From Arcicella rosea (GTDB lineage: Bacteria > Bacteroidota > Bacteroidia > Cytophagales > Spirosomataceae): a stretch of 64,000 bases of DNA. The stretch is from positions 1 through 64,000 of the forward strand of contig NZ_JACHKT010000020.1 in assembly GCF_014204325.1 (NCBI RefSeq), written 5' to 3'. Numbering within the stretch: position 1 is the stretch's first letter; each line of letters begins with the position of its first letter. This document shows, in pieces, positions 1 through 64,000 of this stretch. A program made the position numbers and the translations under genes. The notes under the pieces were generated by a model that saw only the letters and a program-made list of their open reading frames with translations, made no database searches and was not told the origin of the DNA.

Positions 1-88
1 CACCTCTTCCCATCTCGAACAGAGAAGTTAAGCCCAGTTCCGTTGATGATACTGCAATCATATGCGGGAAAGTAAATAAACCCCAAAA
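1..88 (+). rRNA. rrf: 5S rRNA, 3' part (cut by window start)
   Basis: The window opens inside a 5S rRNA. The stretch CCCATCTCGAACAGAGAAGT followed by TAAGCCC is the conserved loop B/helix III core of bacterial 5S rRNA, and the 3' half follows. The exact 3' end (about 85-88) is estimated. A rho-independent terminator follows within about 15 nt, so this is the end of an rRNA operon whose 16S and 23S genes would lie to the left. Confidence 0.9.
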
Positions 89-100
89 ATATTAAAGACA

Positions 101-134
101 ACGAGCTACCTTATAAGTAGCTCGTTTTGCGTTT
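101..134 (+). terminator. rRNA operon terminator
   Basis: A perfect 9-bp stem (ACGAGCTAC / GTAGCTCGT) with a 7-nt loop is followed by a T-rich tract. It lies directly after the 5S rRNA and most likely ends the rRNA transcript. Confidence 0.85.
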
Positions 135-200
135 TAAGGCAAAAAATAGTTATAGCTATTAAATTTCACTATTATTACTTAGTGAATATTTAAAATATCA

Positions 201-231
201 TTGTGTAAAAGAATTATTTACTATTCCTTTG
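201..231 (+). promoter_or_regulatory. possible promoter of the hybrid kinase gene
   Basis: TTG at 201-203 and TTCCTTTG at 224-231 are 20 nt apart, close to the Bacteroidota consensus TTG-N(17-23)-TAnnTTTG, with the TA replaced by TT. It lies 60 nt before the first possible start codon. The deviation from consensus keeps confidence low. Confidence 0.4.
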
Positions 232-292
232 CATTTTTATAATAAAGAATCAACATTCTACTTTATGTAGATTGAATTAACCAAGTAACCTG

Positions 293-3202
293 ATGGGAAA
301 CTTCTTTTTAGAAATTCATAAGTATAGGTACTTGCTAAAACGAAGTCTTGAAAAGAGACTCATTCTGTCTTATTCTACTGTTGAAAATAAGTATGATAAG
401 TGCAAGATGATGATGTATGGAATTATTCTTTTACAATTTATTGTACCATTTGTTTTATCAGCTAAAGAATATCAAGCCCAAAGAGGAGTTTTAGACTTGG
501 GAAAGCATGATTTTATAAAAGGAAGTACCGATTTACGAGGCCCTTGGGCTTTTTATTGGAACCAGTTACTAAATCCAGATGAAATCACTTTTAAAACTAA
601 GCCTAATTATTATACTGATTTAACTAAAGTTTGGAATATACACGAACAATTAAATATTCCTTATAAAGCTTTTGGAGTGGCTACTTACACTTTAGATGTA
701 ATTATTGATCACAAAAAAAATCCATCCCTCGCTTTCTTTCTCCCTGCTACTTATTGTACTTTCAATTTTTGGGTAAATAACCAACTATTCGCTCTGAATG
801 GAGTCGTTTCCAAAAATATAGATGAGTACAAACCGCAATGGCTACCCATTTTACGAAATTATTACGCAACATCTGATACTTTGAAATTAGTCCTTCAGAT
901 TGCGAATTTTGAGCATTATAAAGGGGGGATTTCACAAATGATTGTTCTGGGTGATGATGAAGTAATGAAAGAACTCAGAGAGAGAGAAATTGCCTCTGAT
1001 TTACTTCTGACTGGAGTATTATTTATGGGTAGTTTGTTTTTCTTTGGACTCTATTTCATGGGACAACGTGAGCGTGAAATACTTTACTTTGCTCTCTTTT
1101 GTTTGTTCTTTATTTATCGGATTATTGGTGTTGACAAGCAATATTATTTACATCATCTTTTCCCCAATTTGAATTGGTACTTCACGATTTATGTTGAATA
1201 CTTCGCCATATTTTTCTGCATTTTTATTTTCACCTTGTTTTTAAAAGACTTATATCCAGACGAAACTAAAGATTGGTTTATCAAGTTTGTTAGCATTTCA
1301 AGTCTGTTTTATATTGGACTTTTGGTATTTACTCCAATTTATTTTTTCACACTTGCTTCGCAGTTATTTTTAATCGTGGTTTTACTTTTTATTGGTTATA
1401 GTTTTTATGTGGCAATTCGTGCTTTGATTAATAAAAGGGTTGGATCTAAATATGCTTTTTTGAGTTTTGTGTCGCTCGGACTTGCGATAGGTTTAACCAT
1501 TCTCAGTTATTTAAAAGTAGTTGATACATCGCCTTTCTACTTCATTTTTGGTTTTCTTGGTTTTATTTTCTTTCAAAACCTTATTTTGTCATATCGGTTT
1601 GCGTACTCTTTGCGAAAAGCGAAAGAGCAAGCAGAACAGGGAGGAAGAGCAAAATCTGAATTTTTGGCGAATATGAGCCATGAAATTAGAACTCCATTGA
1701 ATGGAGTAATAGGTTTCGTGGATTTATTGATGAAAACTAAATTAGACAATACTCAAAAACAGTATATGTCAACCGTGTATCAGTCGGCAAATTCACTTTT
1801 AGATATTATTAATGATATTCTGGATTTTTCTAAAATTGAAGCTGGAAAGCTTGAGCTTTCGATAGAACAGTACGATTTATACAAGCTTGGTGAACAAGTA
1901 ATGGATATTATTACTTATCAAGCGAACGAAAAAGGACTTGAAATTTTATTGAATATCCAGCCAGATATTCCCCGTTTTATTTGGGTTGATTCGGTTCGAT
2001 TGAGACAAGTATTGGTAAATCTTTTAGGAAATGCTGTAAAATTTACCAAAACAGGAGAAATAGAATTGAAAATATCAATTTTGAACCCAGAACTTGAAAA
2101 TGGGATGAAATTCAGATTCCAAGTAAGAGATACTGGCGTTGGTATAGATGCTAAAAATCAGCAAAAAATATTTACTGCTTTTTCACAAGAAGATGCTTCA
2201 ACCACCAGAAAATTCGGAGGCACTGGTTTAGGGCTCACAATTTCAAATAAGCTTTTGGGGCTGATGGGAAGCCAATTGCAAGTAGAAAGTGAAATAGGTG
2301 TTGGAAGTACTTTTTTCTTTGATATTTCATTGAAAACAATGGAAGGAGAAGCCATTGAATGGAATAATGATTTAGAAAAAGTTGAAAATATTTTAATCGT
2401 TGATGATAATGCTAATAACCAAGTGATTTTAAGAGAAATGTTAGCATTAAAGAGTATTTCGTCTGACCAAGTAAGTAGCGGAAAAGAAGCGGTGAATTTA
2501 CTTCGTTCAGGAAATCGATATGATGCTATTTTGTTAGATTACAAAATGCCTGAGCTCGATGGTATTGAAACTGCGAGAATTATAAGAGAAGAACTTAATA
2601 TTTCCACAGATAATCAGCCAATAATGCTTTTATATAGTTCTTCAGATGATTATGAAATTACGAAAGCTTGTGAAGAATTGGGCATTAAACAGCGGTTGGT
2701 AAAACCAATAAAAATTCAACAATTATATGTTGCCTTGCATGAATTGATTAATAAAGTAGAACCAGTAGAAAATACTTTAATAGAGGATAAATCTACTGTT
2801 TCAAGTGAAGTGCATAAATTAGGAAACATTAAAATACTTATTGCCGAAGATAATCCTATCAATATGTTACTGGCGAGAACAATTTTTAGTAGGCTATTTC
2901 CTAATGCTAAAGTAGTTGAAGCCGTTAATGGAAAAATTGCAATTGAGTTATTTAAGGAACACCAGCCTGATATTATTTTTATGGATGTTCAGATGCCTGA
3001 AATTGGTGGTTATGAAGCAACCAAAATTATTAGGACACTTGAAAAAGGAGAAAAGAGAATACCAATTATAGCACTTACTGCGGGAACTATTTTAGGAGAG
3101 AAAGAAAGATGTATTGAAGCAGGCATGGACGACTATGTTACTAAGCCAGTTTTAAAAGCTACTATCGAAAAAACAGTATATAAATGGCTTGTTCAAGATT
3201 AG
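293..3202 (+). CDS. 7TMR-DISM hybrid sensor histidine kinase with two receiver domains
   Basis: This is a membrane hybrid two-component kinase. An N-terminal hydrophobic signal segment (about residues 39-57) leads to an extracytoplasmic 7TMR-DISM sensor (60-225), then seven membrane helices (235-440). HisKA follows with H463 in [10 protein letters not shown], then HATPase_c with the N box near 575-585, DTGVG near 613 and GGTGLGL near 642. Two receiver domains end the protein: the first with D704/D705 and phospho-acceptor D749, the second with E852/D853, D898 and K951. No output domain is present, so signal must pass through an external Hpt protein or partner regulator. The Met triplet at 407-415 (residues 39-41) starts a normal signal peptide and may be the true start; the first 38 residues are polar and look like an over-extension. 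No response-regulator gene is adjacent, so partner and ligand are unknown. Confidence 0.9.
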
Positions 3203-3231
3203 AAAGGTTCTAAATCATTGTGTTCACATTG

Positions 3232-3262
3232 TTGGAATAAAAGTTATATTTCCATAATTTTG
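3232..3262 (+). promoter_or_regulatory. promoter of FecA-like receptor gene
   Basis: TTG at 3232-3234, a 20-nt spacer, and TAATTTTG at 3255-3262 match the Bacteroidota -33/-7 consensus. The start codon follows 23 nt later. Confidence 0.6.
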
Positions 3263-3285
3263 GAAAAAATAACAATTTTATCAAT

Positions 3286-5463
3286 ATGAAACCCTTTTTT
3301 CTTCCCCTTTTACTCATAGCTACTTTTACATTTGGTCAAAAAACATCCGTTGATTATAGCAAAGTTAAAGAACTTGATGAAGTAGAAGTTAAAGCCTTTA
3401 GAAAAGATGGAAATAATTTAGGCGATGTTCATAACAGCTATATTTTTTCTGGGAAAAAATATGAAGTAATTGCTGTCAGTAATCTTAATGCGAATATTTC
3501 AGAAAAAACAGGCAGACAAATTTTTGCAAAATTAGCTGGTGCTTTTGTGTATGATATGGATGGCTCTGGAAATCAAATGAATATTTCTACTCGTGGACTC
3601 GACCCGCACCGTAGTTGGGAATATAATGTTCGCCAAAGTGGAATTATGACGAATAGTGATATTTATGGCTATCCAGCCAGTCATTATAGTCCGCCGATGG
3701 AATCTATTCAAAAAATTGAATTGGTGCGTGGTACTGCTTCTTTACAATATGGTGCACAGTTTGGAGGAATGATAAATTATATCACAAAACAGGCAGACTC
3801 TACCCAAAAAATATCTTTTGAAAGTATTAGTTCTATGGGTTCTTATGGACTTTTTAGTACTTATAATGCCATTGGTGGAAAGATTGGAAAGTTGAAATAT
3901 TATGGTTACTTCCAGAAAAGAATTTCGGATGGTTATCGAAAAAATGCTAACTCAGATGCTGAAGCTCAGTTTTTAACCTTAGAATATGAATTTTCTTATA
4001 AATTAAAAGCGAAGGCTGAAATCGGAAGAAGTACTTACGTTTTCCAAATCCCTGGACCATTGACAGACGAAATGTTTAATCAAAATCCAAGACAATCAAC
4101 CAGAAGTAGAAATTATTTTAGTCCTGATATTATTGTTCCTTCGCTTTCTTTCGATTGGAAAATTAATGAAAACACACAGTTAAATTGGATAAACTCTGCC
4201 GTTTTAGGGACAAGAAGTAGTGTGCAAATTGTAGCTTTAGCAACTGTACCAGACGTGATTGACCCAGCGACAGACCAATACAAAAACCGTCAAGTAGATA
4301 TTGATAATTTTTATAGTTACTCTTCTGAATTACGTTTGACGAAGTATTATTCTATCGGAAATTTTAAAAATACTTTAGTTGGTGGACTTCGATACATCAA
4401 TAATGATTTGCATCGCCAACAATTGGGAAAAGGAACAACAGGTACAGATTATGATTTAACTTTAGTTGACCCCGTTTGGGGAAGAGATTTACATTATAAA
4501 ACACAAAATGTAGCTGTTTTTGTAGAAAATATCTTTTACGTTTCGCCACGATTTAATATTTCGCCAGCCTTCCGTATAGAAAGTGGCGTTACTAAAATGT
4601 CGGGATATATTAGATATTTAGCTTCAGAAAAAGTACCAAATGAAATAAAACATTCTTTCCCACTTTTTGGTGTGAATACTCAATATAAGTTAAATAATCA
4701 CCTTAAAATTTATGGAGGTTGGTCACAGGCATATCGACCAGTGATTTTCTCGGACATTATTCCGCCAACGGCTTTGGATGTTACTGACCAAAATCTTAAA
4801 GATGCTTCTGGACATAATATTGAAATCGGTATCAGAGGAAACCATCATCAAAAAATAAATTTTGATATTACTTATTTCCAGATTCAATACAATAACCGTA
4901 TCGGAAGTTTAATTTTGCCTGATGCCAACGGAAATAATTTTGTGTATAAAACTAACGTGGGCAGTAGTTTGACAAAAGGGTTGGAAGTATCGATAGAAGC
5001 AAAGCCTCTTCAAACAAAAAATAGCGAAATCTCTGTTTTTACAGCAACATCCTATTTTGATGCTTTCTATGAGAAAGGTTCAGTTGTTTTGAATGGAGAA
5101 AATAAAAGTATTATAGGCAATCGTTTAGAAACAGTACCGAAGTGGATTAGTAGAAATGGATTAACGTTTGCACATAAAACATTGAGTGCTACTTTGCAGT
5201 ATAGTTATGTGGCAGATAGTTACTCAGATGCTTTGAATACTGAAAAGCCAAGTGTGGATGGTGCAAAAGGTTTGGTGCCAGCATACAGTATTTTTGATTT
5301 TAATGCTTCCTTGAAAATTGCTCAGAACTATACTCTTAAATTAGGCGTGAATAATTTTACTAATACTCAATACTTTACCAAACGCCCGACAGGTTATCCT
5401 GGAGTGGGAGTTTGGAGTTCGGATGGAAGAAGTATTGTAGTTACTTTGCAGTTTAAGATTTAA
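3286..5463 (+). CDS. TonB-dependent outer-membrane receptor, FecA-like
   Basis: A 725-residue outer-membrane receptor for import of a ligand, probably a ferric chelate, driven by TonB. The signal peptide covers residues 1-17 and ends ...FTFG. A short region with LDEVEVKAF (about 30-38) is the likely TonB-contact segment. The plug (about 60-170) holds NVRQSGIMTNSDIYGYP and the conserved motif RGTASLQYGAQFGGMINY, both characteristic of the ferric-citrate receptor FecA branch. The rest is a 22-strand barrel ending TLQFKI. It lacks the N-terminal signalling domain of E. coli FecA and the carboxypeptidase-like domain of SusC proteins. It has its own promoter and stands alone, with no sigma/anti-sigma genes or periplasmic transporter nearby. 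Ferric citrate is an inference; another siderophore or metal is possible. Confidence 0.88.
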   Translation: MKPFFLPLLLIATFTFGQKTSVDYSKVKELDEVEVKAFRKDGNNLGDVHNSYIFSGKKYEVIAVSNLNANISEKTGRQIFAKLAGAFVYDMDGSGNQMNISTRGLDPHRSWEYNVRQSGIMTNSDIYGYPASHYSPPMESIQKIELVRGTASLQYGAQFGGMINYITKQADSTQKISFESISSMGSYGLFSTYNAIGGKIGKLKYYGYFQKRISDGYRKNANSDAEAQFLTLEYEFSYKLKAKAEIGRSTYVFQIPGPLTDEMFNQNPRQSTRSRNYFSPDIIVPSLSFDWKINENTQLNWINSAVLGTRSSVQIVALATVPDVIDPATDQYKNRQVDIDNFYSYSSELRLTKYYSIGNFKNTLVGGLRYINNDLHRQQLGKGTTGTDYDLTLVDPVWGRDLHYKTQNVAVFVENIFYVSPRFNISPAFRIESGVTKMSGYIRYLASEKVPNEIKHSFPLFGVNTQYKLNNHLKIYGGWSQAYRPVIFSDIIPPTALDVTDQNLKDASGHNIEIGIRGNHHQKINFDITYFQIQYNNRIGSLILPDANGNNFVYKTNVGSSLTKGLEVSIEAKPLQTKNSEISVFTATSYFDAFYEKGSVVLNGENKSIIGNRLETVPKWISRNGLTFAHKTLSATLQYSYVADSYSDALNTEKPSVDGAKGLVPAYSIFDFNASLKIAQNYTLKLGVNNFTNTQYFTKRPTGYPGVGVWSSDGRSIVVTLQFKI

Positions 5464-5467
5464 GAAG

Positions 5468-5522
5468 GTAGAACGAGTTTCCAACTCGTTGTTTATTTAA
5501 ACGAGTTGGAAACTCGTTCTAC
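5468..5522. repeat. REPIN-like element 1 (also a likely bidirectional terminator)
   Basis: A perfect 23-bp inverted repeat (5468-5490 against 5500-5522) has a 9-nt spacer. Each arm is itself a hairpin: GTAG foot, 8-bp stem AACGAGTT/AACTCGTT, 3-nt loop TCC. Two inverted REP hairpins, each with a GTAG foot, form the architecture of REPINs mobilised by RAYT (TnpA_REP) transposases. It fills the gap between two convergent genes and almost touches both stop codons, so it may also end both transcripts. No RAYT gene is in the window. Confidence 0.75.
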
Positions 5523-6593
5523 TTATCTGAATTTTCCACGTTCATATTGTACGGGCCATTGCACATCTTTTTGTCCTAATTCGGCAGCGGCTCTCAATGG
5601 GAAATATGGGTCACGAAGTAATTCTCTTGCTAAAAAGATTAAATCGGCTTGACCTGTTACGAGAATTGATTCTATCTGTGTTGAAGTCGTTAATAATCCC
5701 ACAGCACCTGTTAAAATACCAGTTTCTTTTTTGATATTTTGGGCATAAGATACTTGATAAGCAGGAGCAACAGGGATTTTTGCATAATGAATATTTCCAC
5801 CTGTTGAAGTATCAATCAAATCAACGCCAATACTTTTTAGAATATGAGCTAATTTGATAGAATCATCTTCATTCCAACCGCCTTCTGCCCATTCTGTAGC
5901 TGAAATTCTAACAAATAAAGGAAGCGTTTCTGGCCAAACAGTTTTTACTTCTTCGATAATTTCTAATAAAAAGCGAATTCTGTTTTCAAAAGAGCCACCG
6001 TATTCATCTGTACGTAGATTACTTAATGGCGATAAAAACTGATGAATCAAGTAACCATGAGCTGCATGAATTTCAACAACAGAAAAACCTGCTTTCAAAC
6101 TTCTTTCCGCTGCAAGTTTAAAATCATTTACAATTGTTTTAATCTCGACTTTTGTTAATGCTTTGGGTAATCCGTAGGTATCATTAAAAGGTATTTCGCT
6201 TGGTCCAACTACTTGCCAACCACCATCGACTTCACTTACCAATTTGCCCCCCTTCCATTGTGAAGAAACACTGGCTTTTCTGCCTGCGTGGGCTAATTGA
6301 ATTCCAGCTTCTGCTCCGTTGGCTTTGATGAAAGCTGTAATTTTTTGTAAACCTTCGATGTGTTCATCTTTCCAAATTCCTAAATCGTCGGGTGAAATCC
6401 TACCTTCTGGCGAAACTGCTGCGGCTTCTGTAATGACTAAGCCAGCACCGCCTACGGCTCTACTGCCTAAGTGTACAAAATGCCAATCGTTCGCAAAGCC
6501 ATCAAAAGAAGAGTATTGACACATCGGAGAAACAACAATGCGATTTTTTAAAACAATGTCTTTGATTTTTATAGGACTAAATAATAGTGACAT
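5523..6593 (-). CDS. namA: NADH:flavin oxidoreductase, Old Yellow Enzyme family (YqjM/NamA-like)
   Basis: A 356-residue FMN-dependent ene-reductase that reduces activated C=C bonds with NAD(P)H in the cytoplasm. It has the YqjM signature VVSPMCQYSS with the redox-tuning Cys25 and Tyr27, the flavin loop QLAHAGRKAS (99-108), the EIHAAHGYLIHQFLSP segment with the substrate-binding histidines, and a C-terminal LARELLRDP phosphate-binding stretch. Length and motif order are those of the thermophilic-like OYE class. It is divergent from the SDR gene at 6898 and may share a redox role with it. The physiological substrate cannot be read from the sequence. The start ATG at 6593 begins directly before the conserved barrel, so no earlier start is needed. 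Confidence 0.92.
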   Translation of the reverse strand: MSLLFSPIKIKDIVLKNRIVVSPMCQYSSFDGFANDWHFVHLGSRAVGGAGLVITEAAAVSPEGRISPDDLGIWKDEHIEGLQKITAFIKANGAEAGIQLAHAGRKASVSSQWKGGKLVSEVDGGWQVVGPSEIPFNDTYGLPKALTKVEIKTIVNDFKLAAERSLKAGFSVVEIHAAHGYLIHQFLSPLSNLRTDEYGGSFENRIRFLLEIIEEVKTVWPETLPLFVRISATEWAEGGWNEDDSIKLAHILKSIGVDLIDTSTGGNIHYAKIPVAPAYQVSYAQNIKKETGILTGAVGLLTTSTQIESILVTGQADLIFLARELLRDPYFPLRAAAELGQKDVQWPVQYERGKFR

Positions 6594-6897
6594 ATTAAGA
6601 GTTGTGAATTGTGAGTGATGAATCTAACATTACTTTAATGGATAAAAAAACGTCGTTTATTTTATACAGATGATACTTAGTAATGGAACGATTTTGTGAT
6701 TTTAGAATAGATACGTTATCTATTTTCTTTCTGAGAAATATCCATTTTTAAATTATAATGTATAATTATTCAGCATAGTTCAATTTTGAACGTTAGTATA
6801 TTTGATAAGTAAAATCAAATCGGAGTGATAAAATTCAGTTTTTTTGCTTATACTTATTTTAAATATTCTATCAATTAACTAAACTTACCAAAAACAC
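6594..6897. other. divergent intergenic region
   Basis: This 304-nt AT-rich gap separates two divergent genes and must hold the promoters of both. I see no clear TAnnTTTG element, inverted repeat, RNA gene or small ORF. Confidence 0.6.
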
Positions 6898-7668
6898 ATG
6901 GGACGATTTTCAGGAAAAGTGGCTTTAATAACAGGAAGTAGCAAAGGTATTGGTCGTGCAATTGCCGTTCGGTTTGCTCAAGAAGGTGCAAACGTAATTA
7001 TTAATAGTAGAAATAATGATGAACACGTAGCTGAAACAATCAGACAAGTAGAGGAAACAGGAGCGAAGGTTCATTTTATTAAAAGTGATATTTCAAAAGT
7101 GGAAGTTGTGTATGCAATGGTCAAAGAAAGTGTAGAAGTATTTGGTAAATTAGATATTCTGGTGAATAATGCTGGCGTTGAAATTAATGCACCTTTCTGG
7201 GAAGTGACAGAAAAGGATTATGATACAGTAATGAATATTAATTTGAAAGGAATGTTTTTCTTGACACAGGCTTTTGTACGCTACATGATGGAAAATAATG
7301 TTGTTGGCGTAATTGTGAATAACAGTTCTGTACATGAAGAATTACCTTTCCCGAATTTTACGGCTTATTGTGCAAGTAAAGGTGCGATGCAAATGGTGAT
7401 GCGAAATTTAGCAGTTGAATTAGGTCCTTTGAATATCAGAATCAACAATGTGGCACCAGGGGCAATCAAAACGCCAATTAATGCTGATTTATTAAGTAAA
7501 CCCGAATTGTTAGGAACGCTTCAAAACAATATTTCACTTCGTAGATTAGGAGAGCCAGAAGATGTAGCGGGCGTTGTGGCTTTTTTAGCATCTGATGATG
7601 CAAAATATGTAACGGGTTCTACTTATTATGTAGATGGGGGCTTGACTTTTCATTATACTGAGCAATAA
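6898..7668 (+). CDS. SDR-family oxidoreductase (glucose 1-dehydrogenase-like)
   Basis: A classical short-chain dehydrogenase of 256 residues. The Rossmann motif TGSSKGIG (12-19), NNAG (90-93), catalytic Ser143/144, and Tyr157-x3-Lys161 (YCASK) are all present. The C-terminal YVDGGLTF is typical of the FabG/glucose-1-dehydrogenase branch. Cofactor preference is uncertain: residue 37 follows the second strand as NSRNN, with an Arg at 38 that suggests NADP. The nearest annotated relatives are glucose 1-dehydrogenases, but SDR substrate cannot be assigned by motif. It is divergent from namA and ends at a strong terminator. Confidence 0.9.
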   Translation: MGRFSGKVALITGSSKGIGRAIAVRFAQEGANVIINSRNNDEHVAETIRQVEETGAKVHFIKSDISKVEVVYAMVKESVEVFGKLDILVNNAGVEINAPFWEVTEKDYDTVMNINLKGMFFLTQAFVRYMMENNVVGVIVNNSSVHEELPFPNFTAYCASKGAMQMVMRNLAVELGPLNIRINNVAPGAIKTPINADLLSKPELLGTLQNNISLRRLGEPEDVAGVVAFLASDDAKYVTGSTYYVDGGLTFHYTEQ

Positions 7669-7671
7669 AGA

Positions 7672-7716
7672 TTTGACAATTCATAAAAACGTTATGAATT
7701 GTCAAATAAAAAAAAC
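7672..7716. terminator. bidirectional terminator
   Basis: A perfect 14-bp stem (TTTGACAATTCATA, 7672-7685, with 7693-7706), a 7-nt loop and an A/T-rich tail lie between the convergent SDR and tag genes. It can serve both. Confidence 0.8.
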
Positions 7717-8268
7717 TCAAACCGTTTGTAACCACATCGGCTGAGTTTTCAATATTTCTTGATGAATAATGCAGTTCTCATCATGAGCACCCAATAAATA
7801 GCCAGTACTCATCAAAAATTCATTTACAATTTCTCCACCAGTAAATTTGAATGTCTTCTTAAATAATTTTACCCACTCTTCCTTGGTTTTAGGATGATGA
7901 ACATTCAGCCACTGTTTGAAAGAACCATATTCTTTTTGAAGTACCAAAATTGTTTTGGCGTTTTCTATGGCTGCATTTACTTTTAAACGATTACGAATAA
8001 TTCCTGCATCTGCCAAAAGTCTTTCTCTATCGGCTTCGGTATAAGCGGCGACAATTTCGATATTGAAATTATCATAAGCTTTTCTGAAAGATACTTCTTT
8101 CTTCAATACAGTTTCCCAACTTAAACCCGCCTGATTGATTTCAAGAACAAGCCTACAAAACAATTCATTATCGTCGTCTATAGGAAAACCATATAGTTTG
8201 TCGTGATAGGCTTTATGCAAATCCCTTCTTTCATCCGACATATATGCTATTGCGGTACAATATGACAT
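7717..8268 (-). CDS. tag: DNA-3-methyladenine glycosylase I
   Basis: This enzyme removes N3-methyladenine from alkylated DNA in base-excision repair. The 183-residue protein matches E. coli Tag in length and order: QAGLSW (46-51), TVLKK, and DAGIIRNRLK (87-96). The zinc-snap ligands are kept: Cys4, His21 in YHDKLYG, His162 and Cys166 (HDENC). Glu43 occupies the place of the base-recognition glutamate. It stands alone on the minus strand, with no ada or alkA beside it. Confidence 0.95.
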   Translation of the reverse strand: MSYCTAIAYMSDERRDLHKAYHDKLYGFPIDDDNELFCRLVLEINQAGLSWETVLKKEVSFRKAYDNFNIEIVAAYTEADRERLLADAGIIRNRLKVNAAIENAKTILVLQKEYGSFKQWLNVHHPKTKEEWVKLFKKTFKFTGGEIVNEFLMSTGYLLGAHDENCIIHQEILKTQPMWLQTV

Positions 8269-8575
8269 GGTAGTTTTTTAGTGATTATTTTGAATGATTA
8301 AATATTAAGTGATAATAAAAAAAGGGTTTTTTATAAAATGCCCCAACATTGTACTTTTCAAAAAAAGATAAATGCTTATTATTCAATTTTGAAACAATCT
8401 GAAAGTATTTTTCAAATAGAATAAAACCATTTTTAATTCAATCAAAAATAAAGACAATTCGGTAATTTCATCTCTCTCAAATTTCGTCATATAGTTTTAA
8501 TTTTTTTCATCTGTTTATGTTTCTAATAAAAATTGGATAATTTTAGCTTATTATTGAAGTGTTTATAAGGTATTT
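8269..8575. other. divergent intergenic region upstream of tag and the ECF sigma gene
   Basis: This 307-nt AT-rich gap must carry promoters for tag (minus) and the sigma gene (plus). I see no consensus TAnnTTTG, hairpin or RNA gene in it. Confidence 0.6.
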
Positions 8576-9205
8576 ATGATTAAAGTAGATAGAATTCCAA
8601 GTGATGAAGCTGAATTAGCTCAATTGTGGATCCGTTTTAGAAGTGGAGACGGAGATGCCTTTGATAGCATTGCTGCTTTACGTTACCGAGAATTATACAA
8701 CTATGCTACTCGTTTTACGAAAGATACTGAATTAGTCAAAGATTGTATCCAAGACCTTTTTCTTGAATTATGGTCTAGAAGAGAAAATCTGGTAGAAAAT
8801 CCCTATGTTACTGTTTATTTGATAAAATCACTTCGTAATAATTTACTCAGAAAGTTGAAAATCCAAAAACGCTTAGGCAATTCTGTTGATATACAGGATG
8901 ATACCTATGCTTTTACTGATGGATTAACCGTTGAAAGTGAATGGATTGCGGAAGAGTTTTTACACGAAAGTGAGCAAACCATCCGTCAGGCAATTGCCCA
9001 ACTGCCTAAACGCCAACAAGAAGTAATATTTTTGAAATATTATGAAGGCTTATCTAATGAAGAAATCGCTTCAATTATGGATATTGAAAAGCAAACTGTT
9101 GCCAATTTCCTTTATCGTTCTTTAACTCAATTAAAGAAACATTTCCCTTCCATCATCAAATTGCTTCCAATGCCTTTTTTTAAATTACTCTGTCAGTTAC
9201 AATAA
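8576..9205 (+). CDS. ECF RNA polymerase sigma factor (FecI-like, Bacteroidota type)
   Basis: A 209-residue extracytoplasmic-function sigma factor. Region 2 spans about 32-98 (RYRELYNYATRF, then DCIQDLFLELW), and region 4 spans about 150-200 with helix-turn-helix YYEGLSNEEIASIMDIEKQT. A FecR-type anti-sigma gene follows 89 nt downstream, then an STN-domain SusC and a SusD. The order sigma-fecR-susC-susD is the standard trans-envelope signalling cassette of Bacteroidota: ligand on SusC leads through FecR to release of this sigma, which probably activates susCD. The target promoter sequence cannot be read here. Confidence 0.92.
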   Translation: MIKVDRIPSDEAELAQLWIRFRSGDGDAFDSIAALRYRELYNYATRFTKDTELVKDCIQDLFLELWSRRENLVENPYVTVYLIKSLRNNLLRKLKIQKRLGNSVDIQDDTYAFTDGLTVESEWIAEEFLHESEQTIRQAIAQLPKRQQEVIFLKYYEGLSNEEIASIMDIEKQTVANFLYRSLTQLKKHFPSIIKLLPMPFFKLLCQLQ

Positions 9206-9294
9206 TTTTTTAAAAATAATTCATAGAAAAGGAGTATGAACAAATCATATCGTACTGTTTCAGTATATAAGGATTGTAAAATGCAATTTTATCT

Positions 9295-10419
9295 ATGCAG
9301 GATTATACTAATTACACAATAAAAGACTTCATTTTAGATGATTCTTTTTGCCGATGGGTACTCAGAAATGCTTCTGAAGATGCAGTTTTTTGGGAAAAAT
9401 GGACTCAAGAGCATCCTCAACATGCTGAGGTTGTTGCTGATGCTTGTGACTTAATTAAAAAAGTACGTGATGCACAAGATAATTTATCTGAAAATGAATT
9501 GCGTGAAGAATTAAAGCGTTTGACAAAAAGCAGAAAAGAAATGGATGCTAGTCAAGTTGCTGTTAAAACAACACCAAAATTGTCATTGGCTTGGTTATGG
9601 AAAGTGGCGGCAATACTTGTTATAAGTATTGCTGGATTTGTTTTCTATCTATCAAAATATTCTTCTTTCCCTTTTGGGAATTATTATTCAGCTTATCAAC
9701 AGCGTGTTGAAAGTAAGAAAGATTTATTTCAAGAAGTACTCAATGATGATAAAACACCTAAAGTTGTAAGTCTTCCAGATGGCAGTAAAATAATTTTGAA
9801 AATGGGTAGCCGTGTGAGCTTTCCTAAAGTTTTTTCAGAGAAACGACGTGATGTTTATCTGAGTGGAGAGGCTTTTTTTGATGTGGTGAAGGATCCGACA
9901 AAACCTTTTGTGGTTTATGCGAATGAACTCGCTACAAAAGTTTTAGGGACAAGTTTTACGATTAGTTCTTATGAAAAAGATAAAGAAGTAAAGGTAATTG
10001 TTAAAACGGGACGAGTATCCGTATTTTCATTGAATAAAGAACAAGAACCAGCCGAACAATTACTGACAGAAGAAGCCGAATTGATACTTACTCCAAATCA
10101 ACAAGTGGTATTTAATCGTAATGAAAACCGTTTGAAACGCTCTCTTGTAGCCATTCCTGAACCAATAAAACCTATTTCAACTGTTCACAAATCCTTAATA
10201 TTCGACCGTACACCTATTAGTCAGGTATTTGATTCACTCGAAGAAATTTATGGTATTTCTATTACCTATGATAATGAATTATTATTGAAATGTCAGCTTA
10301 CGGCGGAGTTAGAAAAAGGAAAACTCTTCGAAATGTTAGACCTAATCTGTAAAGCTATTGAAGCCCGATATGAGCTAATCGACGGTCAGGTAGTAGTTTA
10401 TGGAAAAAGATGTAATTAA
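9295..10419 (+). CDS. FecR-family anti-sigma factor
   Basis: A 374-residue single-pass inner-membrane protein. The cytoplasmic N-terminus (1-100) would hold the sigma factor; one membrane helix lies at about 101-119 (LWKVAAILVISIAGFVFYL). The periplasmic FecR domain (about 155-270) has the hallmarks LPDGSKIIL, VYLSGEAFFDV, PFVVYAN and VKVLGTSF-like ATKVLGTSFTISSY. The C-terminal part (about 300-374) resembles the domain that meets the STN domain of the partner receptor (FDRTPISQVFDSLEEIYGI). Start choice: ATG at 9295 directly precedes the conserved N-terminus. It is linked to the sigma gene before it and susC after it. Confidence 0.92.
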   Translation: MQDYTNYTIKDFILDDSFCRWVLRNASEDAVFWEKWTQEHPQHAEVVADACDLIKKVRDAQDNLSENELREELKRLTKSRKEMDASQVAVKTTPKLSLAWLWKVAAILVISIAGFVFYLSKYSSFPFGNYYSAYQQRVESKKDLFQEVLNDDKTPKVVSLPDGSKIILKMGSRVSFPKVFSEKRRDVYLSGEAFFDVVKDPTKPFVVYANELATKVLGTSFTISSYEKDKEVKVIVKTGRVSVFSLNKEQEPAEQLLTEEAELILTPNQQVVFNRNENRLKRSLVAIPEPIKPISTVHKSLIFDRTPISQVFDSLEEIYGISITYDNELLLKCQLTAELEKGKLFEMLDLICKAIEARYELIDGQVVVYGKRCN

Positions 10420-10495
10420 TAAAAAACTCAATTAAAACAACCAAAACTTAATTAACTATGAAATAAAACAATCTACGATTATCAACCCCGAAAAA

Positions 10496-10585
10496 AGCCG
10501 AAGATGCTCCAACATCTCCGGCTTGTATTTCCCCAATTTATTGCTGACAACAACTCCCAACTTTATAAAAGTTGGGCTGAGGGGA
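10496..10585 (+). promoter_or_regulatory. two leader hairpins upstream of susC (possible attenuator)
   Basis: The fecR-susC gap holds two stable hairpins. The first (10496-10523) pairs AGCCG-AAGATG with CATCTCCGGCT with one mismatch. The second (10556-10576) is a perfect 9-bp stem CCCAACTTT/AAAGTTGGG with a 3-nt loop, followed by CTGAGGGGATTTTTT. The T-run is offset by 8 nt from the stem, so it is a weak or conditional terminator at best. Position suggests partial termination or control of susC relative to the regulatory genes. Confidence 0.5.
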
Positions 10586-10622
10586 TTTTTTGCTAAAATT
10601 TTAACAAAAGACCATTCAATTT

Positions 10623-13600
10623 ATGAAAATTTTCACAGAATCAATCAAGATTTTTCTAAAAATCATGCACTTTTCCTTTTACCAGGTTTTATTGATAGTT
10701 ATGTGCAGTACGTTAGCGATTGCACATGAAAACCGTGGACAAGAATTTCTCAATCAAAAGATTACCTTGAAATTAGAAAATAAAGTACTGGAATCTGCCC
10801 TTCGTCAAATCAAGAAGTCTACTTCTGTAGGCTTTATTTACAGTCCACAGATGATTGGGGTCGATAGAACAATCTCAATTAATGTTCAAAATGAATCATT
10901 GAAAGAGGTTTTATCAAAATTATTGACACCGCTAGAAATTTCTTACGAAGTTTCGGGGTCAACAATTGTGCTTAGACATATACCTAAATCAAGTTTAATT
11001 TCATCTCATACGCTTAATTTTTTATCCATTACTTCACAGCTTGAAAAAACGGTGACAGGAACAATTGTTGATGAGAAAAACCAGCCAATGCCCGGCGTAA
11101 ATATTGCTATTAAGGGAACTACAAGAGGAGTGACCTCGCTACCTAATGGTAAATATTCAATCCAAGTCCCAAACGGAAATAATACTTTGGTTTTTTCATT
11201 TGTGGGTTATTTGACACAAGAAATTAGCATCAATAATAGAGCACAGATTGATATAGCGATGAATCTTGATATGAAAGCCTTGGATGAGGTTATAGTAGTA
11301 GGTTATGGCGAACAAAAGAAAGAAAGTGTGGTAGGAGCTATCACCACCGTAAAAGTAAATGATTTGAAATCTGCTGCACCACGTTCGTTGAATAATGTTT
11401 TGGCGGGTAAAGTAGCAGGAGTAATTGCTGTTCAAAGAAGTGGCGAACCAGGTTATGATGATGCTCAATTTTGGATTCGGGGAATCAGTACATTCGGAGC
11501 AGGAGCTTCTCCGCTTGTGCTTGTTGATGGTGTTGAAAGACCAATCAACAACATCGAACCAGAAGAAATCGAAACTTTTTCAGTGCTAAAAGATGCCTCT
11601 GCAACGGCAGTATATGGAATTAGAGGTGCAAATGGTGTAATATTAGTAACTACGAGACGTGGCACAAACGATAAACCTACCATTAGTTTCAAATATGAAA
11701 CAGGCGTAAACTCGGCAACGAGTAAGCCAAAATTGGTAGATGCACCAACCTATCTTGAATTATACAACGAAGCTCAATTAGCCTCAAATCCTAATTATGT
11801 AACACCTTATACACCTGCCGTCATTGAAAAATATAGGTCAGGTGTAGATCCATATTTGTATCCAAATGTTGATTGGTTGGGTTTAATGTTAAAACCAAAT
11901 TCAAAAACAAGAAGAGCAAACTTAAATATTAGCGGTGGTTCGGCTTCGGCGAAATACTTTATTTCGGCTACTTACTACGATGAATCTGGTATTTGGAATG
12001 GCGATAACTTGAATACTTACAATACCAATGCAGGTTTGAAAAGATATAATTTCAGAGCAAATACTGATGTTAAATTAAGCAAGAATACAGAATTGAAATT
12101 AGGGCTTGGTGGTATTTTAATTACTTCTAATTATCCAGGTGGCGGAAGTTCAGCAGCGATTTGGAACGATATTATGTTCAACACGCCCGTTGGTTATTCG
12201 CCAACTTATCCACTTGCTGATAGTAAGTCAGGCTTTGTGTATGGTGGTGTAAACGGAATTACTAATCCATATACTTCTTTAACAGGAAAAGGCTTTGCTA
12301 CCGAATGGCGAAATAATATTCAATCAGATATTACAATCAATCATGATTTATCAAACTTGGTGAATGGCTTGAAGGTTTCAGGAAAGTTTGCATTTGATGG
12401 CTATAATTTCCATAATATTCAAAGAACCAGAGCCAATGTTGATACTTATATTGCTACTGGAAGAGCCGCTGATAGTTCATTGATACTGAACAAATTTGTG
12501 ACTGGGAATGCAGATTTAGCTTTTGCTAAGTCATCAGGAGGAAATAGAAGAATATATATGCAAGCGAATCTTAACTATGATAAAACGATTGGCAATCATT
12601 CAATCAGCGGGCTTGTGTTGTACAATCAACAGGATTATCAAAGTGCAGATGCTAATGATGCAATCAGTTCTTTACCTTCAAGATTACAAGGTTTGGTTGG
12701 GCGTATCTCGTATAGTTATAAATCAAAATACTTCTTTGAATATAATGCTGGTTATAATGGCTCTGAAAACTTTGAAAAAGGTAAACGTTTCGGTTATTTC
12801 CCTGCTTATGCAGTAGGTTGGATTATCTCGCAAGAACCTTTTTTCCATAATAATTTATGGTTACAATATTTGAAACTAAGAGGTTCTTACGGACATAAAG
12901 GAAATGACCAAATTGGTGGACGAAGATTTGCTTATTTGACGACAGTAGGTGGAGGAAACGGTGAATATAGATTCGGTATTGATGCTAATAATATTTTTGG
13001 TGGTAGAGGTGAAGACCAATGGGGAGCCGACCTTACTTGGGAAAAAGAAGTAGAAACAAACCTAGGACTAGAAGTGCGTTTTTTAAGAGGATTTTATTTA
13101 CAAGCAGATGTTTTCAAAAGACACCGTACTGGAATTTTTATGCAAAGAAATTCACTTCCAGCCATTATGGGACTTCAAAATAATCCTTGGGGAAATATCG
13201 GAGAGTTTGAAAATAAAGGGGTTGACGGTAGTTTAGAGTACAATAAAAAAATAGGAAGTGTAAGCCTTGCTTTAAGAGGAAATGTAACATACACTAAAAA
13301 TAAACTATTGAATGATGACGCTCCAGATTGGAAATACACTTATCAAAATAGAAGAGACAAGCGTTATCAACAACCTTTTGGTTTAATTGCTGAAGGATTG
13401 TTTACCAGTGAAGAAGAGATTAAAAACTCACCAACTCAAACATTTGGTGCTGTGCGTGTTGGTGATATTAAATACAAGGATTTCAACGGAGATGGTATCG
13501 TAGATTCATTTGATGAAGTAGCTATTGGTAATCCTTCTACTCCGGGGACAATGTATGGTTTTGGTTTTACTGTTGGCTATAAAGGTTTTGATGTTTCTGC

Positions 13601-14027
13601 TTTCTTTCAAGGTGCACAAACGATGGATTTTATGCTTGGTGGAACAGGATGGTTTCCCTTTGTTGAGGGTGGAATTCGTGGAAACGTAAATGCTAATGCT
13701 GTAAACCGTTGGACGCCCGAAAACCCAAGTCAAGATGTGATTTTCCCAAGACTTTCCTTTGGCCCTAATAATAACAATTATCGTTCTTCTACTTGGTGGC
13801 AAAGAGACGCTAGTTATCTACGATTGAAATCGGCAGAAATCGGTTATACGCTTCCTAAAAAACTGACTAAAAAGCTGAATGTAAACACTTTTAGAGTGTA
13901 TGTTGCAGGATTTAACTTGCATACTTGGAGTGGCTTTACTTTCTGGGATCCAGAATTGGGTGATGGAAGAGGTTCTGTATATCCTATTCAAAAGAATTTT
14001 AATGTAGGTGTAAATATCAATTTGTAG
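10623..14027 (+). CDS. SusC/RagA-family TonB-dependent transporter with N-terminal STN domain
   Basis: A 1134-residue outer-membrane transporter. Order: signal peptide (up to about residue 34), STN domain (about 45-118), carboxypeptidase-regulatory-like beta domain (143-216, VTGTIVDEKNQPMPGVNIAIKG), the SusC signature DEVIVVGYG (221-229), plug (230-345), and barrel to the C-terminus ending GVNINL. The STN domain marks it as a signal transducer that talks to the FecR protein encoded just upstream. With the SusD lipoprotein that follows it would form the lid-and-barrel import complex for an oligomeric nutrient such as a glycan or peptide. No glycoside hydrolase, sulfatase or peptidase gene is adjacent, so the substrate is unknown. 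Met15 (10665) is an alternative start giving a shorter signal peptide. Confidence 0.95.
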   Translation: MKIFTESIKIFLKIMHFSFYQVLLIVMCSTLAIAHENRGQEFLNQKITLKLENKVLESALRQIKKSTSVGFIYSPQMIGVDRTISINVQNESLKEVLSKLLTPLEISYEVSGSTIVLRHIPKSSLISSHTLNFLSITSQLEKTVTGTIVDEKNQPMPGVNIAIKGTTRGVTSLPNGKYSIQVPNGNNTLVFSFVGYLTQEISINNRAQIDIAMNLDMKALDEVIVVGYGEQKKESVVGAITTVKVNDLKSAAPRSLNNVLAGKVAGVIAVQRSGEPGYDDAQFWIRGISTFGAGASPLVLVDGVERPINNIEPEEIETFSVLKDASATAVYGIRGANGVILVTTRRGTNDKPTISFKYETGVNSATSKPKLVDAPTYLELYNEAQLASNPNYVTPYTPAVIEKYRSGVDPYLYPNVDWLGLMLKPNSKTRRANLNISGGSASAKYFISATYYDESGIWNGDNLNTYNTNAGLKRYNFRANTDVKLSKNTELKLGLGGILITSNYPGGGSSAAIWNDIMFNTPVGYSPTYPLADSKSGFVYGGVNGITNPYTSLTGKGFATEWRNNIQSDITINHDLSNLVNGLKVSGKFAFDGYNFHNIQRTRANVDTYIATGRAADSSLILNKFVTGNADLAFAKSSGGNRRIYMQANLNYDKTIGNHSISGLVLYNQQDYQSADANDAISSLPSRLQGLVGRISYSYKSKYFFEYNAGYNGSENFEKGKRFGYFPAYAVGWIISQEPFFHNNLWLQYLKLRGSYGHKGNDQIGGRRFAYLTTVGGGNGEYRFGIDANNIFGGRGEDQWGADLTWEKEVETNLGLEVRFLRGFYLQADVFKRHRTGIFMQRNSLPAIMGLQNNPWGNIGEFENKGVDGSLEYNKKIGSVSLALRGNVTYTKNKLLNDDAPDWKYTYQNRRDKRYQQPFGLIAEGLFTSEEEIKNSPTQTFGAVRVGDIKYKDFNGDGIVDSFDEVAIGNPSTPGTMYGFGFTVGYKGFDVSAFFQGAQTMDFMLGGTGWFPFVEGGIRGNVNANAVNRWTPENPSQDVIFPRLSFGPNNNNYRSSTWWQRDASYLRLKSAEIGYTLPKKLTKKLNVNTFRVYVAGFNLHTWSGFTFWDPELGDGRGSVYPIQKNFNVGVNINL

Positions 14028-14111
14028 CACTAGTTAAATAGTAAAATAAAAGAAATACTATCTGTTGAAATGTTTAGAAAACAGGTGATTCCTTCTAAAA
14101 AGAATAAAAAG

Positions 14112-15881
14112 ATGAAAAAACTATCCATATTATCTTTTGCTGTATTGAGTGTTTTTTGTTTCTCTTGCAGTGACTATCTGGACAAACAACCAGATGATAT
14201 GTTGACGATTAATGATGTTTTTGCAAAAAGACTAGAAGCCGAGAAATACTTGGCAAGTATTTATAGCTTTTTACCCGACGAAGCTGGCCCTTATGATAAC
14301 CTTTCGCCTATTTCAGATGAAGCGGATTTCGTGTGGACGGGTATTGGAGCAAATAATATCAACACTGGCAACTGGTCGCCTACATCTATTCCTTATAACC
14401 CTTATACTAATTACTACAAAGCTATTAGGTCGGCATCGGTATATATCAATCAAGTAGAGAAATGCCTTGAATGTGAAACCGTAACACCAGGCATTAATAT
14501 AAGAACCAAAGCGGAGGCTCGTGCTTTAAGAGCATACTATTATTTCTTATTGATTCGTCAGTATGGACCAGTAGTAATTTTACCAGAAATTATTCCTGTT
14601 GATGCTTCTAATAATGATACGCAATTACCAAGAAATTCTTATGAAGAATGTGTAAAGTATATTACTGCTGAGTTGGATTTGGCTGCAAAAGAACTTCCTG
14701 CTGTTCAGACTAATGTTAGAGAGTACGGACGTATGGATCAACGAGCAGTAATGGCGATAAAAGCTAGAGTATTGTTGTATGGTGCAAGTCCATTATTTAA
14801 CGGCAATAACCAAGATTTTGAAGATTTTAAAAATGCGAAAGATGGTAAAAAATTAATTAGCAATACTTATGATGCCAACAAATGGAAATTAGCCGCTGAT
14901 GCCGCAAAAGCTGTAATTGACATGATGCCAACTGGTTTGTATAAAAAAATGGATGCAAATGGACAGTTAAATCCTTTGACTTCCTATCGTGATTTATTTG
15001 TTGACCGTTGGAACAGCGAAGTTATTTGGGCTAGACCAAGTACTCGTACTAATGAGTTTACACAACATGCGGCACCTCGCCAAATGAAAGGTTGGAATGG
15101 TTTAGGAATTACCCAACAAATGGTTGATGCTTATCACATGAACAATGGAAAGTTGATTAACGAATCTGGTTCTGGTTATGTTGAGTCTGGTTTTTCTACG
15201 GCTAATACAAAATACACTAAAGTAGGCGATTGGAATATGTACCTCAACAGAGAGCCACGTTTTTATGTATCTGTATTGTATAATCATGACGAATGGCCTT
15301 TTAGTGGGAGTTCTTCATACACGCCAATTCAATTGTATGCAACAGGACTTTCTGGAAGAAATGGCTCGCATGATCATACCGAAACGGGTTATCTTTTAAC
15401 CAAATTTGTCAGTGCCGATAGCGATGTTCCCAATGGTCGTTATACGCAACAAGCATGGATATTTTTCAGATTGGGCGAAATGTATTTGAATTATGCCGAA
15501 GCCTTGAATGAGTATAGTGCTGGAAATGCAGATATAGCAAAGTATGTAAATTTAATTCGTGAAAGAGCTGGACTTCCAGCTTTGCCTACTGGTTTAAGCC
15601 AAGCGGAGATGCGTCAAAAAATTCAACATGAAAGAAGAATAGAATTAGCCTTTGAAGGGCATCGAGTATTTGATGTTCGTAGATGGAGAATTGCTGATGC
15701 AACCCAAGGCGGGCCAATGTATGGAATGAATGTTAATAAAGGAACAAATTTCAATGATGCTGATTTCTATCAAAGAGTAGTATTTGAAACTCGTGTTTTC
15801 CAGAAAAAGCATTACTTCTGGCCAATTCAACAATCAGAAATTGATAGAAATAGACAAATGATACAAAACCCCGGATGGTAA
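14112..15881 (+). CDS. SusD/RagB-family nutrient-binding outer-membrane lipoprotein
   Basis: The surface-exposed partner of the SusC transporter. I chose ATG 14112, not the upstream 14070, because it starts a clean lipoprotein signal MKKLSILSFAVLSVFCFSC, with the lipidated Cys within FSCSDYLDK. The N-terminal SusD-like domain with TPR helices includes EARALRAYYYFLLIRQYGPV; the C-terminal RagB/SusD domain has RLGEMYLNYAEALNEY and HERRIELAFEGHRVFDVRRW, then the terminal region FWPIQQSEIDRN. Length (about 589 aa) is normal. It follows susC by 84 nt and ends at a terminator about 80 nt later, so it is the last gene of the locus. Confidence 0.95.
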   Translation: MKKLSILSFAVLSVFCFSCSDYLDKQPDDMLTINDVFAKRLEAEKYLASIYSFLPDEAGPYDNLSPISDEADFVWTGIGANNINTGNWSPTSIPYNPYTNYYKAIRSASVYINQVEKCLECETVTPGINIRTKAEARALRAYYYFLLIRQYGPVVILPEIIPVDASNNDTQLPRNSYEECVKYITAELDLAAKELPAVQTNVREYGRMDQRAVMAIKARVLLYGASPLFNGNNQDFEDFKNAKDGKKLISNTYDANKWKLAADAAKAVIDMMPTGLYKKMDANGQLNPLTSYRDLFVDRWNSEVIWARPSTRTNEFTQHAAPRQMKGWNGLGITQQMVDAYHMNNGKLINESGSGYVESGFSTANTKYTKVGDWNMYLNREPRFYVSVLYNHDEWPFSGSSSYTPIQLYATGLSGRNGSHDHTETGYLLTKFVSADSDVPNGRYTQQAWIFFRLGEMYLNYAEALNEYSAGNADIAKYVNLIRERAGLPALPTGLSQAEMRQKIQHERRIELAFEGHRVFDVRRWRIADATQGGPMYGMNVNKGTNFNDADFYQRVVFETRVFQKKHYFWPIQQSEIDRNRQMIQNPGW

Positions 15882-15960
15882 AAAATATTAACCTAAATAA
15901 CTATGAATGACGCAAGATGAATAGGTGTTTTAGCACAATTTGTTTTGTAATGAATGACTT

Positions 15961-15995
15961 AGCCCAAACGATTGATAATTGTTTGGGCTTTTGTA
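15961..15995 (+). terminator. terminator of the susCD locus
   Basis: A 9-bp perfect stem AGCCCAAAC/GTTTGGGCT (15961-15969 with 15981-15989) is followed by TTTTG. It lies downstream of susD and before the convergent beta-lactamase gene. Confidence 0.8.
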
Positions 15996-16020
15996 TTAAA
16001 TCGTGTACGAATTTTCTTTG

Positions 16021-16914
16021 CTATTTAGCGACGAAGTAATCACAAGCTAATTTTGAAATATCTGCAATGATTTTTTCATTACTTTCTGTATTTTCTTTAG
16101 AATTGGTTACGAAAACACTGATGGCAAAATGTTTGCCATTGGGTAAAGTAACTATTCCAATGTCATTTACGGCTGAAGTAATACCTTCTTCATTTGTATC
16201 AGAAGTTCCTGTTTTATGAGCAACTACAGAGCCTTTGGGTACTTGTGCTTGGATTCTCTTTTTTCCCGTTGGCGAATTTGTCATTACTTCCCACAGAAAA
16301 TCAAAATTGGCTTTAGAAGTAATTTTTTTATCGTAAAATAGCTTTAATAAATCCACGGCAGCCATCGGTTTTGTCCAATTGCTAAACTGAACATCCCAAG
16401 CTTTGTGCATATCTTCTTCATTGGCTACGATGGACACTTCTTGAACACCAACTTTGTGGATATAATCATTTACTGTTTTAGTGCCACCAATCAATCTTAA
16501 TAAAATATCACAACCATTATTATCACTTTCACCAACCGTGTATCGAATAATTTCGGCAATGCTTAAAGATACATTCGCAGTTGGATATTTTTCTCTCATC
16601 GGACTCCAAGTATTAGGAAGTAAATCATTTGGTTTGATAAATATCTTTTGATTTAAGCGAAGCTTACCTTTATCTACTTGGTTCAATACTGCCAAAGCAA
16701 TATGAAACTTAAAAACACTTTGTAGAGGATATTGCAGTTCATTATTTACTGTAATACTTTCTTTACTTTCAAATCCATAAATAGCTACTCCGACTGTTGC
16801 TTTTTTACTTTTAATAATTTGTTCAATGTTTGTTTTTAAAACATCTTTTTGGGCAAAAAGCGAAGAGCTAACAATAGTGAAAAGTAAGGATACTGCAAAA
16901 ATTAGTTTGTTCAT
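16021..16914 (-). CDS. bla: class A beta-lactamase, subclass A2 (VEB/PER/CfxA-like)
   Basis: A periplasmic serine hydrolase that opens beta-lactam rings. The 297-residue precursor has a signal peptide (1-21, ending SSLFAQ). Catalytic motifs are intact: S66-V-F-K69, S130-D131-N132, a Glu166/167 region in ANEEDMH, and K234-T-G236. The long omega-loop form NEEDMHKAWDVQ...NWT and the tail TLPNGKHFAISVFVTNSKE are the pattern of Bacteroidota subclass A2 enzymes such as VEB, PER and CfxA. It is the last of three close minus-strand genes and has no insertion sequence or integron next to it, so it looks like a resident chromosomal gene. Spectrum cannot be predicted from this. Confidence 0.93.
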   Translation of the reverse strand: MNKLIFAVSLLFTIVSSSLFAQKDVLKTNIEQIIKSKKATVGVAIYGFESKESITVNNELQYPLQSVFKFHIALAVLNQVDKGKLRLNQKIFIKPNDLLPNTWSPMREKYPTANVSLSIAEIIRYTVGESDNNGCDILLRLIGGTKTVNDYIHKVGVQEVSIVANEEDMHKAWDVQFSNWTKPMAAVDLLKLFYDKKITSKANFDFLWEVMTNSPTGKKRIQAQVPKGSVVAHKTGTSDTNEEGITSAVNDIGIVTLPNGKHFAISVFVTNSKENTESNEKIIADISKLACDYFVAK

Positions 16915-16956
16915 GATTGTTGATTGAAAAGGTTTAAATGGTCAATAGCACCTTGA

Positions 16957-17496
16957 TTACTTTAACAACTCAGCTTTGATTTTTGCAATTTTTGAAGCTA
17001 CTTCTGCTGCGAATTCGCTGTTGGTAATACCTTCGCCTTCTACAAAACTCTTGTTATAACTTGGCAAAGAAAAAGTATCTAATACTTTTCCACCGCTAAA
17101 AGGCATTCTGTTTTTGACAATTTCCATCACACTTGCTCCACCTCTTGGCCCGGGCGAAGTAGACAATAAAAACATCTGTTTATTACCAAATACAGGGCGA
17201 CCTTGAATCATAGAAACCCAATCGAAGATATTTTTGAACGCAGTAGTATAGGCTCCGTTATTTTCAGCGAATGAAATCAACAGAAAATCACTGCTGTCGA
17301 TTTTTTTAGCAAAATCTGTTGCCAATGACGGAATGCCATCTTTTGCCAGTCTGTCCACACTAAACAAAGGCATTTCGTAGTCATTCAAATCTAATATTTC
17401 AATGTCGTGTTCATTGAAGAAAGAAGCAACGTGAGTAACTAATTTTTTATTGATGGAAGCTCTGCTATTACTTCCTGCGAAGGCAAGTATTTTCAT
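16957..17496 (-). CDS. NADPH-dependent FMN reductase family protein
   Basis: A 179-residue flavodoxin-like protein that probably reduces FMN or quinones with NAD(P)H. The N-terminal phosphate-binding loop AGSNSRASINKKL (6-18), a central motif FAENNGAYTTAFKNIFDW (76-93) and the LLSTSPGPRGG loop (110-120) are those of the FMN_red family. It lies 9 nt downstream of the dioxygenase gene and 42 nt before bla on the same strand, so co-transcription is likely, though no shared function is evident. Confidence 0.88.
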   Translation of the reverse strand: MKILAFAGSNSRASINKKLVTHVASFFNEHDIEILDLNDYEMPLFSVDRLAKDGIPSLATDFAKKIDSSDFLLISFAENNGAYTTAFKNIFDWVSMIQGRPVFGNKQMFLLSTSPGPRGGASVMEIVKNRMPFSGGKVLDTFSLPSYNKSFVEGEGITNSEFAAEVASKIAKIKAELLK

Positions 17497-17505
17497 TGTA
17501 AGGAT

Positions 17506-18261
17506 TTATTTATGAGTTGAAATTATATCTTGATTAACATCCACCTTCATCCATTCTGCCCATTGTAATGCTGTTGGCAAAGCAATGTTTGAAAACTCAA
17601 TGTGGATTACTCTTCTTTTCTGATGATTGGTTGTTCTACTTGAACTATGAAGAATTAATGGTTTCATAATCATTACACCGCCTTGCTTTACACAACAAGT
17701 AGTTTCAGTTTCTTTCGTCCAATCAATGTGTTCAGGTCTATAAATTTGCTGATTATGCGATTTCGGGATTACTCTTAATGCACCATTGTTTTCGTTTGTA
17801 TCGTCCAAATGAATTCTTATTGTTACGATATTCTCCAAGATTTCTATGGGAGGCTGAACGGCAAATTGATTTTGTTTTACTGTCCAAGGACCAAAGTTTT
17901 CTATTGCTACTTTCTTATCTACAGAAATCGTTAAATCTTGATGATAAGGAACATACCAATTTGAAGTTTCGGGTTTATCAAAATAAATACTTTTCACCAC
18001 AAAAAAATCCTGCCCAAAAAGTTGGCTGATTAACTGTGTTAGATTTTTATTAAAGATAAGTGATTGTGTAGCAGGAACTTCTTTTAAAAACTGCCTAATA
18101 GCAAATAAATCCGCCGATTTCCTAAAAGTGGCTTTAGATTTGTCGATATTATCAATTACTTTTAATATTTGTGTTACTTCATCTTTGGTGTAGATGTTTT
18201 CAACAATGGTAAATCCTTGTTCTGAAAGTTCTTCTTGGTGAAGATTAAAGATGTTTTCCAT
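17506..18261 (-). CDS. phytanoyl-CoA dioxygenase (PhyH) family protein
   Basis: A 2-oxoglutarate/Fe(II)-dependent oxygenase fold of about 250 residues. The iron triad is visible: His and Asp in PYHQDLTI, and the distal His in LILHSSSRT, followed by the Arg-rich segment QKRRVIHIEF that would bind 2-oxoglutarate. Bacterial PhyH-like proteins act on varied small molecules, so substrate is not assigned. I prefer ATG 18261 (MENIFNLHQ) over 18279, since the six extra residues are not like family N-termini; either is possible. It appears to head a three-gene minus-strand run with the FMN reductase and bla. Confidence 0.85.
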   Translation of the reverse strand: MENIFNLHQEELSEQGFTIVENIYTKDEVTQILKVIDNIDKSKATFRKSADLFAIRQFLKEVPATQSLIFNKNLTQLISQLFGQDFFVVKSIYFDKPETSNWYVPYHQDLTISVDKKVAIENFGPWTVKQNQFAVQPPIEILENIVTIRIHLDDTNENNGALRVIPKSHNQQIYRPEHIDWTKETETTCCVKQGGVMIMKPLILHSSSRTTNHQKRRVIHIEFSNIALPTALQWAEWMKVDVNQDIISTHK

Positions 18262-18327
18262 TTTAATATATCTAAACATAAAATACTTTTCTATACGATA
18301 TTTTGGTACTTTTTCTAAACAATGACC

Positions 18328-18909
18328 TCAATCATTCAACCCCTTCCCATCCAGAATTTGAGGAATACATTTTTCTACTCTTGCTTCTCGTGTTTTGGCT
18401 TGTTTGGGTTGAGCGAAATGTAATAAGTACGCTCTTTGTCGTCCGGGAGTGAGGGCTTCAAAGGCTGTTTTTAAGCTTGAAGATTCATCTAATTTCTGTT
18501 GAAATTCTTCTGGAATATTGTACTCTGTTGTCTTTTTTAGTTCTACTTTCAACCCAGCTTTTTCTACTTCAATGGCTTCATAAATATAAGCTTTCAAAAT
18601 AGCTTTATTTTCTATTATTTCCTGAAGATTGGTAAAGCGAATTTGTCTGGCAGCCTGCACATTTTCAGTTTGTTGAATCAGTAATCCATTAGCATTATCC
18701 AATAAAGCACCTTTCATAAACAATAATGCACAATATTCTTTAAAGTCGTGGATTAATACAATATTACTCTTCTGAAAAGTATAACAAGGAACACCCCATT
18801 TCAACTCTTCGCTCAGTTCACATTCAAGAACAATTTTTCTTAATTGTTCCAGTTCTTCTTGCCATTTTTCGGCTTTTGTAAAATAAAAATCAACTTTAGG
18901 ATTCATCAT
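18328..18909 (-). CDS. DUF1801/YdeI (OmdA)-like protein
   Basis: A 193-residue cytoplasmic protein with two parts: an N-terminal DUF1801 fold (about 10-115, LKWGVPCYTFQKSNIVLIHDFKEYCAL in two blocks, with FMKGALL) and a C-terminal bacteriocin-resistance-like OmdA/YdeI segment (about 125-190) holding the hallmark LTPGRQRAYLLHFAQPKQAKTR. The molecular role of the family is not well known. The gene is preceded by the 48-bp repeat at 18914, which probably contains or overlaps its promoter region. Confidence 0.88.
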   Translation of the reverse strand: MMNPKVDFYFTKAEKWQEELEQLRKIVLECELSEELKWGVPCYTFQKSNIVLIHDFKEYCALLFMKGALLDNANGLLIQQTENVQAARQIRFTNLQEIIENKAILKAYIYEAIEVEKAGLKVELKKTTEYNIPEEFQQKLDESSSLKTAFEALTPGRQRAYLLHFAQPKQAKTREARVEKCIPQILDGKGLND

Positions 18910-18913
18910 ATTT

Positions 18914-18987
18914 CATTTAGTTAAACCTATAAGGATTTACATAATTATCTAATAATGAAAATTTTAACCTTAAATCCTTATAGGTTT
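18914..18987. repeat. 48-bp dispersed repeat, copy 1, with inverted-repeat arm
   Basis: Positions 18914-18961 match 61313-61360 at 45 of 48 bases. Within this copy AAACCTATAAGGATTT (18923-18938) is repeated as a perfect inverse at 18972-18987, giving a 16-bp inverted repeat with a 33-nt spacer. It lies immediately upstream of the minus-strand gene starting at 18909. Confidence 0.8.
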
Positions 18988-19031
18988 ATATTCTCAATTG
19001 ATTTATTCCTGATACTAATTGATAGATTATT

Positions 19032-19430
19032 TCATTTTGGAACAAAGATTAACTGTCTGAAAATAATAGAATCGCCATTACATTCTCCTGAAAAACGGGT
19101 AGATTTTGTAAATCCTATATTATCTTTTGGTTCAATATGATACATATCGCAATCATTTTGATTTGGGTCTGTGATTTGATATGCTCTGGCAAATAAAAAA
19201 TTACCATTTGCATCGGTTTTAAAACTCAAGGAATCTAATAGTTTAGTTGGCAAAAAGACCATTGATTGGACTTTGTCAAAATGCAATGAAACATTAGGAA
19301 TAGGATTTCCAAGCGAATCAACGGTTCTTCCCTTAAAATAAAATGTCTGAACTTTAGGGACAAAACCATCAATACAAGAAGTAGCATAGACAGCCAACAA
19401 TAATGTGAAGACAATAGAGAACTTTTTCAT
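19032..19430 (-). CDS. small lipoprotein with a carboxypeptidase-regulatory-like domain
   Basis: A 132-residue predicted lipoprotein: signal MKKFSIVFTLLLAVYATSC with Cys19 as the lipid site. The mature part looks like a single Ig-like/CarboxypepD-reg repeat (YFKGRTVDSLGNPIPNVSL... TDANGNFLFAR), often found as a surface or periplasmic module in Bacteroidota. No specific function is recognised. It is monocistronic on the minus strand, next to the plus-strand ATPase module. Confidence 0.72.
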   Translation of the reverse strand: MKKFSIVFTLLLAVYATSCIDGFVPKVQTFYFKGRTVDSLGNPIPNVSLHFDKVQSMVFLPTKLLDSLSFKTDANGNFLFARAYQITDPNQNDCDMYHIEPKDNIGFTKSTRFSGECNGDSIIFRQLIFVPK

Positions 19431-19634
19431 TTTTTTGAGTATGTTTTTGGATGAGGTTAAGCTTTTGATTGGGTATTCTTGATTGCTTTTATGTTTTCCA
19501 GTGGATTGAACTTTTACTATTTATTTTCAAAAGAAATGTTTTAGGTACACTAACGCTTTGCTTAATACTTGCACAAGTTGATGTTACAATATAAAATTAA
19601 ATATAAAATGATTTAAAACCGTAAAGTTAAAGAC

Positions 19635-19642
19635 TAACTTTG
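19635..19642 (+). promoter_or_regulatory. -7 element for the ATPase module
   Basis: TAACTTTG matches TAnnTTTG, 30 nt before the ATPase start codon. I find no TTG at the right spacing for the -33 box, so only the -7 is called. Confidence 0.45.
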
Positions 19643-19671
19643 TGTAGCATAAGAACTTTAATAATAGGATA

Positions 19672-20736
19672 ATGATAAAATCAGTAACTCTTAAAAATTT
19701 TATGGGTTATAGTGAATTCAGAAGTAAAGAATTTGCCGCCATAAATGTAATCATTGGCAAAAATGATACAGGAAAGACAGGTCTATTAAAACTATTATAT
19801 GCTGCTACAAAAACAATTGATATTTATAGCAAGCGAAAACAAAATGAAGATATAAGTTTTAAAAAACTCTTGGCAGAAAAATTATCAGATACTTATCAAC
19901 CTGGTAAGAAAGGGTTAGGTGAATTAGTAAGTAAAATAACAAAAGAGAAGTTATCTATTGATATTGAGTTTGCTCATACAAAACTTAATTATCAAGATAG
20001 GCTTCATTTTTCTTTTGGGGATTCTACTACAAATACAATTATTGATTGTCAAGAGAATATAAATTCAGTAGCAGAAAACTTTCGTTGTTTATTTATTCCT
20101 GCAAAAGAAGTACTTACTTCTATGAAAGCCATAAGAGCAACAAGAGATAATTTACACATGCCCGGCTTTGATGATACTTATCTGGATTTAATAAGAGCGT
20201 TAGTCATTCCTACTCAAAAAGGAAATATTACACAAGAATTAAGTGGGGTAATTAAAAGGCTTGAAGAATTATTTGAAGGGCAGTTTGAACAAGGAAAAGA
20301 TGATGATGTTATTTTTAAGAAGGGAAATACTGAATTCCCAATATCTCTTACATCTGAAGGGGTAAAAAAAATAGGAATTTTGACAACATTAATTCGAAAC
20401 AGACAGCTAAATGCAAATTCTATTTTGTTTTTTGATGAACCAGAAACAACCTTACATCCTGATGCAACAAGAGAATTAGTAGAAATGCTTATGTTAATGG
20501 CTCAGGCTGGAATTCAGATTTTTTTAGCGACACATAATTACTTCGTTTTGAAACAAATACATCTTTCAGCACGACGTTCAAATGTGCAAACCAATTGCTA
20601 TTCGTTGAGTCGTGAAAAGGGGAAGTCCATAGAATGTTTAATATCTGATTTAAAAGAAGATTTCCCTGAAAATCCTATTTCTGATGAAGCAATAAGAATG
20701 GCTGATGAAGAAATTAAACTTGATTTAGGTCTATAA
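19672..20736 (+). CDS. AAA/ABC-type ATPase, possible defence-module ATPase
   Basis: A 354-residue stand-alone P-loop ATPase of the AAA_15/AAA_21 (OLD/RecF-like) group. Walker A is GKNDTGKT (29-36), the ABC-type signature region is LTSEGVKKIG (226-235), Walker B is ILFFDEPE (251-258) with catalytic Glu256, and the switch His is H288 in ATHNYF. There is no transmembrane segment and no C-terminal TOPRIM nuclease, so it is shorter than Gabija GajA or OLD proteins. Such ATPases usually work as the sensor/regulator half of a two-gene anti-phage pair. The next gene starts 20 nt after the stop and encodes a PD-(D/E)XK-like protein, which supports that reading. The DNA or RNA target and trigger are unknown. 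Confidence 0.85.
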   Translation: MIKSVTLKNFMGYSEFRSKEFAAINVIIGKNDTGKTGLLKLLYAATKTIDIYSKRKQNEDISFKKLLAEKLSDTYQPGKKGLGELVSKITKEKLSIDIEFAHTKLNYQDRLHFSFGDSTTNTIIDCQENINSVAENFRCLFIPAKEVLTSMKAIRATRDNLHMPGFDDTYLDLIRALVIPTQKGNITQELSGVIKRLEELFEGQFEQGKDDDVIFKKGNTEFPISLTSEGVKKIGILTTLIRNRQLNANSILFFDEPETTLHPDATRELVEMLMLMAQAGIQIFLATHNYFVLKQIHLSARRSNVQTNCYSLSREKGKSIECLISDLKEDFPENPISDEAIRMADEEIKLDLGL

Positions 20737-20756
20737 ATTTACAACCCAATTGAACA

Positions 20757-21269
20757 ATGAATCAATTTACTGAAAGCAATATAACGCTTTGTTTTCCAGA
20801 TACTAACTTTTTCCGTTTCGCAGATTGTGATGGTTATAAAGCTTTAAGTGGAAATCATTTTAAAGAAATGGATGCTTGTTGGTATGACGCTCAAAAAAAT
20901 AAATATTGGCTTTTTGAGTTAAAAGATTTTTCTTTAGCGTCTTTAGGTTCAGATTCAATAGAAACGAAAACATGGGATATTGTTAAGAAGGCTGTAGATA
21001 GTTTATCTATGTTTCTTGCAAGTAAACATCAGTATCAATATGCCAATATTTTAAATATAGATTTCCCAATCGTTCCCAATGCTACTACTACATTTAAGTT
21101 TGTTACTATCGTTCATTGTAGTTCATCTCAAAAAGCAAATATTCAATTGATAAATAATTCTTTTAGGAGTAAATTCAAGCCTTATGCTCAAATATTTGGT
21201 ATTACCGAATATGGTGTAATGGAACACAGTAAGGCAATGCAATTTATTGAAGATGTAGAAATCCAGTGA
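20757..21269 (+). CDS. small PD-(D/E)XK nuclease-like protein, partner of the ATPase
   Basis: A 170-residue protein of unrecognised family. The segment from Asp39 (EMDACWYDAQKN) to FELKDF gives Asp39/Asp44 followed by Glu54-x-Lys56 in a predicted beta hairpin, then a helix (70-90). This is the D...ExK arrangement of PD-(D/E)XK nucleases. Three Cys (C12, C24, C41) do not form a clear zinc motif. The gene is tightly coupled to the ATPase (20-nt gap) and the pair is isolated from other functions. The obvious model is a nuclease effector controlled by the ATPase. The motif is weak evidence by itself, and a non-catalytic adaptor is the alternative. Confidence 0.7.
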   Translation: MNQFTESNITLCFPDTNFFRFADCDGYKALSGNHFKEMDACWYDAQKNKYWLFELKDFSLASLGSDSIETKTWDIVKKAVDSLSMFLASKHQYQYANILNIDFPIVPNATTTFKFVTIVHCSSSQKANIQLINNSFRSKFKPYAQIFGITEYGVMEHSKAMQFIEDVEIQ

Positions 21270-21353
21270 TTGCTAAAATAAGGTAATCAACTACTTCAAA
21301 GCAAATGCCAAATCCTGCCCGCTATATATTAGCCATCGTAAAGTAAATATTCT

Positions 21354-21761
21354 CTCCTGCACTGACGGGATAAGCAACTGCATTTATACTATTAGCTCCT
21401 TCACTGACGGGATAAGCGACTGCATTTATACTATTGCCTCCTGCACTGACGGGATAGGCGACTGCATTTATACTATTGCTTCCTCGTAAAGTAAATATTC
21501 TCTCCTGTACTGACGGGATAGGCGACTGCATTTATACTATTAGCTCCTGCACTGTCGGGATAAGCGACTGCATTGATACTATTAGCTCCTGCACTAACGG
21601 GATAAGCGACTGCATTTATTATACTATTAGCTCCTGCACTGTCGGGATAAGCGACTGCATTGATACTATTAGCTCCTGCACTAACGGGATAAGCGACTGC
21701 ATTTATACTATTAGCTCCTGCATGGACGGGATAAGCTATCGCATTGTCGGGATAGCTTATC
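21354..21761. repeat. 42-nt minisatellite (8 full units plus a degenerate one) with terminal hairpin
   Basis: Units of 42 nt begin CTCCTGCACTGACGGGATAA and end CTGCATTTATACTATTAG. Starts: 21354, 21396, 21438, 21502, 21544, 21586 (45 nt), 21631, 21673 and a diverged one at 21715. Units 5+6 and 7+8 are a duplicated pair (GTCGGG form then AACGGG form). A further segment CGTAAAGTAAATATTCTCTC at 21338 recurs at 21484. Hence at least two duplication events are visible. The last part has an 11-bp inverted repeat (21730-21740 with 21751-21761) that may terminate the convergent genes. Both strands stay open for short stretches because 42 is divisible by 3; I do not call a gene. Confidence 0.92.
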
Positions 21762-21784
21762 GCATCGGTAATTTTGGGTTTTGT

Positions 21785-24109
21785 TTAGAAACTATATTTA
21801 AGGCGGAGGGAGATATTTCTGCCTAAATCGTCGGTAAAGTATCTAAATCTGTTAAGATATTCTCGGTAGGCTACATTAAAGATGTTGCTAACGCTGAGTC
21901 CGACGTTTACTTTTTTGATGCTGATACCTGCATCTGCTTTCCAAAGACTATATGCGGGCGGAGGTGCTAGGAAATCGCTATTTGTCTCTATACGAGTTTG
22001 TTTTGCCACTAATGAATTGCTGATACTGATAAATGCACCACGCTTTTTGAAGTCGTATTTTAAAGTACTTTCTAGTCGGTCGCTAGGAATGTTCACCATG
22101 TATTGATTATTCAGCACATCTTTCGCCCTAACCATCGAATACTTCTCTGTAATGGCTATTTTTTTGGTAATTTGATAGCTTGCAGAGAGGTCAAGCCCAG
22201 CAAATCGGGCATTAACCTGAGTATAATCAAAAGCAGGGAATGCTCCACGTACAGTAAGCACAGTTTGCAAAACACCATTTTCTGAACGTGGTTTCAGATA
22301 AATAAAATCATCAATAAAATTCAGATAAGGACTAACTTCAAGATTGAATTTATTGCTAGTATAATTTGCCGTAAAGTTCAGATTATGGGCTACTTCTGGT
22401 TGTAGATTGATATTTCCTTTCTCATAAGCTGCCGCTCCGTGGTGAATTCCGTCTGAAAACAATTCATTCATATTGGGTGCACGCCAAGCCAGTGCAGCAT
22501 TGAATTTAAAGTCGAAATGTTCGTTTAAAGTATAAGTCGTTCCCGCAGTAGCCGAGAAATTATTGAAGTCAAACGAATTGTTATAGGCTTGATTATTAAA
22601 AGTAAGTCCATAAGCCTGTGCATTTCTGAAATCATAGCGTAATCCTGTTTCAAATTCCCAGCGGTTTTTCAAATAACGCTCAATGATAAACAAACCACCC
22701 GTACTTACTTGGTAATTAGGAATCAGAACGGTGTTGACCAAAGGTTTTTTGAGTTCGTAAGAAGAAGAAAGGTTTTCTTGATACATCCCACTGATACCAA
22801 TAGAACCCGCAATTTTGTTGAAAAGCGGTTTATGTTCTAATAGTAACTCGCCTGTATAAGTAGTTAATTTAAAATTAAGGGTATTAAGGTTACGATTTCC
22901 TCTAGGAACGTCATACTCTAAACGCCAATCATATTGACGAGCCAGCGTAAGCGTAAATTTCCCCAAGTTATCCACAATAGCAAAACTTTTAAGCTTCAAT
23001 AAATGGTGAGCAAGATCTTGATTTGGGCGATTAATATTATAACTAGGTTCGGTAGGCGTGTAAGCTTCGTTAGGTTGGGGATTATTGATAGCGTTTTGTA
23101 AGTCTGTTGTGTTACCAATATGCGAACCAGCGAAAATACCCAGTTGCGTATCGAAATAACTAAAGAACATTTCTGTACCATAATGTACTTTATTATAACC
23201 AAGTGCTACCGAAAAGTTTCTTTCTTGCACGCCTGTGTTAGCCATGTAATAATTAGCGGTCTTTAAGTCTCCACCACGTTTATAAGTACCTTGTACTCGC
23301 CAAGCCAAACCTTTGATGGCAGATAAACCACCTTCTGCAATGCCAGAAACCACGCCCATTCTTCCATTAAGGAATCCAGCAGTATTAATTTCTCCGTGAA
23401 TGTTTACAGAATCGGGGAGCGGAGCAGGTTCAACCATGATTACTCCCGCAATAGCATCAGACCCATAACGTACACCCGCCGCACCTTTGATAACAGTAAG
23501 TTTTTTAGCAACAAATGGATCAATCTCAGGAGCGTGTTCGCTTCCCCATTGTTGTCCTTCCTGACGAATACCATTATTAAGAATCAAAACACGGTTAGAG
23601 TGCATTCCATGAATAATAGGTTTTGAAATAGAACTTCCCGTTTGTAAAGTTGTTACGCCAGTAATGCCTTTTAAAGATTCGCCAAGATTTTGTCCACGAG
23701 TTTGGTCGAGTGCTTCACCTTCTAAAATGCCTTTTGCTTGGGTAACATTCTCCATTTTCTTGCCACTTACCACTACTTCTTGCAAATGTTCGTCTTTGTC
23801 TTCCAAAGAAAAATCTTCTTCATGTTCATTACTTAGGTTTACAGGGATTTCAACCTTCTGAAAACCGACAGCTTGACAAATCAATATATATTTTCCTTGA
23901 CAAAGGTTCTTGAAAGCGTATTTCCCTTTAGCATCTGCAAAAGTAGAAATGTTTGTGCCTTTGATATAAATAACAGCACCCGGCACTACTTGATGAATAT
24001 CCTTTTCGTGAACAACACCTTTAAGAGAACAATTGCAATTTTGAGATTGTGCATTGGCCGAAAACCAAGTGAATATCAGTAACGTAAATATGAGATAAAT
24101 GCTTTTCAT
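21785..24109 (-). CDS. TonB-dependent receptor, ZnuD-like (probable zinc/metal uptake)
   Basis: An outer-membrane receptor of 774 residues from the chosen start ATG 24109 (MKSIYLIFTLL, a proper signal peptide); the upstream ATG at 24136 adds only nine Ser-rich residues. After the signal come a carboxypeptidase-like beta domain (LKGVVHEKDIHQVVPGAVIYIKG), a TonB-contact segment LQEVVVSGKK, the plug with HGMHSNRVLILNNGIRQEGQ and VIKGAAGVRYGSDAIAGVI, and the barrel ending FTDDLGRNISLRLKYSF. The plug and C-terminus are the pattern of ZnuD-type metal receptors. A TTGCAACAATATTGCAA palindrome touches its promoter; the same site precedes other zinc-type loci in the window. Ligand zinc is therefore inferred; heme or copper is less likely. 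Confidence 0.85.
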   Translation of the reverse strand: MKSIYLIFTLLIFTWFSANAQSQNCNCSLKGVVHEKDIHQVVPGAVIYIKGTNISTFADAKGKYAFKNLCQGKYILICQAVGFQKVEIPVNLSNEHEEDFSLEDKDEHLQEVVVSGKKMENVTQAKGILEGEALDQTRGQNLGESLKGITGVTTLQTGSSISKPIIHGMHSNRVLILNNGIRQEGQQWGSEHAPEIDPFVAKKLTVIKGAAGVRYGSDAIAGVIMVEPAPLPDSVNIHGEINTAGFLNGRMGVVSGIAEGGLSAIKGLAWRVQGTYKRGGDLKTANYYMANTGVQERNFSVALGYNKVHYGTEMFFSYFDTQLGIFAGSHIGNTTDLQNAINNPQPNEAYTPTEPSYNINRPNQDLAHHLLKLKSFAIVDNLGKFTLTLARQYDWRLEYDVPRGNRNLNTLNFKLTTYTGELLLEHKPLFNKIAGSIGISGMYQENLSSSYELKKPLVNTVLIPNYQVSTGGLFIIERYLKNRWEFETGLRYDFRNAQAYGLTFNNQAYNNSFDFNNFSATAGTTYTLNEHFDFKFNAALAWRAPNMNELFSDGIHHGAAAYEKGNINLQPEVAHNLNFTANYTSNKFNLEVSPYLNFIDDFIYLKPRSENGVLQTVLTVRGAFPAFDYTQVNARFAGLDLSASYQITKKIAITEKYSMVRAKDVLNNQYMVNIPSDRLESTLKYDFKKRGAFISISNSLVAKQTRIETNSDFLAPPPAYSLWKADAGISIKKVNVGLSVSNIFNVAYREYLNRFRYFTDDLGRNISLRLKYSF

Positions 24110-24168
24110 GAATGATGATGAAGATTGAGGACGCAATTTACTGATAATTTGTAAATGGATTTCAATAA

Positions 24169-24193
24169 TTGCAACAATATTGCAACAAAAATA
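24169..24193 (-). promoter_or_regulatory. candidate Zur-type operator and -7 element of the ZnuD-like receptor
   Basis: On the minus strand TATTTTTG (24186-24193) fits the -7 consensus and is followed directly by TTGCAATATTGTTGCAA (24169-24185), a near-perfect 17-bp palindrome. A repressor here would block the transcription start. The rest of the 24137-24479 gap is AT-rich, without other clear elements. Confidence 0.65.
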
Positions 24194-24479
24194 AAAAGCG
24201 TTTTTGTGGAGGGTAAGATGAATCGTAAATAATATCTTGTTGAATATTGAAGAAAGATTTTATTTTGTTTATGAAATTATTGAATATGTTAAACAGTTTG
24301 TATTAAATTCAAAATATGCCTTTTAAGTGCTATTTCAGGCGTTTTCAATCAATTTTAAGTTATTTTGTTAATGATTTTATTGATAATTATTCATAATTAA
24401 TAAATTTAATTGATAAAATGTTTGGAAGTTTGTTTAAGTATATCATATATTTGTTAAACAAAATCAACAACTCGAAACT

Positions 24480-24986
24480 ATGACAACGTTAGAATTCACA
24501 TATCACATCGGAAAAGTATCGAAATCGTTAAAACCATTTGCCATGAAGCTCACTAGAGACTACGAAGAAGCGAATGATTTACTCCAAGATACTTTGTTGA
24601 AAGCATTTACAAACAGAGATAAATACACAGAAGGTACAAACCTGAAAGCATGGTTATATACCATTATGAAAAATACTTTCATCACCAATTATCAAAGAAT
24701 GGTGAGAAAAAATACTTTCATTGATACTTCTGATAACCTACATTATATCAATTCAATGGAAAGTAGTACTGATAACTTAGCTATCAGTTCTTTTGCCATG
24801 AATGATATTAATCGTGCTGTTTCAGCTTTAGAAGATGCTTACAAAGCTCCTTTTATGATGTATTTCAGAGGCTTTAAATATCATGAAATTGCCGAAAAAT
24901 TAGATATTCCAATAGGTACAGTAAAGAATAGAATTCACATTGCTCGTAAAGAGTTGAAAGATAAATTACACATGTATGCGAATTAG
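24480..24986 (+). CDS. ECF RNA polymerase sigma factor (beside carotenoid genes)
   Basis: A 168-residue ECF sigma factor. Region 2 (about 20-85) has YEEANDLLQDTLLKAF and LKAWLYTIMKNTFI; region 4 (about 110-160) has YHEIAEKLDIPIGTVKNRIHIARKEL. There is no anti-sigma gene next to it. The carotenoid genes crtI and crtB follow on the same strand after a terminator and a separate -7 element. In other bacteria (for example Myxococcus CarQ) ECF factors switch carotenoid genes on in light; here the link is by position only. Confidence 0.9.
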   Translation: MTTLEFTYHIGKVSKSLKPFAMKLTRDYEEANDLLQDTLLKAFTNRDKYTEGTNLKAWLYTIMKNTFITNYQRMVRKNTFIDTSDNLHYINSMESSTDNLAISSFAMNDINRAVSALEDAYKAPFMMYFRGFKYHEIAEKLDIPIGTVKNRIHIARKELKDKLHMYAN

Positions 24987-25117
24987 TTTTTAGTTGGTTA
25001 TTTGAGTTACGCTTCATCATTACAAAAAAGAACTCTAATCAACTAAATCAATATTGTGTTTTCGATAGATTATGAAGACGCAATTGATTAGTTTTTTGGT
25101 TAACAGAAGAATGTCAC

Positions 25118-25147
25118 AAAAGGTCGAGCAATTGTTCGACTTTTTTG
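25118..25147 (+). terminator. terminator after the ECF sigma gene
   Basis: AAGGTCGAGC-AATT-GTTCGACTTTTTT forms a stem with one G-T pair and a T-run. It separates the sigma gene from crtI, so the two are probably separate transcripts. Confidence 0.65.
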
Positions 25148-25205
25148 TTAAGTTAATTTTCTATCAAAAAAAGAACAATAAAAAATCAATCAAACAAAAC
25201 AAGTT

Positions 25206-25213
25206 TATCTTTG
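25206..25213 (+). promoter_or_regulatory. -7 element for crtI-crtB
   Basis: TATCTTTG fits TAnnTTTG and lies 50 nt before the crtI start. No clear -33 TTG is seen at 17-23 nt, which leaves room for an activator or alternative sigma factor. Confidence 0.45.
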
Positions 25214-25262
25214 TTAGAAGCTAATAAAGAAACGTATAAATATCCATCTGGAAATTTTTTCA

Positions 25263-26732
25263 ATGAAAGTAATAGTAATAGGTTCGGGTTTTTCAGGATT
25301 ATCAGTAGCAACAAGCTTGGCAGACAAAGGATATGAAGTAACTATTTTAGAAAAAAATAGCGTAGCAGGCGGCAGAGCAAGGGTTTTTCATGCAGAAGGT
25401 TTTACTTTTGATATGGGACCAAGCTGGTACTGGATGCCTGATGTTTTTGATAATTACTTTGCTAAGTTTAATAAAAAAACTTCTGATTATTATGATTTAG
25501 TTCGCCTTGATCCATCATATTCAGTTATCCTAGAAGGCAATGAAACCATTAATTTACCAGCAAGTATTGATAAATTAGGAGATTTGTTTGAAAGTATGGA
25601 AGCTGGTAGCAAAGAAAAGTTTCAGGAATTCTTGCGTCAGGCCGAGTATAAATATGATGTTGGGATTAATCAGTTTGTTTGGAAGCCATCAACGAGTATT
25701 ACAGAATTTTTAAGTTTGAAATTACTTTATGATGTAGTTCGTTTAGATGTTTTCCAATCTTTTGCTTCGCATATCAGAAAGTTTTTTAAGGATGAGAAAA
25801 TCTTGAAACTGATGGAGTTCCCGATTTTGTTTTTAGGAGCTACTCCAGAGAACACACCAGCCATGTATAGTTTAATGAATTATGCAGAAATGAAATTGGG
25901 TACTTGGTACCCGATGGGTGGCATGTTCAAAATTGTGGAAGGCATGGTGAAATTGGCGGAGGAGAAAGGGGTGAAAGTATTGTTGAACCAAGATGTACAA
26001 AAGATAGAAGTAGTTAATGGTTCGGCGAAAAAAGTCATTACCAATCAAGGTGAGTTTACGGCTGATGTAATTGTAGCAAGTGCTGATTATCATCATGTTG
26101 AAGATAAATTATTGGGAGATGAGTACCGAAATTATGATGAAGAATATTGGAAGAAAAGAGTAATGGCTCCGTCGTCTTTGTTATTTTATCTAGGCATTAA
26201 CAAACGCATTCCGAAATTATTACATCATAATTTGTTCTTTGATGAAGATTTCAAAGTGCACGCACATGAAATTTACACAGCACCACAATGGCCGTCGAAA
26301 CCATTGTTTTATGCTTCAGCACCTACCAAAACGGATGCAAGTATTGCTCCAGAAGGTTGTGAAAACGTGTTTTTACTAATTCCAGTTGCCCCAGATTTGG
26401 AGGATTCTGAAGAAATTCGTGAGAAGTATTATCATATCATTATGGAACGCCTAGAAAAATACTGTGGAGTTTCTATTCGTGATGCAGTGGTTTTTAAAAG
26501 AAGCTATGCACATAGCGATTTCAAAGCTGATTATAACGCTTTCAGAGGAAATGCTTATGGTTTAGCCAATACGTTGATGCAAACCGCTCTTTTGAAACCA
26601 AGTTTGAAAAGTAAGAAAGTAAAAAATCTATATTATACGGGTCAGCTAACTGTTCCTGGCCCAGGTGTTCCGCCTTCCTTGATTTCAGGATTGGTTGTTG
26701 CCGAAGAAGTAAATAAAGCATTTAATATTTAA
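25263..26732 (+). CDS. crtI: phytoene desaturase (CrtI type)
   Basis: An FAD-dependent enzyme that introduces double bonds into phytoene on the way to lycopene at the inner membrane. The 489-residue protein begins with the dinucleotide-binding motif VIGSGFSGLSVATSLADKGY, then EKNSVAGGRAR and the FDMGPSWYWMPDVF segment. The C-terminal signature LYYTGQLTVPGPGVPPSLISG is that of bacterial CrtI. It is followed by crtB after 24 nt, so the two form an operon for the first committed carotenoid steps. Later genes (cyclase, hydroxylase, ketolase) are not in the window. Confidence 0.94.
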   Translation: MKVIVIGSGFSGLSVATSLADKGYEVTILEKNSVAGGRARVFHAEGFTFDMGPSWYWMPDVFDNYFAKFNKKTSDYYDLVRLDPSYSVILEGNETINLPASIDKLGDLFESMEAGSKEKFQEFLRQAEYKYDVGINQFVWKPSTSITEFLSLKLLYDVVRLDVFQSFASHIRKFFKDEKILKLMEFPILFLGATPENTPAMYSLMNYAEMKLGTWYPMGGMFKIVEGMVKLAEEKGVKVLLNQDVQKIEVVNGSAKKVITNQGEFTADVIVASADYHHVEDKLLGDEYRNYDEEYWKKRVMAPSSLLFYLGINKRIPKLLHHNLFFDEDFKVHAHEIYTAPQWPSKPLFYASAPTKTDASIAPEGCENVFLLIPVAPDLEDSEEIREKYYHIIMERLEKYCGVSIRDAVVFKRSYAHSDFKADYNAFRGNAYGLANTLMQTALLKPSLKSKKVKNLYYTGQLTVPGPGVPPSLISGLVVAEEVNKAFNI

Positions 26733-26756
26733 ACCACCATCATAATTTATCGCTTA

Positions 26757-27599
26757 ATGAACCACATGGATTTATTTACAAAGACAACACTAGAATGCAG
26801 TAAGTTGATTACTGAAAATTATAGTACGTCTTTTACTTTAGGCATCAAAACGCTAGATAAACGTTTCCATCTACCGATTTATGCCATTTATGGTTTTGTT
26901 CGTTATGCTGATGAAATTGTGGATACTTTTCATGGCTTTGATAAAAAAACCTTATTAAGTCGTTTCAAGGCTGAAACGTATTTAGCCATTGAAGAAGGCA
27001 TTAGTCTAAATCCAGTTTTACATTCCTTTCAATTAATGGTGAATCAGTATAAAATAGACCATGAATTGATTGAAGCATTTTTGCATTCAATGGAAATGGA
27101 TTTATATTTTGCTGATTATAATCAAGATGGATATGAAGAGTACATTTACGGTTCAGCAGAAGTAGTTGGTTTGATGTGCCTAAGAATTTTCTGCGAAGGC
27201 GATACAGCAATGTATGATAGATTGAAAGACGATGCCAGACGTTTAGGTTCAGCTTTCCAAAAAGTAAATTTCTTGAGAGATATTAAATCTGATTTTCAAG
27301 AAAGAGGACGTACTTATTTTCCGAATGTTGATTTTAAGAATTTTACGTTAGAAGATAAAAAGAGTATTGAAGATGATATTCAGGCAGATTTTGATGCTGC
27401 ACTTCGTGGAATCATTGCCTTACCACAAGGTGCAAAATCAGGAGTATATTTGGCTTACAGATATTATTTGAGGCTTTTTGATAAAATTAAAGTTTGCCCA
27501 GCTTCCAAAATCCAGAACGAAAGAATCAGAGTACCAGATTTCCAGAAGATATTATTATTAGCGAGTACTTATTTCCAAGTAAGGCTCAATACGCTTTAG
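26757..27599 (+). CDS. crtB: phytoene synthase
   Basis: It condenses two geranylgeranyl-PP into phytoene. The 280-residue all-helical prenyltransferase has both Asp-rich motifs: DEIVD (about 53-57) and DIKSDFQERGRTYFP (about 180-194). The N-terminal FTLGIKTLDKRFHLPIYAIYGFVRYAD segment is typical of squalene/phytoene synthases. ATG 26766 (MDLFTK) is an alternative start three codons later. It is the second gene of the crtI operon and ends at a terminator. Confidence 0.94.
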   Translation: MNHMDLFTKTTLECSKLITENYSTSFTLGIKTLDKRFHLPIYAIYGFVRYADEIVDTFHGFDKKTLLSRFKAETYLAIEEGISLNPVLHSFQLMVNQYKIDHELIEAFLHSMEMDLYFADYNQDGYEEYIYGSAEVVGLMCLRIFCEGDTAMYDRLKDDARRLGSAFQKVNFLRDIKSDFQERGRTYFPNVDFKNFTLEDKKSIEDDIQADFDAALRGIIALPQGAKSGVYLAYRYYLRLFDKIKVCPASKIQNERIRVPDFQKILLLASTYFQVRLNTL

Positions 27600-27621
27600 C
27601 TAGTAGAATTTACTAATAACT

Positions 27622-27656
27622 AAGCCACTTGTTCGTTAAGAATGAGTGGCTTTTTT
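27622..27656 (+). terminator. terminator of the crtI-crtB operon
   Basis: An 8-bp stem AAGCCACT/AGTGGCTT, a loop of about 15 nt and a T6 tail. Confidence 0.8.
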
Positions 27657-27672
27657 GTAGCATTAATTTTTG

Positions 27673-27702
27673 TTTGTTAATCTTATAATATTTGTAAATT
27701 TG
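27673..27702 (+). promoter_or_regulatory. promoter of the 7TMR-DISM kinase gene
   Basis: TTTG at 27673-27676, 18-nt spacer, TAAATTTG at 27695-27702: a full match to the Bacteroidota promoter, 50 nt before the start codon. Confidence 0.65.
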
Positions 27703-27752
27703 AAGCCATTAATAGTAAAAACTATTCGGTAGTTTAATCTATTAGCATTCTT

Positions 27753-29591
27753 ATGAAAAAGATAAAAGGTTTTTGTTTAGTCTTCTTGTTGACAAATCTA
27801 ATTCTTCTTGAAGCGTTTGCTCAACGCCAAGTAATTTTTGATATGCCCAATAAAGCCTTGGCGATAGGAAGAGAAATAGAAATCTTTGAAGATAAAACGG
27901 CTTCATTAACTTTTGAAGAAGTAAGTAAACGCACTGATATTGATGCGTATTTCAGAAGAAGTTTACAGACAAACCCTAATTTTGGGGTTACTTCTTCTGT
28001 GATTTGGGCAAGAATAACCTTGCAAAACAAAACCTCTCAGAATTTATACCTTGAAATTGCCGAGGCTACCATTGATAGTATCGCTTTTTATAAAATTGAT
28101 GCAGAAAAAAAAGTATCTTTCTTGAAATCAGGAACTTATGTTCCTATTCGACAAAGAGATGTTGAAACAAACTTTTATTTATTAGACCTCAATTTAGCTC
28201 CCCAAGAAACCAGTACTTTTTATCTTCGTTTTCAAAGCTCATTGCCTTTGTTATTTCCACTCAGAGTTGCTCCTTTAAAAGTATATTTTGAAGATAATCA
28301 TCCTAAAGACATCATGCAGGGTATTTACATCGGTATTATGCTTGTGATGGCGATATTTAATTTCTTTATATTTTTTACTGTTCGTACAAAAGTGTACTTA
28401 TATTATGTGATTTACGTATTGTCGTTTGCTAGTTTTTTTGCTTATAACAAAGGATTTATCAATGAGTTTATTTGGACAGATGCTGTTTGGTTTAACCGTT
28501 TTGGACCTATTTCGATTTCGATAGGAATTTCATTTGGATTATTGTTTGCCAATAGTTTTTTGAATGTAGAGAAGTATTTACCTATTTCTACCAAAATTGC
28601 GAAGATATTAATCGCTTTGGTATTGATTTTAGTAACAAGTTATTGGCTTGGTTTGGGTAGAACGGGTATTGTTTTACTGAATGGAGTTGCTTTTGTCATT
28701 GTAGTTTATGTCTTGGTTATTGCTACTTACATCTGGATGAAAGGTTCTGAAGAAGCTTTATTCTTTTTATTTGCTTGGTCTATCATGCTAATCAGTGCAA
28801 TGATATTCATTATGCAGCTTTCTAATATCTTACCAAGTGATAGTTTTAGTAGAAATGCACTGCAAGTCGGTTCTGCTTTAGAAGTAGTTTTGCTTTCTTT
28901 TGCTTTAGCACATAGAATTAATAAAGACAGGAAAGAAAAAGAAAAATATCAGGCAGAAGTGATACTTCAATTACAAGCCAATGACCAAATGCGTAATCGT
29001 ATTGCTCGTGATTTACATGATGATATTGGTTCTACATTAAGTAGTATTGGTATTTTGAGCCAAGTTGTTGAAACACAAATTGATAAAACAGATTTTTCTT
29101 TGAAAAAACTTGTGGGAAGAATCAGTGAAAGTTCACAGAAAGTTCAACGTTCATTAAGTGATATTGTTTGGACGACCAAACAGACAGAAGAAAGCTTGGA
29201 TAGTGTAATGGTTAAAATGAAGGAGTTTACCGCCGAAATGTTAGAACCTCAAAATATTGATTATACTTTCCGTGTTTCAGACATCAGTTCTATTCACTTT
29301 TCACCTTTGAAACAGTATAATATTTACCTTATTTTCAAAGAAGCGGTGAATAATAGCGTAAAATATGCACAAGCAAGTAATATTGAAATCGCTATTTTTT
29401 TTACAGAAGAATACTTTACAATTATTGTAAAAGATAATGGCATTGGCTTTGATGAAGCCAACGTTAAGCAAGGAAATGGTTTAAATAATATGCAAGAAAG
29501 AGCAATTGCCATGAATGGGAAGATTCAAATTCTAACAAAACCGCAGAAAGGAACATTGATTGAGCTGAAAGTACCGCTCAATTCAAAATAG
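27753..29591 (+). CDS. 7TMR-DISM sensor histidine kinase (HisKA_3 type)
   Basis: A 612-residue membrane kinase. Signal peptide 1-23, extracytoplasmic 7TMR-DISMED2 sensor (about 30-180), seven helices (about 187-388), a coiled linker, the HisKA_3 dimerisation box with His422 in RDLHDDIGSTLSSI, and a HATPase_c domain with N box FKEAVNNSVKYA (528-539), DNGIGFD (561-567) and GNGLNNMQERA. HisKA_3 kinases usually pair with NarL/LuxR-type response regulators, but none is adjacent. It shares the sensor class with the hybrid kinase at 293 but has a different catalytic type and no receiver. Confidence 0.92.
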   Translation: MKKIKGFCLVFLLTNLILLEAFAQRQVIFDMPNKALAIGREIEIFEDKTASLTFEEVSKRTDIDAYFRRSLQTNPNFGVTSSVIWARITLQNKTSQNLYLEIAEATIDSIAFYKIDAEKKVSFLKSGTYVPIRQRDVETNFYLLDLNLAPQETSTFYLRFQSSLPLLFPLRVAPLKVYFEDNHPKDIMQGIYIGIMLVMAIFNFFIFFTVRTKVYLYYVIYVLSFASFFAYNKGFINEFIWTDAVWFNRFGPISISIGISFGLLFANSFLNVEKYLPISTKIAKILIALVLILVTSYWLGLGRTGIVLLNGVAFVIVVYVLVIATYIWMKGSEEALFFLFAWSIMLISAMIFIMQLSNILPSDSFSRNALQVGSALEVVLLSFALAHRINKDRKEKEKYQAEVILQLQANDQMRNRIARDLHDDIGSTLSSIGILSQVVETQIDKTDFSLKKLVGRISESSQKVQRSLSDIVWTTKQTEESLDSVMVKMKEFTAEMLEPQNIDYTFRVSDISSIHFSPLKQYNIYLIFKEAVNNSVKYAQASNIEIAIFFTEEYFTIIVKDNGIGFDEANVKQGNGLNNMQERAIAMNGKIQILTKPQKGTLIELKVPLNSK

Positions 29592-29798
29592 GATTTAATG
29601 AGCGTTTCTTTTTCGTTGAATTGTATTATTGCTATTTTTTCTTTTTAAGATTATATTATTTGCTTCGTTTTTCTCTTTCTAAATATACTTCTATTACTTG
29701 ATTTACAATCGTTTATCTTTTTTATGGCTAATTTAGCCCATCAATTTATTTCTTTGTTATTTTTTCGTGTGAATAGCATTTTTCTAAGATAATATCCT

Positions 29799-29900
29799 TA
29801 CCTTTGCACCCTAAAATGTAAATTTGAAAATCAGATAGTTTGAAGATTATAATTCTTACAATTTCATTTTCAAATTAATTCATAGCACGGGCGAGCCCGT
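29799..29900 (+). promoter_or_regulatory. typA promoter -7 element and leader hairpin
   Basis: TACCTTTG at 29799-29806 is a consensus -7. The 117-nt leader contains AATTTGAAAA (29821-29830), which can pair with TTTTCAAATT (29867-29876), and a compact GC hairpin ACGGG-CGAG-CCCGT at 29887-29900, 22 nt before the start codon. The rest of the 29592-29922 gap is AT-rich with no other element that I can name. Confidence 0.5.
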
Positions 29901-29922
29901 TTCAAATTTTCAAATTGAACTC

Positions 29923-31731
29923 ATGCAAAGTATTCGTAACATTGCCATCATTGCTCACGTTGACCACGGTAAAACTACCCTCGTTGATAAAATCATCCAT
30001 GCTTCAAAGTTATTTCGTGATAACCAAGAGTTTGGAGATTTAATTCTTGATAACAACGACTTGGAACGTGAACGTGGTATCACTATCGTTTCTAAAAACG
30101 TATCTGTTCGCTACAAAGGCGTAAAAATTAATATTATTGATACTCCTGGTCACTCTGACTTTGGAGGTGAAGTAGAAAGAGTATTGAAATTGGCTGATGG
30201 TGTTTGCCTTTTGGTGGATGCTTTTGAAGGTCCAATGCCACAAACTCGTTTTGTATTAGGGAAAGCAATTGACTTAGGTTTAAAACCTATCGTAATTATC
30301 AATAAAGTTGACAAAGAAAACTGTCGTCCAGACGAAGTGCACGAGCAAGTATTTGACTTGATGTTCAACTTAGGTGCTACAGAAGACCAATTAGATTTCC
30401 CTACATTATACGGTTCGTCTAAACAAGGTTGGATGAGTACTGACTGGAAACGTAAGACTGAAGATATTACAGAATTATTAGATGTAATCATCGCTACAAT
30501 TCCACCAGCACCAGAAAACGAAGGTATTCCACAGATGCAAATTACATCTTTAGATTATTCTTCATTCGTAGGTCGTATTGCTATCGGTCGTGTTCATCGT
30601 GGAACTTTCAAAGAAGGTATGCAAGTAGCTTTAATGAAAGCAGATGGTTCTGTAAAAAGAATGAAAATCAAAGAACTTCAAGTATTTGAAGGACTTGGAA
30701 GAGTAAAAGTTTCAGAAGTAAGTGCAGGTGAAATTTGTGCAATGATGGGTATCGAAGATTTTGAAATCGGTGATACTGTTACTGACTTTGAAACACCAGA
30801 AGCATTACCAAGAATTTCGATTGATGAGCCAACAATGAATATGTTGTTCACTATCAATAACTCTCCATTCTTTGGTAAAGAAGGTAAATTTGTAACTTCT
30901 CGTCACTTACGTGATCGTTTGTTCAAAGAAACTGAGAAAAACTTAGCCTTGAAAGTTGTTACTACTGATTCTGAAGATAAATTCTTAGTATTTGGTCGTG
31001 GTATTCTTCACTTGTCTGTATTAATCGAAACGATGCGTCGTGAAGGTTATGAATTACAAGTTGGTCAGCCACAAGTAATTTTCAAAGAAGGTGAAAACGG
31101 CGAACGTTTAGAACCAATTGAAACTTTAGTCGTTGACGTTCCAGACGAATCTGCTGGTAAAGTAATTGAATTAGCAACACAAGGAAAAGGTGAGTTGTTG
31201 ATTATGGAACCTAAAGGTGATTTACAACACTTAGAATTCAACATTCCTTCACGTGGTTTGATTGGTATGCGTTCTAAAGTATTGACAGCTACTTTCGGTG
31301 AAGCTATCATGGCACACCGTTTCAAAGCTTATGAGCCTTACAAAGGAACTATCCCTGGTCGTATTAACGGTTCATTGATTTCTATGAACTCTGGTGTTGT
31401 TACGCCTTATGCTGTAGATAAATTACAAGACAGAGGTGTTTTCTTTATCGACCCAACTGAAGAAGTTTATGCAGGGATGGTAGTTGGAGAACACAACCGT
31501 CAGAATGATATTGAAGTAAACCTTCAGAATGCGAAACAATTGACTAACATGCGTGCTTCTGGTACAGACACAAACGTTAAAATTGCTCCGAAAATCCAGT
31601 TCTCTTTAGAGGAATCTATGGAATACATCCAAAAAGATGAATACTTAGAAGTTACTCCAAAGTCGATTCGTATGCGTAAAATTTACTTGGATCCAAGTAT
31701 GCGTAAACGTATGGAACAAAAAGCAGACTAA
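29923..31731 (+). CDS. typA: translational GTPase TypA/BipA
   Basis: A ribosome-associated GTPase involved in stress adaptation and 50S assembly. The 602-residue length is normal. GTP-binding motifs are AHVDHGKTTL (12-21), the switch region RGITI, DTPGHSDFGGEV and NKVDK. Domain order follows EF-G without domain IV: G domain, beta-barrel domain II (about 205-300), and C-terminal alpha/beta domains with the TypA-specific GLIGMRSKVLTATFGEA and KPIRMRK-like PKSIRMRKIYLDP ending. Codon use is clearly biased to frequent codons, as expected for a well-expressed translation gene. Confidence 0.97.
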   Translation: MQSIRNIAIIAHVDHGKTTLVDKIIHASKLFRDNQEFGDLILDNNDLERERGITIVSKNVSVRYKGVKINIIDTPGHSDFGGEVERVLKLADGVCLLVDAFEGPMPQTRFVLGKAIDLGLKPIVIINKVDKENCRPDEVHEQVFDLMFNLGATEDQLDFPTLYGSSKQGWMSTDWKRKTEDITELLDVIIATIPPAPENEGIPQMQITSLDYSSFVGRIAIGRVHRGTFKEGMQVALMKADGSVKRMKIKELQVFEGLGRVKVSEVSAGEICAMMGIEDFEIGDTVTDFETPEALPRISIDEPTMNMLFTINNSPFFGKEGKFVTSRHLRDRLFKETEKNLALKVVTTDSEDKFLVFGRGILHLSVLIETMRREGYELQVGQPQVIFKEGENGERLEPIETLVVDVPDESAGKVIELATQGKGELLIMEPKGDLQHLEFNIPSRGLIGMRSKVLTATFGEAIMAHRFKAYEPYKGTIPGRINGSLISMNSGVVTPYAVDKLQDRGVFFIDPTEEVYAGMVVGEHNRQNDIEVNLQNAKQLTNMRASGTDTNVKIAPKIQFSLEESMEYIQKDEYLEVTPKSIRMRKIYLDPSMRKRMEQKAD

Positions 31732-31744
31732 GCATAAAAAACAA

Positions 31745-31778
31745 AACCCCTCTGATTCAAGTCGGAGGGGTTGTTTAT
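31745..31778 (+). terminator. typA terminator
   Basis: An 8-bp stem AACCCCTC/GAGGGGTT followed by GTTTATG, directly downstream of the typA stop codon. Confidence 0.7.
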
Positions 31779-32101
31779 GTTACCACTAATTGCTTTATTA
31801 TTTGTACTTATATAGACAAGCTGCTTTTTTTAAAGGTTGCGTGATAAGTAAAAAAAATAAACCTTTTTTCTAAGTACTGACACATCTCTAGATTTATTCA
31901 TCTTCATTGTACTTTTTTAGTCTTCTTTCCATTACTTCCATTTCCTTTTCTGTATTCTTTACTGGCTGTATAAATCTGTATAGATTTATTGTTAGTAACT
32001 AATTGTCAAATCTGTTTCCAAAAATTATCAAGGATAATGTATTTATATAATACATTATGCTATTAAAACGTATTAGCTATTTTAGAATACTTGTAACAAC
32101 T

Positions 32102-32183
32102 TGTAGCGGTAACCCTTGCGGTTACCGTATCGTTTAACAAAGCATCGATTCAATAAACGGTAACCGCAAGGGTTACCGCTACA
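32102..32183. repeat. REPIN-like element 2
   Basis: A perfect 27-bp inverted repeat (32102-32128 with 32157-32183) has a 28-nt spacer. Each arm is a hairpin: GTAG foot, 8-bp stem CGGTAACC/GGTTACCG, loop CTTGC. It lies in the 561-nt gap between typA and the envelope-protein gene and has no coding content. Sequence differs from element 1 at 5468, but the plan (GTAG plus 8-bp hairpin, inverted pair) is the same. The remainder of the 31732-32292 gap shows only the two terminators. Confidence 0.8.
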
Positions 32184-32232
32184 GGTAATCAAGTAATTTA
32201 TTTTGGAACAATAAATGTTTAGTTGAATTCAT

Positions 32233-32283
32233 ACAAACGAAAAAAGCATTCCGAATTGAATTCAGAATGCTTTTTTCGTTTGT
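32233..32283. terminator. strong terminator of the 578-aa envelope gene
   Basis: A near-perfect 25-bp inverted repeat centred at 32258, with an A6/T6 tract on each side (GCATTC...GAATGC core), ends 10 nt before the stop codon of the minus-strand gene. It can work in both directions. Confidence 0.8.
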
Positions 32284-32292
32284 AAATCCTAA

Positions 32293-34029
32293 TTATTTTT
32301 TCTTCGGTTTATCAGGAAGAATACGGATATCATCAGGATTTTTAGGGTCAATATAGAATCTATATTTTGCTACTGGACCAACAGGCTTACAATCACCAGG
32401 ATTCAAACGTTGAACTTCGTATTCATAGATTGATGGATTCTTCGGTAATGGAAGATCATCAGGCCATTTTACTTTAGGATTCTCTGTTACGTTTTCGTAG
32501 TTAACATAGTTGCTTGCAGGCTTCGTAGATTTTTTACGAGGTACTAATTTCTTCGGTACAGTAGCCACAGCAGGTTTTGTTACTTTACGGCGTGGTTTTG
32601 CTTTCATTTTGCTTGGTGCAGTTGTTCCACCAAATACTTTAAACATATACTGGTCAGTAGTAGGTTTGCTTGAAGCTATCATTGCCACAGGTTTAGCTTT
32701 GTAACCAAAACTAGCTGCGTCAGCTTCTGAGAAAACTTTGTTTTGAACTACAGACTGTACAGAGTAATAATAGAAATTACATTCATCTCCATTTACTAAA
32801 GCAACATTATCAGGTAATGTTAAACTACTGTTTTTAGTAGTTTGCTGATAAATTGGGGTATCAGAGCCATCAGCTTTGTAAAGTTTAAATAAATATTCTT
32901 CTTGTTCTGGATTCGGTGAATTACTTTTCCACTTGAATACAGGTTTCTCTGAAGATTTATAGTCGTACATTTTACCATTTTCACCCAATAAAGTTGGTGC
33001 ATAAGCAACAATTGGAGCAGGAGGAGGAGGTAATAATGTATAAACTGTTTTGGCTTTGTCTTCTCCGAAAGTATGAGATAAGGCAAGCCCAACATTATAT
33101 CCTCCATTTGTTCTCATGTCCTCTTTTGTAATGGTCATGTTAGTCCCTGTTGTCGGGTCAAGACCAGTAGTTGTAAAAGGTGTTTCTGTAATAAACCCTT
33201 GTACGTTTGCTCCTAAACTCCATGTTTTTGAAACTTTATAAGTCAAATCAATAGCAAGTATAGCACCAAGCCTGTTTTTTGATGCTGAGGAGTTTAATCT
33301 AAAAATTAAAGATTGTGCACCTTGACTGCCATCAGGCAAATACGCTCCAAATCTAGGAGCAGATGTATTCATTAAACCACCACGAGCATCAAGATTAACT
33401 CCTAGTTTTTTCCCTAATGGGATATCAATAGATGGACCAATCATCAAATAGAAATCTTCATAATTAGCAACTTTGTCATACAGCAAGTCTGACTGAGTAA
33501 GTGTATTTGGAATTTTGCCAGATAACTTAAGCGTTTCAAAGTTTTGATAGATTCTACCTTCAGAGCCTTTATAATCATCTCCAATTTGAAAATTTTGATA
33601 TCCTCCAGTGATACCGATTCCTATAAATCCCCAATAATGCGTAACAGAAAGAGTATTGTAAACGCCCGGTTTAAGAAACATTGTTACATCTTTACGGCTA
33701 TCAGTATTTACTGGAATTGCGACACCCACTCTATCGGTTATTCTCCAGTATTTCTTCGCCGCAGTCGTCTTCAAAACATTACTGTTTTTGTAAAAAGCAG
33801 AATCAAGATAATATCCATCTGCTACCGTTTTTACAATCTGACCGTTTGAATAAGTCGTTGTCGTAATTCCATTGTCTGTGATTGTACTAACAATTGTTGG
33901 TTTAGTACTTGATGTTTTAGAGTCTTGAGCAAAAGATGGGCTGCTCAATGCTAGACAAGTAAGTAATCCCAAACCTATTTGAGCTGACTTGTTTTGCAAA
34001 AGACTTCTCTTTGAAAAAATCTGTTTCAT
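32293..34029 (-). CDS. secreted envelope protein, beta-barrel-like with basic linker, unknown function
   Basis: I do not recognise the family. The 578-residue protein has a long signal peptide (cleavage near SFAQ, residue 35). Residues 95-325 alternate like an outer-membrane beta barrel (KLGVNLDARGG, TWSLGANVQGF, GYNVGLALSHTFG). After PPPPAP (334-339) comes an Ig/fibronectin-like part (340-445), then a Lys/Pro-rich basic linker at 474-505 (KMKAKPRRKVTKPA, PKKLVPRKKS) and a C-terminal module (508-578) ending in KPKKK. The basic linker could bind peptidoglycan or another polyanion; that is an inference. It is monocistronic between a strong terminator and a 353-nt upstream gap. Confidence 0.75.
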   Translation of the reverse strand: MKQIFSKRSLLQNKSAQIGLGLLTCLALSSPSFAQDSKTSSTKPTIVSTITDNGITTTTYSNGQIVKTVADGYYLDSAFYKNSNVLKTTAAKKYWRITDRVGVAIPVNTDSRKDVTMFLKPGVYNTLSVTHYWGFIGIGITGGYQNFQIGDDYKGSEGRIYQNFETLKLSGKIPNTLTQSDLLYDKVANYEDFYLMIGPSIDIPLGKKLGVNLDARGGLMNTSAPRFGAYLPDGSQGAQSLIFRLNSSASKNRLGAILAIDLTYKVSKTWSLGANVQGFITETPFTTTGLDPTTGTNMTITKEDMRTNGGYNVGLALSHTFGEDKAKTVYTLLPPPPAPIVAYAPTLLGENGKMYDYKSSEKPVFKWKSNSPNPEQEEYLFKLYKADGSDTPIYQQTTKNSSLTLPDNVALVNGDECNFYYYSVQSVVQNKVFSEADAASFGYKAKPVAMIASSKPTTDQYMFKVFGGTTAPSKMKAKPRRKVTKPAVATVPKKLVPRKKSTKPASNYVNYENVTENPKVKWPDDLPLPKNPSIYEYEVQRLNPGDCKPVGPVAKYRFYIDPKNPDDIRILPDKPKKK

Positions 34030-34382
34030 AACTTGTTTGATTTAAGTATAAATGATGGGGTACTGAAATAGATTTAACAGATAATAATTATTATAAAATT
34101 TACAAGTAAAAGTACCTCTTTTTAAGTAAATAATTAGTGATATTCTCTGAAAAAAGCACTTAATTTGAAAAAAAGCTTGCCGAATTTTATTTTAACTATT
34201 TTAGATACTAATAAATCTTAAATTTGTACATTATTTAATTTTACTTGGGTTATAAGTCATCACTCTTTTCTCTTTAAAAATATAAATCATATTAATTTTT
34301 TTTGTAATTGGATTAATTTTAAAAAAGATGAATTTGTGTTTATTTATATCCTATTTGTAACAAAAAAAAAGCTTAAAAAACC
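34030..34382. other. divergent intergenic region before panB
   Basis: This AT-rich 353-nt region separates the minus-strand envelope gene from panB. TAAATTTG at 34219-34226 is a consensus -7 on the plus strand, but it lies 157 nt before the panB start and has no properly placed -33 TTG. No hairpin or RNA gene is evident. Confidence 0.45.
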
Positions 34383-35198
34383 ATGCCAGTAAATAACGAA
34401 ATCAAAAGAATTACTACACATATCTTGCAAGAAATGAAAAATAGAGGTGAGAAAATCTCTTGCCTAACTGCTTACGACTATTCGATGGCTCGTATTGTAG
34501 ATGCAGCAGGGATTGATCTAATCCTTGTTGGTGATTCTGCATCCAACGTAATGGCTGGTCATGAAACTACTTTGCCTATTACACTCGACCAAATGATTTA
34601 TCATGCTACTTCGGTGGTGAAGGCAGTAAAAAGAGCTCTTGTTGTTGTGGATATTCCTTTTGGTTCGTATCAAGGAAATTCTACAGAGGCACTTCGGTCT
34701 GCTATTAGAATTATGAAGGAATCAGGTGGCCATGCTGTAAAAATGGAAGGTGGTTCTGAAATTAAAGAGTCTATTATCAGAGTGTTAAGTGCTGGAATTC
34801 CAGTGATGGGTCATTTAGGTTTAACACCACAGTCAATATATAAATTTGGTACTTACAGCGTAAGAGCAAAAGAAGACGTTGAAGCCAATAAATTAATTGA
34901 AGATGCACAAATGTTGGATGAAATTGGTGCTTTTGGTGTTGTACTTGAAAAAATACCTTCTAGCCTGACGAAAAAAGTGTCTGAAAGTATTTCGATTCCA
35001 ACCGTTGGGATTGGTGCTGGCCCTGATGCTGATGGACAAATTCTGGTTATTCACGACATGTTGGGTATTAATAAGGAATTCAAACCGAGGTTCTTGAGAA
35101 GATATGCCGATTTAGATGGTATTATGAATGAAGCAATTTCTCAATATATTCAAGACGTGAAATCACTTGATTTCCCGAATGAAAAAGAAAGTTATTAA
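34383..35198 (+). CDS. panB: 3-methyl-2-oxobutanoate hydroxymethyltransferase
   Basis: The first enzyme of pantothenate synthesis: transfers a hydroxymethyl group from methylene-THF to 2-oxoisovalerate, giving ketopantoate. The 271-residue TIM-barrel protein has the standard features: [25 protein letters not shown], the metal-binding Asp in [21 protein letters not shown] (two blocks), [15 protein letters not shown], and [19 protein letters not shown]. It is followed after 51 nt by a pseudouridine synthase gene on the same strand. No panC or panD is adjacent. Confidence 0.96.
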
Positions 35199-35249
35199 TT
35201 AATTGAAATCGAGTTATATAATTATTAGCTCGTAAAATAAACATAGAAA

Positions 35250-35975
35250 ATGAAGGACTTTCACGTAGTATATGAAGACAATCATATTATAGTTGTCAAT
35301 AAAAGAGCAGGGATTTTAGTGCAGGGAGATTCAACGGGTGATAGAACATTAACAGATGCCGTTAAAGAGTATATCAAAAAAGAATACAACAAGCCTGGAG
35401 ATGTATTTTTACACCCAGTTCATCGTCTTGACAGACCAGTAAGTGGTTTAGTGATTTTTGCTAGAACATCAAAAGGCTTAGAGCGAATGATGGAATTGTT
35501 CAGAAAAAGGGATATTCAGAAGACCTATTGGGCAATTGTGAGACGTAAACCTAAAGAAGCAAAAGGAAAATTAATACACTGGATTGTAAAAGACGAAGCA
35601 AAAAATACAGTAACCGCACATGAGGAAGAAGTAAAAGGCTCGCAAAAAGCTGAACTTAATTATAAAGTTTTGGGGGAAATTAATAAACACTTTTTGATTG
35701 AAGTTGAACCCATTACTGGTAGACCGCACCAGATTAGAGTTCAACTTGCTTCTATGGGCTGTCCGATTCGTGGAGACTTAAAATATGGTTTTGACCGTCC
35801 CAATGCTGATGCAAGTATTAATTTACATGCAAGAAGAGTGTATTTTATTCATCCAATCAAAAAAGAACCTATTATTTGTAAAGCTGCTGTACCTGCAAAT
35901 GCTTTCTGGGAAGAGTTCTTAGAACTTGATCCAGATGATTTTAAACAAAAGAATCTGGATTTTCTTCATGAATAA
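35250..35975 (+). CDS. RluA-family pseudouridine synthase
   Basis: A 241-residue RNA pseudouridine synthase without an N-terminal S4 domain. The catalytic motif HRLDRPVSGLVIFART holds the nucleophilic Asp (about residue 58), followed by KTYWAIV and GRPHQIRVQLAS(M)GCPIRGDLKYG near the C-terminus. The lack of S4 and short length resemble RluA/TruC-type enzymes; the target U in rRNA or tRNA is not inferable. It is likely co-transcribed with panB. Confidence 0.93.
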   Translation: MKDFHVVYEDNHIIVVNKRAGILVQGDSTGDRTLTDAVKEYIKKEYNKPGDVFLHPVHRLDRPVSGLVIFARTSKGLERMMELFRKRDIQKTYWAIVRRKPKEAKGKLIHWIVKDEAKNTVTAHEEEVKGSQKAELNYKVLGEINKHFLIEVEPITGRPHQIRVQLASMGCPIRGDLKYGFDRPNADASINLHARRVYFIHPIKKEPIICKAAVPANAFWEEFLELDPDDFKQKNLDFLHE

Positions 35976-36129
35976 GCGGATGATGAGAAACATCATTTGA
36001 AATTTGTTCGAAAAGGTCACTTATAGAATGCTTAACGCCTTGAAGTATCCCTGAAACAATGCTTAAAGGAAGAATTAATGGCAGAAAAATAAGCCATTGC
36101 AAAACCATGAATTGATTGAATTTTTTCAT
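35941..36129 (-). CDS. small predicted membrane protein
   Basis: A 62-residue ORF with a plausible start MKKFNQF, one hydrophobic helix at about 8-29 (VLQWLIFLPLILPLSIVSGI), and an amphipathic, acidic tail. It overlaps the 3' end of the pseudouridine synthase gene by 35 nt on the opposite strand. Codon pattern and the signal-anchor design look genuine, but no family is recognised and there is no second line of evidence. Confidence 0.5.
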   Translation of the reverse strand: MKKFNQFMVLQWLIFLPLILPLSIVSGILQGVKHSISDLFEQISNDVSHHPLIHEENPDSFV

Positions 36130-36251
36130 TTTATTGATAGTGGTTGGTTATTGCTAATTGTGTTGTAAAAATATCAATTATTCTTAATATATCAACATTT
36201 TTTGCTTTGAAAATATTACAAAAAAATAATATTTATTCTGTCAATATATCA

Positions 36252-36290
36252 AAAAGGCTCATGATTATTGAAAATCATGAGCCTTTTGTG
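36252..36290. terminator. strong terminator
   Basis: A perfect 15-bp stem AAAAGGCTCATGATT (36252-36266 with 36273-36287), 6-nt loop, A- and T-rich flanks. It is placed to end the panB-pseudouridine synthase transcript. Confidence 0.75.
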
Positions 36291-36325
36291 TCTAAGCTTT
36301 GAAATTTTAAGTTGACCTTATCAAT

Positions 36326-36362
36326 AAAAATCGCCCTAGCTAAAACTAGGGCGATTTTTATT
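36326..36362 (-). terminator. terminator of the Rrf2 gene
   Basis: A perfect 14-bp stem AAAAATCGCCCTAG/CTAGGGCGATTTTT at 36326-36339 and 36346-36359, overlapping the last codons of the minus-strand Rrf2 gene. Confidence 0.8.
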
Positions 36363-36768
36363 TCACTAAATCCATTAATGTATTGGCTTCTAAAACGGCT
36401 AGATTGGCATCTCGCCATTTTTCCATTACATTTCTTAATGAACAACTTTCCTCATCTCCACAGTCATCACATTTTCCGTAGAAGTGTAATGACACACATA
36501 AAGTTGGTGAAATTGGGCCATCGATGATACGGATAATCTTAGCAAAAGTTACTTGGTCTGGTGGAATTCTCAGATAATATCCTCCACCTTTTCCTTTTTG
36601 GCTTTGTAAAAGCCCATGATTGCGTAATTCAAGGAGGATTGCTTCTAAAAATTTCTTAGGAATATTTTCTGATTCAGCAATATTTGAAATAAGTAATGGT
36701 CCTTTTTCATACTCACGAGCTAGTACTTTTAAGGCTTTCAAAGCATATTTAGCTTTTTTAGAAATCAT
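36358..36768 (-). CDS. Rrf2-family transcriptional regulator
   Basis: A 136-residue winged-helix regulator. The N-terminus MISKKAKYALKALKVLA and HTH with NIPKKFLEAILLELRNHGLL, then the wing GKGGGYYL, are diagnostic for Rrf2. Cys91, Cys100, Cys103 and Cys109 lie in the position where IscR/NsrR members bind an Fe-S cluster (spacing C-x8-C-x2-C-x5-C), so a redox or Fe-S sensing role is likely but not proven. The adjacent genes do not reveal its target. Confidence 0.92.
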   Translation of the reverse strand: MISKKAKYALKALKVLAREYEKGPLLISNIAESENIPKKFLEAILLELRNHGLLQSQKGKGGGYYLRIPPDQVTFAKIIRIIDGPISPTLCVSLHFYGKCDDCGDEESCSLRNVMEKWRDANLAVLEANTLMDLVK

Positions 36769-37202
36769 AATGATGAAGTTTTAATTTTTTGCTTCGTCCA
36801 TAAAATACTTACAATGAAACATTTTATGCCTGTACTTTTATAGAAAAGCCAATAATATATCTACTAAGTTCAGGAATTCCATTTGATTGATAGACAAAAG
36901 TACATAAATTATCATAATTTATAATACGATTGATAATTCATAGAAATCAAATAATTTTGAGGTGTACACGAAAAATATAAATAATTTCACAAAATAGTTA
37001 TATGTTTTGTCGGTTTCCTAAATTAAAGCTCTTGAAGTTTTACACCAGCTATTGATGAAATTATTTGTAACAGTTTTTCTATGAAAATCCACAGTTTTTT
37101 ATTCTATTTTGAGGATTTTGAGACAAAATGGGGATTTTATTATACAGATTTATAAACTAGAGATATAGATACTCTTACGAGTAAGAAATATTATTCAAAA
37201 CA
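36769..37202. other. intergenic region upstream of the Rrf2 gene
   Basis: This AT-rich gap of over 400 nt lies before the Rrf2 start. On the minus strand TACTTTTG (36895-36902) could be a -7 element, but no -33 TTG is at the right distance. I see no ORF, RNA gene or strong repeat. Confidence 0.4.
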
Positions 37203-37236
37203 AAACCCACAAACTAGAAGTCTGTGGGTTTGTGTA
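37203..37236 (-). terminator. terminator of the COG0523-MerC operon
   Basis: A perfect 9-bp stem AAACCCACA/TGTGGGTTT (37203-37211 with 37223-37231), with T-rich DNA on the minus-strand exit side. It lies 29 nt beyond the GTPase stop codon. Confidence 0.7.
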
Positions 37237-37264
37237 TCACACTACCTTTATTTTACTAAGTTTT

Positions 37265-38473
37265 TTATTGAAATGTTGGAAATGGATCTGTGAATTTTCC
37301 TTTCTTTTCCATCAAAATAATTTCTTCTTCCGTACAAATACATTCTTCTAATTCTTCTATAATGATTTCTTTATCTAAATCCTGACCGATAATTACCAAT
37401 TCGTTTACTCTATCTCCAAATCGCTTATCCCAGCGTTGCATGATAATTTCTTTATTTTCTTTCCAAGCTGGATAGAAAACTCTTTCCCAAGATGGTACGC
37501 CAGCCCACCAAGTTCCTGCTGAGTCCGCCCGAACCGAACCTCCAGCTTGTCCCCAATTCAAAGCATCTTTTGGACGTGAAGCTATCCAGAATAATCCTTT
37601 TGAACGAATAATTCCTCCATGCCAATTATTATTAATATAATTCCAGAATCTTTCTGGATGAAAAGGACGGGCATCTCTGAAAACAAATGAGCTAATGCCA
37701 TACTCTTCGGTTTCGGGTGTATGCTTTGCTTTATTTAATTCTTCAATCCATCCGCTTGAAGCAGATGCTTCTTCAAAATCAAACAGACCAGTATTTAATA
37801 TTTCGCTTGTATTAATTTTGCCAAAAGACGATTGAAGTATTTTGGCTTTTGGATTTAATTTTTGAACAATTGCCTTTAATTCTCCTACTTGATACTCGCT
37901 CAGTAAATCTGTTTTATTAAGGATAATTACGTTGGCAAATTCAATTTGGTCTGTCAGAAGATTAACGATTGCTCTGGCATCGCTTGGATCTTCATCATTC
38001 ATTCCACGAGTCCAAACAGTATCAATTGAACCAAAATCTTTGGCAAAATTGAAACAATCAACTACGGTCACCATTGTGTCAAGCCTTGAAAATTTGGATA
38101 AATCAATACCATTTGCCTCATCGATATAGCTAAATGTTTGTGCAATTGGCAGAGGTTCGGAAATACCTGTAGATTCAATCAAAAGATAATCAAAGCGATT
38201 TTCTTTGGCTAAACGTTCTACTTCTTGCATCAAATCTTCACGAAGTGTACAGCAAATGCAGCCGTTAGACATTTCGACCAACTTTTCTTCGGTTCTTGAT
38301 AAAGTGTTTTCCTGTTTTACCAATTGAGCATCTACATTGATTTCACTCATATCATTTACAATGACGGCAACTTTCAGGTTTTCTTTATTGTGTAAGATAT
38401 GATTGAGTAATGATGTTTTTCCAGCTCCTAAAAATCCGCTTAGGACTGTAACTGGGAGTTTTTTATGTGACAT
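37265..38473 (-). CDS. COG0523 (CobW/ZNG1-like) GTPase, probable zinc metallochaperone
   Basis: A G3E-family GTPase of about 402 residues. Walker A is GFLGAGKT; the metal-binding CxCC ([11 protein letters not shown], Cys75-x-Cys77-Cys78 counting from ATG 38482) and the guanine motif NKTD are present, followed by a full CobW C-terminal domain (about 270-365). Length and tail match the ZigA/YeiR group, which helps deliver zinc under starvation. It overlaps the MerC gene upstream (38440-38473), and the pair starts from a promoter covered by TTGCAACA-type palindromes, the expected form of a zinc-repressed operon. Start 38473 (MSHKKLP) fits family N-termini; 38482 adds three residues. Confidence 0.88.
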
Positions 38474-38847
38474 TTCTTGCAATTTCTAAGGTTGACTAAA
38501 TGAGTAATAATTAAAGCAATTGACGAAAAATAGCCTACTATATTCAAGTATTTGAAATCTTCTTCGAACAAAATGGAGCAGGCAAAAAGTGTAAAGAAGA
38601 TCCAAAAGGCAATCGTTATTTTGGAAGAAGTAGCTTCTTTAGTGGTATAATAAACAGCAATGAAACAGATTGTTAGGAATATGTAATCCCAATAATGGAT
38701 TCCTTCATGAGACGAAATTTCCATTTTAGTTTCATAAAATGTTTTAACGAACATCACGATGGGTGTGGCTAAACAGTGTACAAGGCAGATTCCTGAACCT
38801 GCTATGCCTAAGTAATCGTAAAGATATTTTGAGATTGAATTTTTCAT
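38440..38847 (-). CDS. MerC-domain membrane protein
   Basis: A 135-residue polytopic protein with about four helices. The MerC hallmark [13 protein letters not shown] carries Cys and His-Cys metal ligands in the first helix; [12 protein letters not shown] adds a His pair. The C-terminal tail NCKKCHIKN has another CxxC-H cluster. I chose ATG 38847 (MKNSISKY) because the longer reading from 38907 adds a polar Cys-rich peptide encoded by the operator DNA. MerC was described for mercury uptake, but Bacteroidota MerC-domain proteins lie beside metal genes without any mer operon; zinc transport or sensing is the likelier role here given the COG0523 partner. Confidence 0.8.
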
Positions 38848-38950
38848 ATTTGCAACATTGTTGCAAATATAGAAGGAAGATTTTTTATTTTCGCAACAAT
38901 AGTGCAAAAATATTCAGAACAAATATTATCTTTGCAACAGTATTGCAATT
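38848..38950. promoter_or_regulatory. divergent promoter region with three Zur-like palindromes
   Basis: Three related sites: ATTTGCAACATTGTTGCAAAT (38848-38868, one central mismatch), CGCAACAATAGTGCAAAA (38892-38909) and TTTGCAACAGTATTGCAAT (38931-38949). On the minus strand TATATTTG (38864-38871) is the -7 for the MerC operon; on the plus strand TATCTTTG (38927-38934) is the -7 for the lipoprotein. In both, the TTTG of the -7 is the edge of a palindrome, so a bound protein would exclude RNA polymerase. The middle site lies between the two promoters. Confidence 0.7.
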
Positions 38951-38968
38951 ATATAAAAATCGACAGAT

Positions 38969-39520
38969 ATGAAATTGACAAAAAGATTACTCTTGACGCC
39001 AATGTTAGCAATGGTTTTGCTTTCGGCTTGCAAAAAAGATGAACCTATTCCACAAGAAGACAATGAAAACTTAACAACGGTAAGTTTGAAATTTACTGAG
39101 AATGGTGTTACGAAAACATTTTCGTTCAAAGACCTTGATGGAACTGGAGGAAATGCTCCGACTATTGATAAGATTGCTTTAGAAGCAAATAAAACTTATA
39201 CTTTATCAGTTGCGATTTTAGACGAAACAAAATCGCCTGTGGAGAATGTTACTGAAGAAATTGAAGAACAAAAAGACGAGCATTTGTTTGAGTACATTTC
39301 TACGCCAGCATCGCTATTAACGATTTCTGGAAAAGATAAAGATTCAAGAGGATTTGACGTTGGTTTGACTGCTACAGTAAAAACGTCTGCAGCAGGCACA
39401 GGAAAATTACAAGTAGTACTTCATCACCAACCTCCAGTAAATGGCACGCCTATTAAAAATGGTTCATTTACAGTAGGTAGCACAGATTTTGACGGAACAT
39501 TTGAGGTGGATGTTAAGTAG
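38969..39520 (+). CDS. secreted lipoprotein, probable member of the zinc-responsive set
   Basis: A 183-residue lipoprotein: signal MKLTKRLLLTPMLAMVLLSAC with the lipid Cys21, then an acidic spacer and a beta-rich domain (30-183). A conserved-looking core has EEQKDEHLFEY and the metal-capable LQVVLHHQPP. I do not assign a named family. It is divergent from the MerC-COG0523 operon, with its own promoter under a TTTGCAACAGTATTGCAA palindrome. A role as a surface or periplasmic zinc-binding protein is inferred from this context. Confidence 0.75.
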   Translation: MKLTKRLLLTPMLAMVLLSACKKDEPIPQEDNENLTTVSLKFTENGVTKTFSFKDLDGTGGNAPTIDKIALEANKTYTLSVAILDETKSPVENVTEEIEEQKDEHLFEYISTPASLLTISGKDKDSRGFDVGLTATVKTSAAGTGKLQVVLHHQPPVNGTPIKNGSFTVGSTDFDGTFEVDVK

Positions 39521-39526
39521 ATTTTT

Positions 39527-39592
39527 GACTTTAGGACTTGAAGACTTTAAGATTATAGGTGATGAATCTTTTATACTTCAAGTCCTAAAGTC
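39527..39592. repeat. 17-bp inverted repeat between convergent genes
   Basis: GACTTTAGGACTTGAAG at 39527-39543 is a perfect inverse of 39576-39592, with a 32-nt spacer. A short echo, GACTTTAAGATT, follows each side. It begins 7 nt after the lipoprotein stop and may act as a bidirectional terminator. Confidence 0.6.
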
Positions 39593-39622
39593 TTAAAATC
39601 CTCTAGTCCAAAATAAACCTCC

Positions 39623-40132
39623 TTAAAACTTCAACAAATCTCCTTTCTCAATTCCTTTCCTTTTGCAGTATCCTGCATTTACTTCTAACACATATTTTGC
39701 ATTTTCATAGGATGGAACCGCTTCTTCTGAAAATGGAATTCTGTTGGCTTGTATTGTTACGATTTTCTTCTGTTCATCTAAAAACATGATGTCTAGTGGA
39801 ATAAAAGTATTTTTCATCCAAAAACTTTGGGGTTCATTGTTGGGCATAATGAATAACATGCCACAAGAGTCGGGCATCGAACGACGAAACATTAATCCTT
39901 GCTCAGTTTCTTTGTCATTATCTGCAATTTCTATTGTTAATTTTTCTTTAATTCTTACAAATTCCAATTCTCCTTCTTTAGTAAAAACTGGCTCAGGAAT
40001 ATCTGTATTTGGGCTAGTAATTGCGGTTTCTGATTCAGCTGGAGGCGTGTGGAAATAGCTAATTATGCTTGAAGAGAAGAATCCACCTAAAAGTAGTACA
40101 AGTACTAGAACGATAATAATTGCTTTTTTCAT
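39623..40132 (-). CDS. DUF192 family exported protein
   Basis: A 169-residue protein with an N-terminal membrane anchor (about 3-24), a variable linker (25-50) and a DUF192 domain (55-169). The domain hallmarks are EQGLMFRRSMPDSCGMLFIM, FWMKNTFIPLDIMFLD and the terminal KYVLEVNAGYC...GDLLKF. The function of DUF192 is not established. It is monocistronic and convergent with the lipoprotein gene. Confidence 0.9.
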   Translation of the reverse strand: MKKAIIIVLVLVLLLGGFFSSSIISYFHTPPAESETAITSPNTDIPEPVFTKEGELEFVRIKEKLTIEIADNDKETEQGLMFRRSMPDSCGMLFIMPNNEPQSFWMKNTFIPLDIMFLDEQKKIVTIQANRIPFSEEAVPSYENAKYVLEVNAGYCKRKGIEKGDLLKF

Positions 40133-40436
40133 TGTATATAATTCTGGAAAGTATGTTGTTGAGCAATATTAGATTAATTAATGATTTTAGGATTAGAAAA
40201 TTTGATTGAAATTTAAGTAATTTTACTTGTTATATATCCAACCTCAACGAAAACACTTGTACAATCATTTTATTTTTAAAGGATAAAAATTCTATTTTAC
40301 CGATACAATTAAACAGATTGGCAGACTAATTTTAATATTAAAACTGTTTATACTTTAACTAACGTTGAAAAAAGCCTCTTTATAGACAAAAGTATTTTTT
40401 ATACTTCAGCCCAAAAGGCATTTCATCTACTTTAAA
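40133..40436. other. divergent intergenic region
   Basis: A 304-nt AT-rich gap between the DUF192 gene (minus) and the DedA gene (plus). I see no consensus promoter on either strand at a convincing distance, and no hairpin or RNA gene. Confidence 0.5.
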
Positions 40437-41054
40437 ATGGACATATCCGAAATCATTAAATACTTATCTGATTCTAAAGAAATCATTGGTGCGGGTCTTT
40501 TTGCGATTACCTTTGTAGTTTATGCCGAAAACGGATTGTTTTTTGCTTTTTTCCTTCCAGGAGATTACCTACTTTTTTTAACAGGTGTTTTTGTAGGAAC
40601 AGGTTTCTTGAAATATGCTATCGGAACAGTTTTGTTATACCTTTTTGTAGCGGCTGTTTTGGGTTCATTGACGGGCTTTCTGTTTGGGCGGTTTTTTGGG
40701 AGTAATCTCGAAAACAAAAAAGATACTTGGTATTTTAAGCAAAAGCATTTAGATTCTACCCGTGATTTCTTTGAAAAACACGGTAGTCAAGCCTTGATAA
40801 TTTGTCGGTTTTTGCCCTACATTCGCACTTTTGCACCAATATTGGCAGGAATTAGCCGAATGAATTATCCCAAATACCTTTTTTATAATGTAGTTGGCGG
40901 AGCTGTTTGGGTCGGTTCTTTAGTGGGTGGCGGTTATTATTTTGGCGTAGAATTCCCCTGGATTATCAATTACGTTCATTACGTCATCTTTTTCTTTTTA
41001 GCAATTACTACTTTTACAGTAGTAAAAGGTTATCTGAATTTTCGGAATAAATAA
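40437..41054 (+). CDS. DedA-family membrane protein (VTT domain)
   Basis: A 205-residue polytopic protein. The VTT/SNARE-associated core is clear: E29 in VVYAENGLFFAFFLPGDYLL, a G-rich stretch GSLTGFLFGRFFG, and the FLPYIRTFAPILAGISRMNYPKY segment with the functionally important Arg residues. DedA proteins are membrane lipid (undecaprenyl-phosphate or phospholipid) carriers; the substrate here is unknown. NuoA follows after 21 nt on the same strand. Confidence 0.92.
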   Translation: MDISEIIKYLSDSKEIIGAGLFAITFVVYAENGLFFAFFLPGDYLLFLTGVFVGTGFLKYAIGTVLLYLFVAAVLGSLTGFLFGRFFGSNLENKKDTWYFKQKHLDSTRDFFEKHGSQALIICRFLPYIRTFAPILAGISRMNYPKYLFYNVVGGAVWVGSLVGGGYYFGVEFPWIINYVHYVIFFFLAITTFTVVKGYLNFRNK

Positions 41055-41075
41055 AATCTCAGAACGAGGTTCTCA

Positions 41076-41549
41076 ATGACAATGCTTACAGATTTTGGTT
41101 ATATCTTACTTTTTATCATTGCAGCGATAGTTTTTGTTGCTGTCATTTTGTTTCTCGCAAAACTCATTCGTCCTAATCGTCCGAACGAAGAAAAACTCAC
41201 TACTTACGAATCTGGCGAAGAACCAGACGGAAATGCCAATGTTCGTTTTAATATCCGTTTTTATGTAGTTGCTTTGATTTTTATTCTTTTTGATGTAGAA
41301 ATTATTTTCCTATTTCCTTGGGCAACAGTTTTCGGAAATAAACGATTAATTGCTGAAACAGATGGTTTGTGGGGTTGGTTTTCTTTGGTCGAAATGTTTG
41401 TATTTGTGGGCGTATTACTCATTGGACTGGCTTATGCGTGGATAAAAGGACATTTAGATTGGGTGCGTCCAGAAGTAAAAACTACAGAATACGAATCAAA
41501 AATTCCAACGTCGCTTTACGATAAAATTAATCAAAAGTATAGTCAGTAA
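41076..41549 (+). CDS. nuoA: NADH-quinone oxidoreductase subunit A
   Basis: A three-helix membrane subunit of complex I. The 157-residue protein has the hallmark TYESGEEP, then [28 protein letters not shown] with the conserved acidic residues in helix 2. The C-terminal extension after GHLDWVRPE (about 130-157) is longer than in E. coli. It lies apart from nuoB-N; the next gene is an unrelated small ORF. The start at 41076 gives the second Met two codons later as an alternative. Confidence 0.95.
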
Positions 41550-41561
41550 AATCTTAGCCTC

Positions 41562-41897
41562 TTGGAGAATCGTAGAAAAGCCTTCTTTTTTACCATTTAT
41601 TGTCCTTTCTTAAATGTCGATGGCATGGCGATTTTCCCGTTCGTGTTGGTCAAATCAAAAAAACCTTCTAAAGTATTGTTGAATCATGAGCGTATCCATC
41701 TTGCTCAACAAATTGAATTATTCATTTTGCCTTTCTATTGCTGGTATTTCTTGGCGTATTGTTGGAATAGAGTCAAAGGACAAAGGCATCATCAAGCTTA
41801 CCGAAATATTATTTTTGAAAAGGAAGCTTATGAAAATGACGAAAATCTACAATATTTAGCCAGTCGTAAAAATTGGGAATTTATAAAGTATAGATAA
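41562..41897 (+). CDS. small HEXXH-motif protein, conserved Bacteroidota type
   Basis: A 111-residue protein, read from a TTG start 12 nt after nuoA; an internal ATG at 41625 would remove the first 21 residues. The motif HERIH (in NHERIHLAQQIE) is an exact HEXXH, and FEKEAYEND about 40 residues downstream offers a third acidic ligand, as in gluzincin metallopeptidases. A hydrophobic segment (LFILPFYCWYFLAYC, about 52-66) lies between. Related small proteins are, to my knowledge, common in this phylum without assigned function. Whether it is an active peptidase is open. It is probably co-transcribed with dedA-like and nuoA. Confidence 0.75.
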   Translation: MENRRKAFFFTIYCPFLNVDGMAIFPFVLVKSKKPSKVLLNHERIHLAQQIELFILPFYCWYFLAYCWNRVKGQRHHQAYRNIIFEKEAYENDENLQYLASRKNWEFIKYR

Positions 41898-41899
41898 GA

Positions 41900-42931
41900 T
41901 TACCATAAATTTTGTGGACAAAGTACACGTCTTCGATTATTCAACATCAAACCAATTACAACTTCATGTGAACCTCTCGAACGTTCTTTCAAGCCCGATA
42001 AAGTAAAGTCGTAGGAATACCCCAAATTAATTAAGGAGCTGATATTTACGCCTAATAATCCTACAAAAGCATCTTTATGTCTGTAAGAAGTTCCGAACCA
42101 AAATCTATCTCTGAAAACAGCTTTCGCATTTACATCAAAACTTAAAGGTGCTTGTGCCACTCTTTTGATGAGTGTTGAAGGAATAATCGTCCAATCGTCA
42201 CTGATTTCTTGTCTGAAACCTGCTGTTAGAAAGTAATGAGGAATGGCGTTTCCAATCCAACTTTGGGTATTGTTATCTTTATTTTTATAATTAAAGCTGT
42301 TGAAAATAAATTGATTCGCTGAAATTCCAACAAAAAAAGTTCTGGAGTATAACCAAGTACCTACGTTCAGGTTAGGCTGAATGGCTGTCAGTTTAGAGCC
42401 TGCAACAATTATTTGGTCAGGATTATCTTTTACTTGTACTTTACTAAAATCAACGCCATATTGAGAGATTCCACCCGAAATTCCAACGGCTAATTTTATT
42501 TTATTCGTTACTGGAACATGCAACGCATAGCTCAAGTTTAAACTGTTCTGTGTATTTGCACCAGTTTTATCCGCAACCAAAATAAAACCAATGCCATGAT
42601 GGGCTGGTACTTTGGCAGAGCCGTTGAAATTATTAGAAAGTGCCATTGGGCGACGAATAGATTTACTGAAATTGGGTCTTGCACCAGTACTTGTAATATC
42701 TGTTTTGCCAATCGCTAAATGTGCCGAAACATAATAAGTAAGCGGAGCACCTTCAAAATCTGTCCATTGATTTCTGTATCCCGTTTTAATATCTGTATAG
42801 TCTTCAATACCCGAAACGGCTGGGTTGATTAAATAACTATTCATCATGTATTGACTATACTGTGGTTGGGTTTGGGCAATTGCCATTAAACGGACAGTAA
42901 TCATCAAAAAGGCAAGTATAATTTTTTGCAT
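41900..42931 (-). CDS. type IX secretion system membrane protein, PorP/SprF family
   Basis: An outer-membrane beta-barrel of about 343 residues. Start chosen at ATG 42931 (MQKIILAFL), which begins a normal signal peptide ending RLMAIAQ. The family hallmark PQYSQYMMNSYLINPAVSGIEDY, then GYRNQWTDFEGAP, opens the mature protein; barrel strands continue to the C-terminal GLMLNNRRRVLCPQ. PorP/SprF paralogues anchor T9SS substrates or the PorE/PorK complex. No other T9SS gene is adjacent. It converges with the small HEXXH gene with only 2 nt between. Confidence 0.92.
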   Translation of the reverse strand: MQKIILAFLMITVRLMAIAQTQPQYSQYMMNSYLINPAVSGIEDYTDIKTGYRNQWTDFEGAPLTYYVSAHLAIGKTDITSTGARPNFSKSIRRPMALSNNFNGSAKVPAHHGIGFILVADKTGANTQNSLNLSYALHVPVTNKIKLAVGISGGISQYGVDFSKVQVKDNPDQIIVAGSKLTAIQPNLNVGTWLYSRTFFVGISANQFIFNSFNYKNKDNNTQSWIGNAIPHYFLTAGFRQEISDDWTIIPSTLIKRVAQAPLSFDVNAKAVFRDRFWFGTSYRHKDAFVGLLGVNISSLINLGYSYDFTLSGLKERSRGSHEVVIGLMLNNRRRVLCPQNLW

Positions 42932-42949
42932 AAGAGCGATGAAGTTCAC

Positions 42950-43347
42950 ATTTTAAAATAAAGATAAGAATTAAAGAAGTTTTTTTGGTAATATTCTAAT
43001 GATAGTCCAACCTTTTTACAAGATTTGATGTCTCTTTGGGTACTTGTAGATTATTTCTGTGGTTAATTGGTTTGAGCAGAAAGCTGATTGAGAATAGGAT
43101 AGGGGAAAAGACTTAGTTTATTGTCGTTCAGTTAAATAATTAATAATCAAAGATATACTTAAAATAATTTGATTGTTTTGAAACCTTATTACTTTTTATC
43201 ACGTAAATGATAACAAATAGAAATTTAACAATAATTAGACTTTTTACAAAGCGTATTTTAAATACATTTTGTAAAAATTAAAGATAATTAAATAGCTTAT
43301 GGAGAATATCGAAAGCCTTTAGAAATTTTCTAAAGGCTTTTTTGTTG
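42950..43347 (+). terminator. gene-free region with an orphan terminator at 43312-43347
   Basis: The 42950-43447 gap has no ORF. A perfect 14-bp stem AAAGCCTTTAGAAA (43312-43325 with 43327-43340) followed by TTTGTTG is a strong intrinsic terminator on the plus strand, yet the nearest plus-strand gene upstream ends 1.4 kb away. A small RNA transcribed from within 42950-43310 would explain it. TACATTTT near 43263 is only a weak -7 candidate. Confidence 0.5.
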
Positions 43348-43447
43348 AATTTTTTGAAGGAAAAGAACAAAGTCGAAAACTTCTACGTTAAACTTGTAAT
43401 TCAAACGAAACTGTCTGGATTTTACATATCAAACGCATAAGGCAATA

Positions 43448-44995
43448 ATGCAAATACATCAACTACCTTTAGAGACCGTAAATCAATTTTCGTCTCTTTT
43501 CTTAGACTTCATCAATCAAAACACAAAAACGAAAGATTTTTACGAGAATTATCCATCCATTCAAGGTTTTGAAAAACAAATTGCACTCAAACAGTATGAT
43601 GTTACCAAACGTAAAGTTTTAGTAGAAACCTTAAAACAGCAGTATTCAGGGATAAGTAATCAACCAGATTTTGATATTCTTTTATCAGAAAATACTTTCA
43701 CAGTTACTACGGGGCATCAACTTAATATTTTTACGGGGCCACTTTATGTGATTTATAAATTGGTTACGGTGATTAACTTGGCAAAATCGCTCAAAAAAGC
43801 TTTTCCAGAATACAATTTTGTGCCAGTTTATTGGATGGCAACTGAAGACCATGATTTTGCAGAAATCAATCATTTTTCTTTATTCGGAAAAAAATTAGCT
43901 TGGGAAACAGCCCAAAAAGGAGCAGTTGGTAGAATGAATCCCAAGGAATTGGAAAGTTTAATAGCAGAAATGGCTGAATGTCCAGCTATTTTTAAAGATG
44001 CTTATTTGAATAATGAAACCCTTGCAAATGCAGCTCGATGTTACGCCAACGAGTTGTTCGGAAACCAAGGTTTAGTTTGTATTGATGCTGATGATAGAAA
44101 GCTGAAAAAACTTTTTGCACCGATTATTAAAAACGATTTACTGCATCACACCGCTTTTGATGTTGTTTCAAAAACTTCTGAAAATCTCGAATCTTTGGGC
44201 TATAAAACCCAAATTTCTCCTCGTGAAATCAACTTCTTCTATTTAGACAACGGTCTGCGTGAACGCATCGTAAAAGAAGAAAATACTTATAAAGTTCTCA
44301 ATACTGATTTATCTTTTTCTGAAGCAGAAATCCTGACGATACTTGAGAATGAACCCGAAAAATTTAGTCCGAATGTGGTATTAAGACCTGTTTATGAAGA
44401 AGTAATTCTTCCGAATTTGGCTTATATCGGTGGGCCTTCTGAAGTACCTTACTGGTTGCAATTGAAGAGTATTTTTGATTTTCATCAAGTAGCATTTCCA
44501 ATTTTAATGCCACGTAATTTCTGTTTAGTTGTTAATAAAGCAACAGCCAAGAAAATGGAAAAATTGGATTTGACGAGCGAAGATTTGTTCTTAGATGAAA
44601 TTAGTTTGAAAAAGAATTTCATTGAAAAACATAGTGAAAATAGTTTAAGTTTATCGGTCGAAAGTAATGCTTTTGTACAGATTTTTGATGAGATTTTGAC
44701 GAAAGCTATTAAAATTGATAAAACGCTGGAAGGGGCAGTAAAAGGTGAACAACAAAAAGTATTAAATGCCCTTGAAAACTTAGAAAAGCGACTTAAAAAG
44801 GCAGAAGAAAGAAATCATGAAACAGAAGTAAATCAGCTTTTAGGCGTAAAACAGAAGCTTTTTCCAAATGGAACACCACAAGAACGAAGCGAAAATTTCC
44901 TAAATTTCTATTTGAACAATCCTGAATTTTTAAATCAAGTATCAGAAGTATTCGACCCGCTGAATTTTAAATTTTATGTAATTATAGAAGAATAA
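43448..44995 (+). CDS. bshC: bacillithiol biosynthesis cysteine-adding enzyme BshC
   Basis: It adds cysteine to GlcN-malate in the last step of bacillithiol synthesis. The 515-residue protein carries the family signature TVTTGHQLNIFTGPLYVIYKL and VPVYWMATEDHDFAEINHF, the second conserved block VVLRPVYEEVILPNLAYIGGPSEVPYW, and a C-terminal coiled-coil (about 410-460) that mediates dimerisation. Length is normal for BshC. bshA and bshB are not adjacent. It ends at a strong terminator. Confidence 0.95.
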   Translation: MQIHQLPLETVNQFSSLFLDFINQNTKTKDFYENYPSIQGFEKQIALKQYDVTKRKVLVETLKQQYSGISNQPDFDILLSENTFTVTTGHQLNIFTGPLYVIYKLVTVINLAKSLKKAFPEYNFVPVYWMATEDHDFAEINHFSLFGKKLAWETAQKGAVGRMNPKELESLIAEMAECPAIFKDAYLNNETLANAARCYANELFGNQGLVCIDADDRKLKKLFAPIIKNDLLHHTAFDVVSKTSENLESLGYKTQISPREINFFYLDNGLRERIVKEENTYKVLNTDLSFSEAEILTILENEPEKFSPNVVLRPVYEEVILPNLAYIGGPSEVPYWLQLKSIFDFHQVAFPILMPRNFCLVVNKATAKKMEKLDLTSEDLFLDEISLKKNFIEKHSENSLSLSVESNAFVQIFDEILTKAIKIDKTLEGAVKGEQQKVLNALENLEKRLKKAEERNHETEVNQLLGVKQKLFPNGTPQERSENFLNFYLNNPEFLNQVSEVFDPLNFKFYVIIEE

Positions 44996-45011
44996 AAACA
45001 CTTGTTCATAA

Positions 45012-45053
45012 AAAAAGAGGAAAGTATTCTTGTGATACTTTCCTCTTTTTTTA
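45012..45053. terminator. strong terminator after bshC
   Basis: A perfect 16-bp stem AAAAAGAGGAAAGTAT (45012-45027 with 45035-45050), 7-nt loop and T-run, between convergent bshC and the Lrp/AsnC gene. Confidence 0.85.
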
Positions 45054-45071
45054 TGCCTTTTTGGATGATAT

Positions 45072-45539
45072 TCAAGGAATTGGTAATACTTTACTTTCTT
45101 TGAAAGTTGACAGAATGACCATCGTTTGTGTACCTGCAACTTCTTCAATTTCATTGATTTTTTCAAGCATCAATTTTTGATATGAAGCAATATCTTTAGC
45201 AATTATCTTCAATAAGAAATCTCCAGAACCAGTAACATGATGACATTCTATGACCTCTGGAATTTGATTTATCTGGAAAACAAACGATTCTGTTACTTGT
45301 TTTTTATGCCCAATTAAAGTAACAGTGACGAATGTGGTGACTCCTAAGCCAACTTTTTCACGATTTAATTGTGCGTGATAACTTTCAATAATGCCCGCAG
45401 TTTCTAATTTTTTAACACGTTCAAGTGTAGGTGCAGGTGATAGTCCTATTTCTTTTGATAATTGTGCATTAGTAATTTTAGCATTCTGTTGTAAAATTTC
45501 TAATACTTTATGGTCTATTTGATCTAGTTTGATACTCAT
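45072..45539 (-). CDS. Lrp/AsnC-family transcriptional regulator
   Basis: A 155-residue feast/famine regulator. The N-terminal HTH has LDQIDHKVLEILQQNAKITNAQLSKEIGLSPAPTLERVKKLE (in two parts), and the RAM ligand-binding domain (about 68-145) has VTVTLIGHKKQ, then HHVTGSGDFLLKIIAKD and NEIEEVAGTQTMVILS. The ligand is probably an amino acid. It is monocistronic; no target is visible beyond likely autoregulation in the 291-nt upstream gap (45540-45830), where I see no clear promoter. Confidence 0.93.
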   Translation of the reverse strand: MSIKLDQIDHKVLEILQQNAKITNAQLSKEIGLSPAPTLERVKKLETAGIIESYHAQLNREKVGLGVTTFVTVTLIGHKKQVTESFVFQINQIPEVIECHHVTGSGDFLLKIIAKDIASYQKLMLEKINEIEEVAGTQTMVILSTFKESKVLPIP

Positions 45540-45830
45540 TTTTTCGGAGTTTAGAATTGATGAAAGCCAAAAATACCATTGATAATTTCAATGGTTTTCA
45601 GAATTACATGATTATTAGTAATGGGTTATTTTACTGCGATAGGAAATCTATTGCAAATCTAATAGCTTTTTTGTGATTTTTATAAGAAATTCTACAAAAA
45701 AGCAGTTTTTTAGAATAATATTTTTATTATTCGGTAATTATATACCTATCTGTTAATAAAATTCTGTGAAAACAGAATTTATAGGTAAAAATAGGAAAAT
45801 ACAAAACAGAATCTTATTTTGTATAAATGC

Positions 45831-46124
45831 CTACTTTCGCTTAGAAATTTTGTTGAAAGAAATTTTTCTTTGCAAAGTACATTTAAAGCGAACGTCATCA
45901 ACTAGGCTTTTGGCTCTATGTTTTGTGGCTCTGCCTTGTACACGTTCACGCCACATTCGCCACGACGATGCTTTCATTTCTCTTCGCATTAATTCGATTA
46001 CTTCTTGTTCTTTTAGTCCGAATTGTACCAGAATGGCGTCGAATGGAGTGCGGTCTTCCCATGCCATTTCAATGATTCTATCAATGTCTTGTTCGCTAAG
46101 TAATAAATCTTTCAATGTTATCAT
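45831..46124 (-). CDS. DUF2805 / TIGR03643 family small protein
   Basis: A 97-residue basic protein. The family core is LLSEQDIDRIIEMAWEDRTPFD followed by IQFGLKEQEVIELMRREMK-like IL-VQFGLKEQEV and SSWRMWRERVQGRATKH. The two helices around 8-45 may form a helix-turn-helix, but function is unknown. The C-terminal 25 residues (VDDVRFKCTLQRKISFNKISKRK) are extra. A long plus-strand reading frame covers the same DNA and is rejected. Confidence 0.85.
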   Translation of the reverse strand: MITLKDLLLSEQDIDRIIEMAWEDRTPFDAILVQFGLKEQEVIELMRREMKASSWRMWRERVQGRATKHRAKSLVDDVRFKCTLQRKISFNKISKRK

Positions 46125-46407
46125 TGTGAAGTTGTGAATGAGGAAATAATTTCAACAAAAAATGTTCTAAAGGTGATTTTTAAGCAGTTTGTAAAAACAA
46201 GTTGTAAAATCGTTCTGCTGACATTCTAAAGCCCATTGTCTATAACCTTCTCAGTTAAAAAATGTTTTTTAAATCTGATTTGCTAGAAAACCCTGATTCA
46301 TTCCCTAAAAAATCCGTAATTTCGTAAGATAGTCTTGTCACGATTTTGTTAATTAGCAAAACAAATGCTAATATGCGATAACCAACAAATTGATAACGAT
46401 TCAGCTT

Positions 46408-48081
46408 ATGGCAGAAGAAGAAAAAAAATCACTTAATTTCCTTGAACAAATTGTAGAAGAAGATTTACAATCGGGTAAACACGGTGGACGTGTTTTGACT
46501 CGTTTTCCACCTGAACCTAATGGGTATTTACACATTGGGCATGCTAAATCAATTTGCTTGAACTTTGGCTTGGCTGCTAAATATGGCGGACAAACTAATC
46601 TTCGTTTTGATGATACTAATCCAGAAAAAGAAGAGACTGAATATGTAGATTCTATCAAAGCTGATGTGCGTTGGCTTGGATTTGAATGGGCTGGCGAAGA
46701 ATTGTATGCTTCTAATTATTTTGAAAGCCTTTATCAGTTTGCTGTAACACTTATCAAAAAAGGATTGGCTTATGTAGATGATCAAACTTCTGAGCAAATC
46801 GCTTCTCAAAAAGGTAATCCTAATTTTCCCGGTGAAGATAGCCCTTACCGTTACCGTACTGTAGAGGAAAATTTAGATTTGTTCAGTAGAATGCGAGCTG
46901 GTGAGTTTGGAGATGGTGCCAAAGTATTGAGAGCTAAAATTGATATGGCACATCCGAACATGCACATGCGTGACCCTTTGATGTATCGTATTAAACACGC
47001 TCCGCATCACCGTACTGGCGATACTTGGTGTATTTATCCGATGTATGATTTTGCCCATGGTCAGTCGGATTCTATCGAGGAAATTACCCATTCAGTTTGT
47101 ACTTTGGAATTTGATGTTCATCGTCCTTTATACGAATGGTTTATCGAAAAATTAGGCATTTATCCTTCACATCAATACGAATTTGCACGGTTGAATCTTA
47201 CTCATACAGTAATGAGCAAACGTAAACTACTTCAATTAGTGAATGAAGGAGTGGTAAATGGTTGGGACGACCCACGTATGCCAACGATTTCTGCATTGCG
47301 TCGTCGTGGTTTTACACCAGCATCTATCCGTAATTTTTGTGAGAAAATTGGAGTAGCCAAAAGAGATAATTTAATTGACGTAGGAGTATTAGATTATTGC
47401 GTTAGAGAGGATTTGAATAAATTAGCTACTAGAGTAATGGCGGTTTTAGATCCAATTAAAGTAGTCATTACAAATTATCCTACAGACGAAGTCGAAGAAT
47501 TACAGGTAGAAAATAATCCAGAAGATGAGAATTCAGGAAGTCGTACTGTACCATTTAGTCGTGAGATTTATATCGAAAAAGACGATTTCATGGAAGTACC
47601 GATGAAGAAGTTTTTCCGTTTAGGACCAGGTTTGATGGTTCGTTTAAAAGGTGCTTATATCATCAAATGTGATGATTTTGTAAAAGATGAATTTGGTAAT
47701 ATTACCGAACTTCACTGTAGTTATATTCCAGAAAGCCGTTCGGGTTCTGATACTTCGGGTATCAATGTAAAAGGGACGATTCACTGGGTATCAATTCAAC
47801 ATGCAGTGAAAGCAGAAGTAAGAGTATATGATAGATTATTGATTTTGGAAGATGCTTCGCAAGTAGGAGATGACTTCAAGAAATTTATCAATCCAGATTC
47901 TTTAACTGTTATTCCAGAAGTGTTTGTTGAGCCTAGTTTGAAAGAAGCAAAAGTAGGAACTAATTACCAATTTATGCGTAAAGGCTACTTCTGTTTAGAC
48001 CCAGATGCTACAGCAGAACATCTTGTCTTCAACAGAACAGTTGGCTTAAAAGATACTTGGGTAAAAGAGAAAAGTAAGTAA
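46408..48081 (+). CDS. glnS: glutamine--tRNA ligase
   Basis: A class Ib aminoacyl-tRNA synthetase of 557 residues from ATG 46408 ([16 protein letters not shown]); the upstream ATG at 46390 adds six residues. HIGH is exact ([15 protein letters not shown]), and KMSKS appears as VMSKRK. The GlnRS-specific features [18 protein letters not shown] and DWMRDP-like [13 protein letters not shown] are present, and the C-terminal two beta-barrel anticodon-binding domains are complete (to about 545). It has direct Gln-tRNA charging, so an amidotransferase route is not needed for glutamine. Its own terminator follows. Confidence 0.96.
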
Positions 48082-48098
48082 AAGGATTCTTTGTTATA

Positions 48099-48146
48099 AA
48101 AAAGGTTGCTAATATTTGTATAAGAACAAGTATTAGCAACCTTTTT
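48099..48146. terminator. terminator of glnS
   Basis: A perfect 16-bp stem AAAAAGGTTGCTAATA (48099-48114 with 48131-48146), between convergent glnS and the 185-aa secreted-protein gene. Confidence 0.85.
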
Positions 48147-48149
48147 CTT

Positions 48150-48707
48150 TTAGTAAGAAGCTTGATAATCAATCGTAAAAACAGTAATTGATATTTTATC
48201 TTTACTTACTTTAATGGGGGATATATTACCATTGCCATCGAAAGAATTTGCATATAATCCTTTATCGCCTTCACGAACAAATAAAGAATATCTACCTTCT
48301 TCTAGGCTTACACAAAATTTACCTTCTTCATCAGACTTTACACTTTTAATAAATTTTGTAGCAATGGTTTGATAGAAACCGTTTTCACGGGTTGTTTCAG
48401 CGGTATTTGTGAGGTCGTAAATTACTAATTCTCTTTGGGCAGGTCTGGCTTTTGGTGTTGGTCTGTCGGGCGAAGGCATCATATTTCCAGCCTTCCAGAA
48501 AATAGTCCCGCAGATTCCCTGTTGCACCACAGCTGAACTACTGGAGTCGGTTTTAGCTCCAGTGGATGTTTCGTTGTTTGAAATTATCTTTTGTACAGAA
48601 GCAGGAAGTGAGATTTTCCTTTTTAATTTTTTCTTGGTTTTCTGTCCAAAAGTACCAATCATCGAAAGGCAACCTAGAATGAGTATGAAGATTTTTACTT
48701 TGATCAT
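48150..48707 (-). CDS. exported protein with a carboxypeptidase-regulatory-like domain
   Basis: A 185-residue exported protein with signal peptide MIKVKIFILILGCLSMIGTFG, then a basic/serine-rich spacer (22-60) and a beta-sandwich. The segment QGICGTIFWKAGNMMPSPD and the later KSDEEGKFCVSLEEGRYSLFVREGDKGLYAN resemble the CarboxypepD_reg fold; two Cys (about 66 and 132) may pair. It starts 8 nt after the ftsY stop on the same strand, so it may be co-transcribed with ftsY. Function unknown. Confidence 0.8.
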   Translation of the reverse strand: MIKVKIFILILGCLSMIGTFGQKTKKKLKRKISLPASVQKIISNNETSTGAKTDSSSSAVVQQGICGTIFWKAGNMMPSPDRPTPKARPAQRELVIYDLTNTAETTRENGFYQTIATKFIKSVKSDEEGKFCVSLEEGRYSLFVREGDKGLYANSFDGNGNISPIKVSKDKISITVFTIDYQASY

Positions 48708-48715
48708 GTCAAAGA

Positions 48716-49687
48716 TTATTTTCTCTTGAATAACGAATCAACAAATTCTTTTTTATTGAAAACCTGTAAATCTTCTATTTTTTCACCTACACCAATGTAT
48801 TTCACAGGAATTTTAAATTGGTCAGAAATTCCAATAACTACACCGCCTTTGGCAGTTCCATCTAATTTAGTGATAGCCAATGCCGTAACATCGGTAGTTT
48901 TAGTAAACTCTTGTGCTTGGATAAAAGCATTTTGCCCTGTAGAACCATCTAAAACCAATAAAATCTCATGAGGAGCATCAGGTAAAAACTTCTGCATCAC
49001 ACGCTTGATTTTAGAAAGCTCGTTCATCAAGTTTACTTTATTGTGCAAACGCCCAGCAGTGTCAATAATAACAACGTCAGCATCTTGTTCAACGGCTTGC
49101 TTTACCGTATCATAAGCCACAGAAGCTGGATCGCTGTTCATCCCGTGGTCGATTACTGTTACACCAACTCTTTGTCCCCAAAGTTTCAATTGGTCAACAG
49201 CAGCGGCTCTAAAAGTATCGCCTGCTCCTAATATTACTTTGTTTCCTGCTTTATGAAATTGTGAAGCCAGTTTTCCAATGGTTGTTGTTTTTCCAACACC
49301 ATTTACACCTACAACCATAATTACATAAGGCTTAACATTTGCTTTGAAGGCATTTGAAACATCGTCAGATTTATTTTGTGCCAATAATTCAGCAATTTCT
49401 TCTCTGAGTAAACCGTCTAGTTCGGCGGTAGTTACAAATTTATCTCTTGCTACACGTTCTTCAATTCTACGGATAATTTTAAGGGTTGTATCAACGCCAA
49501 CATCCGAAGAGATTAAAATTTCTTCTAATTCATCTAATACCTCTTCATCGACTTTAGATTTGCCGACTACCGCTCTACTCAATTTAGAAAAAAGCCCTTC
49601 TTTGGTTTTTTCTAATCCTTTATCAAGTGTTTCTTTTTCTTCGGTATTTAAGGTTTCTTTTTTCTTAAAAAAATCAAATAAGCCCAT
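48716..49687 (-). CDS. ftsY: signal recognition particle receptor FtsY
   Basis: The SRP receptor GTPase that docks ribosome-nascent-chain complexes to the membrane. The 323-residue protein has a short acidic A region (1-35), the N domain helical bundle (to about 105) and the G domain: GVNGVGKTTTIGKLA (127-141), DTFRAAAVDQL, IDTAGRLHNKVNLM, TKLDGTAKGG and GVGEKIEDLQVF at the end. The A domain is short, as is typical for Bacteroidota. It lies near L33 and DUF4295, a synteny that is common in the phylum. Confidence 0.97.
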   Translation of the reverse strand: MGLFDFFKKKETLNTEEKETLDKGLEKTKEGLFSKLSRAVVGKSKVDEEVLDELEEILISSDVGVDTTLKIIRRIEERVARDKFVTTAELDGLLREEIAELLAQNKSDDVSNAFKANVKPYVIMVVGVNGVGKTTTIGKLASQFHKAGNKVILGAGDTFRAAAVDQLKLWGQRVGVTVIDHGMNSDPASVAYDTVKQAVEQDADVVIIDTAGRLHNKVNLMNELSKIKRVMQKFLPDAPHEILLVLDGSTGQNAFIQAQEFTKTTDVTALAITKLDGTAKGGVVIGISDQFKIPVKYIGVGEKIEDLQVFNKKEFVDSLFKRK

Positions 49688-49830
49688 GTTTTGGTTATCA
49701 GTTTTCAGTTAACGTTTTGGTTTGTAGCAGTCAACTATTGGAGATTCAATATCATTAGCTGAAATTACCCAATTTTTTTTCTTTAAACTAATATTAAATA
49801 AGCTACAAATTTCCCAAATATAAAACAAAA

Positions 49831-49864
49831 AAAGTCCCCTAACTTTATTTAGATAGGGGACTTT
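49831..49864 (-). terminator. terminator of the rpmG-DUF4295 unit
   Basis: An 11-bp perfect stem AAAGTCCCCTA/TAGGGGACTTT (49831-49841 with 49854-49864), with a T7 tract on the minus-strand exit side, 17 nt beyond the DUF4295 stop. It separates this unit from ftsY. Confidence 0.8.
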
Positions 49865-49881
49865 CTTTAAAGTCGAAAGAA

Positions 49882-50034
49882 TTAACCTTTCAACGCTGCT
49901 GCTACATCGTCTTGAAGAACGATTTCTTCTTTGAATGTGTAAGCACCAGTAGCAGGATTTTTCACTGCTTTAACGATTTTTGCGTATTTTACGCCACCTT
50001 CTTTCTTAAGGGTTGCAACTACTTTCTTTGCCAT
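49882..50034 (-). CDS. DUF4295 small protein
   Basis: A 50-residue basic protein, too short for a 60-codon ORF cutoff. It begins MAKKVVATLKKEGGVKYAKI and ends DDVAAALKG. The N-terminus MAKK and the Lys-rich composition look like a ribosomal or ribosome-associated protein. DUF4295 genes are found next to L28/L33 in Bacteroidota, as here: rpmG is 121 nt upstream on the same strand. Function is not established. Confidence 0.85.
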   Translation of the reverse strand: MAKKVVATLKKEGGVKYAKIVKAVKNPATGAYTFKEEIVLQDDVAAALKG

Positions 50035-50155
50035 TTCTTTGTATAAGTTATTGTTATCCGTTTTGAGTTATCGACTGATTACAACTTAATTGATGAACAA
50101 ACTCAGCAATTATGATAACACAGACTTGATAACTTGTAATTGACAACTAAATGAA

Positions 50156-50338
50156 TTACTTAATTTCTTTATGAACAGTCACTTTCTTCATGAAAGGATT
50201 GTATTTCTTCAACTCTAAACGAGCTGTAGTGTTTTTACGGTTTTTCTTAGTGATGTAACGAGACATCCCTGGAACGCCTGAAGTTTTTTGCTCAGTACAT
50301 TCCAAAATCACTTGGATTCTATTGCCTTTCTTAGCCAT
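50156..50338 (-). CDS. rpmG: 50S ribosomal protein L33
   Basis: A 60-residue ribosomal protein. The signature is [12 protein letters not shown]... [23 protein letters not shown], with the tail VTVHKEIK. Only one Cys (14) is present, so this is the zinc-independent (C-minus) L33 form. In many Bacteroidota rpmB (L28) lies immediately before rpmG; here rpmB is absent and a consensus promoter occupies the upstream DNA. DUF4295 follows. Confidence 0.96.
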
Positions 50339-50444
50339 TGCTTTGTTTGCTTAATTGGTTATAAAAAATCGTTTTCTATTGATTATCAGTAAATTACAAC
50401 CCAATCAAACTGAAAAACGAAGATGTGTCTTTGAAACAGGACTG

Positions 50445-50476
50445 CAAAGGTAGTAAATGTTTGAGTTTTAGACAAA
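50445..50476 (-). promoter_or_regulatory. rpmG promoter (full Bacteroidota consensus)
   Basis: On the minus strand TTTG (50473-50476), a 20-nt spacer and TACCTTTG (50445-50452) match the -33/-7 consensus. It lies about 107 nt before the rpmG start. The rest of the 50339-50644 gap shows no other element. Confidence 0.7.
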
Positions 50477-50644
50477 TATGTTTTCAAAAGTTTTTAATAA
50501 ATATTTGTATAAAGTGAAAAATAGTCAATTTTAGCCCTTTTTTACCCAATTTATCTTTGAATCTTTCATTTTTCGAGAATATTTATTCTTGTCTTCAGCA
50601 ATACTTCGGCTCTTAAAATCTGTATTATTTCAAGATTTTGATGA

Positions 50645-52264
50645 TTAAACTTGTAAAATACCCGTTTTAAATTCTTTTGTAATTGGTGAATGATTTGCCG
50701 CTGAAATACTTGTTGAAATGATACTTCTTGTAGCTAATGGGTCTATAATTTCATCTACCCATAATCTTGCAGCCGCATAATATGGCGTAGTTTGCGTATT
50801 GTATTTGTCTTTGATTTCTTTTAAAATATTGTCTTCGTCTTCTTTACTGATTACTTTTCCTCTGGCTTTCATCGACGCTACTTGTGTTTGTAATAAAGTT
50901 TGTGCAGCTTGTTCGCCACCCATTACGGCAATTTTAGCACTTGGCCAAGCATAAATAAATCGTGGGTCGAATGCCTTGCCACACATGGCATAATTACCTG
51001 CTCCGTAAGAATTACCGATAATAATCGTGATTTTGGGAACGACTGAATTAGAAACAGCATTCACCATTTTGGCTCCGTCTTTAATAATTCCTGAATGTTC
51101 GGAACGACTACCGACCATAAAACCTGTAACATCTTGCAAGAAAATCAAAGGAATTTTTTTCTGATTGCAATTCATGATAAAACGAGCGGCTTTATCGGCT
51201 GAATCATTATAAATTACTCCGCCAATTTGTACTTCGCCTTTGTTATTTTTGATGACCAATCGCTGATTCGCCACAATACCAACTGCCCAGCCATCAATGC
51301 GAGCGTAGCCACAAATAATCGTTTTGCCATAGTCTTTTTTAAATTCATCAAACTCAGATTCATCAACCAAACGTTCGATAATTTCACGCATGTTGTATGG
51401 TTTGGTTCTGAGTTCTGGAAGTATATCCAATATTTCTTCCATACTTTTAGTCGGATTTTTAGGAGTACTTCTATTGAAGCCAGCTTTTTCAAACTGTCCT
51501 AATTTACCGATTGTTCTTTTAATTTGGTCGAGGCACTCCTGTTCTGTATCAAACTGATAATCTGCATTTCCCGAAATGGCATTATGTGTATTAGCTCCAC
51601 CCAAAGTTTCTGCATCAATTTCTTCACCAATGGCAGCTTTTACTAAATATGGGCCAGCTAAAAAGATAGAACTTTGTCCTTTTACCATCAGGGTTTCGTC
51701 CGACATAATTGGCAAGTAAGCACCACCAGCCACACAACTTCCCAACACAGCCGAGATTTGAGTGATTCCCATCGCACTCATAATGGAATTATTATAGAAT
51801 ACTTTCCCAAAATGTTCTTTGTCTGGAAAAATTTCGTCTTGCATCGGTAAAAAAACGCCTGCACTGTCAACCAAATAAATAATTGGCAATTGATTTTGCA
51901 TAGCAATTTCCTGAAAACGAAGGGTCTTTTTCCCTGTAATCGGAAAGTATGCACCCGCTTTTACAGTTTGGTCGTTGGCAACGACAACGCATAATTGTCC
52001 TGAAACATAGCCTAAACCGCCAACAGTTCCGCCTGCTGGGCAACCGCCATATTCTTCGTACATTTCATATCCTACAAAAGCACCAATTTCCTGAAAGCAA
52101 GTACCTTCGTCTATTAAATAATTGATGCGTTCACGGGCGATTAATTTGCCTCGTTCGTGTTGTTTTTGAATATTTTTTAGACCACCACCTTCTTGTATTT
52201 TTATTAAACGTTGCTTCATTTCTGAAAGCAATTGTTCGTGAAATATTTTATTTGATTCAACCAT
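50645..52264 (-). CDS. acyl-CoA carboxylase, carboxyltransferase (beta) subunit
   Basis: The biotin-dependent carboxyltransferase half of a propionyl-CoA or methylcrotonyl-CoA carboxylase. From ATG 52264 (MVESNKIFHEQL) it is 539 residues; the longer reading from 52372 adds 36 Asn/Ser-rich residues encoded by AT-rich upstream DNA and is unlikely. Conserved blocks: GGGLKNIQKQHERGKLIARERI, GGTVGGLGYVSG, VDSAGVFLPMQDEIFPD, GSCVAGGAYLPIMSDE, and in the C-half LQDVTGFMVGS and NSYGAGNYAMCGKAFDPRFIYAWP, followed by VMGGEQAAQTL. These resemble MCC/PCC beta chains. The biotin-carboxylase subunit is not adjacent. Confidence 0.92.
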   Translation of the reverse strand: MVESNKIFHEQLLSEMKQRLIKIQEGGGLKNIQKQHERGKLIARERINYLIDEGTCFQEIGAFVGYEMYEEYGGCPAGGTVGGLGYVSGQLCVVVANDQTVKAGAYFPITGKKTLRFQEIAMQNQLPIIYLVDSAGVFLPMQDEIFPDKEHFGKVFYNNSIMSAMGITQISAVLGSCVAGGAYLPIMSDETLMVKGQSSIFLAGPYLVKAAIGEEIDAETLGGANTHNAISGNADYQFDTEQECLDQIKRTIGKLGQFEKAGFNRSTPKNPTKSMEEILDILPELRTKPYNMREIIERLVDESEFDEFKKDYGKTIICGYARIDGWAVGIVANQRLVIKNNKGEVQIGGVIYNDSADKAARFIMNCNQKKIPLIFLQDVTGFMVGSRSEHSGIIKDGAKMVNAVSNSVVPKITIIIGNSYGAGNYAMCGKAFDPRFIYAWPSAKIAVMGGEQAAQTLLQTQVASMKARGKVISKEDEDNILKEIKDKYNTQTTPYYAAARLWVDEIIDPLATRSIISTSISAANHSPITKEFKTGILQV

Positions 52265-52523
52265 AGTTTTAGGACGATTTGAGATTGTTGATGAATTGTA
52301 AATGGTATTATTATTGGATAATTTACAATTATTTTTTGATAGTGTAATATTCTGATAAAAATAGGTTTTCAATAGAATATTTGGAGATAAGCTTGAAAAA
52401 TAATTTTATGATGTCGAGAAAGTAGATTTTTGATGTATTAAGAATTTGTTTTTACGCTATAAATAAAATATTATTTGGTTGAATAAAATTTAAAAAACTT
52501 TTTTTAGATTACTCCACAAAAAA

Positions 52524-52552
52524 AGCCAGAAGAATTGTTTCCTCTGGCTTCG
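52524..52552 (-). terminator. terminator of the ABC-DUF3299 operon
   Basis: AGCCAGAAG/CCTCTGGCT (52524-52532 with 52541-52549) forms a stem with one mismatch and exits on the minus strand into a T7 tract. It is 18 nt past the DUF3299 stop codon. Confidence 0.7.
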
Positions 52553-52569
52553 ATATAAATCATACTTTA

Positions 52570-53037
52570 TTACTCTTCTAAATCTGCTTCTTCTAAGATG
52601 TAATTCATCTCATAAATATCATCAGCATTTAATTTTAACTTGCCTTTGAAAGTGTGCATTTCATCCGTTTTATACTTATGAGCAGCACCTTTTTTAGGCT
52701 TTAAAGACATGACAGATTCTGGCCCAGCACCGCCACAGAAAAAGCACTGACTGTATGGAAATGCGGAAAGTACATACATATTCGTAGCAGCATCCACAGG
52801 AATTACATAGCCTTTGATGATTACTTCTTTATTTTCTAATTTCTTTATGCCTGGGCCAAAAGTTGGATATAGCATAAAAATAGATTCTTGAGGATACCAT
52901 TTTTTCTTGAAAACTACATCTTTTAGAATATCCCAAGTAAGTTTTTCCGCAGGTAAAGCCACTGGCTTTTTCATGGGTGTTGCAGCCGATAAAGCCAAGA
53001 ATAAAACACCGAATACGAGTAACGATTTTATTTTCAT
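52570..53037 (-). CDS. DUF3299 exported protein
   Basis: A 155-residue exported protein. Signal peptide MKIKSLLVFGVLFLALSAATP; mature domain with WDILKDVVFKKKW, the DUF3299 region VIIKGYVIPVDAATNMYVLSAFPYS (within KEVIIKGYVI...), and a metal-capable CFFCGG motif (CxxC). DUF3299 genes commonly sit with an ABC ATPase and an FtsX-like permease in zinc-regulated clusters of Proteobacteria (zrg-type); the same trio is seen here. It is last in the minus-strand operon. Confidence 0.85.
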   Translation of the reverse strand: MKIKSLLVFGVLFLALSAATPMKKPVALPAEKLTWDILKDVVFKKKWYPQESIFMLYPTFGPGIKKLENKEVIIKGYVIPVDAATNMYVLSAFPYSQCFFCGGAGPESVMSLKPKKGAAHKYKTDEMHTFKGKLKLNADDIYEMNYILEEADLEE

Positions 53038-53137
53038 TTTTTTGTTGATTTTTAGTTGTATCAGTTTTTTACCTCAAAGCTATTAATTTAATATTACATT
53101 GATAGCCGAAATCTGAAATCCGAATGCCGAAATAGAG

Positions 53138-54391
53138 CTACTCATCCGCTAAAGTTCTTGAAATATCTATTTTATAAATACCCAAAGATGGAATGGCTGC
53201 TGCCAATAAACCAATGAATAATGCTCCGAGAAATAACCAAAATTCTTCCGTCAACAAAGATAAAACGTTGAAGTCGTAATGAAAATTTTGTTCTACATTT
53301 TTCGACATCAGCCAAAGTCCAAGCCTACTTAATACCACGCCAAAAACAAAACCAATCGTGCTGATTATCAAGCCTTCTAAGAGTAAAAGAAAGAATAATT
53401 TGGTTCTACTTGCACCCATCGAAAGCATCAGAGCCATCTCATATTTTCGCTCTTTGAGTGAATTGTAGAGTGAAACAAAGACGCTCAAACCAGAAACGAT
53501 GATGATGACCAAAGCAATAATTTTTAAAGTATCAATTCCAAAACCCATCAAAGCAAACAAACGATTGATTTCAATAGCGGGCGAAGCCGTTTGTAATGTA
53601 GTATTTTGATTAATACTTCTTGCCATCATCATTCCCATCGCTGGATTTCTGAATTTTATCAGCATGGAAGTAATTTCTTTGGCTTCTTCTTCGTGATGAT
53701 GTTCTTCGTCTGTAATGTTATCTTCTTCTAAAAGCTTCAAAGCATTTGCTCCTTTGCCTACTTCTTCTTCATGGTGGGAATCGTGTACAGCCCAAACGCT
53801 TTCAAGCGGTGTCACCATCAATTGGTCGAGTACCGAATTGGTATTTTTCAATATACCAACTACTTTAAATTTCTTTTCTTCGTGAACGTCTCCTTCTTTA
53901 TCGAAGCCATGTTGCGAAGCAAAAGTATCACCAACTTTTAATTCTAAATTTTTAGCAACTTTTGAGCCTACAACCATTTCCATCGCTCCAGAAAATACTT
54001 TTCCTGCTTCATATTCGGCTTCAAAATGTTGTAAGTACTTTTCGTTTGTCCCCACAATTCTATAACCTTGATAGCTATCGCCCATAGATAATGGAATGGC
54101 GGATTTCACTAAAGGATTACGAGTAAGTCGGTTGGCTTCGTCTAAAGAAATATTTCCTGTCGGAGCGTCAATTTGATAAATACTGGCTAAAATCAATTGT
54201 AGCGGACTACCTTTTGCCCCAACCACCATGTCGATTCCTGCTACATTTCGGGTAAATTTTTCTTCTAACTGTTTACCTGCCAAGAGTAACAACGAAATAA
54301 TGGCGATACCCAAAGCCATCAATAAAATACTTAAAAAACTGGTAAGTGGCTTGTCTTTAAGGTTACTCCAAGATATTTTTAGTAAGTTCAT
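53138..54391 (-). CDS. ABC transporter permease, FtsX/MacB type, with His-rich periplasmic loop
   Basis: A 417-residue permease: one N-terminal helix (about 15-38), a large MacB-type periplasmic domain (40-280), and three C-terminal FtsX helices (about 285-310, 330-360, 380-405). The periplasmic part has HDSHHEEE (203-210) and EEHHHEEE (229-236), a His/Glu-rich loop typical of zinc-binding transport proteins. The C-terminal signature SLYNSLKERKYEMALMLSMGAS is standard for this permease class. It overlaps nothing but starts 3 nt after the ATPase gene stop, so the two are tightly coupled. A metal-complex exporter or lipoprotein-handling role is possible; zinc is inferred. Confidence 0.88.
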   Translation of the reverse strand: MNLLKISWSNLKDKPLTSFLSILLMALGIAIISLLLLAGKQLEEKFTRNVAGIDMVVGAKGSPLQLILASIYQIDAPTGNISLDEANRLTRNPLVKSAIPLSMGDSYQGYRIVGTNEKYLQHFEAEYEAGKVFSGAMEMVVGSKVAKNLELKVGDTFASQHGFDKEGDVHEEKKFKVVGILKNTNSVLDQLMVTPLESVWAVHDSHHEEEVGKGANALKLLEEDNITDEEHHHEEEAKEITSMLIKFRNPAMGMMMARSINQNTTLQTASPAIEINRLFALMGFGIDTLKIIALVIIIVSGLSVFVSLYNSLKERKYEMALMLSMGASRTKLFFLLLLEGLIISTIGFVFGVVLSRLGLWLMSKNVEQNFHYDFNVLSLLTEEFWLFLGALFIGLLAAAIPSLGIYKIDISRTLADE

Positions 54392-54394
54392 TTG

Positions 54395-55021
54395 CTATAA
54401 ATTTATACGTTTTTCCACCACATCTTTTAGGCGTTGGTCGTGCGTAACTACTACCAAACTTGCTCCAATTTCTTCAATTTGTTTTTTCAATAAATCCACT
54501 ACTTTTAAACAATTGTCATCGTCTAAACTTGAGGTAGGTTCATCCGCCAAAATCACAGAGGGTTTATTCATCAAAGCTCTGGCGATACTTACTCTTTGCT
54601 GTTCGCCTTGTGATAATTGTGTGGTTTTCTTATGCAAATGTTCGGCAAAGCCCAAGCTTTCTGCCAAATGTTTGGCAAGGTCTTTTGCTTGAGATCTTCC
54701 AGCTAAATAATTTGCCAAGAGTAAATTCTCCATGACCGACAAAGAATGAACAAAATGAGGTTTCTGATAAATAATTCCTACATTTTTTGCTCTGAAATCT
54801 GCCGCAGTACTTACCGAAAAATCGCTAATTTCTTGGTTATTAATCTGGATTTTACCGCCCGTAGGTTTCAATAAAAGAGCCATTAAATGTAAAAAAGTGG
54901 TTTTACCTTTTCCTGATTTACCCAAAATAAGCATTGTTTCACGGTCGGCACAGGAAAAATCTGGAAAAGAAAAGTTCTTTTCAGACGAATAAGAGAAAGT
55001 TAAGTTTTGGGTGGCTATCAT
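54395..55021 (-). CDS. ABC transporter ATP-binding protein (LolD/MacB type)
   Basis: A 208-residue ATPase from ATG 55021 (MIATQNLTFSYS); the longer reading to 55066 runs through the promoter and operator and is rejected. Walker A is GKSGKGKT, the signature is LSQGEQQRVSIARAL, Walker B is VILADEPTSSLDD, and the switch His is in VVTHDQRL. It powers the FtsX-type permease next to it. The operon has a -7 element and a Zur-like palindrome just upstream. Confidence 0.9.
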   Translation of the reverse strand: MIATQNLTFSYSSEKNFSFPDFSCADRETMLILGKSGKGKTTFLHLMALLLKPTGGKIQINNQEISDFSVSTAADFRAKNVGIIYQKPHFVHSLSVMENLLLANYLAGRSQAKDLAKHLAESLGFAEHLHKKTTQLSQGEQQRVSIARALMNKPSVILADEPTSSLDDDNCLKVVDLLKKQIEEIGASLVVVTHDQRLKDVVEKRINL

Positions 55022-55037
55022 GCTGTTGATGTTTTTA

Positions 55038-55066
55038 CAAAGATAACCAATGCAATGATATTGCAA
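55038..55066 (-). promoter_or_regulatory. candidate Zur-type operator and -7 of the ABC-DUF3299 operon
   Basis: On the minus strand TTGCAATATCATTGCA (55051-55066) is a 7-1-7 type palindrome with one mismatch, 5 nt upstream of a consensus -7, TATCTTTG (55038-55045). The start codon follows at 55021. The half-sites are the same as in the TTGCAACAnTnTTGCAA sites at 24.17 and 38.9 kb. Confidence 0.65.
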
Positions 55067-55224
55067 GAAGTTTGAAGAATAGTTTAATATTATGGCTATT
55101 TGAAATTAACGAACGAGCCATTAAAGTGTTCCAAAACGATTGTTATTCTGGGTTTTATCATCTATTTTTGATAAAATACTTTTAGACACAATTTAATAAT
55201 CGCACTTTTTATCAAAATCTCTCC

Positions 55225-56421
55225 ATGAAAAAAATCTTATTGACTGTACTGATTACTGTTCTATCGCATCTCACCATCAAAGCCCAAAAAGAATTTATGT
55301 CAGGTTATGTTATCAATAATACTGGCGATACCATCAGTGGGCAAATCGACAATCAAAAATGGGTTTATTCTCCTTTAAAAATCACCTTTAAAAAAGACGA
55401 CCAAGAAGTAAAGTATGGACTAAGCGATATTCAAGGCTTCGTGATTAATAATGAAGTGACTTATGTACGAAAAGCAATTGCTTTAGACATTACTCCACAT
55501 CAATTAGGGAGTTTAATTGAAAGTTATGATAGAGTAGTGGTAGATACTACTTTATTTTTGAAGCAGTTAGTAAAAGGAAGGTTGAGTTTATACTATTTGC
55601 AAGATATAAATAATAAAAAACACTTTTTTATTGAGAAACTAAATGAGCCAATAAAAGAACTTATCGACCATCGCTTTCTGAGGACAATAGACTATAGAAC
55701 ATACAATGTCCATCTTGATATTTATAACAAGCAATTATATGATTTGTGCGAAGATTGCTCAAATTACTCAGGGAAAGTATTCAAATATTTATATAGGGAT
55801 TCAGATTTAATCCCTTTGGTGATAAAATACAATATTTATTTTGGGGATAATAAGCCTGTTGAAGTTTCAAAAAAAGAAAAGTTTAAATCTACTTTATTTA
55901 TACAAGCGGCGGTCGGGGCTTTTGGTTATACAATTGGTAATTCTCCAAATGAATTCAAAAAGGCAGGTTTAATGTCTGGTTCTTTTGGTCTGGGAGGTTT
56001 ATTTGAAATACCTTCAAAAAGAAGAAGGTTTGGAATAAAAGCTGATTTACTATATAATTTTTATGAAGAGGATGTAAGGTTATTTAGTAGTTATGTTATA
56101 CCAACTAATACTTCATATTTGGGAGCTTATATTGGGCCACAATATTCGATATATAAAAATGTACCTAAAAAAGTTGATATATATATCAACGCAGCAGTAT
56201 CATTAGAAATTAGATTAGCAGAAAAGAGTCAACATGTTTACTATCAAGGTTTGGGCAATACAATGGGTTTTAAGGTTGGGGTAGGGACAAGATTGAATAA
56301 AATGAATCTTGAACTCACTTATAATAACACAGATGCAGGACTTAAACCTTATCCTTTTATTTCAGGAACTATCCAAAAAGTTTCGCTTGGACTTAGCTAT
56401 GCACTTGGGAAAAATAAGTAA
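55225..56421 (+). CDS. exported protein with C-terminal beta-barrel-like region, unknown
   Basis: A 398-residue exported protein, signal peptide MKKILLTVLITVLSHLTIKAQ. The N-terminal half (22-205) opens with the repeat-like GYVINNTGDTISGQIDNQKW and has alternating charged beta strands; the C-terminal half (about 225-398) looks like an outer-membrane barrel (FIQAAVGAFGYTIG, GFKVGVGTRLNKMNLELTYNNTD, VSLGLSYALG). Such secreted/barrel proteins are frequent in Bacteroidota and have no assigned role. It converges with the 220-aa barrel gene through a shared terminator. Confidence 0.75.
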   Translation: MKKILLTVLITVLSHLTIKAQKEFMSGYVINNTGDTISGQIDNQKWVYSPLKITFKKDDQEVKYGLSDIQGFVINNEVTYVRKAIALDITPHQLGSLIESYDRVVVDTTLFLKQLVKGRLSLYYLQDINNKKHFFIEKLNEPIKELIDHRFLRTIDYRTYNVHLDIYNKQLYDLCEDCSNYSGKVFKYLYRDSDLIPLVIKYNIYFGDNKPVEVSKKEKFKSTLFIQAAVGAFGYTIGNSPNEFKKAGLMSGSFGLGGLFEIPSKRRRFGIKADLLYNFYEEDVRLFSSYVIPTNTSYLGAYIGPQYSIYKNVPKKVDIYINAAVSLEIRLAEKSQHVYYQGLGNTMGFKVGVGTRLNKMNLELTYNNTDAGLKPYPFISGTIQKVSLGLSYALGKNK

Positions 56422-56433
56422 TATTTCATAATG

Positions 56434-56469
56434 ATACTCTTCCTACAAATTTTGGGAAGAGTATTGTTT
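56434..56469. terminator. bidirectional terminator
   Basis: A perfect 10-bp stem ATACTCTTCC/GGAAGAGTAT (56434-56443 with 56455-56464) followed by TGTTTT, between two convergent genes. Confidence 0.75.
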
Positions 56470-57092
56470 TAGAATAAATAAAACATTCCTAAACTGGTGT
56501 AATTAGACAGGTTTCCGTTAATGTTTAAGTTATGGCTAGTTTGTGAAAAGTAATCATTACGACTATTTAAGTAAGTGTAATTCAGTGCAAATTGACCTAA
56601 ACTCATATTGAGCATAATTTTTTCTTTAATTTGATATACGAAACTTAAAGGTGATATTTCGATACTTGTATTTATTCCTTTATCGTTTAATATCTCTGAA
56701 GACTCAGTTTTTCCAATAACTCCGGCCAAAGTAAAATTGCTTTTAGGAGCAAAATAGAACTGATCAAATATCTTTATAAATTTTCCAACTTGTATGGCTG
56801 GACCAAGGCTAATTTGTTGAGAGAAATTTGTTACTTGGTTAAGAGAATGTCCTCCTAAAACAAAACCATAGGCTACATAGGAATTATTTTTTCTGATTTT
56901 CCCTGCTAAAAAACTTACACTTACATTTGTATTAGTAGCTGAATATGGGCTACTGAACTTATAATTATATGTATCGTGATTTAATGATAATGACAGGTTA
57001 CTACTATAAATCCTTTTATCAATTAAACTTTGTGAGAATAAATTGAGATGAGATAGCCAACAAAAGATAGAGATAAGTATAATTTTCTTCAT
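56469..57092 (-). CDS. exported beta-barrel-like protein, unknown
   Basis: Start chosen at ATG 57092 (MKKIILISIFCWLSHLNLFSQ, a signal peptide); the longer reading from 57131 adds 13 residues. The mature part (about 187 residues) is Ser/Asn-rich with amphipathic strands and ends SLGMFYLF, an aromatic terminus typical of outer-membrane barrels. No family recognised. It lies alone, with an AT-rich 279-nt gap (57132-57410) before moxR where I see no clear promoter. Confidence 0.65.
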   Translation of the reverse strand: MKKIILISIFCWLSHLNLFSQSLIDKRIYSSNLSLSLNHDTYNYKFSSPYSATNTNVSVSFLAGKIRKNNSYVAYGFVLGGHSLNQVTNFSQQISLGPAIQVGKFIKIFDQFYFAPKSNFTLAGVIGKTESSEILNDKGINTSIEISPLSFVYQIKEKIMLNMSLGQFALNYTYLNSRNDYFSQTSHNLNINGNLSNYTSLGMFYLF

Positions 57093-57410
57093 TTTGGTAC
57101 AAGGTTTAATAGAAATAAATAAACTTTTCAATCATCTAATTATTAGATTTATGTTTACTTGAAAGATATAAATATGAAAGCAATTTATTTAATTTCAATA
57201 TTAATTCAATTAAATATCTACTATGAGCTCAATATATACAGTTATTAGACTACTAGAGTTAATGGTTTGAATTTAGATTTTAGCCTGTGTATTGCCAATT
57301 TTTTTTCGTAAAATTGCTCTACAATGAACAATTTTAAAGGCTTTTATAAGGTAAATGCTGTATTTTTTGATTTTAATAAAGACAGCATAAAACTTACCTT
57401 GATATAATAT

Positions 57411-58370
57411 ATGACTTCAAGAGAAAAAATAAATCAAGTATTTGAAGAAATGGGTAAAGTAGTGGTTGGTCATGAAAAACTGACGAATCGTTTACTCATT
57501 GGCTTGTTTACTGGCGGACACGTTTTGTTGGAAGGTGTACCGGGCTTGGCTAAAACATTATCTGTAAATACTTTATCAAAAATTCTTAAACTAGATTTTC
57601 ATAGAATTCAGTTTACGCCCGATTTACTTCCTGCCGACTTGATTGGAACGATGATTTACAGTCGTAAATCAGATGATTTTGAAGTAAAAAAAGGTCCAGT
57701 ATTTGCCAATATTATTTTGGCTGATGAAGTAAACCGTGCGCCTGCAAAAGTGCAATCTGCTCTTTTGGAAGCAATGCAAGAAAAACAAGTAACCATTGGA
57801 GATTTTACTTATCCGCTCGATAAACCTTTTTTAGTATTAGCTACGCAAAACCCTGTAGAACAAGAAGGTACTTTCCCTTTGCCAGAAGCACAAGTAGATA
57901 GATTTATGCTAAAGGTTTTTGTGGATTATTTGAATAAAGAGCAAGAATTAGAAGTAATGAGGAAGATGTCGAACATGGATTTTAATTATCAGCCTCGGGC
58001 AATTCTTGATAAAGAAGATATTTTTAAAATCCGAAAAGAGATTAACGATATTACGATTTCTGAAACGCTTGAAAAATACATTATTGAACTGATTTTTGCT
58101 ACTCGTAAACCAGGAGATTATGGACTCAGAGAAGAAGCTCGTTATGTACAATTTGGAGCATCGCCACGTGCAAGTATCAATTTGAATTTGGCGTCAAAAG
58201 TACTAGCATATTTAGATGGAAGAGATTATGTATTGCCAGAAGATATTAAAGAAATTGCTCCAGATGTATTGAACCATAGAATTATGCTGAATTATGAAGC
58301 AGAAGCTGATGGTATTACAACGATGCAAGTAATTGATACCATTCTGAGAAGAGTAGCTATCGGTAGATAA
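57411..58370 (+). CDS. MoxR-family AAA+ ATPase
   Basis: A 319-residue AAA+ chaperone-like ATPase. Walker A has the MoxR variant GVPGLAKT (40-47), Walker B is IILADEVNRAPAKVQSALLEAMQE, sensor 1 is LATQNPVEQEGTFPLPEAQVDRF, and the C-terminal lid has GASPRASINL. MoxR proteins usually work with a VWA/DUF58 partner encoded next to them; none is present here, so partner genes must be elsewhere. Confidence 0.94.
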   Translation: MTSREKINQVFEEMGKVVVGHEKLTNRLLIGLFTGGHVLLEGVPGLAKTLSVNTLSKILKLDFHRIQFTPDLLPADLIGTMIYSRKSDDFEVKKGPVFANIILADEVNRAPAKVQSALLEAMQEKQVTIGDFTYPLDKPFLVLATQNPVEQEGTFPLPEAQVDRFMLKVFVDYLNKEQELEVMRKMSNMDFNYQPRAILDKEDIFKIRKEINDITISETLEKYIIELIFATRKPGDYGLREEARYVQFGASPRASINLNLASKVLAYLDGRDYVLPEDIKEIAPDVLNHRIMLNYEAEADGITTMQVIDTILRRVAIGR

Positions 58371-58409
58371 AAATAAGGGGAATGATTTCAAAGTCATTCC
58401 CCTTATTTT
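58370..58409. terminator. strong bidirectional terminator
   Basis: A perfect 16-bp stem AAAATAAGGGGAATGA (58370-58385 with 58394-58409), 8-nt loop, between moxR and the convergent glycosyltransferase gene. Confidence 0.85.
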
Positions 58410-58439
58410 TTGCCAATTAAATATTCATCACTCAATGAT

Positions 58440-59387
58440 TTATTCTACAAATTCCTTATTATGAATTTCGCTTTTGATAATGAATAATGGTCTGTTTTTA
58501 GACTGGAAAAATACCCGAAGGATATATTCACCAAGTACTCCTAATGCAAATAATTGTACGCCACTAAACAATATAATCATAAAAAGTAAAGCAGGAAAAC
58601 CTTCAATTACTTCTTGAAAATAATACTTCTTAATCAATACGCTGATAAAGTAAATCAATGAAACGATAATTGAAAGTACTCCTAAGCGTGACACAAATTT
58701 GATAGGAAATTCACTAAAATTAAAAATGCCACTATAAGCTAAATTGAAAAGCTGTTTGAAAGAATATTTCGATTCACCTGAGTGACGTTCCTCTCTGGCA
58801 TACTCAACACCAATTTGTTTGAAGCCAACCCAAGTACGCATTCCTCTTAAATAACGACTTTCTTCGGGCATTTTATTCATGATATTAACTACTCTGCGAC
58901 TCATCAAAGCAAAATCGCCACTATCTAATGGAATATCCACATAAGAGATACTTTTCAGTAAACGGTAGAATAGATAATAAGCACTTCTTTTTACAAAATT
59001 TTCTTTTCGCTGTTTGCGTACTGCATATACCACATCGTAACCTTGTTTTAAATAAGGATAAAATTCGGTTAATAATTCTGGTGGGTCTTGTAAATCGCCA
59101 TCAATCACCATGACGGCTTCGCTGCCTTTTGATACTGCCAAACCTGCAGTAAGGGCTAATTGATGTCCGTGATTTCTGGCTAAAAATAAGCAATGGTATC
59201 TTTCGTCGGTCAAAGCCAAAGCCTGCATTAGCTCTGCTGTATTATCACGACTTCCATCATCTATCAAAACAATTTCAATGCTTTCTTGAACCGAATCCAT
59301 TAAGTTATTTAACCTTTCTACTAAAAATGGAAAGGTTTCACTTTCATTATAGAGTGGGGCGATAATTGAAATTTGAGGGGTTTTCAA
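58440..59387 (-). CDS. GT2 glycosyltransferase with C-terminal membrane helices (GtrB/DPM-like)
   Basis: A 315-residue family-2 glycosyltransferase. The N-terminal GT-A fold has APLYNESETFPFLVERL, DDGSRDNTAE and the metal-binding VIDGDLQDPPEL (DGD), then DSGDFALMSRR. Two C-terminal hydrophobic helices (about 232-255 and 265-290) anchor it to the membrane. This form makes polyprenyl-phosphate sugars for cell-surface glycans. The acceptor and sugar are not inferable. Confidence 0.92.
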   Translation of the reverse strand: MKTPQISIIAPLYNESETFPFLVERLNNLMDSVQESIEIVLIDDGSRDNTAELMQALALTDERYHCLFLARNHGHQLALTAGLAVSKGSEAVMVIDGDLQDPPELLTEFYPYLKQGYDVVYAVRKQRKENFVKRSAYYLFYRLLKSISYVDIPLDSGDFALMSRRVVNIMNKMPEESRYLRGMRTWVGFKQIGVEYAREERHSGESKYSFKQLFNLAYSGIFNFSEFPIKFVSRLGVLSIIVSLIYFISVLIKKYYFQEVIEGFPALLFMIILFSGVQLFALGVLGEYILRVFFQSKNRPLFIIKSEIHNKEFVE

Positions 59388-59504
59388 GGAATTAAAATGT
59401 TTGCGGGTGAAAGCAAGTAAGAGTTACGAATTATGATTGATGAATTGTGAATTTTACCCAATAAGTCGTTTGTTTTACAAATGCTACTTGTCAATGTGAA
59501 ATGG

Positions 59505-60212
59505 TTATTTGAAAAGTCCGTATTTGAGAATGCAGTAAATCGCTCTGAAACCATCTTTCCAGTTTATTTTTTTGCCTTCGGCATAAGTTCTTCCATAGTA
59601 CGAAATCCCTACTTCATAAATACGAATATTCTTAATTCTAGCAATTTTAGCAGTTACTTCTGGTTCAAATCCAAAACGATTTTCTTCTAAATGAATCCCT
59701 TTGATAATATCGGCACGAAACAGTTTGTAGCAAGTTTCCATGTCGGTAAGGTTCAAATTATTAAGCATATTACTTAAAAAAGTAAGGAATTTATTTCCAA
59801 TTGTATGCCAAAAGAATAGAATTCTGTGGGCACGTCCACTGGTAAATCTTGAGCCATAAACAACATCAGCATGGCCATTAATGATTGGCATCAGCATGAT
59901 ATTATACTCGTTAGGGTCATATTCTAAATCGGCATCTTGTATGATGATTAAATCGCCAGTTGCTCTTTGAATACCTGTTCTAATCGCTGCTCCTTTACCT
60001 TGATTGACAGCATGGCTGTGATAACTAATCGGGAAATTATGTTGATTGATATACTTTTCTATCTCAGTATTTGTATCATCTGTAGAACAGTCATTAACCA
60101 CAATTACTTCTTTTTCGATGTCATTTACCAGTTGTAATACTCTGACTTTATCAAGAATTAAATGGATGGTTTTGGCTTCATTATAAGAAGGAATGACAAT
60201 AGAAAGTTTCAT
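59505..60212 (-). CDS. GT2 glycosyltransferase (dolichol-phosphate mannosyltransferase-like)
   Basis: A 235-residue soluble or peripheral GT2 enzyme. [36 protein letters not shown] and the metal site [14 protein letters not shown] are all standard, and the end [14 protein letters not shown] matches DPM1-like prokaryotic enzymes. It lacks the membrane helices of the neighbour at 58440. The two are on the same strand, 117 nt apart, and may act in one glycan pathway. Confidence 0.92.
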
Positions 60213-60403
60213 TGAGTAAGAAAATTTAGGATTGGTTTATCGGTATAAACAAGTTAAGAATGTTTTGTTGAATAGATTCTGCTATAGAGAAATGAATCAA
60301 GTCGTTTTGTTCACGATAAACCTTAATTATAATTAGCCTCAAATATAGCGTAAAAAGTTTAGATTAAGCCTTTTGGTATTCCAAAACCTAATTTGAATCG
60401 TAT

Positions 60404-61294
60404 TCAATTGTTAGAAAATTTACTCTTTTTAAGCAAGGGATATAGTAAAACGGAAGCCAAAATAATAAATGTTCCTGCATAAAAACCTGTTGTCATCTGT
60501 TCTTTTTCTCCGAAAATTAAATAGGCTAAAATGATACCGTAAACGGGTTCGAGGTTTAAAGTAAGATTGAACGTAAAGGCTGAAAATTTCCGAATCAATT
60601 CTACTCCTTCGGCAAAAGCATATACTGTGCAAACAAAAGCTAAAATCATTATCCAAAGCCAATCTAAACCTTGAGGTATGATTTTGAGATTGGCACTTCC
60701 TTCAAAAAATAAATACAGAACTGGTACAAAAGTAAAAATGGTAGCACCCATCATCTCATAAAAAGTAATGATTTGTGGACTATGTTTTGTCGCAAATCTG
60801 GAATTGATTACGGAGAAAAGGGCACTCAGAAAAGCAGAGAATATCCCGACGAATAAACCCATGATATGATTTACTTCAAACAAAAATATCAAGTATAATC
60901 CTACAATCACCATCAAGCCCAAACCAACTTCTATGATTCTGATTTTTCTTTTGTCCCAAATGGGTTCTAGTAAACTTGTCCACAATGAACCTGTTGAAAA
61001 ACCTGCTAAACAAATGGCTACGGTCGATATTTTGGCAGCATAAAAAAATGTAAACCAATGCAAAGCGATAATTCCGCCTGTTGCCAATAATTGCCAAGTA
61101 GCTTTGGTAGAAACTTTGATGGAAACGTTTTTCAAATATAAATAAATAAACAAACCACCCGAAGCCAGCAGTGTTCTGAAAAAGACAACACTTAAAGAAT
61201 GTGCAGAAATTAATGCTCCTAAAATAGCCGTAAATCCAGCGATGAGTACAACTAAATGGAGTTGGATGTAATCTTTTATATTGTTTGTTTTCAT
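60404..61294 (-). CDS. EamA/DMT-superfamily transporter
   Basis: A ten-helix drug/metabolite-type transporter of about 296 residues, two EamA repeats (about 10-135 and 150-290). The short N-terminal segment MKTNNIKDYIQLHLVVLIAG fits the family, so I choose ATG 61294; the longer reading (61315) begins inside a dispersed repeat. The substrate is unknown. The 48-bp repeat (61313-61360) lies just upstream. Confidence 0.9.
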   Translation of the reverse strand: MKTNNIKDYIQLHLVVLIAGFTAILGALISAHSLSVVFFRTLLASGGLFIYLYLKNVSIKVSTKATWQLLATGGIIALHWFTFFYAAKISTVAICLAGFSTGSLWTSLLEPIWDKRKIRIIEVGLGLMVIVGLYLIFLFEVNHIMGLFVGIFSAFLSALFSVINSRFATKHSPQIITFYEMMGATIFTFVPVLYLFFEGSANLKIIPQGLDWLWIMILAFVCTVYAFAEGVELIRKFSAFTFNLTLNLEPVYGIILAYLIFGEKEQMTTGFYAGTFIILASVLLYPLLKKSKFSNN

Positions 61295-61312
61295 GAAATA
61301 AGTATTTGAAAG

Positions 61313-61360
61313 CATTTAGTCAAACCTATAAGGATTTATGTAATTATCTAATAATGAAAA
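61313..61360. repeat. 48-bp dispersed repeat, copy 2
   Basis: It matches 18914-18961 at 45 of 48 positions, starting CATTTAGTCAAACCTATAAG and ending TCTAATAATGAAAA. It sits 18 nt upstream of the EamA gene start, in the same orientation relative to the gene as copy 1 has to the YdeI-like gene. The inverse arm present in copy 1 is degenerate here. Confidence 0.8.
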
Positions 61361-61388
61361 AAAAGGATTTAACCTATAAAACGCCGAA

Positions 61389-62468
61389 CTACCTCGGCAC
61401 GGTATAATATAGAATAACACCAATACCTGTAAAAACTAAATTCGGTAACCACACGGCTAGGAGCGGAGGCATTCCGCCAGATTGTGCAATACCTTTACTC
61501 ATCATAAAGAATAGAATATACAGAAAGGCTAACATAAAGCCTAAAGCAATTTGAAAACCTACACCGCCTCTTGATTTACGAGCAGAAACAATGACACCAA
61601 TAACGCTCAGAATAATTACAGCAAATGGATTGGCAAAACGTAAGTATTTCTCAATCAGAAAAATCTCAATACCATCTGCACCACGACTTCTAATTTGATT
61701 AATCGTTGCTTCTAGTTCAGAATTGGTGAGCGTTTCGTGAATTTGATAAGTACTTTCAAAATCTTTGGGAAGTAAATTGAGTGTTGTATCAATTTTTGTT
61801 CCGTAGGTTAATTTTTGTTTGCCATTAGGTAAGAAAGTTCTCACTCGGTAATCAAAAATCGACCATTTTCTTCTGGTAGAATCCCAAGTGATATGGTCTG
61901 CAAGTAATTTGGTCTTTAATTCATGTCCTTCAATTTTATCTAAAGAAAATTTATAACCCGTTTGTGAACCTGTATCGTAGCTTTCCATATAGGCATAATC
62001 GTGCGGGCCAATTTTGATATGCACATCTCTACCACTATAATAATAAGAACCTACTACGTACTTTCTTTCAAAGGCAATTCGAGTTTTATTGGCATTAGGA
62101 ATTACCCAACCAACCATAAAAAAAGTAAGTACTCCGATGATAGAAGAAGCAATAATATAAGGACGAATAAAACGAGTAAAGCTTACTCCAGTACTCAGAA
62201 TCGCAATGATTTCGGTGCGTGCAGCTAAATTGGCGGTAAAGAAAACCGTAGCAATAAACACCATCAGCGGACTAATATAATTAGCCCAATAAGGAATAAA
62301 ATTGAGGTAATAGTCAAAAAGAACAGCGTGAACAGAAGCTTTATTATCAATAAAATTGTCGATTTTTTCGGTATAATCAATCACCATAATGATAGAGACG
62401 ATGATTAACACGGCGAAAAAATACGTTGTAAGAAATTTTTTAATGATGTATAAATCGAGAATTTTCAT
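61389..62468 (-). CDS. LptF/LptG-family LPS export permease
   Basis: The inner-membrane permease of the Lpt system that extracts lipopolysaccharide from the membrane. From ATG 62468 (MKILDLYIIKKFLTTYF) it has 359 residues, six helices, with a large periplasmic beta-jellyroll between helices 3 and 4 (about 135-265). Hallmarks: YIIKKFLTTYFFAVLIIVSI at the start, ISPLMVFIATVFFTANLAARTEIIAI, and SARKSRGGVGFQIALGFMLAF. Bacteroidota commonly have two unlinked paralogues of this family; which one this is cannot be told. Confidence 0.93.
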   Translation of the reverse strand: MKILDLYIIKKFLTTYFFAVLIIVSIIMVIDYTEKIDNFIDNKASVHAVLFDYYLNFIPYWANYISPLMVFIATVFFTANLAARTEIIAILSTGVSFTRFIRPYIIASSIIGVLTFFMVGWVIPNANKTRIAFERKYVVGSYYYSGRDVHIKIGPHDYAYMESYDTGSQTGYKFSLDKIEGHELKTKLLADHITWDSTRRKWSIFDYRVRTFLPNGKQKLTYGTKIDTTLNLLPKDFESTYQIHETLTNSELEATINQIRSRGADGIEIFLIEKYLRFANPFAVIILSVIGVIVSARKSRGGVGFQIALGFMLAFLYILFFMMSKGIAQSGGMPPLLAVWLPNLVFTGIGVILYYTVPR

Positions 62469-62680
62469 TTTTCTGTAAGTCACAATAGCGACAACCGCAG
62501 CTATTCAAATCATAATATTTTACAAAGCTACGAATAAAAAAAAACTCTCAGGTTTGAAGTATCCATTTGCAGGATTAAAAATTGTTAATAAGCACTCAAT
62601 GAAGGAATCAAGGCAGAGTCAGGGAATAAGTAATTGCTTTTTTTAATTGTGCGGTATTCTTCGCTTTTATACGGGAAATT

Positions 62681-62888
62681 GCGTGAAAAAGATGGGCGAA
62701 CCTATCTCCGAGATAGGATGCCCTATCTTTTTCACGCAAAAAACCGCAAAAAAGATAGGACAAGCTATGATTTAGATAGCTCCACCTATCTAAATCATAG
62801 CTTGTCCTATCAAAAAGACGCATTGACCTATCTAAAAGATAGCTTGACCAATCTTTAAGATAGGTTTTCCCGTCTTTTTGATAGGAAG
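62681..62888. repeat. 21-nt palindromic tandem array with nested inverted repeats
   Basis: At least six 21-nt units run from 62763 to 62888 (62763, 62784, 62805, 62826, 62847, 62868), the core being CTATCT-n3/5-AGATAG, so most units can fold alone. On top lie larger palindromes: 62681-62693 with 62725-62737 (13 bp, with inner hairpin 62701-62717), a perfect 26-bp pair 62754-62779 with 62786-62811 (6-nt loop), and 62806-62820 with 62871-62885 (15 bp). The 557-nt gap 62484-63040 otherwise shows nothing. Short open frames on both strands (heptad TYLKDSL) follow from the 21-nt period and are not called genes. Confidence 0.9.
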
Positions 62889-63040
62889 AGGAGTAAATAA
62901 GATAATTGCCTCATCTTATAGCATTTACGAAAAAATTAACCGAATAATAAGTTTTTTGGAAGTAAATGGCTGATTGTCTTTAATGGTTTACGTCGTAGAG
63001 CATATATTTATACTATCAAACTTAAATATTTGTGAACTAG

Positions 63041-63718
63041 ATGATTGATACAAATCAGGAAATAATTGATAAGAATATTCTTGAAATTGCTAAGGTAGCT
63101 TACAAGTTACCAGGAGTAGTTGTATTGCACGACCTACGTGATTGGTCAGTTGCTTGGATGTCGCCAAGAGGACTTGACGAGCTTGGTGTAACTTTAGAAG
63201 AAATTACCAGTTTACCTTCGGAAGAGTATTATTACCGTTATTTCAATCCAGAAGATGCTAAAGATTATGCTCCCAAAGTGTTGAGTTTGATGGAGCGAAA
63301 TATTGCTGATGAAATTTGTACTTGTTTTCAGCAGGTGCGTTTTGGGATTAATGCTCCTTGGAAATGGCACATGGCAAGTACAATGGTTTTTGCCCGTGAT
63401 GAACAAGGAAATCCGCTATTAGCTATTACAATAGCCTTTCCAATCGACACCATGCACCACATGACTTTTAAAGCAGAGCGATTGTTAGAAGAGAATAATT
63501 TTCTGCGAAACAACATTCAGCTATTTTCAAGCCTTAGTAAACGTGAATGCGAAATATTAAAATTACTGGCAATGGGTATGAGTTCTGTTGATACTGCTGA
63601 ACAATTATTTATTTCGGTAGGAACGGTTGAAACACATCGGAAAAACATCAAGAAAAAACTCAATACTAATTCCTACTTTGAGCTTTGCCAGTTTGCAAGG
63701 GCATTTAACTTAATTTAA
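63041..63718 (+). CDS. LuxR-type transcriptional regulator with PAS-like N-terminus
   Basis: A 225-residue regulator. The N-terminal part (about 20-130) looks like a PAS sensor (VVLHDLRDWSVAWMSPRGLD... GNPLLAITIAFPIDT). The C-terminal 60 residues are a canonical GerE/LuxR HTH: LSKRECEILKLLAMGMSSVD, then SVGTVETHRKNIKKKLN. There is no receiver domain, so it is not a standard response regulator. The ligand is unknown. The promoter side (62.9-63.04 kb) shares TTAACCGaATAATAAGTTTTT with the region at 63.87 kb near the window end. Confidence 0.9.
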   Translation: MIDTNQEIIDKNILEIAKVAYKLPGVVVLHDLRDWSVAWMSPRGLDELGVTLEEITSLPSEEYYYRYFNPEDAKDYAPKVLSLMERNIADEICTCFQQVRFGINAPWKWHMASTMVFARDEQGNPLLAITIAFPIDTMHHMTFKAERLLEENNFLRNNIQLFSSLSKRECEILKLLAMGMSSVDTAEQLFISVGTVETHRKNIKKKLNTNSYFELCQFARAFNLI

Positions 63719-63737
63719 GTGACTTTTGATTTAAAAA

Positions 63738-63757
63738 AATACCCAGAAATGGGTATT
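63738..63757 (+). terminator. possible terminator after the LuxR gene
   Basis: A 7-bp stem AATACCC/GGGTATT with a 6-nt loop lies 20 nt after the stop codon. The tail (GATTAG) is not T-rich, so termination is uncertain. Confidence 0.35.
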
Positions 63758-63786
63758 GATTAGCCAAGCTGGCGTCTTTACTTTTG
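63756..63786 (+). promoter_or_regulatory. promoter for a gene beyond the window
   Basis: TTG (63756-63758), 20-nt spacer, TACTTTTG (63779-63786): a full consensus match pointing right. No ORF of note follows before the window end at 64000. Confidence 0.55.
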
Positions 63787-63972
63787 CATTTAAAGTTTGT
63801 AGAGAATAGAATATAGCCTCAATTAGCAGATACATTTTAAGCTATTTTTTGAATGATACTTTAATAGTTAACCGTATAATAAGTTTTTAAGTGCATAAGG
63901 CTGGTTGAGTGATACTCGCTTTTAATTTTTAAGTACTTTCGATAATCGGTTTCGGGATATAAGAAACCTTTA

Positions 63973-64000
63973 GGGTATACACATTCCGCCAAGTATACCC
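63973..64000. repeat. inverted repeat at the window end
   Basis: GGGTATAC (63973-63980) is a perfect inverse of GTATACCC (63993-64000), loop 12 nt. It is cut by the window border, so its role cannot be judged. Confidence 0.45.

What the first reader, a model, noticed from the sequence alone, without database searches (positions are those of the whole stretch)
62681..62888. Array of 21-nt palindromic units with nested long inverted repeats
Units of 21 nt with core CTATCT...AGATAG repeat at least six times, and perfect 26-bp and 15-bp inverted repeats are superimposed, so the region can form several alternative cruciforms or RNA stems. It is intergenic, upstream of a LuxR-type regulator. The mix of tandem and inverted symmetry is not explained by a terminator, REPIN or CRISPR. 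It could be a replication-slippage product of a palindrome, a protein-binding array, or a structured RNA.
Basis: seen in the sequence. Interest (0 to 1): 0.65.

Follow-up and report, generated by a model that had tools for sequence, protein, structure and literature searches.

The report
Dispersed 21-bp dyad-repeat arrays
The window holds one of about 20 dispersed arrays in this Cytophagales-type genome, each about ten DNA units spaced exactly two helical turns apart, and one sister array sits beside a gene of an unnamed small protein family whose members across many bacteria usually have a 21- or 22-bp repeat array just after them; the two look like parts of one undescribed system.

Summary
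At 62681-62905 there are 10-11 units in unbroken 21-nt register (15-nt dyad CTATCTnnnAGATAG plus 6 nt), behind a conserved 54-nt leader. The same genome has about 20 such arrays (three leader types), intergenic and in both orientations; relatives G070 and G008 share some. It is not coding, not a known RNA, not CRISPR and not GTAG-type REP. Pairing is not maintained by covariation, but the 21-bp spacing is almost free of indels, and one array shared by three genomes changes less than four-fold sites of its neighbour genes. Following a sister array led to an unnamed ~155-aa protein family, absent from Pfam, NCBIfam, PADLOC, PHROGs and PDB. In 44 of 52 members the 500 nt after the gene repeat with period 21 (39) or 22 (5) nt; array sequences differ by locus and about half show dyad symmetry. 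A Nostoc contig also has both parts. Best reading (inferred): cooperative nucleoprotein arrays on one DNA face, resembling sopB-sopC in layout, with dispersed solo arrays resembling BrickBuilt of Porphyromonas gingivalis. Binding, mobility and function are untested; the protein is near-neutral or acidic, which counts against direct DNA binding.

The parts
62648..62701 (+). Type A leader (TGTGCGGTATTCTTCGCTTTTATACGGGAAATTGCGTGAAAAAGATGG... in this copy), shared with 8 other arrays of this genome; the element begins at about 62648
   Evidence: Alignment A1 and column conservation: homology between copies starts at the TTTGCGG of the leader, flanks unrelated
62681..62905 (.). Array of 10-11 units of 21 nt in one register (15-nt core + 6-nt spacer), starts 62681, 62702, 62723 ... 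62891
   Evidence: TRF period 21 at 62774-62863
62679..62739 (.). Hairpin 1: 15-bp arms 62679-62693 / 62725-62739 enclosing the self-dyad CTATCTCCGAGATAG (62702-62716); conserved in all type A arrays and reinforced by leader TTTGCGGTTTT pairing with AAAACCGCAAA
62754..62811 (.). 26-bp perfect inverted repeat with 6-nt loop, peculiar to the window copy
   Evidence: other type A copies differ here
62828..62884 (.). Last full units CTATCTAAAAGATAG, CAATCTTTAAGATAG, CCGTCTTTTTGATAG; the tail decays after about 62884
61389..62483 (-). LptF/LptG-type permease gene on the leader side; syntenic with EamA-type gene 60404-61315 in same-genus genomes
   Evidence: Pfam PF03739; synteny
63041..63718 (+). 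LuxR/GerE-type regulator on the tail side; no homologue at E<=1e-30 in 60 other genomes of the family
   Evidence: Pfam PF00196

Best explanation
The feature is a solo array of a dispersed DNA-site family. Each array is about ten imperfect dyads set exactly two helical turns apart, so that all half-sites lie on one face of the DNA. Such arrays are the cis part of a two-part unit whose other part is an unnamed, probably helical protein of about 155 aa, encoded directly beside some arrays. Proposed mechanism (inferred): the protein, or a partner of it, binds the dyads cooperatively and forms a phased nucleoprotein filament, as SopB does on sopC; solo arrays such as this one are further sites seeded through the genome at junctions between conserved backbone and lineage-specific DNA, as BrickBuilt or REP elements are. 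Shown: array, register, dispersal, leaders, conservation of one shared array, and the gene-array association. Inferred: protein binding, cooperativity, how solo arrays spread, and any effect on neighbouring genes.
For: About 20 arrays in one genome with three leader types, both orientations, no fixed relation to neighbouring genes. In 36 type A pairs, 9 gap events against 1609 substitutions. Array shared by G000, G008 and G070 differs by 8-15% where four-fold sites of its neighbour genes mostly differ by 20-34%. No covariation in units, and chimeric arrays fold as well as real ones, so DNA sites rather than an RNA fold. The protein family lies beside CTATCT-type arrays in G000 (C30), G070 (C24) and G295 (C416). 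In 29 loci found by protein alone, the 600 nt after the gene peak at lags 21, 42, 63, 84, 105, 126, but not the 5' flank or 600-1400 nt beyond; 44/52 members have period 21 or 22 downstream against 15/51 upstream. Dyads above permuted control in 20/37 such arrays. Gene and 13-unit 21-nt array together in Nostoc. A solo array of G100 shares the half-site GAAGGTAC with the gene-linked array of that genome.
Against: No binding was shown. The family has no recognisable DNA-binding domain and its net charge is near zero to negative. The AlphaFold model had no alignment and failed (pLDDT 46). The window array itself has no family gene beside it; the link is through sister arrays. In the subfamily of the CTATCT arrays (G000 C30, G070 C24) the array lies 5' of the gene, not 3'. 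G008 has one such array and no family gene found. About half of the gene-linked arrays show no dyad excess. A 400-kb stretch of G105 showed no solo arrays.
Confidence: 0.5

Rival explanations
1. The arrays are non-autonomous mobile elements (leader plus minisatellite, like BrickBuilt) moved by an unrelated transposase; the 21-bp period is a by-product of expansion, and the protein is a passenger.
For: Leader plus array plus decaying tail; dispersed, at synteny breakpoints; pairs of arrays flank accessory genes such as a type ISP restriction-modification gene with an IS200-like gene, and a C5 methylase; two nearly identical arrays flank one gene in C12.
Against: No terminal inverted repeats and no BrickBuilt-type TIR; no empty site with target duplication was found; copies are mostly 75-94% alike, so movement is not recent; does not explain the conserved gene-array association with period 21/22 but variable sequence.
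Confidence: 0.25
2. The arrays act as RNA: transcripts form hairpin chains used as small RNAs, 3'-UTR stabilisers or an RNA partner of the protein (in the manner of a type III toxin-antitoxin repeat RNA).
For: Very stable folding (z -17); gene-linked arrays start a median of 82 nt after the stop codon; the C16 array lies in sense between SusD and the next gene.
Against: No covariation inside units; chimeric arrays fold as well as real ones; solo arrays occur in both orientations, also in divergent and convergent gaps; no Rfam match near its gathering score.
Confidence: 0.15
3. The arrays are translated heptad repeats (21 nt = 7 codons).
For: Frames of 71-74 aa are open on both strands of the window array.
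Against: Stops in the best frame of several copies and no codon-position pattern; some family loci have 22-nt or 43-nt arrays, which shift frame.
Confidence: 0.03
4. A local accident of slippage and palindrome correction without function.
For: The 26-bp perfect repeat is peculiar to the window copy and could come from templated correction of a quasi-palindrome.
Against: About 20 related arrays with shared leaders, shared with other genera, indel-poor, and conserved above four-fold sites at one locus.
Confidence: 0.07

Closest known systems
BrickBuilt elements of Porphyromonas gingivalis (minisatellite inside a MITE; PMC4596501)
   Same: Same phylum; 19 intergenic copies per genome; leader, internal short tandem repeats in variable number, tail; strong predicted stem-loops; some loci at rearrangements
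   Different: 23-nt repeats, IS5-type TIRs (GAGACCTTTGCA) and some target duplications, none found here; that paper found no BLASTn match outside P. gingivalis; here 21-bp dyads and a linked protein family
F-plasmid SopB-sopC (ParB-parS) centromere (PMC6238139)
   Same: Tandem repeats near a whole number of helical turns, each with a short inverted repeat; from general knowledge, sopC lies just 3' of sopB
   Different: No ParA and no ParB domain found; chromosomal, about 20 dispersed arrays; 21 or 22 bp rather than 43 bp; no binding shown
REP/BIME/REPIN with RAYT (TnpA-REP) (PMC2817692, PMC6006769)
   Same: Dispersed intergenic palindromes with a gene of the same system beside some copies; one array lies 300 nt from an IS200-like Y1 gene
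   Different: Leader and cores carry no GTAG/GTGG foot; five of the six Y1 genes have no array beside them; arrays in fixed 21-nt register; the linked family is not a HUH transposase
Plasmid iterons (general knowledge)
   Same: Repeats of about 20-22 bp, two helical turns apart, beside the gene of the binding protein
   Different: Chromosomal and dispersed; no Rep domain; units dyadic; no match of the family in the plasmid collection

Membership tests
REP/RAYT | Conserved GTAG/GTGG-type tetranucleotide at the foot of the palindrome | tested here: not met
   Consensus of types A, B, C reads CTATCT/CCATCT at the foot of the units; feature definition from PMC2817692 and PMC6006769
REP/RAYT | HUH Y1 transposase gene flanked by the palindromes | tested here: not met
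   Six Y1_Tnp genes; one is 300 nt from a type B array, the other five have no array alongside
BrickBuilt MITE | Leader + short tandem repeats + tail, dispersed and intergenic | tested here: met
BrickBuilt MITE | IS5-type terminal inverted repeats | tested here: not met
   No TIR within 2 mismatches at 15 arrays; no terminal inverted repeat of the leader end
CRISPR | Identical repeats separated by unique spacers, with cas genes | tested here: not met
   Units degenerate and contiguous; spacers 6 nt and recurrent; no cas gene was seen among the neighbours examined, which was not an exhaustive search
ParB-parS (sopC-like) | Array of inverted repeats at near-integral helical spacing beside the gene of the binding protein | tested here: inconclusive
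   Layout met for the family; for CTATCT arrays met at C30, G070 C24, G295 C416; binding not testable
ParB-parS (sopC-like) | ParB fold and ParA partner | tested here: not met
   No family match in Pfam/NCBIfam; structure model too poor
Structured RNA family (Rfam) | Match to a covariance model, or compensatory changes | tested here: not met
   No match reached a gathering score; no covariation in units
Intrinsic terminator | Single GC-rich hairpin followed by a T run | tested here: not met
   225-nt array of AT-rich dyads, in both orientations relative to genes

The most novel reading that the evidence does not exclude
A widespread, undescribed two-part system of Bacteroidota (and at least one cyanobacterium): a ~155-aa protein family that builds helically phased filaments on its own 21- or 22-bp dyad array and on solo arrays seeded through the genome. 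Array sequence changes freely while the two-turn period and dyad layout are kept, and it may organise DNA or mark insulated or foreign regions.
Probability: 0.35. Interest if true: 0.85.

Novelty: new variant of a known kind. Interest (0 to 1): 0.62.

Why it matters
It turns an odd palindrome array into a testable system. If an uncharacterised protein family travels with its own two-turn-phased array across many genera, it could be a DNA-organising, partition-like or selfish module that annotation pipelines miss, because the protein has no family model and the array is read as short spurious ORFs. It also gives a possible handle on BrickBuilt-like minisatellite elements in Bacteroidota, whose biology is open.

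Tried and rejected
Rfam: only sub-threshold miRNA-like hairpin matches. Coding: no codon pattern. RNA structure conservation: no covariation, chimeras fold equally. IS200/RAYT as mobiliser: only one of six Y1 genes is near an array. Terminal inverted repeats and BrickBuilt TIR: none. Rpn/PDDEXK genes beside two arrays: not followed beyond the family match. Genome contigs pattern scan gave chance single hits apart from the Cytophagales MAG JAAFJE01; the viral contigs pattern scan gave 27 stretches, none with an array by the 5-unit dyad detector. The protein family in plasmids and phages: no match; in viral contigs none. PDB profile search: nothing convincing. AlphaFold on the Nostoc member alone: pLDDT 46, not used. 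Literature searches for 21/22-bp arrays in Bacteroidota found no description of this pairing.

Full report
Observation. The array at 62681-62905 is real. All half-sites lie in one 21-nt register (15-nt core CTATCTnnnAGATAG plus 6 nt). The 26-bp perfect inverted repeat (62754-62779 / 62786-62811) and the 15-bp one (62679-62693 / 62725-62739) join whole units and so follow the register. Dyad symmetry in the register exceeds every column-permuted control. The half-sites CTATC and GATAG alternate at 10 and 11 bp, one helical turn apart, on one face of the DNA (read).

Dispersal. A BLAST of the array against its own genome (5.3 Mb) gave many matches, and the pattern search gave 71 forward matches against 7 for the reversed control. 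Laid out in register, they are about 20 arrays. Nine are type A, with the leader TTTGCGGTTTTCTTC...TACGGGAAATTGCGTGAAAAAGATGG, the window copy among them; six are type B, with a TTTGGTTTT...AAAACCAAACGAATC leader; four are type C. They are intergenic, in tandem, divergent and convergent gaps, in either orientation. Copies are mostly 75-94% alike within types A and B, but need only 9 gap events against 1609 substitutions in 36 type A pairs.

Relatives. In 297 relatives searched by pattern, G070 (30 forward and 20 reverse matches) and G008 (2 and 1) have the same arrays, and G295 of another family has eleven 21-nt units CTATCTTTTATATAGGAAATC; same-genus genomes have none. One array, between SusD and an ASPIC-type gene, is shared by G000, G008 and G070. 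It differs by 8%, 10% and 15%, where four-fold sites of its neighbour genes mostly differ by 20-34% (one short gene pair, 13%), and its upstream flank by 22-30%. One downstream flank pair (G008-G070) is more alike than the array, so this is evidence of constraint, not proof.

Setting. At six anchor genes whose other neighbour could be checked, the neighbour on the side away from the array was syntenic in same-genus genomes in five, whereas the gene across the array was never syntenic at eight arrays (Fisher p 0.003). The anchors were chosen on the conserved side, so this is suggestive. Homology to relatives stops 20-135 nt before the element. Some array pairs flank accessory genes: a type ISP restriction-modification gene and an IS200-like gene in C22, a C5 methylase in C30. 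No terminal inverted repeats were found.

Not RNA structure, not protein. Half-sites within a unit do not covary. Arrays recombined unit by unit from different copies fold as well as real ones. There is no codon-position pattern.

The linked protein family. Arrays in G295 and one in G000 (C30) lie beside genes of one ~155-aa family, for which Pfam, NCBIfam, PADLOC, PHROGs and PDB give nothing convincing. Of eight genomes searched, the three rich in arrays have it and five others do not; two of the three supplied the query, so only G070 is an independent positive. A class-wide search found it in 37 of 395 genomes. In the 29 loci outside this genome, chosen by protein alone, the 600 nt downstream of the gene peak at lags 21, 42, 63, 84, 105 and 126 (robust z 7-12), with no such peak upstream or further downstream. 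Over 52 distinct members, the best fundamental period downstream is 21 in 39 and 22 in 5; upstream it is 21 or 22 in 15 of 51 (Fisher p 1e-8). TRF finds periods that are multiples of 21 in 12 of 30 loci, against 4 of 65 control loci (6 of 67 before removing two loci fetched by the array pattern). The arrays have a median of 10 units, start a median of 82 nt after the stop codon, and in 20 of 37 show dyad symmetry above permuted controls. Their sequences differ from locus to locus. The 22/43-nt arrays fall in two protein clades. A Nostoc contig, fetched for an unrelated pattern match, has a member and a 13-unit 21-nt array 840 nt downstream. In 400 kb of G100, a solo array shares the half-site GAAGGTAC with the gene-linked array; in 400 kb of G105 no solo array was found.

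Reading. The window feature is a solo array of this class. The anatomy resembles SopB-sopC (twelve 43-bp repeats with 16-bp inverted repeats, PMC6238139) in layout, and BrickBuilt (leader, 23-nt repeats, tail, 19 intergenic copies, PMC4596501) in dispersal, but it fails the tested defining features of both. I infer a helically phased protein filament on the array. The weak points are that the family is near-neutral or acidic, has no known DNA-binding domain, and could not be modelled, and that in the subfamily tied to CTATCT arrays in G000 and G070 the array lies upstream of the gene. The 26-bp perfect repeat, found only in the window copy, is best seen as a secondary event, perhaps templated correction (inference).

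Noticed in passing
window 21336-21765: A second intergenic array in the window, of different sequence (CTCCTGCACTGACGGGATAAG / CGACTGCATTTATACTATTAG), period 42 = 2 x 21, between a 170-aa gene and a convergent TonB-type receptor gene; it may be another class of the same kind.
   Followed up: partly
L258:8331-8648 (G000:C45): A third array class, period 42, with dyad CATTTAGTGAAATG; dyad excess z 2.5.
   Followed up: partly
L342:1106-1375 (G000:C38): 42-nt array of another sequence just 3' of a second member of the protein family in the same genome.
   Followed up: partly
L044 / G000:C12:33080-35110: Two type C arrays 99% identical over the region compared, flanking one 388-aa gene without Pfam match; looks like a recent duplication or a cassette.
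   Followed up: no
L254:10889-11836 and L255:8657-9526: Two type A arrays lie beside PD-(D/E)XK (Rpn-like, PF12784) genes.
   Followed up: no
G000:C22:36825-42340 and C30:17961-23970: Same-orientation array pairs enclose a type ISP restriction-modification gene and a C5 methylase gene; arrays may border defence cargo.
   Followed up: partly
L098:3142-3615 and 2033-2326 (Nostoc punctiforme NIES-2108): A family member and a 13-unit 21-nt array in a cyanobacterium, with a gene resembling DUF559 proteins (not searched) between them.
   Followed up: partly
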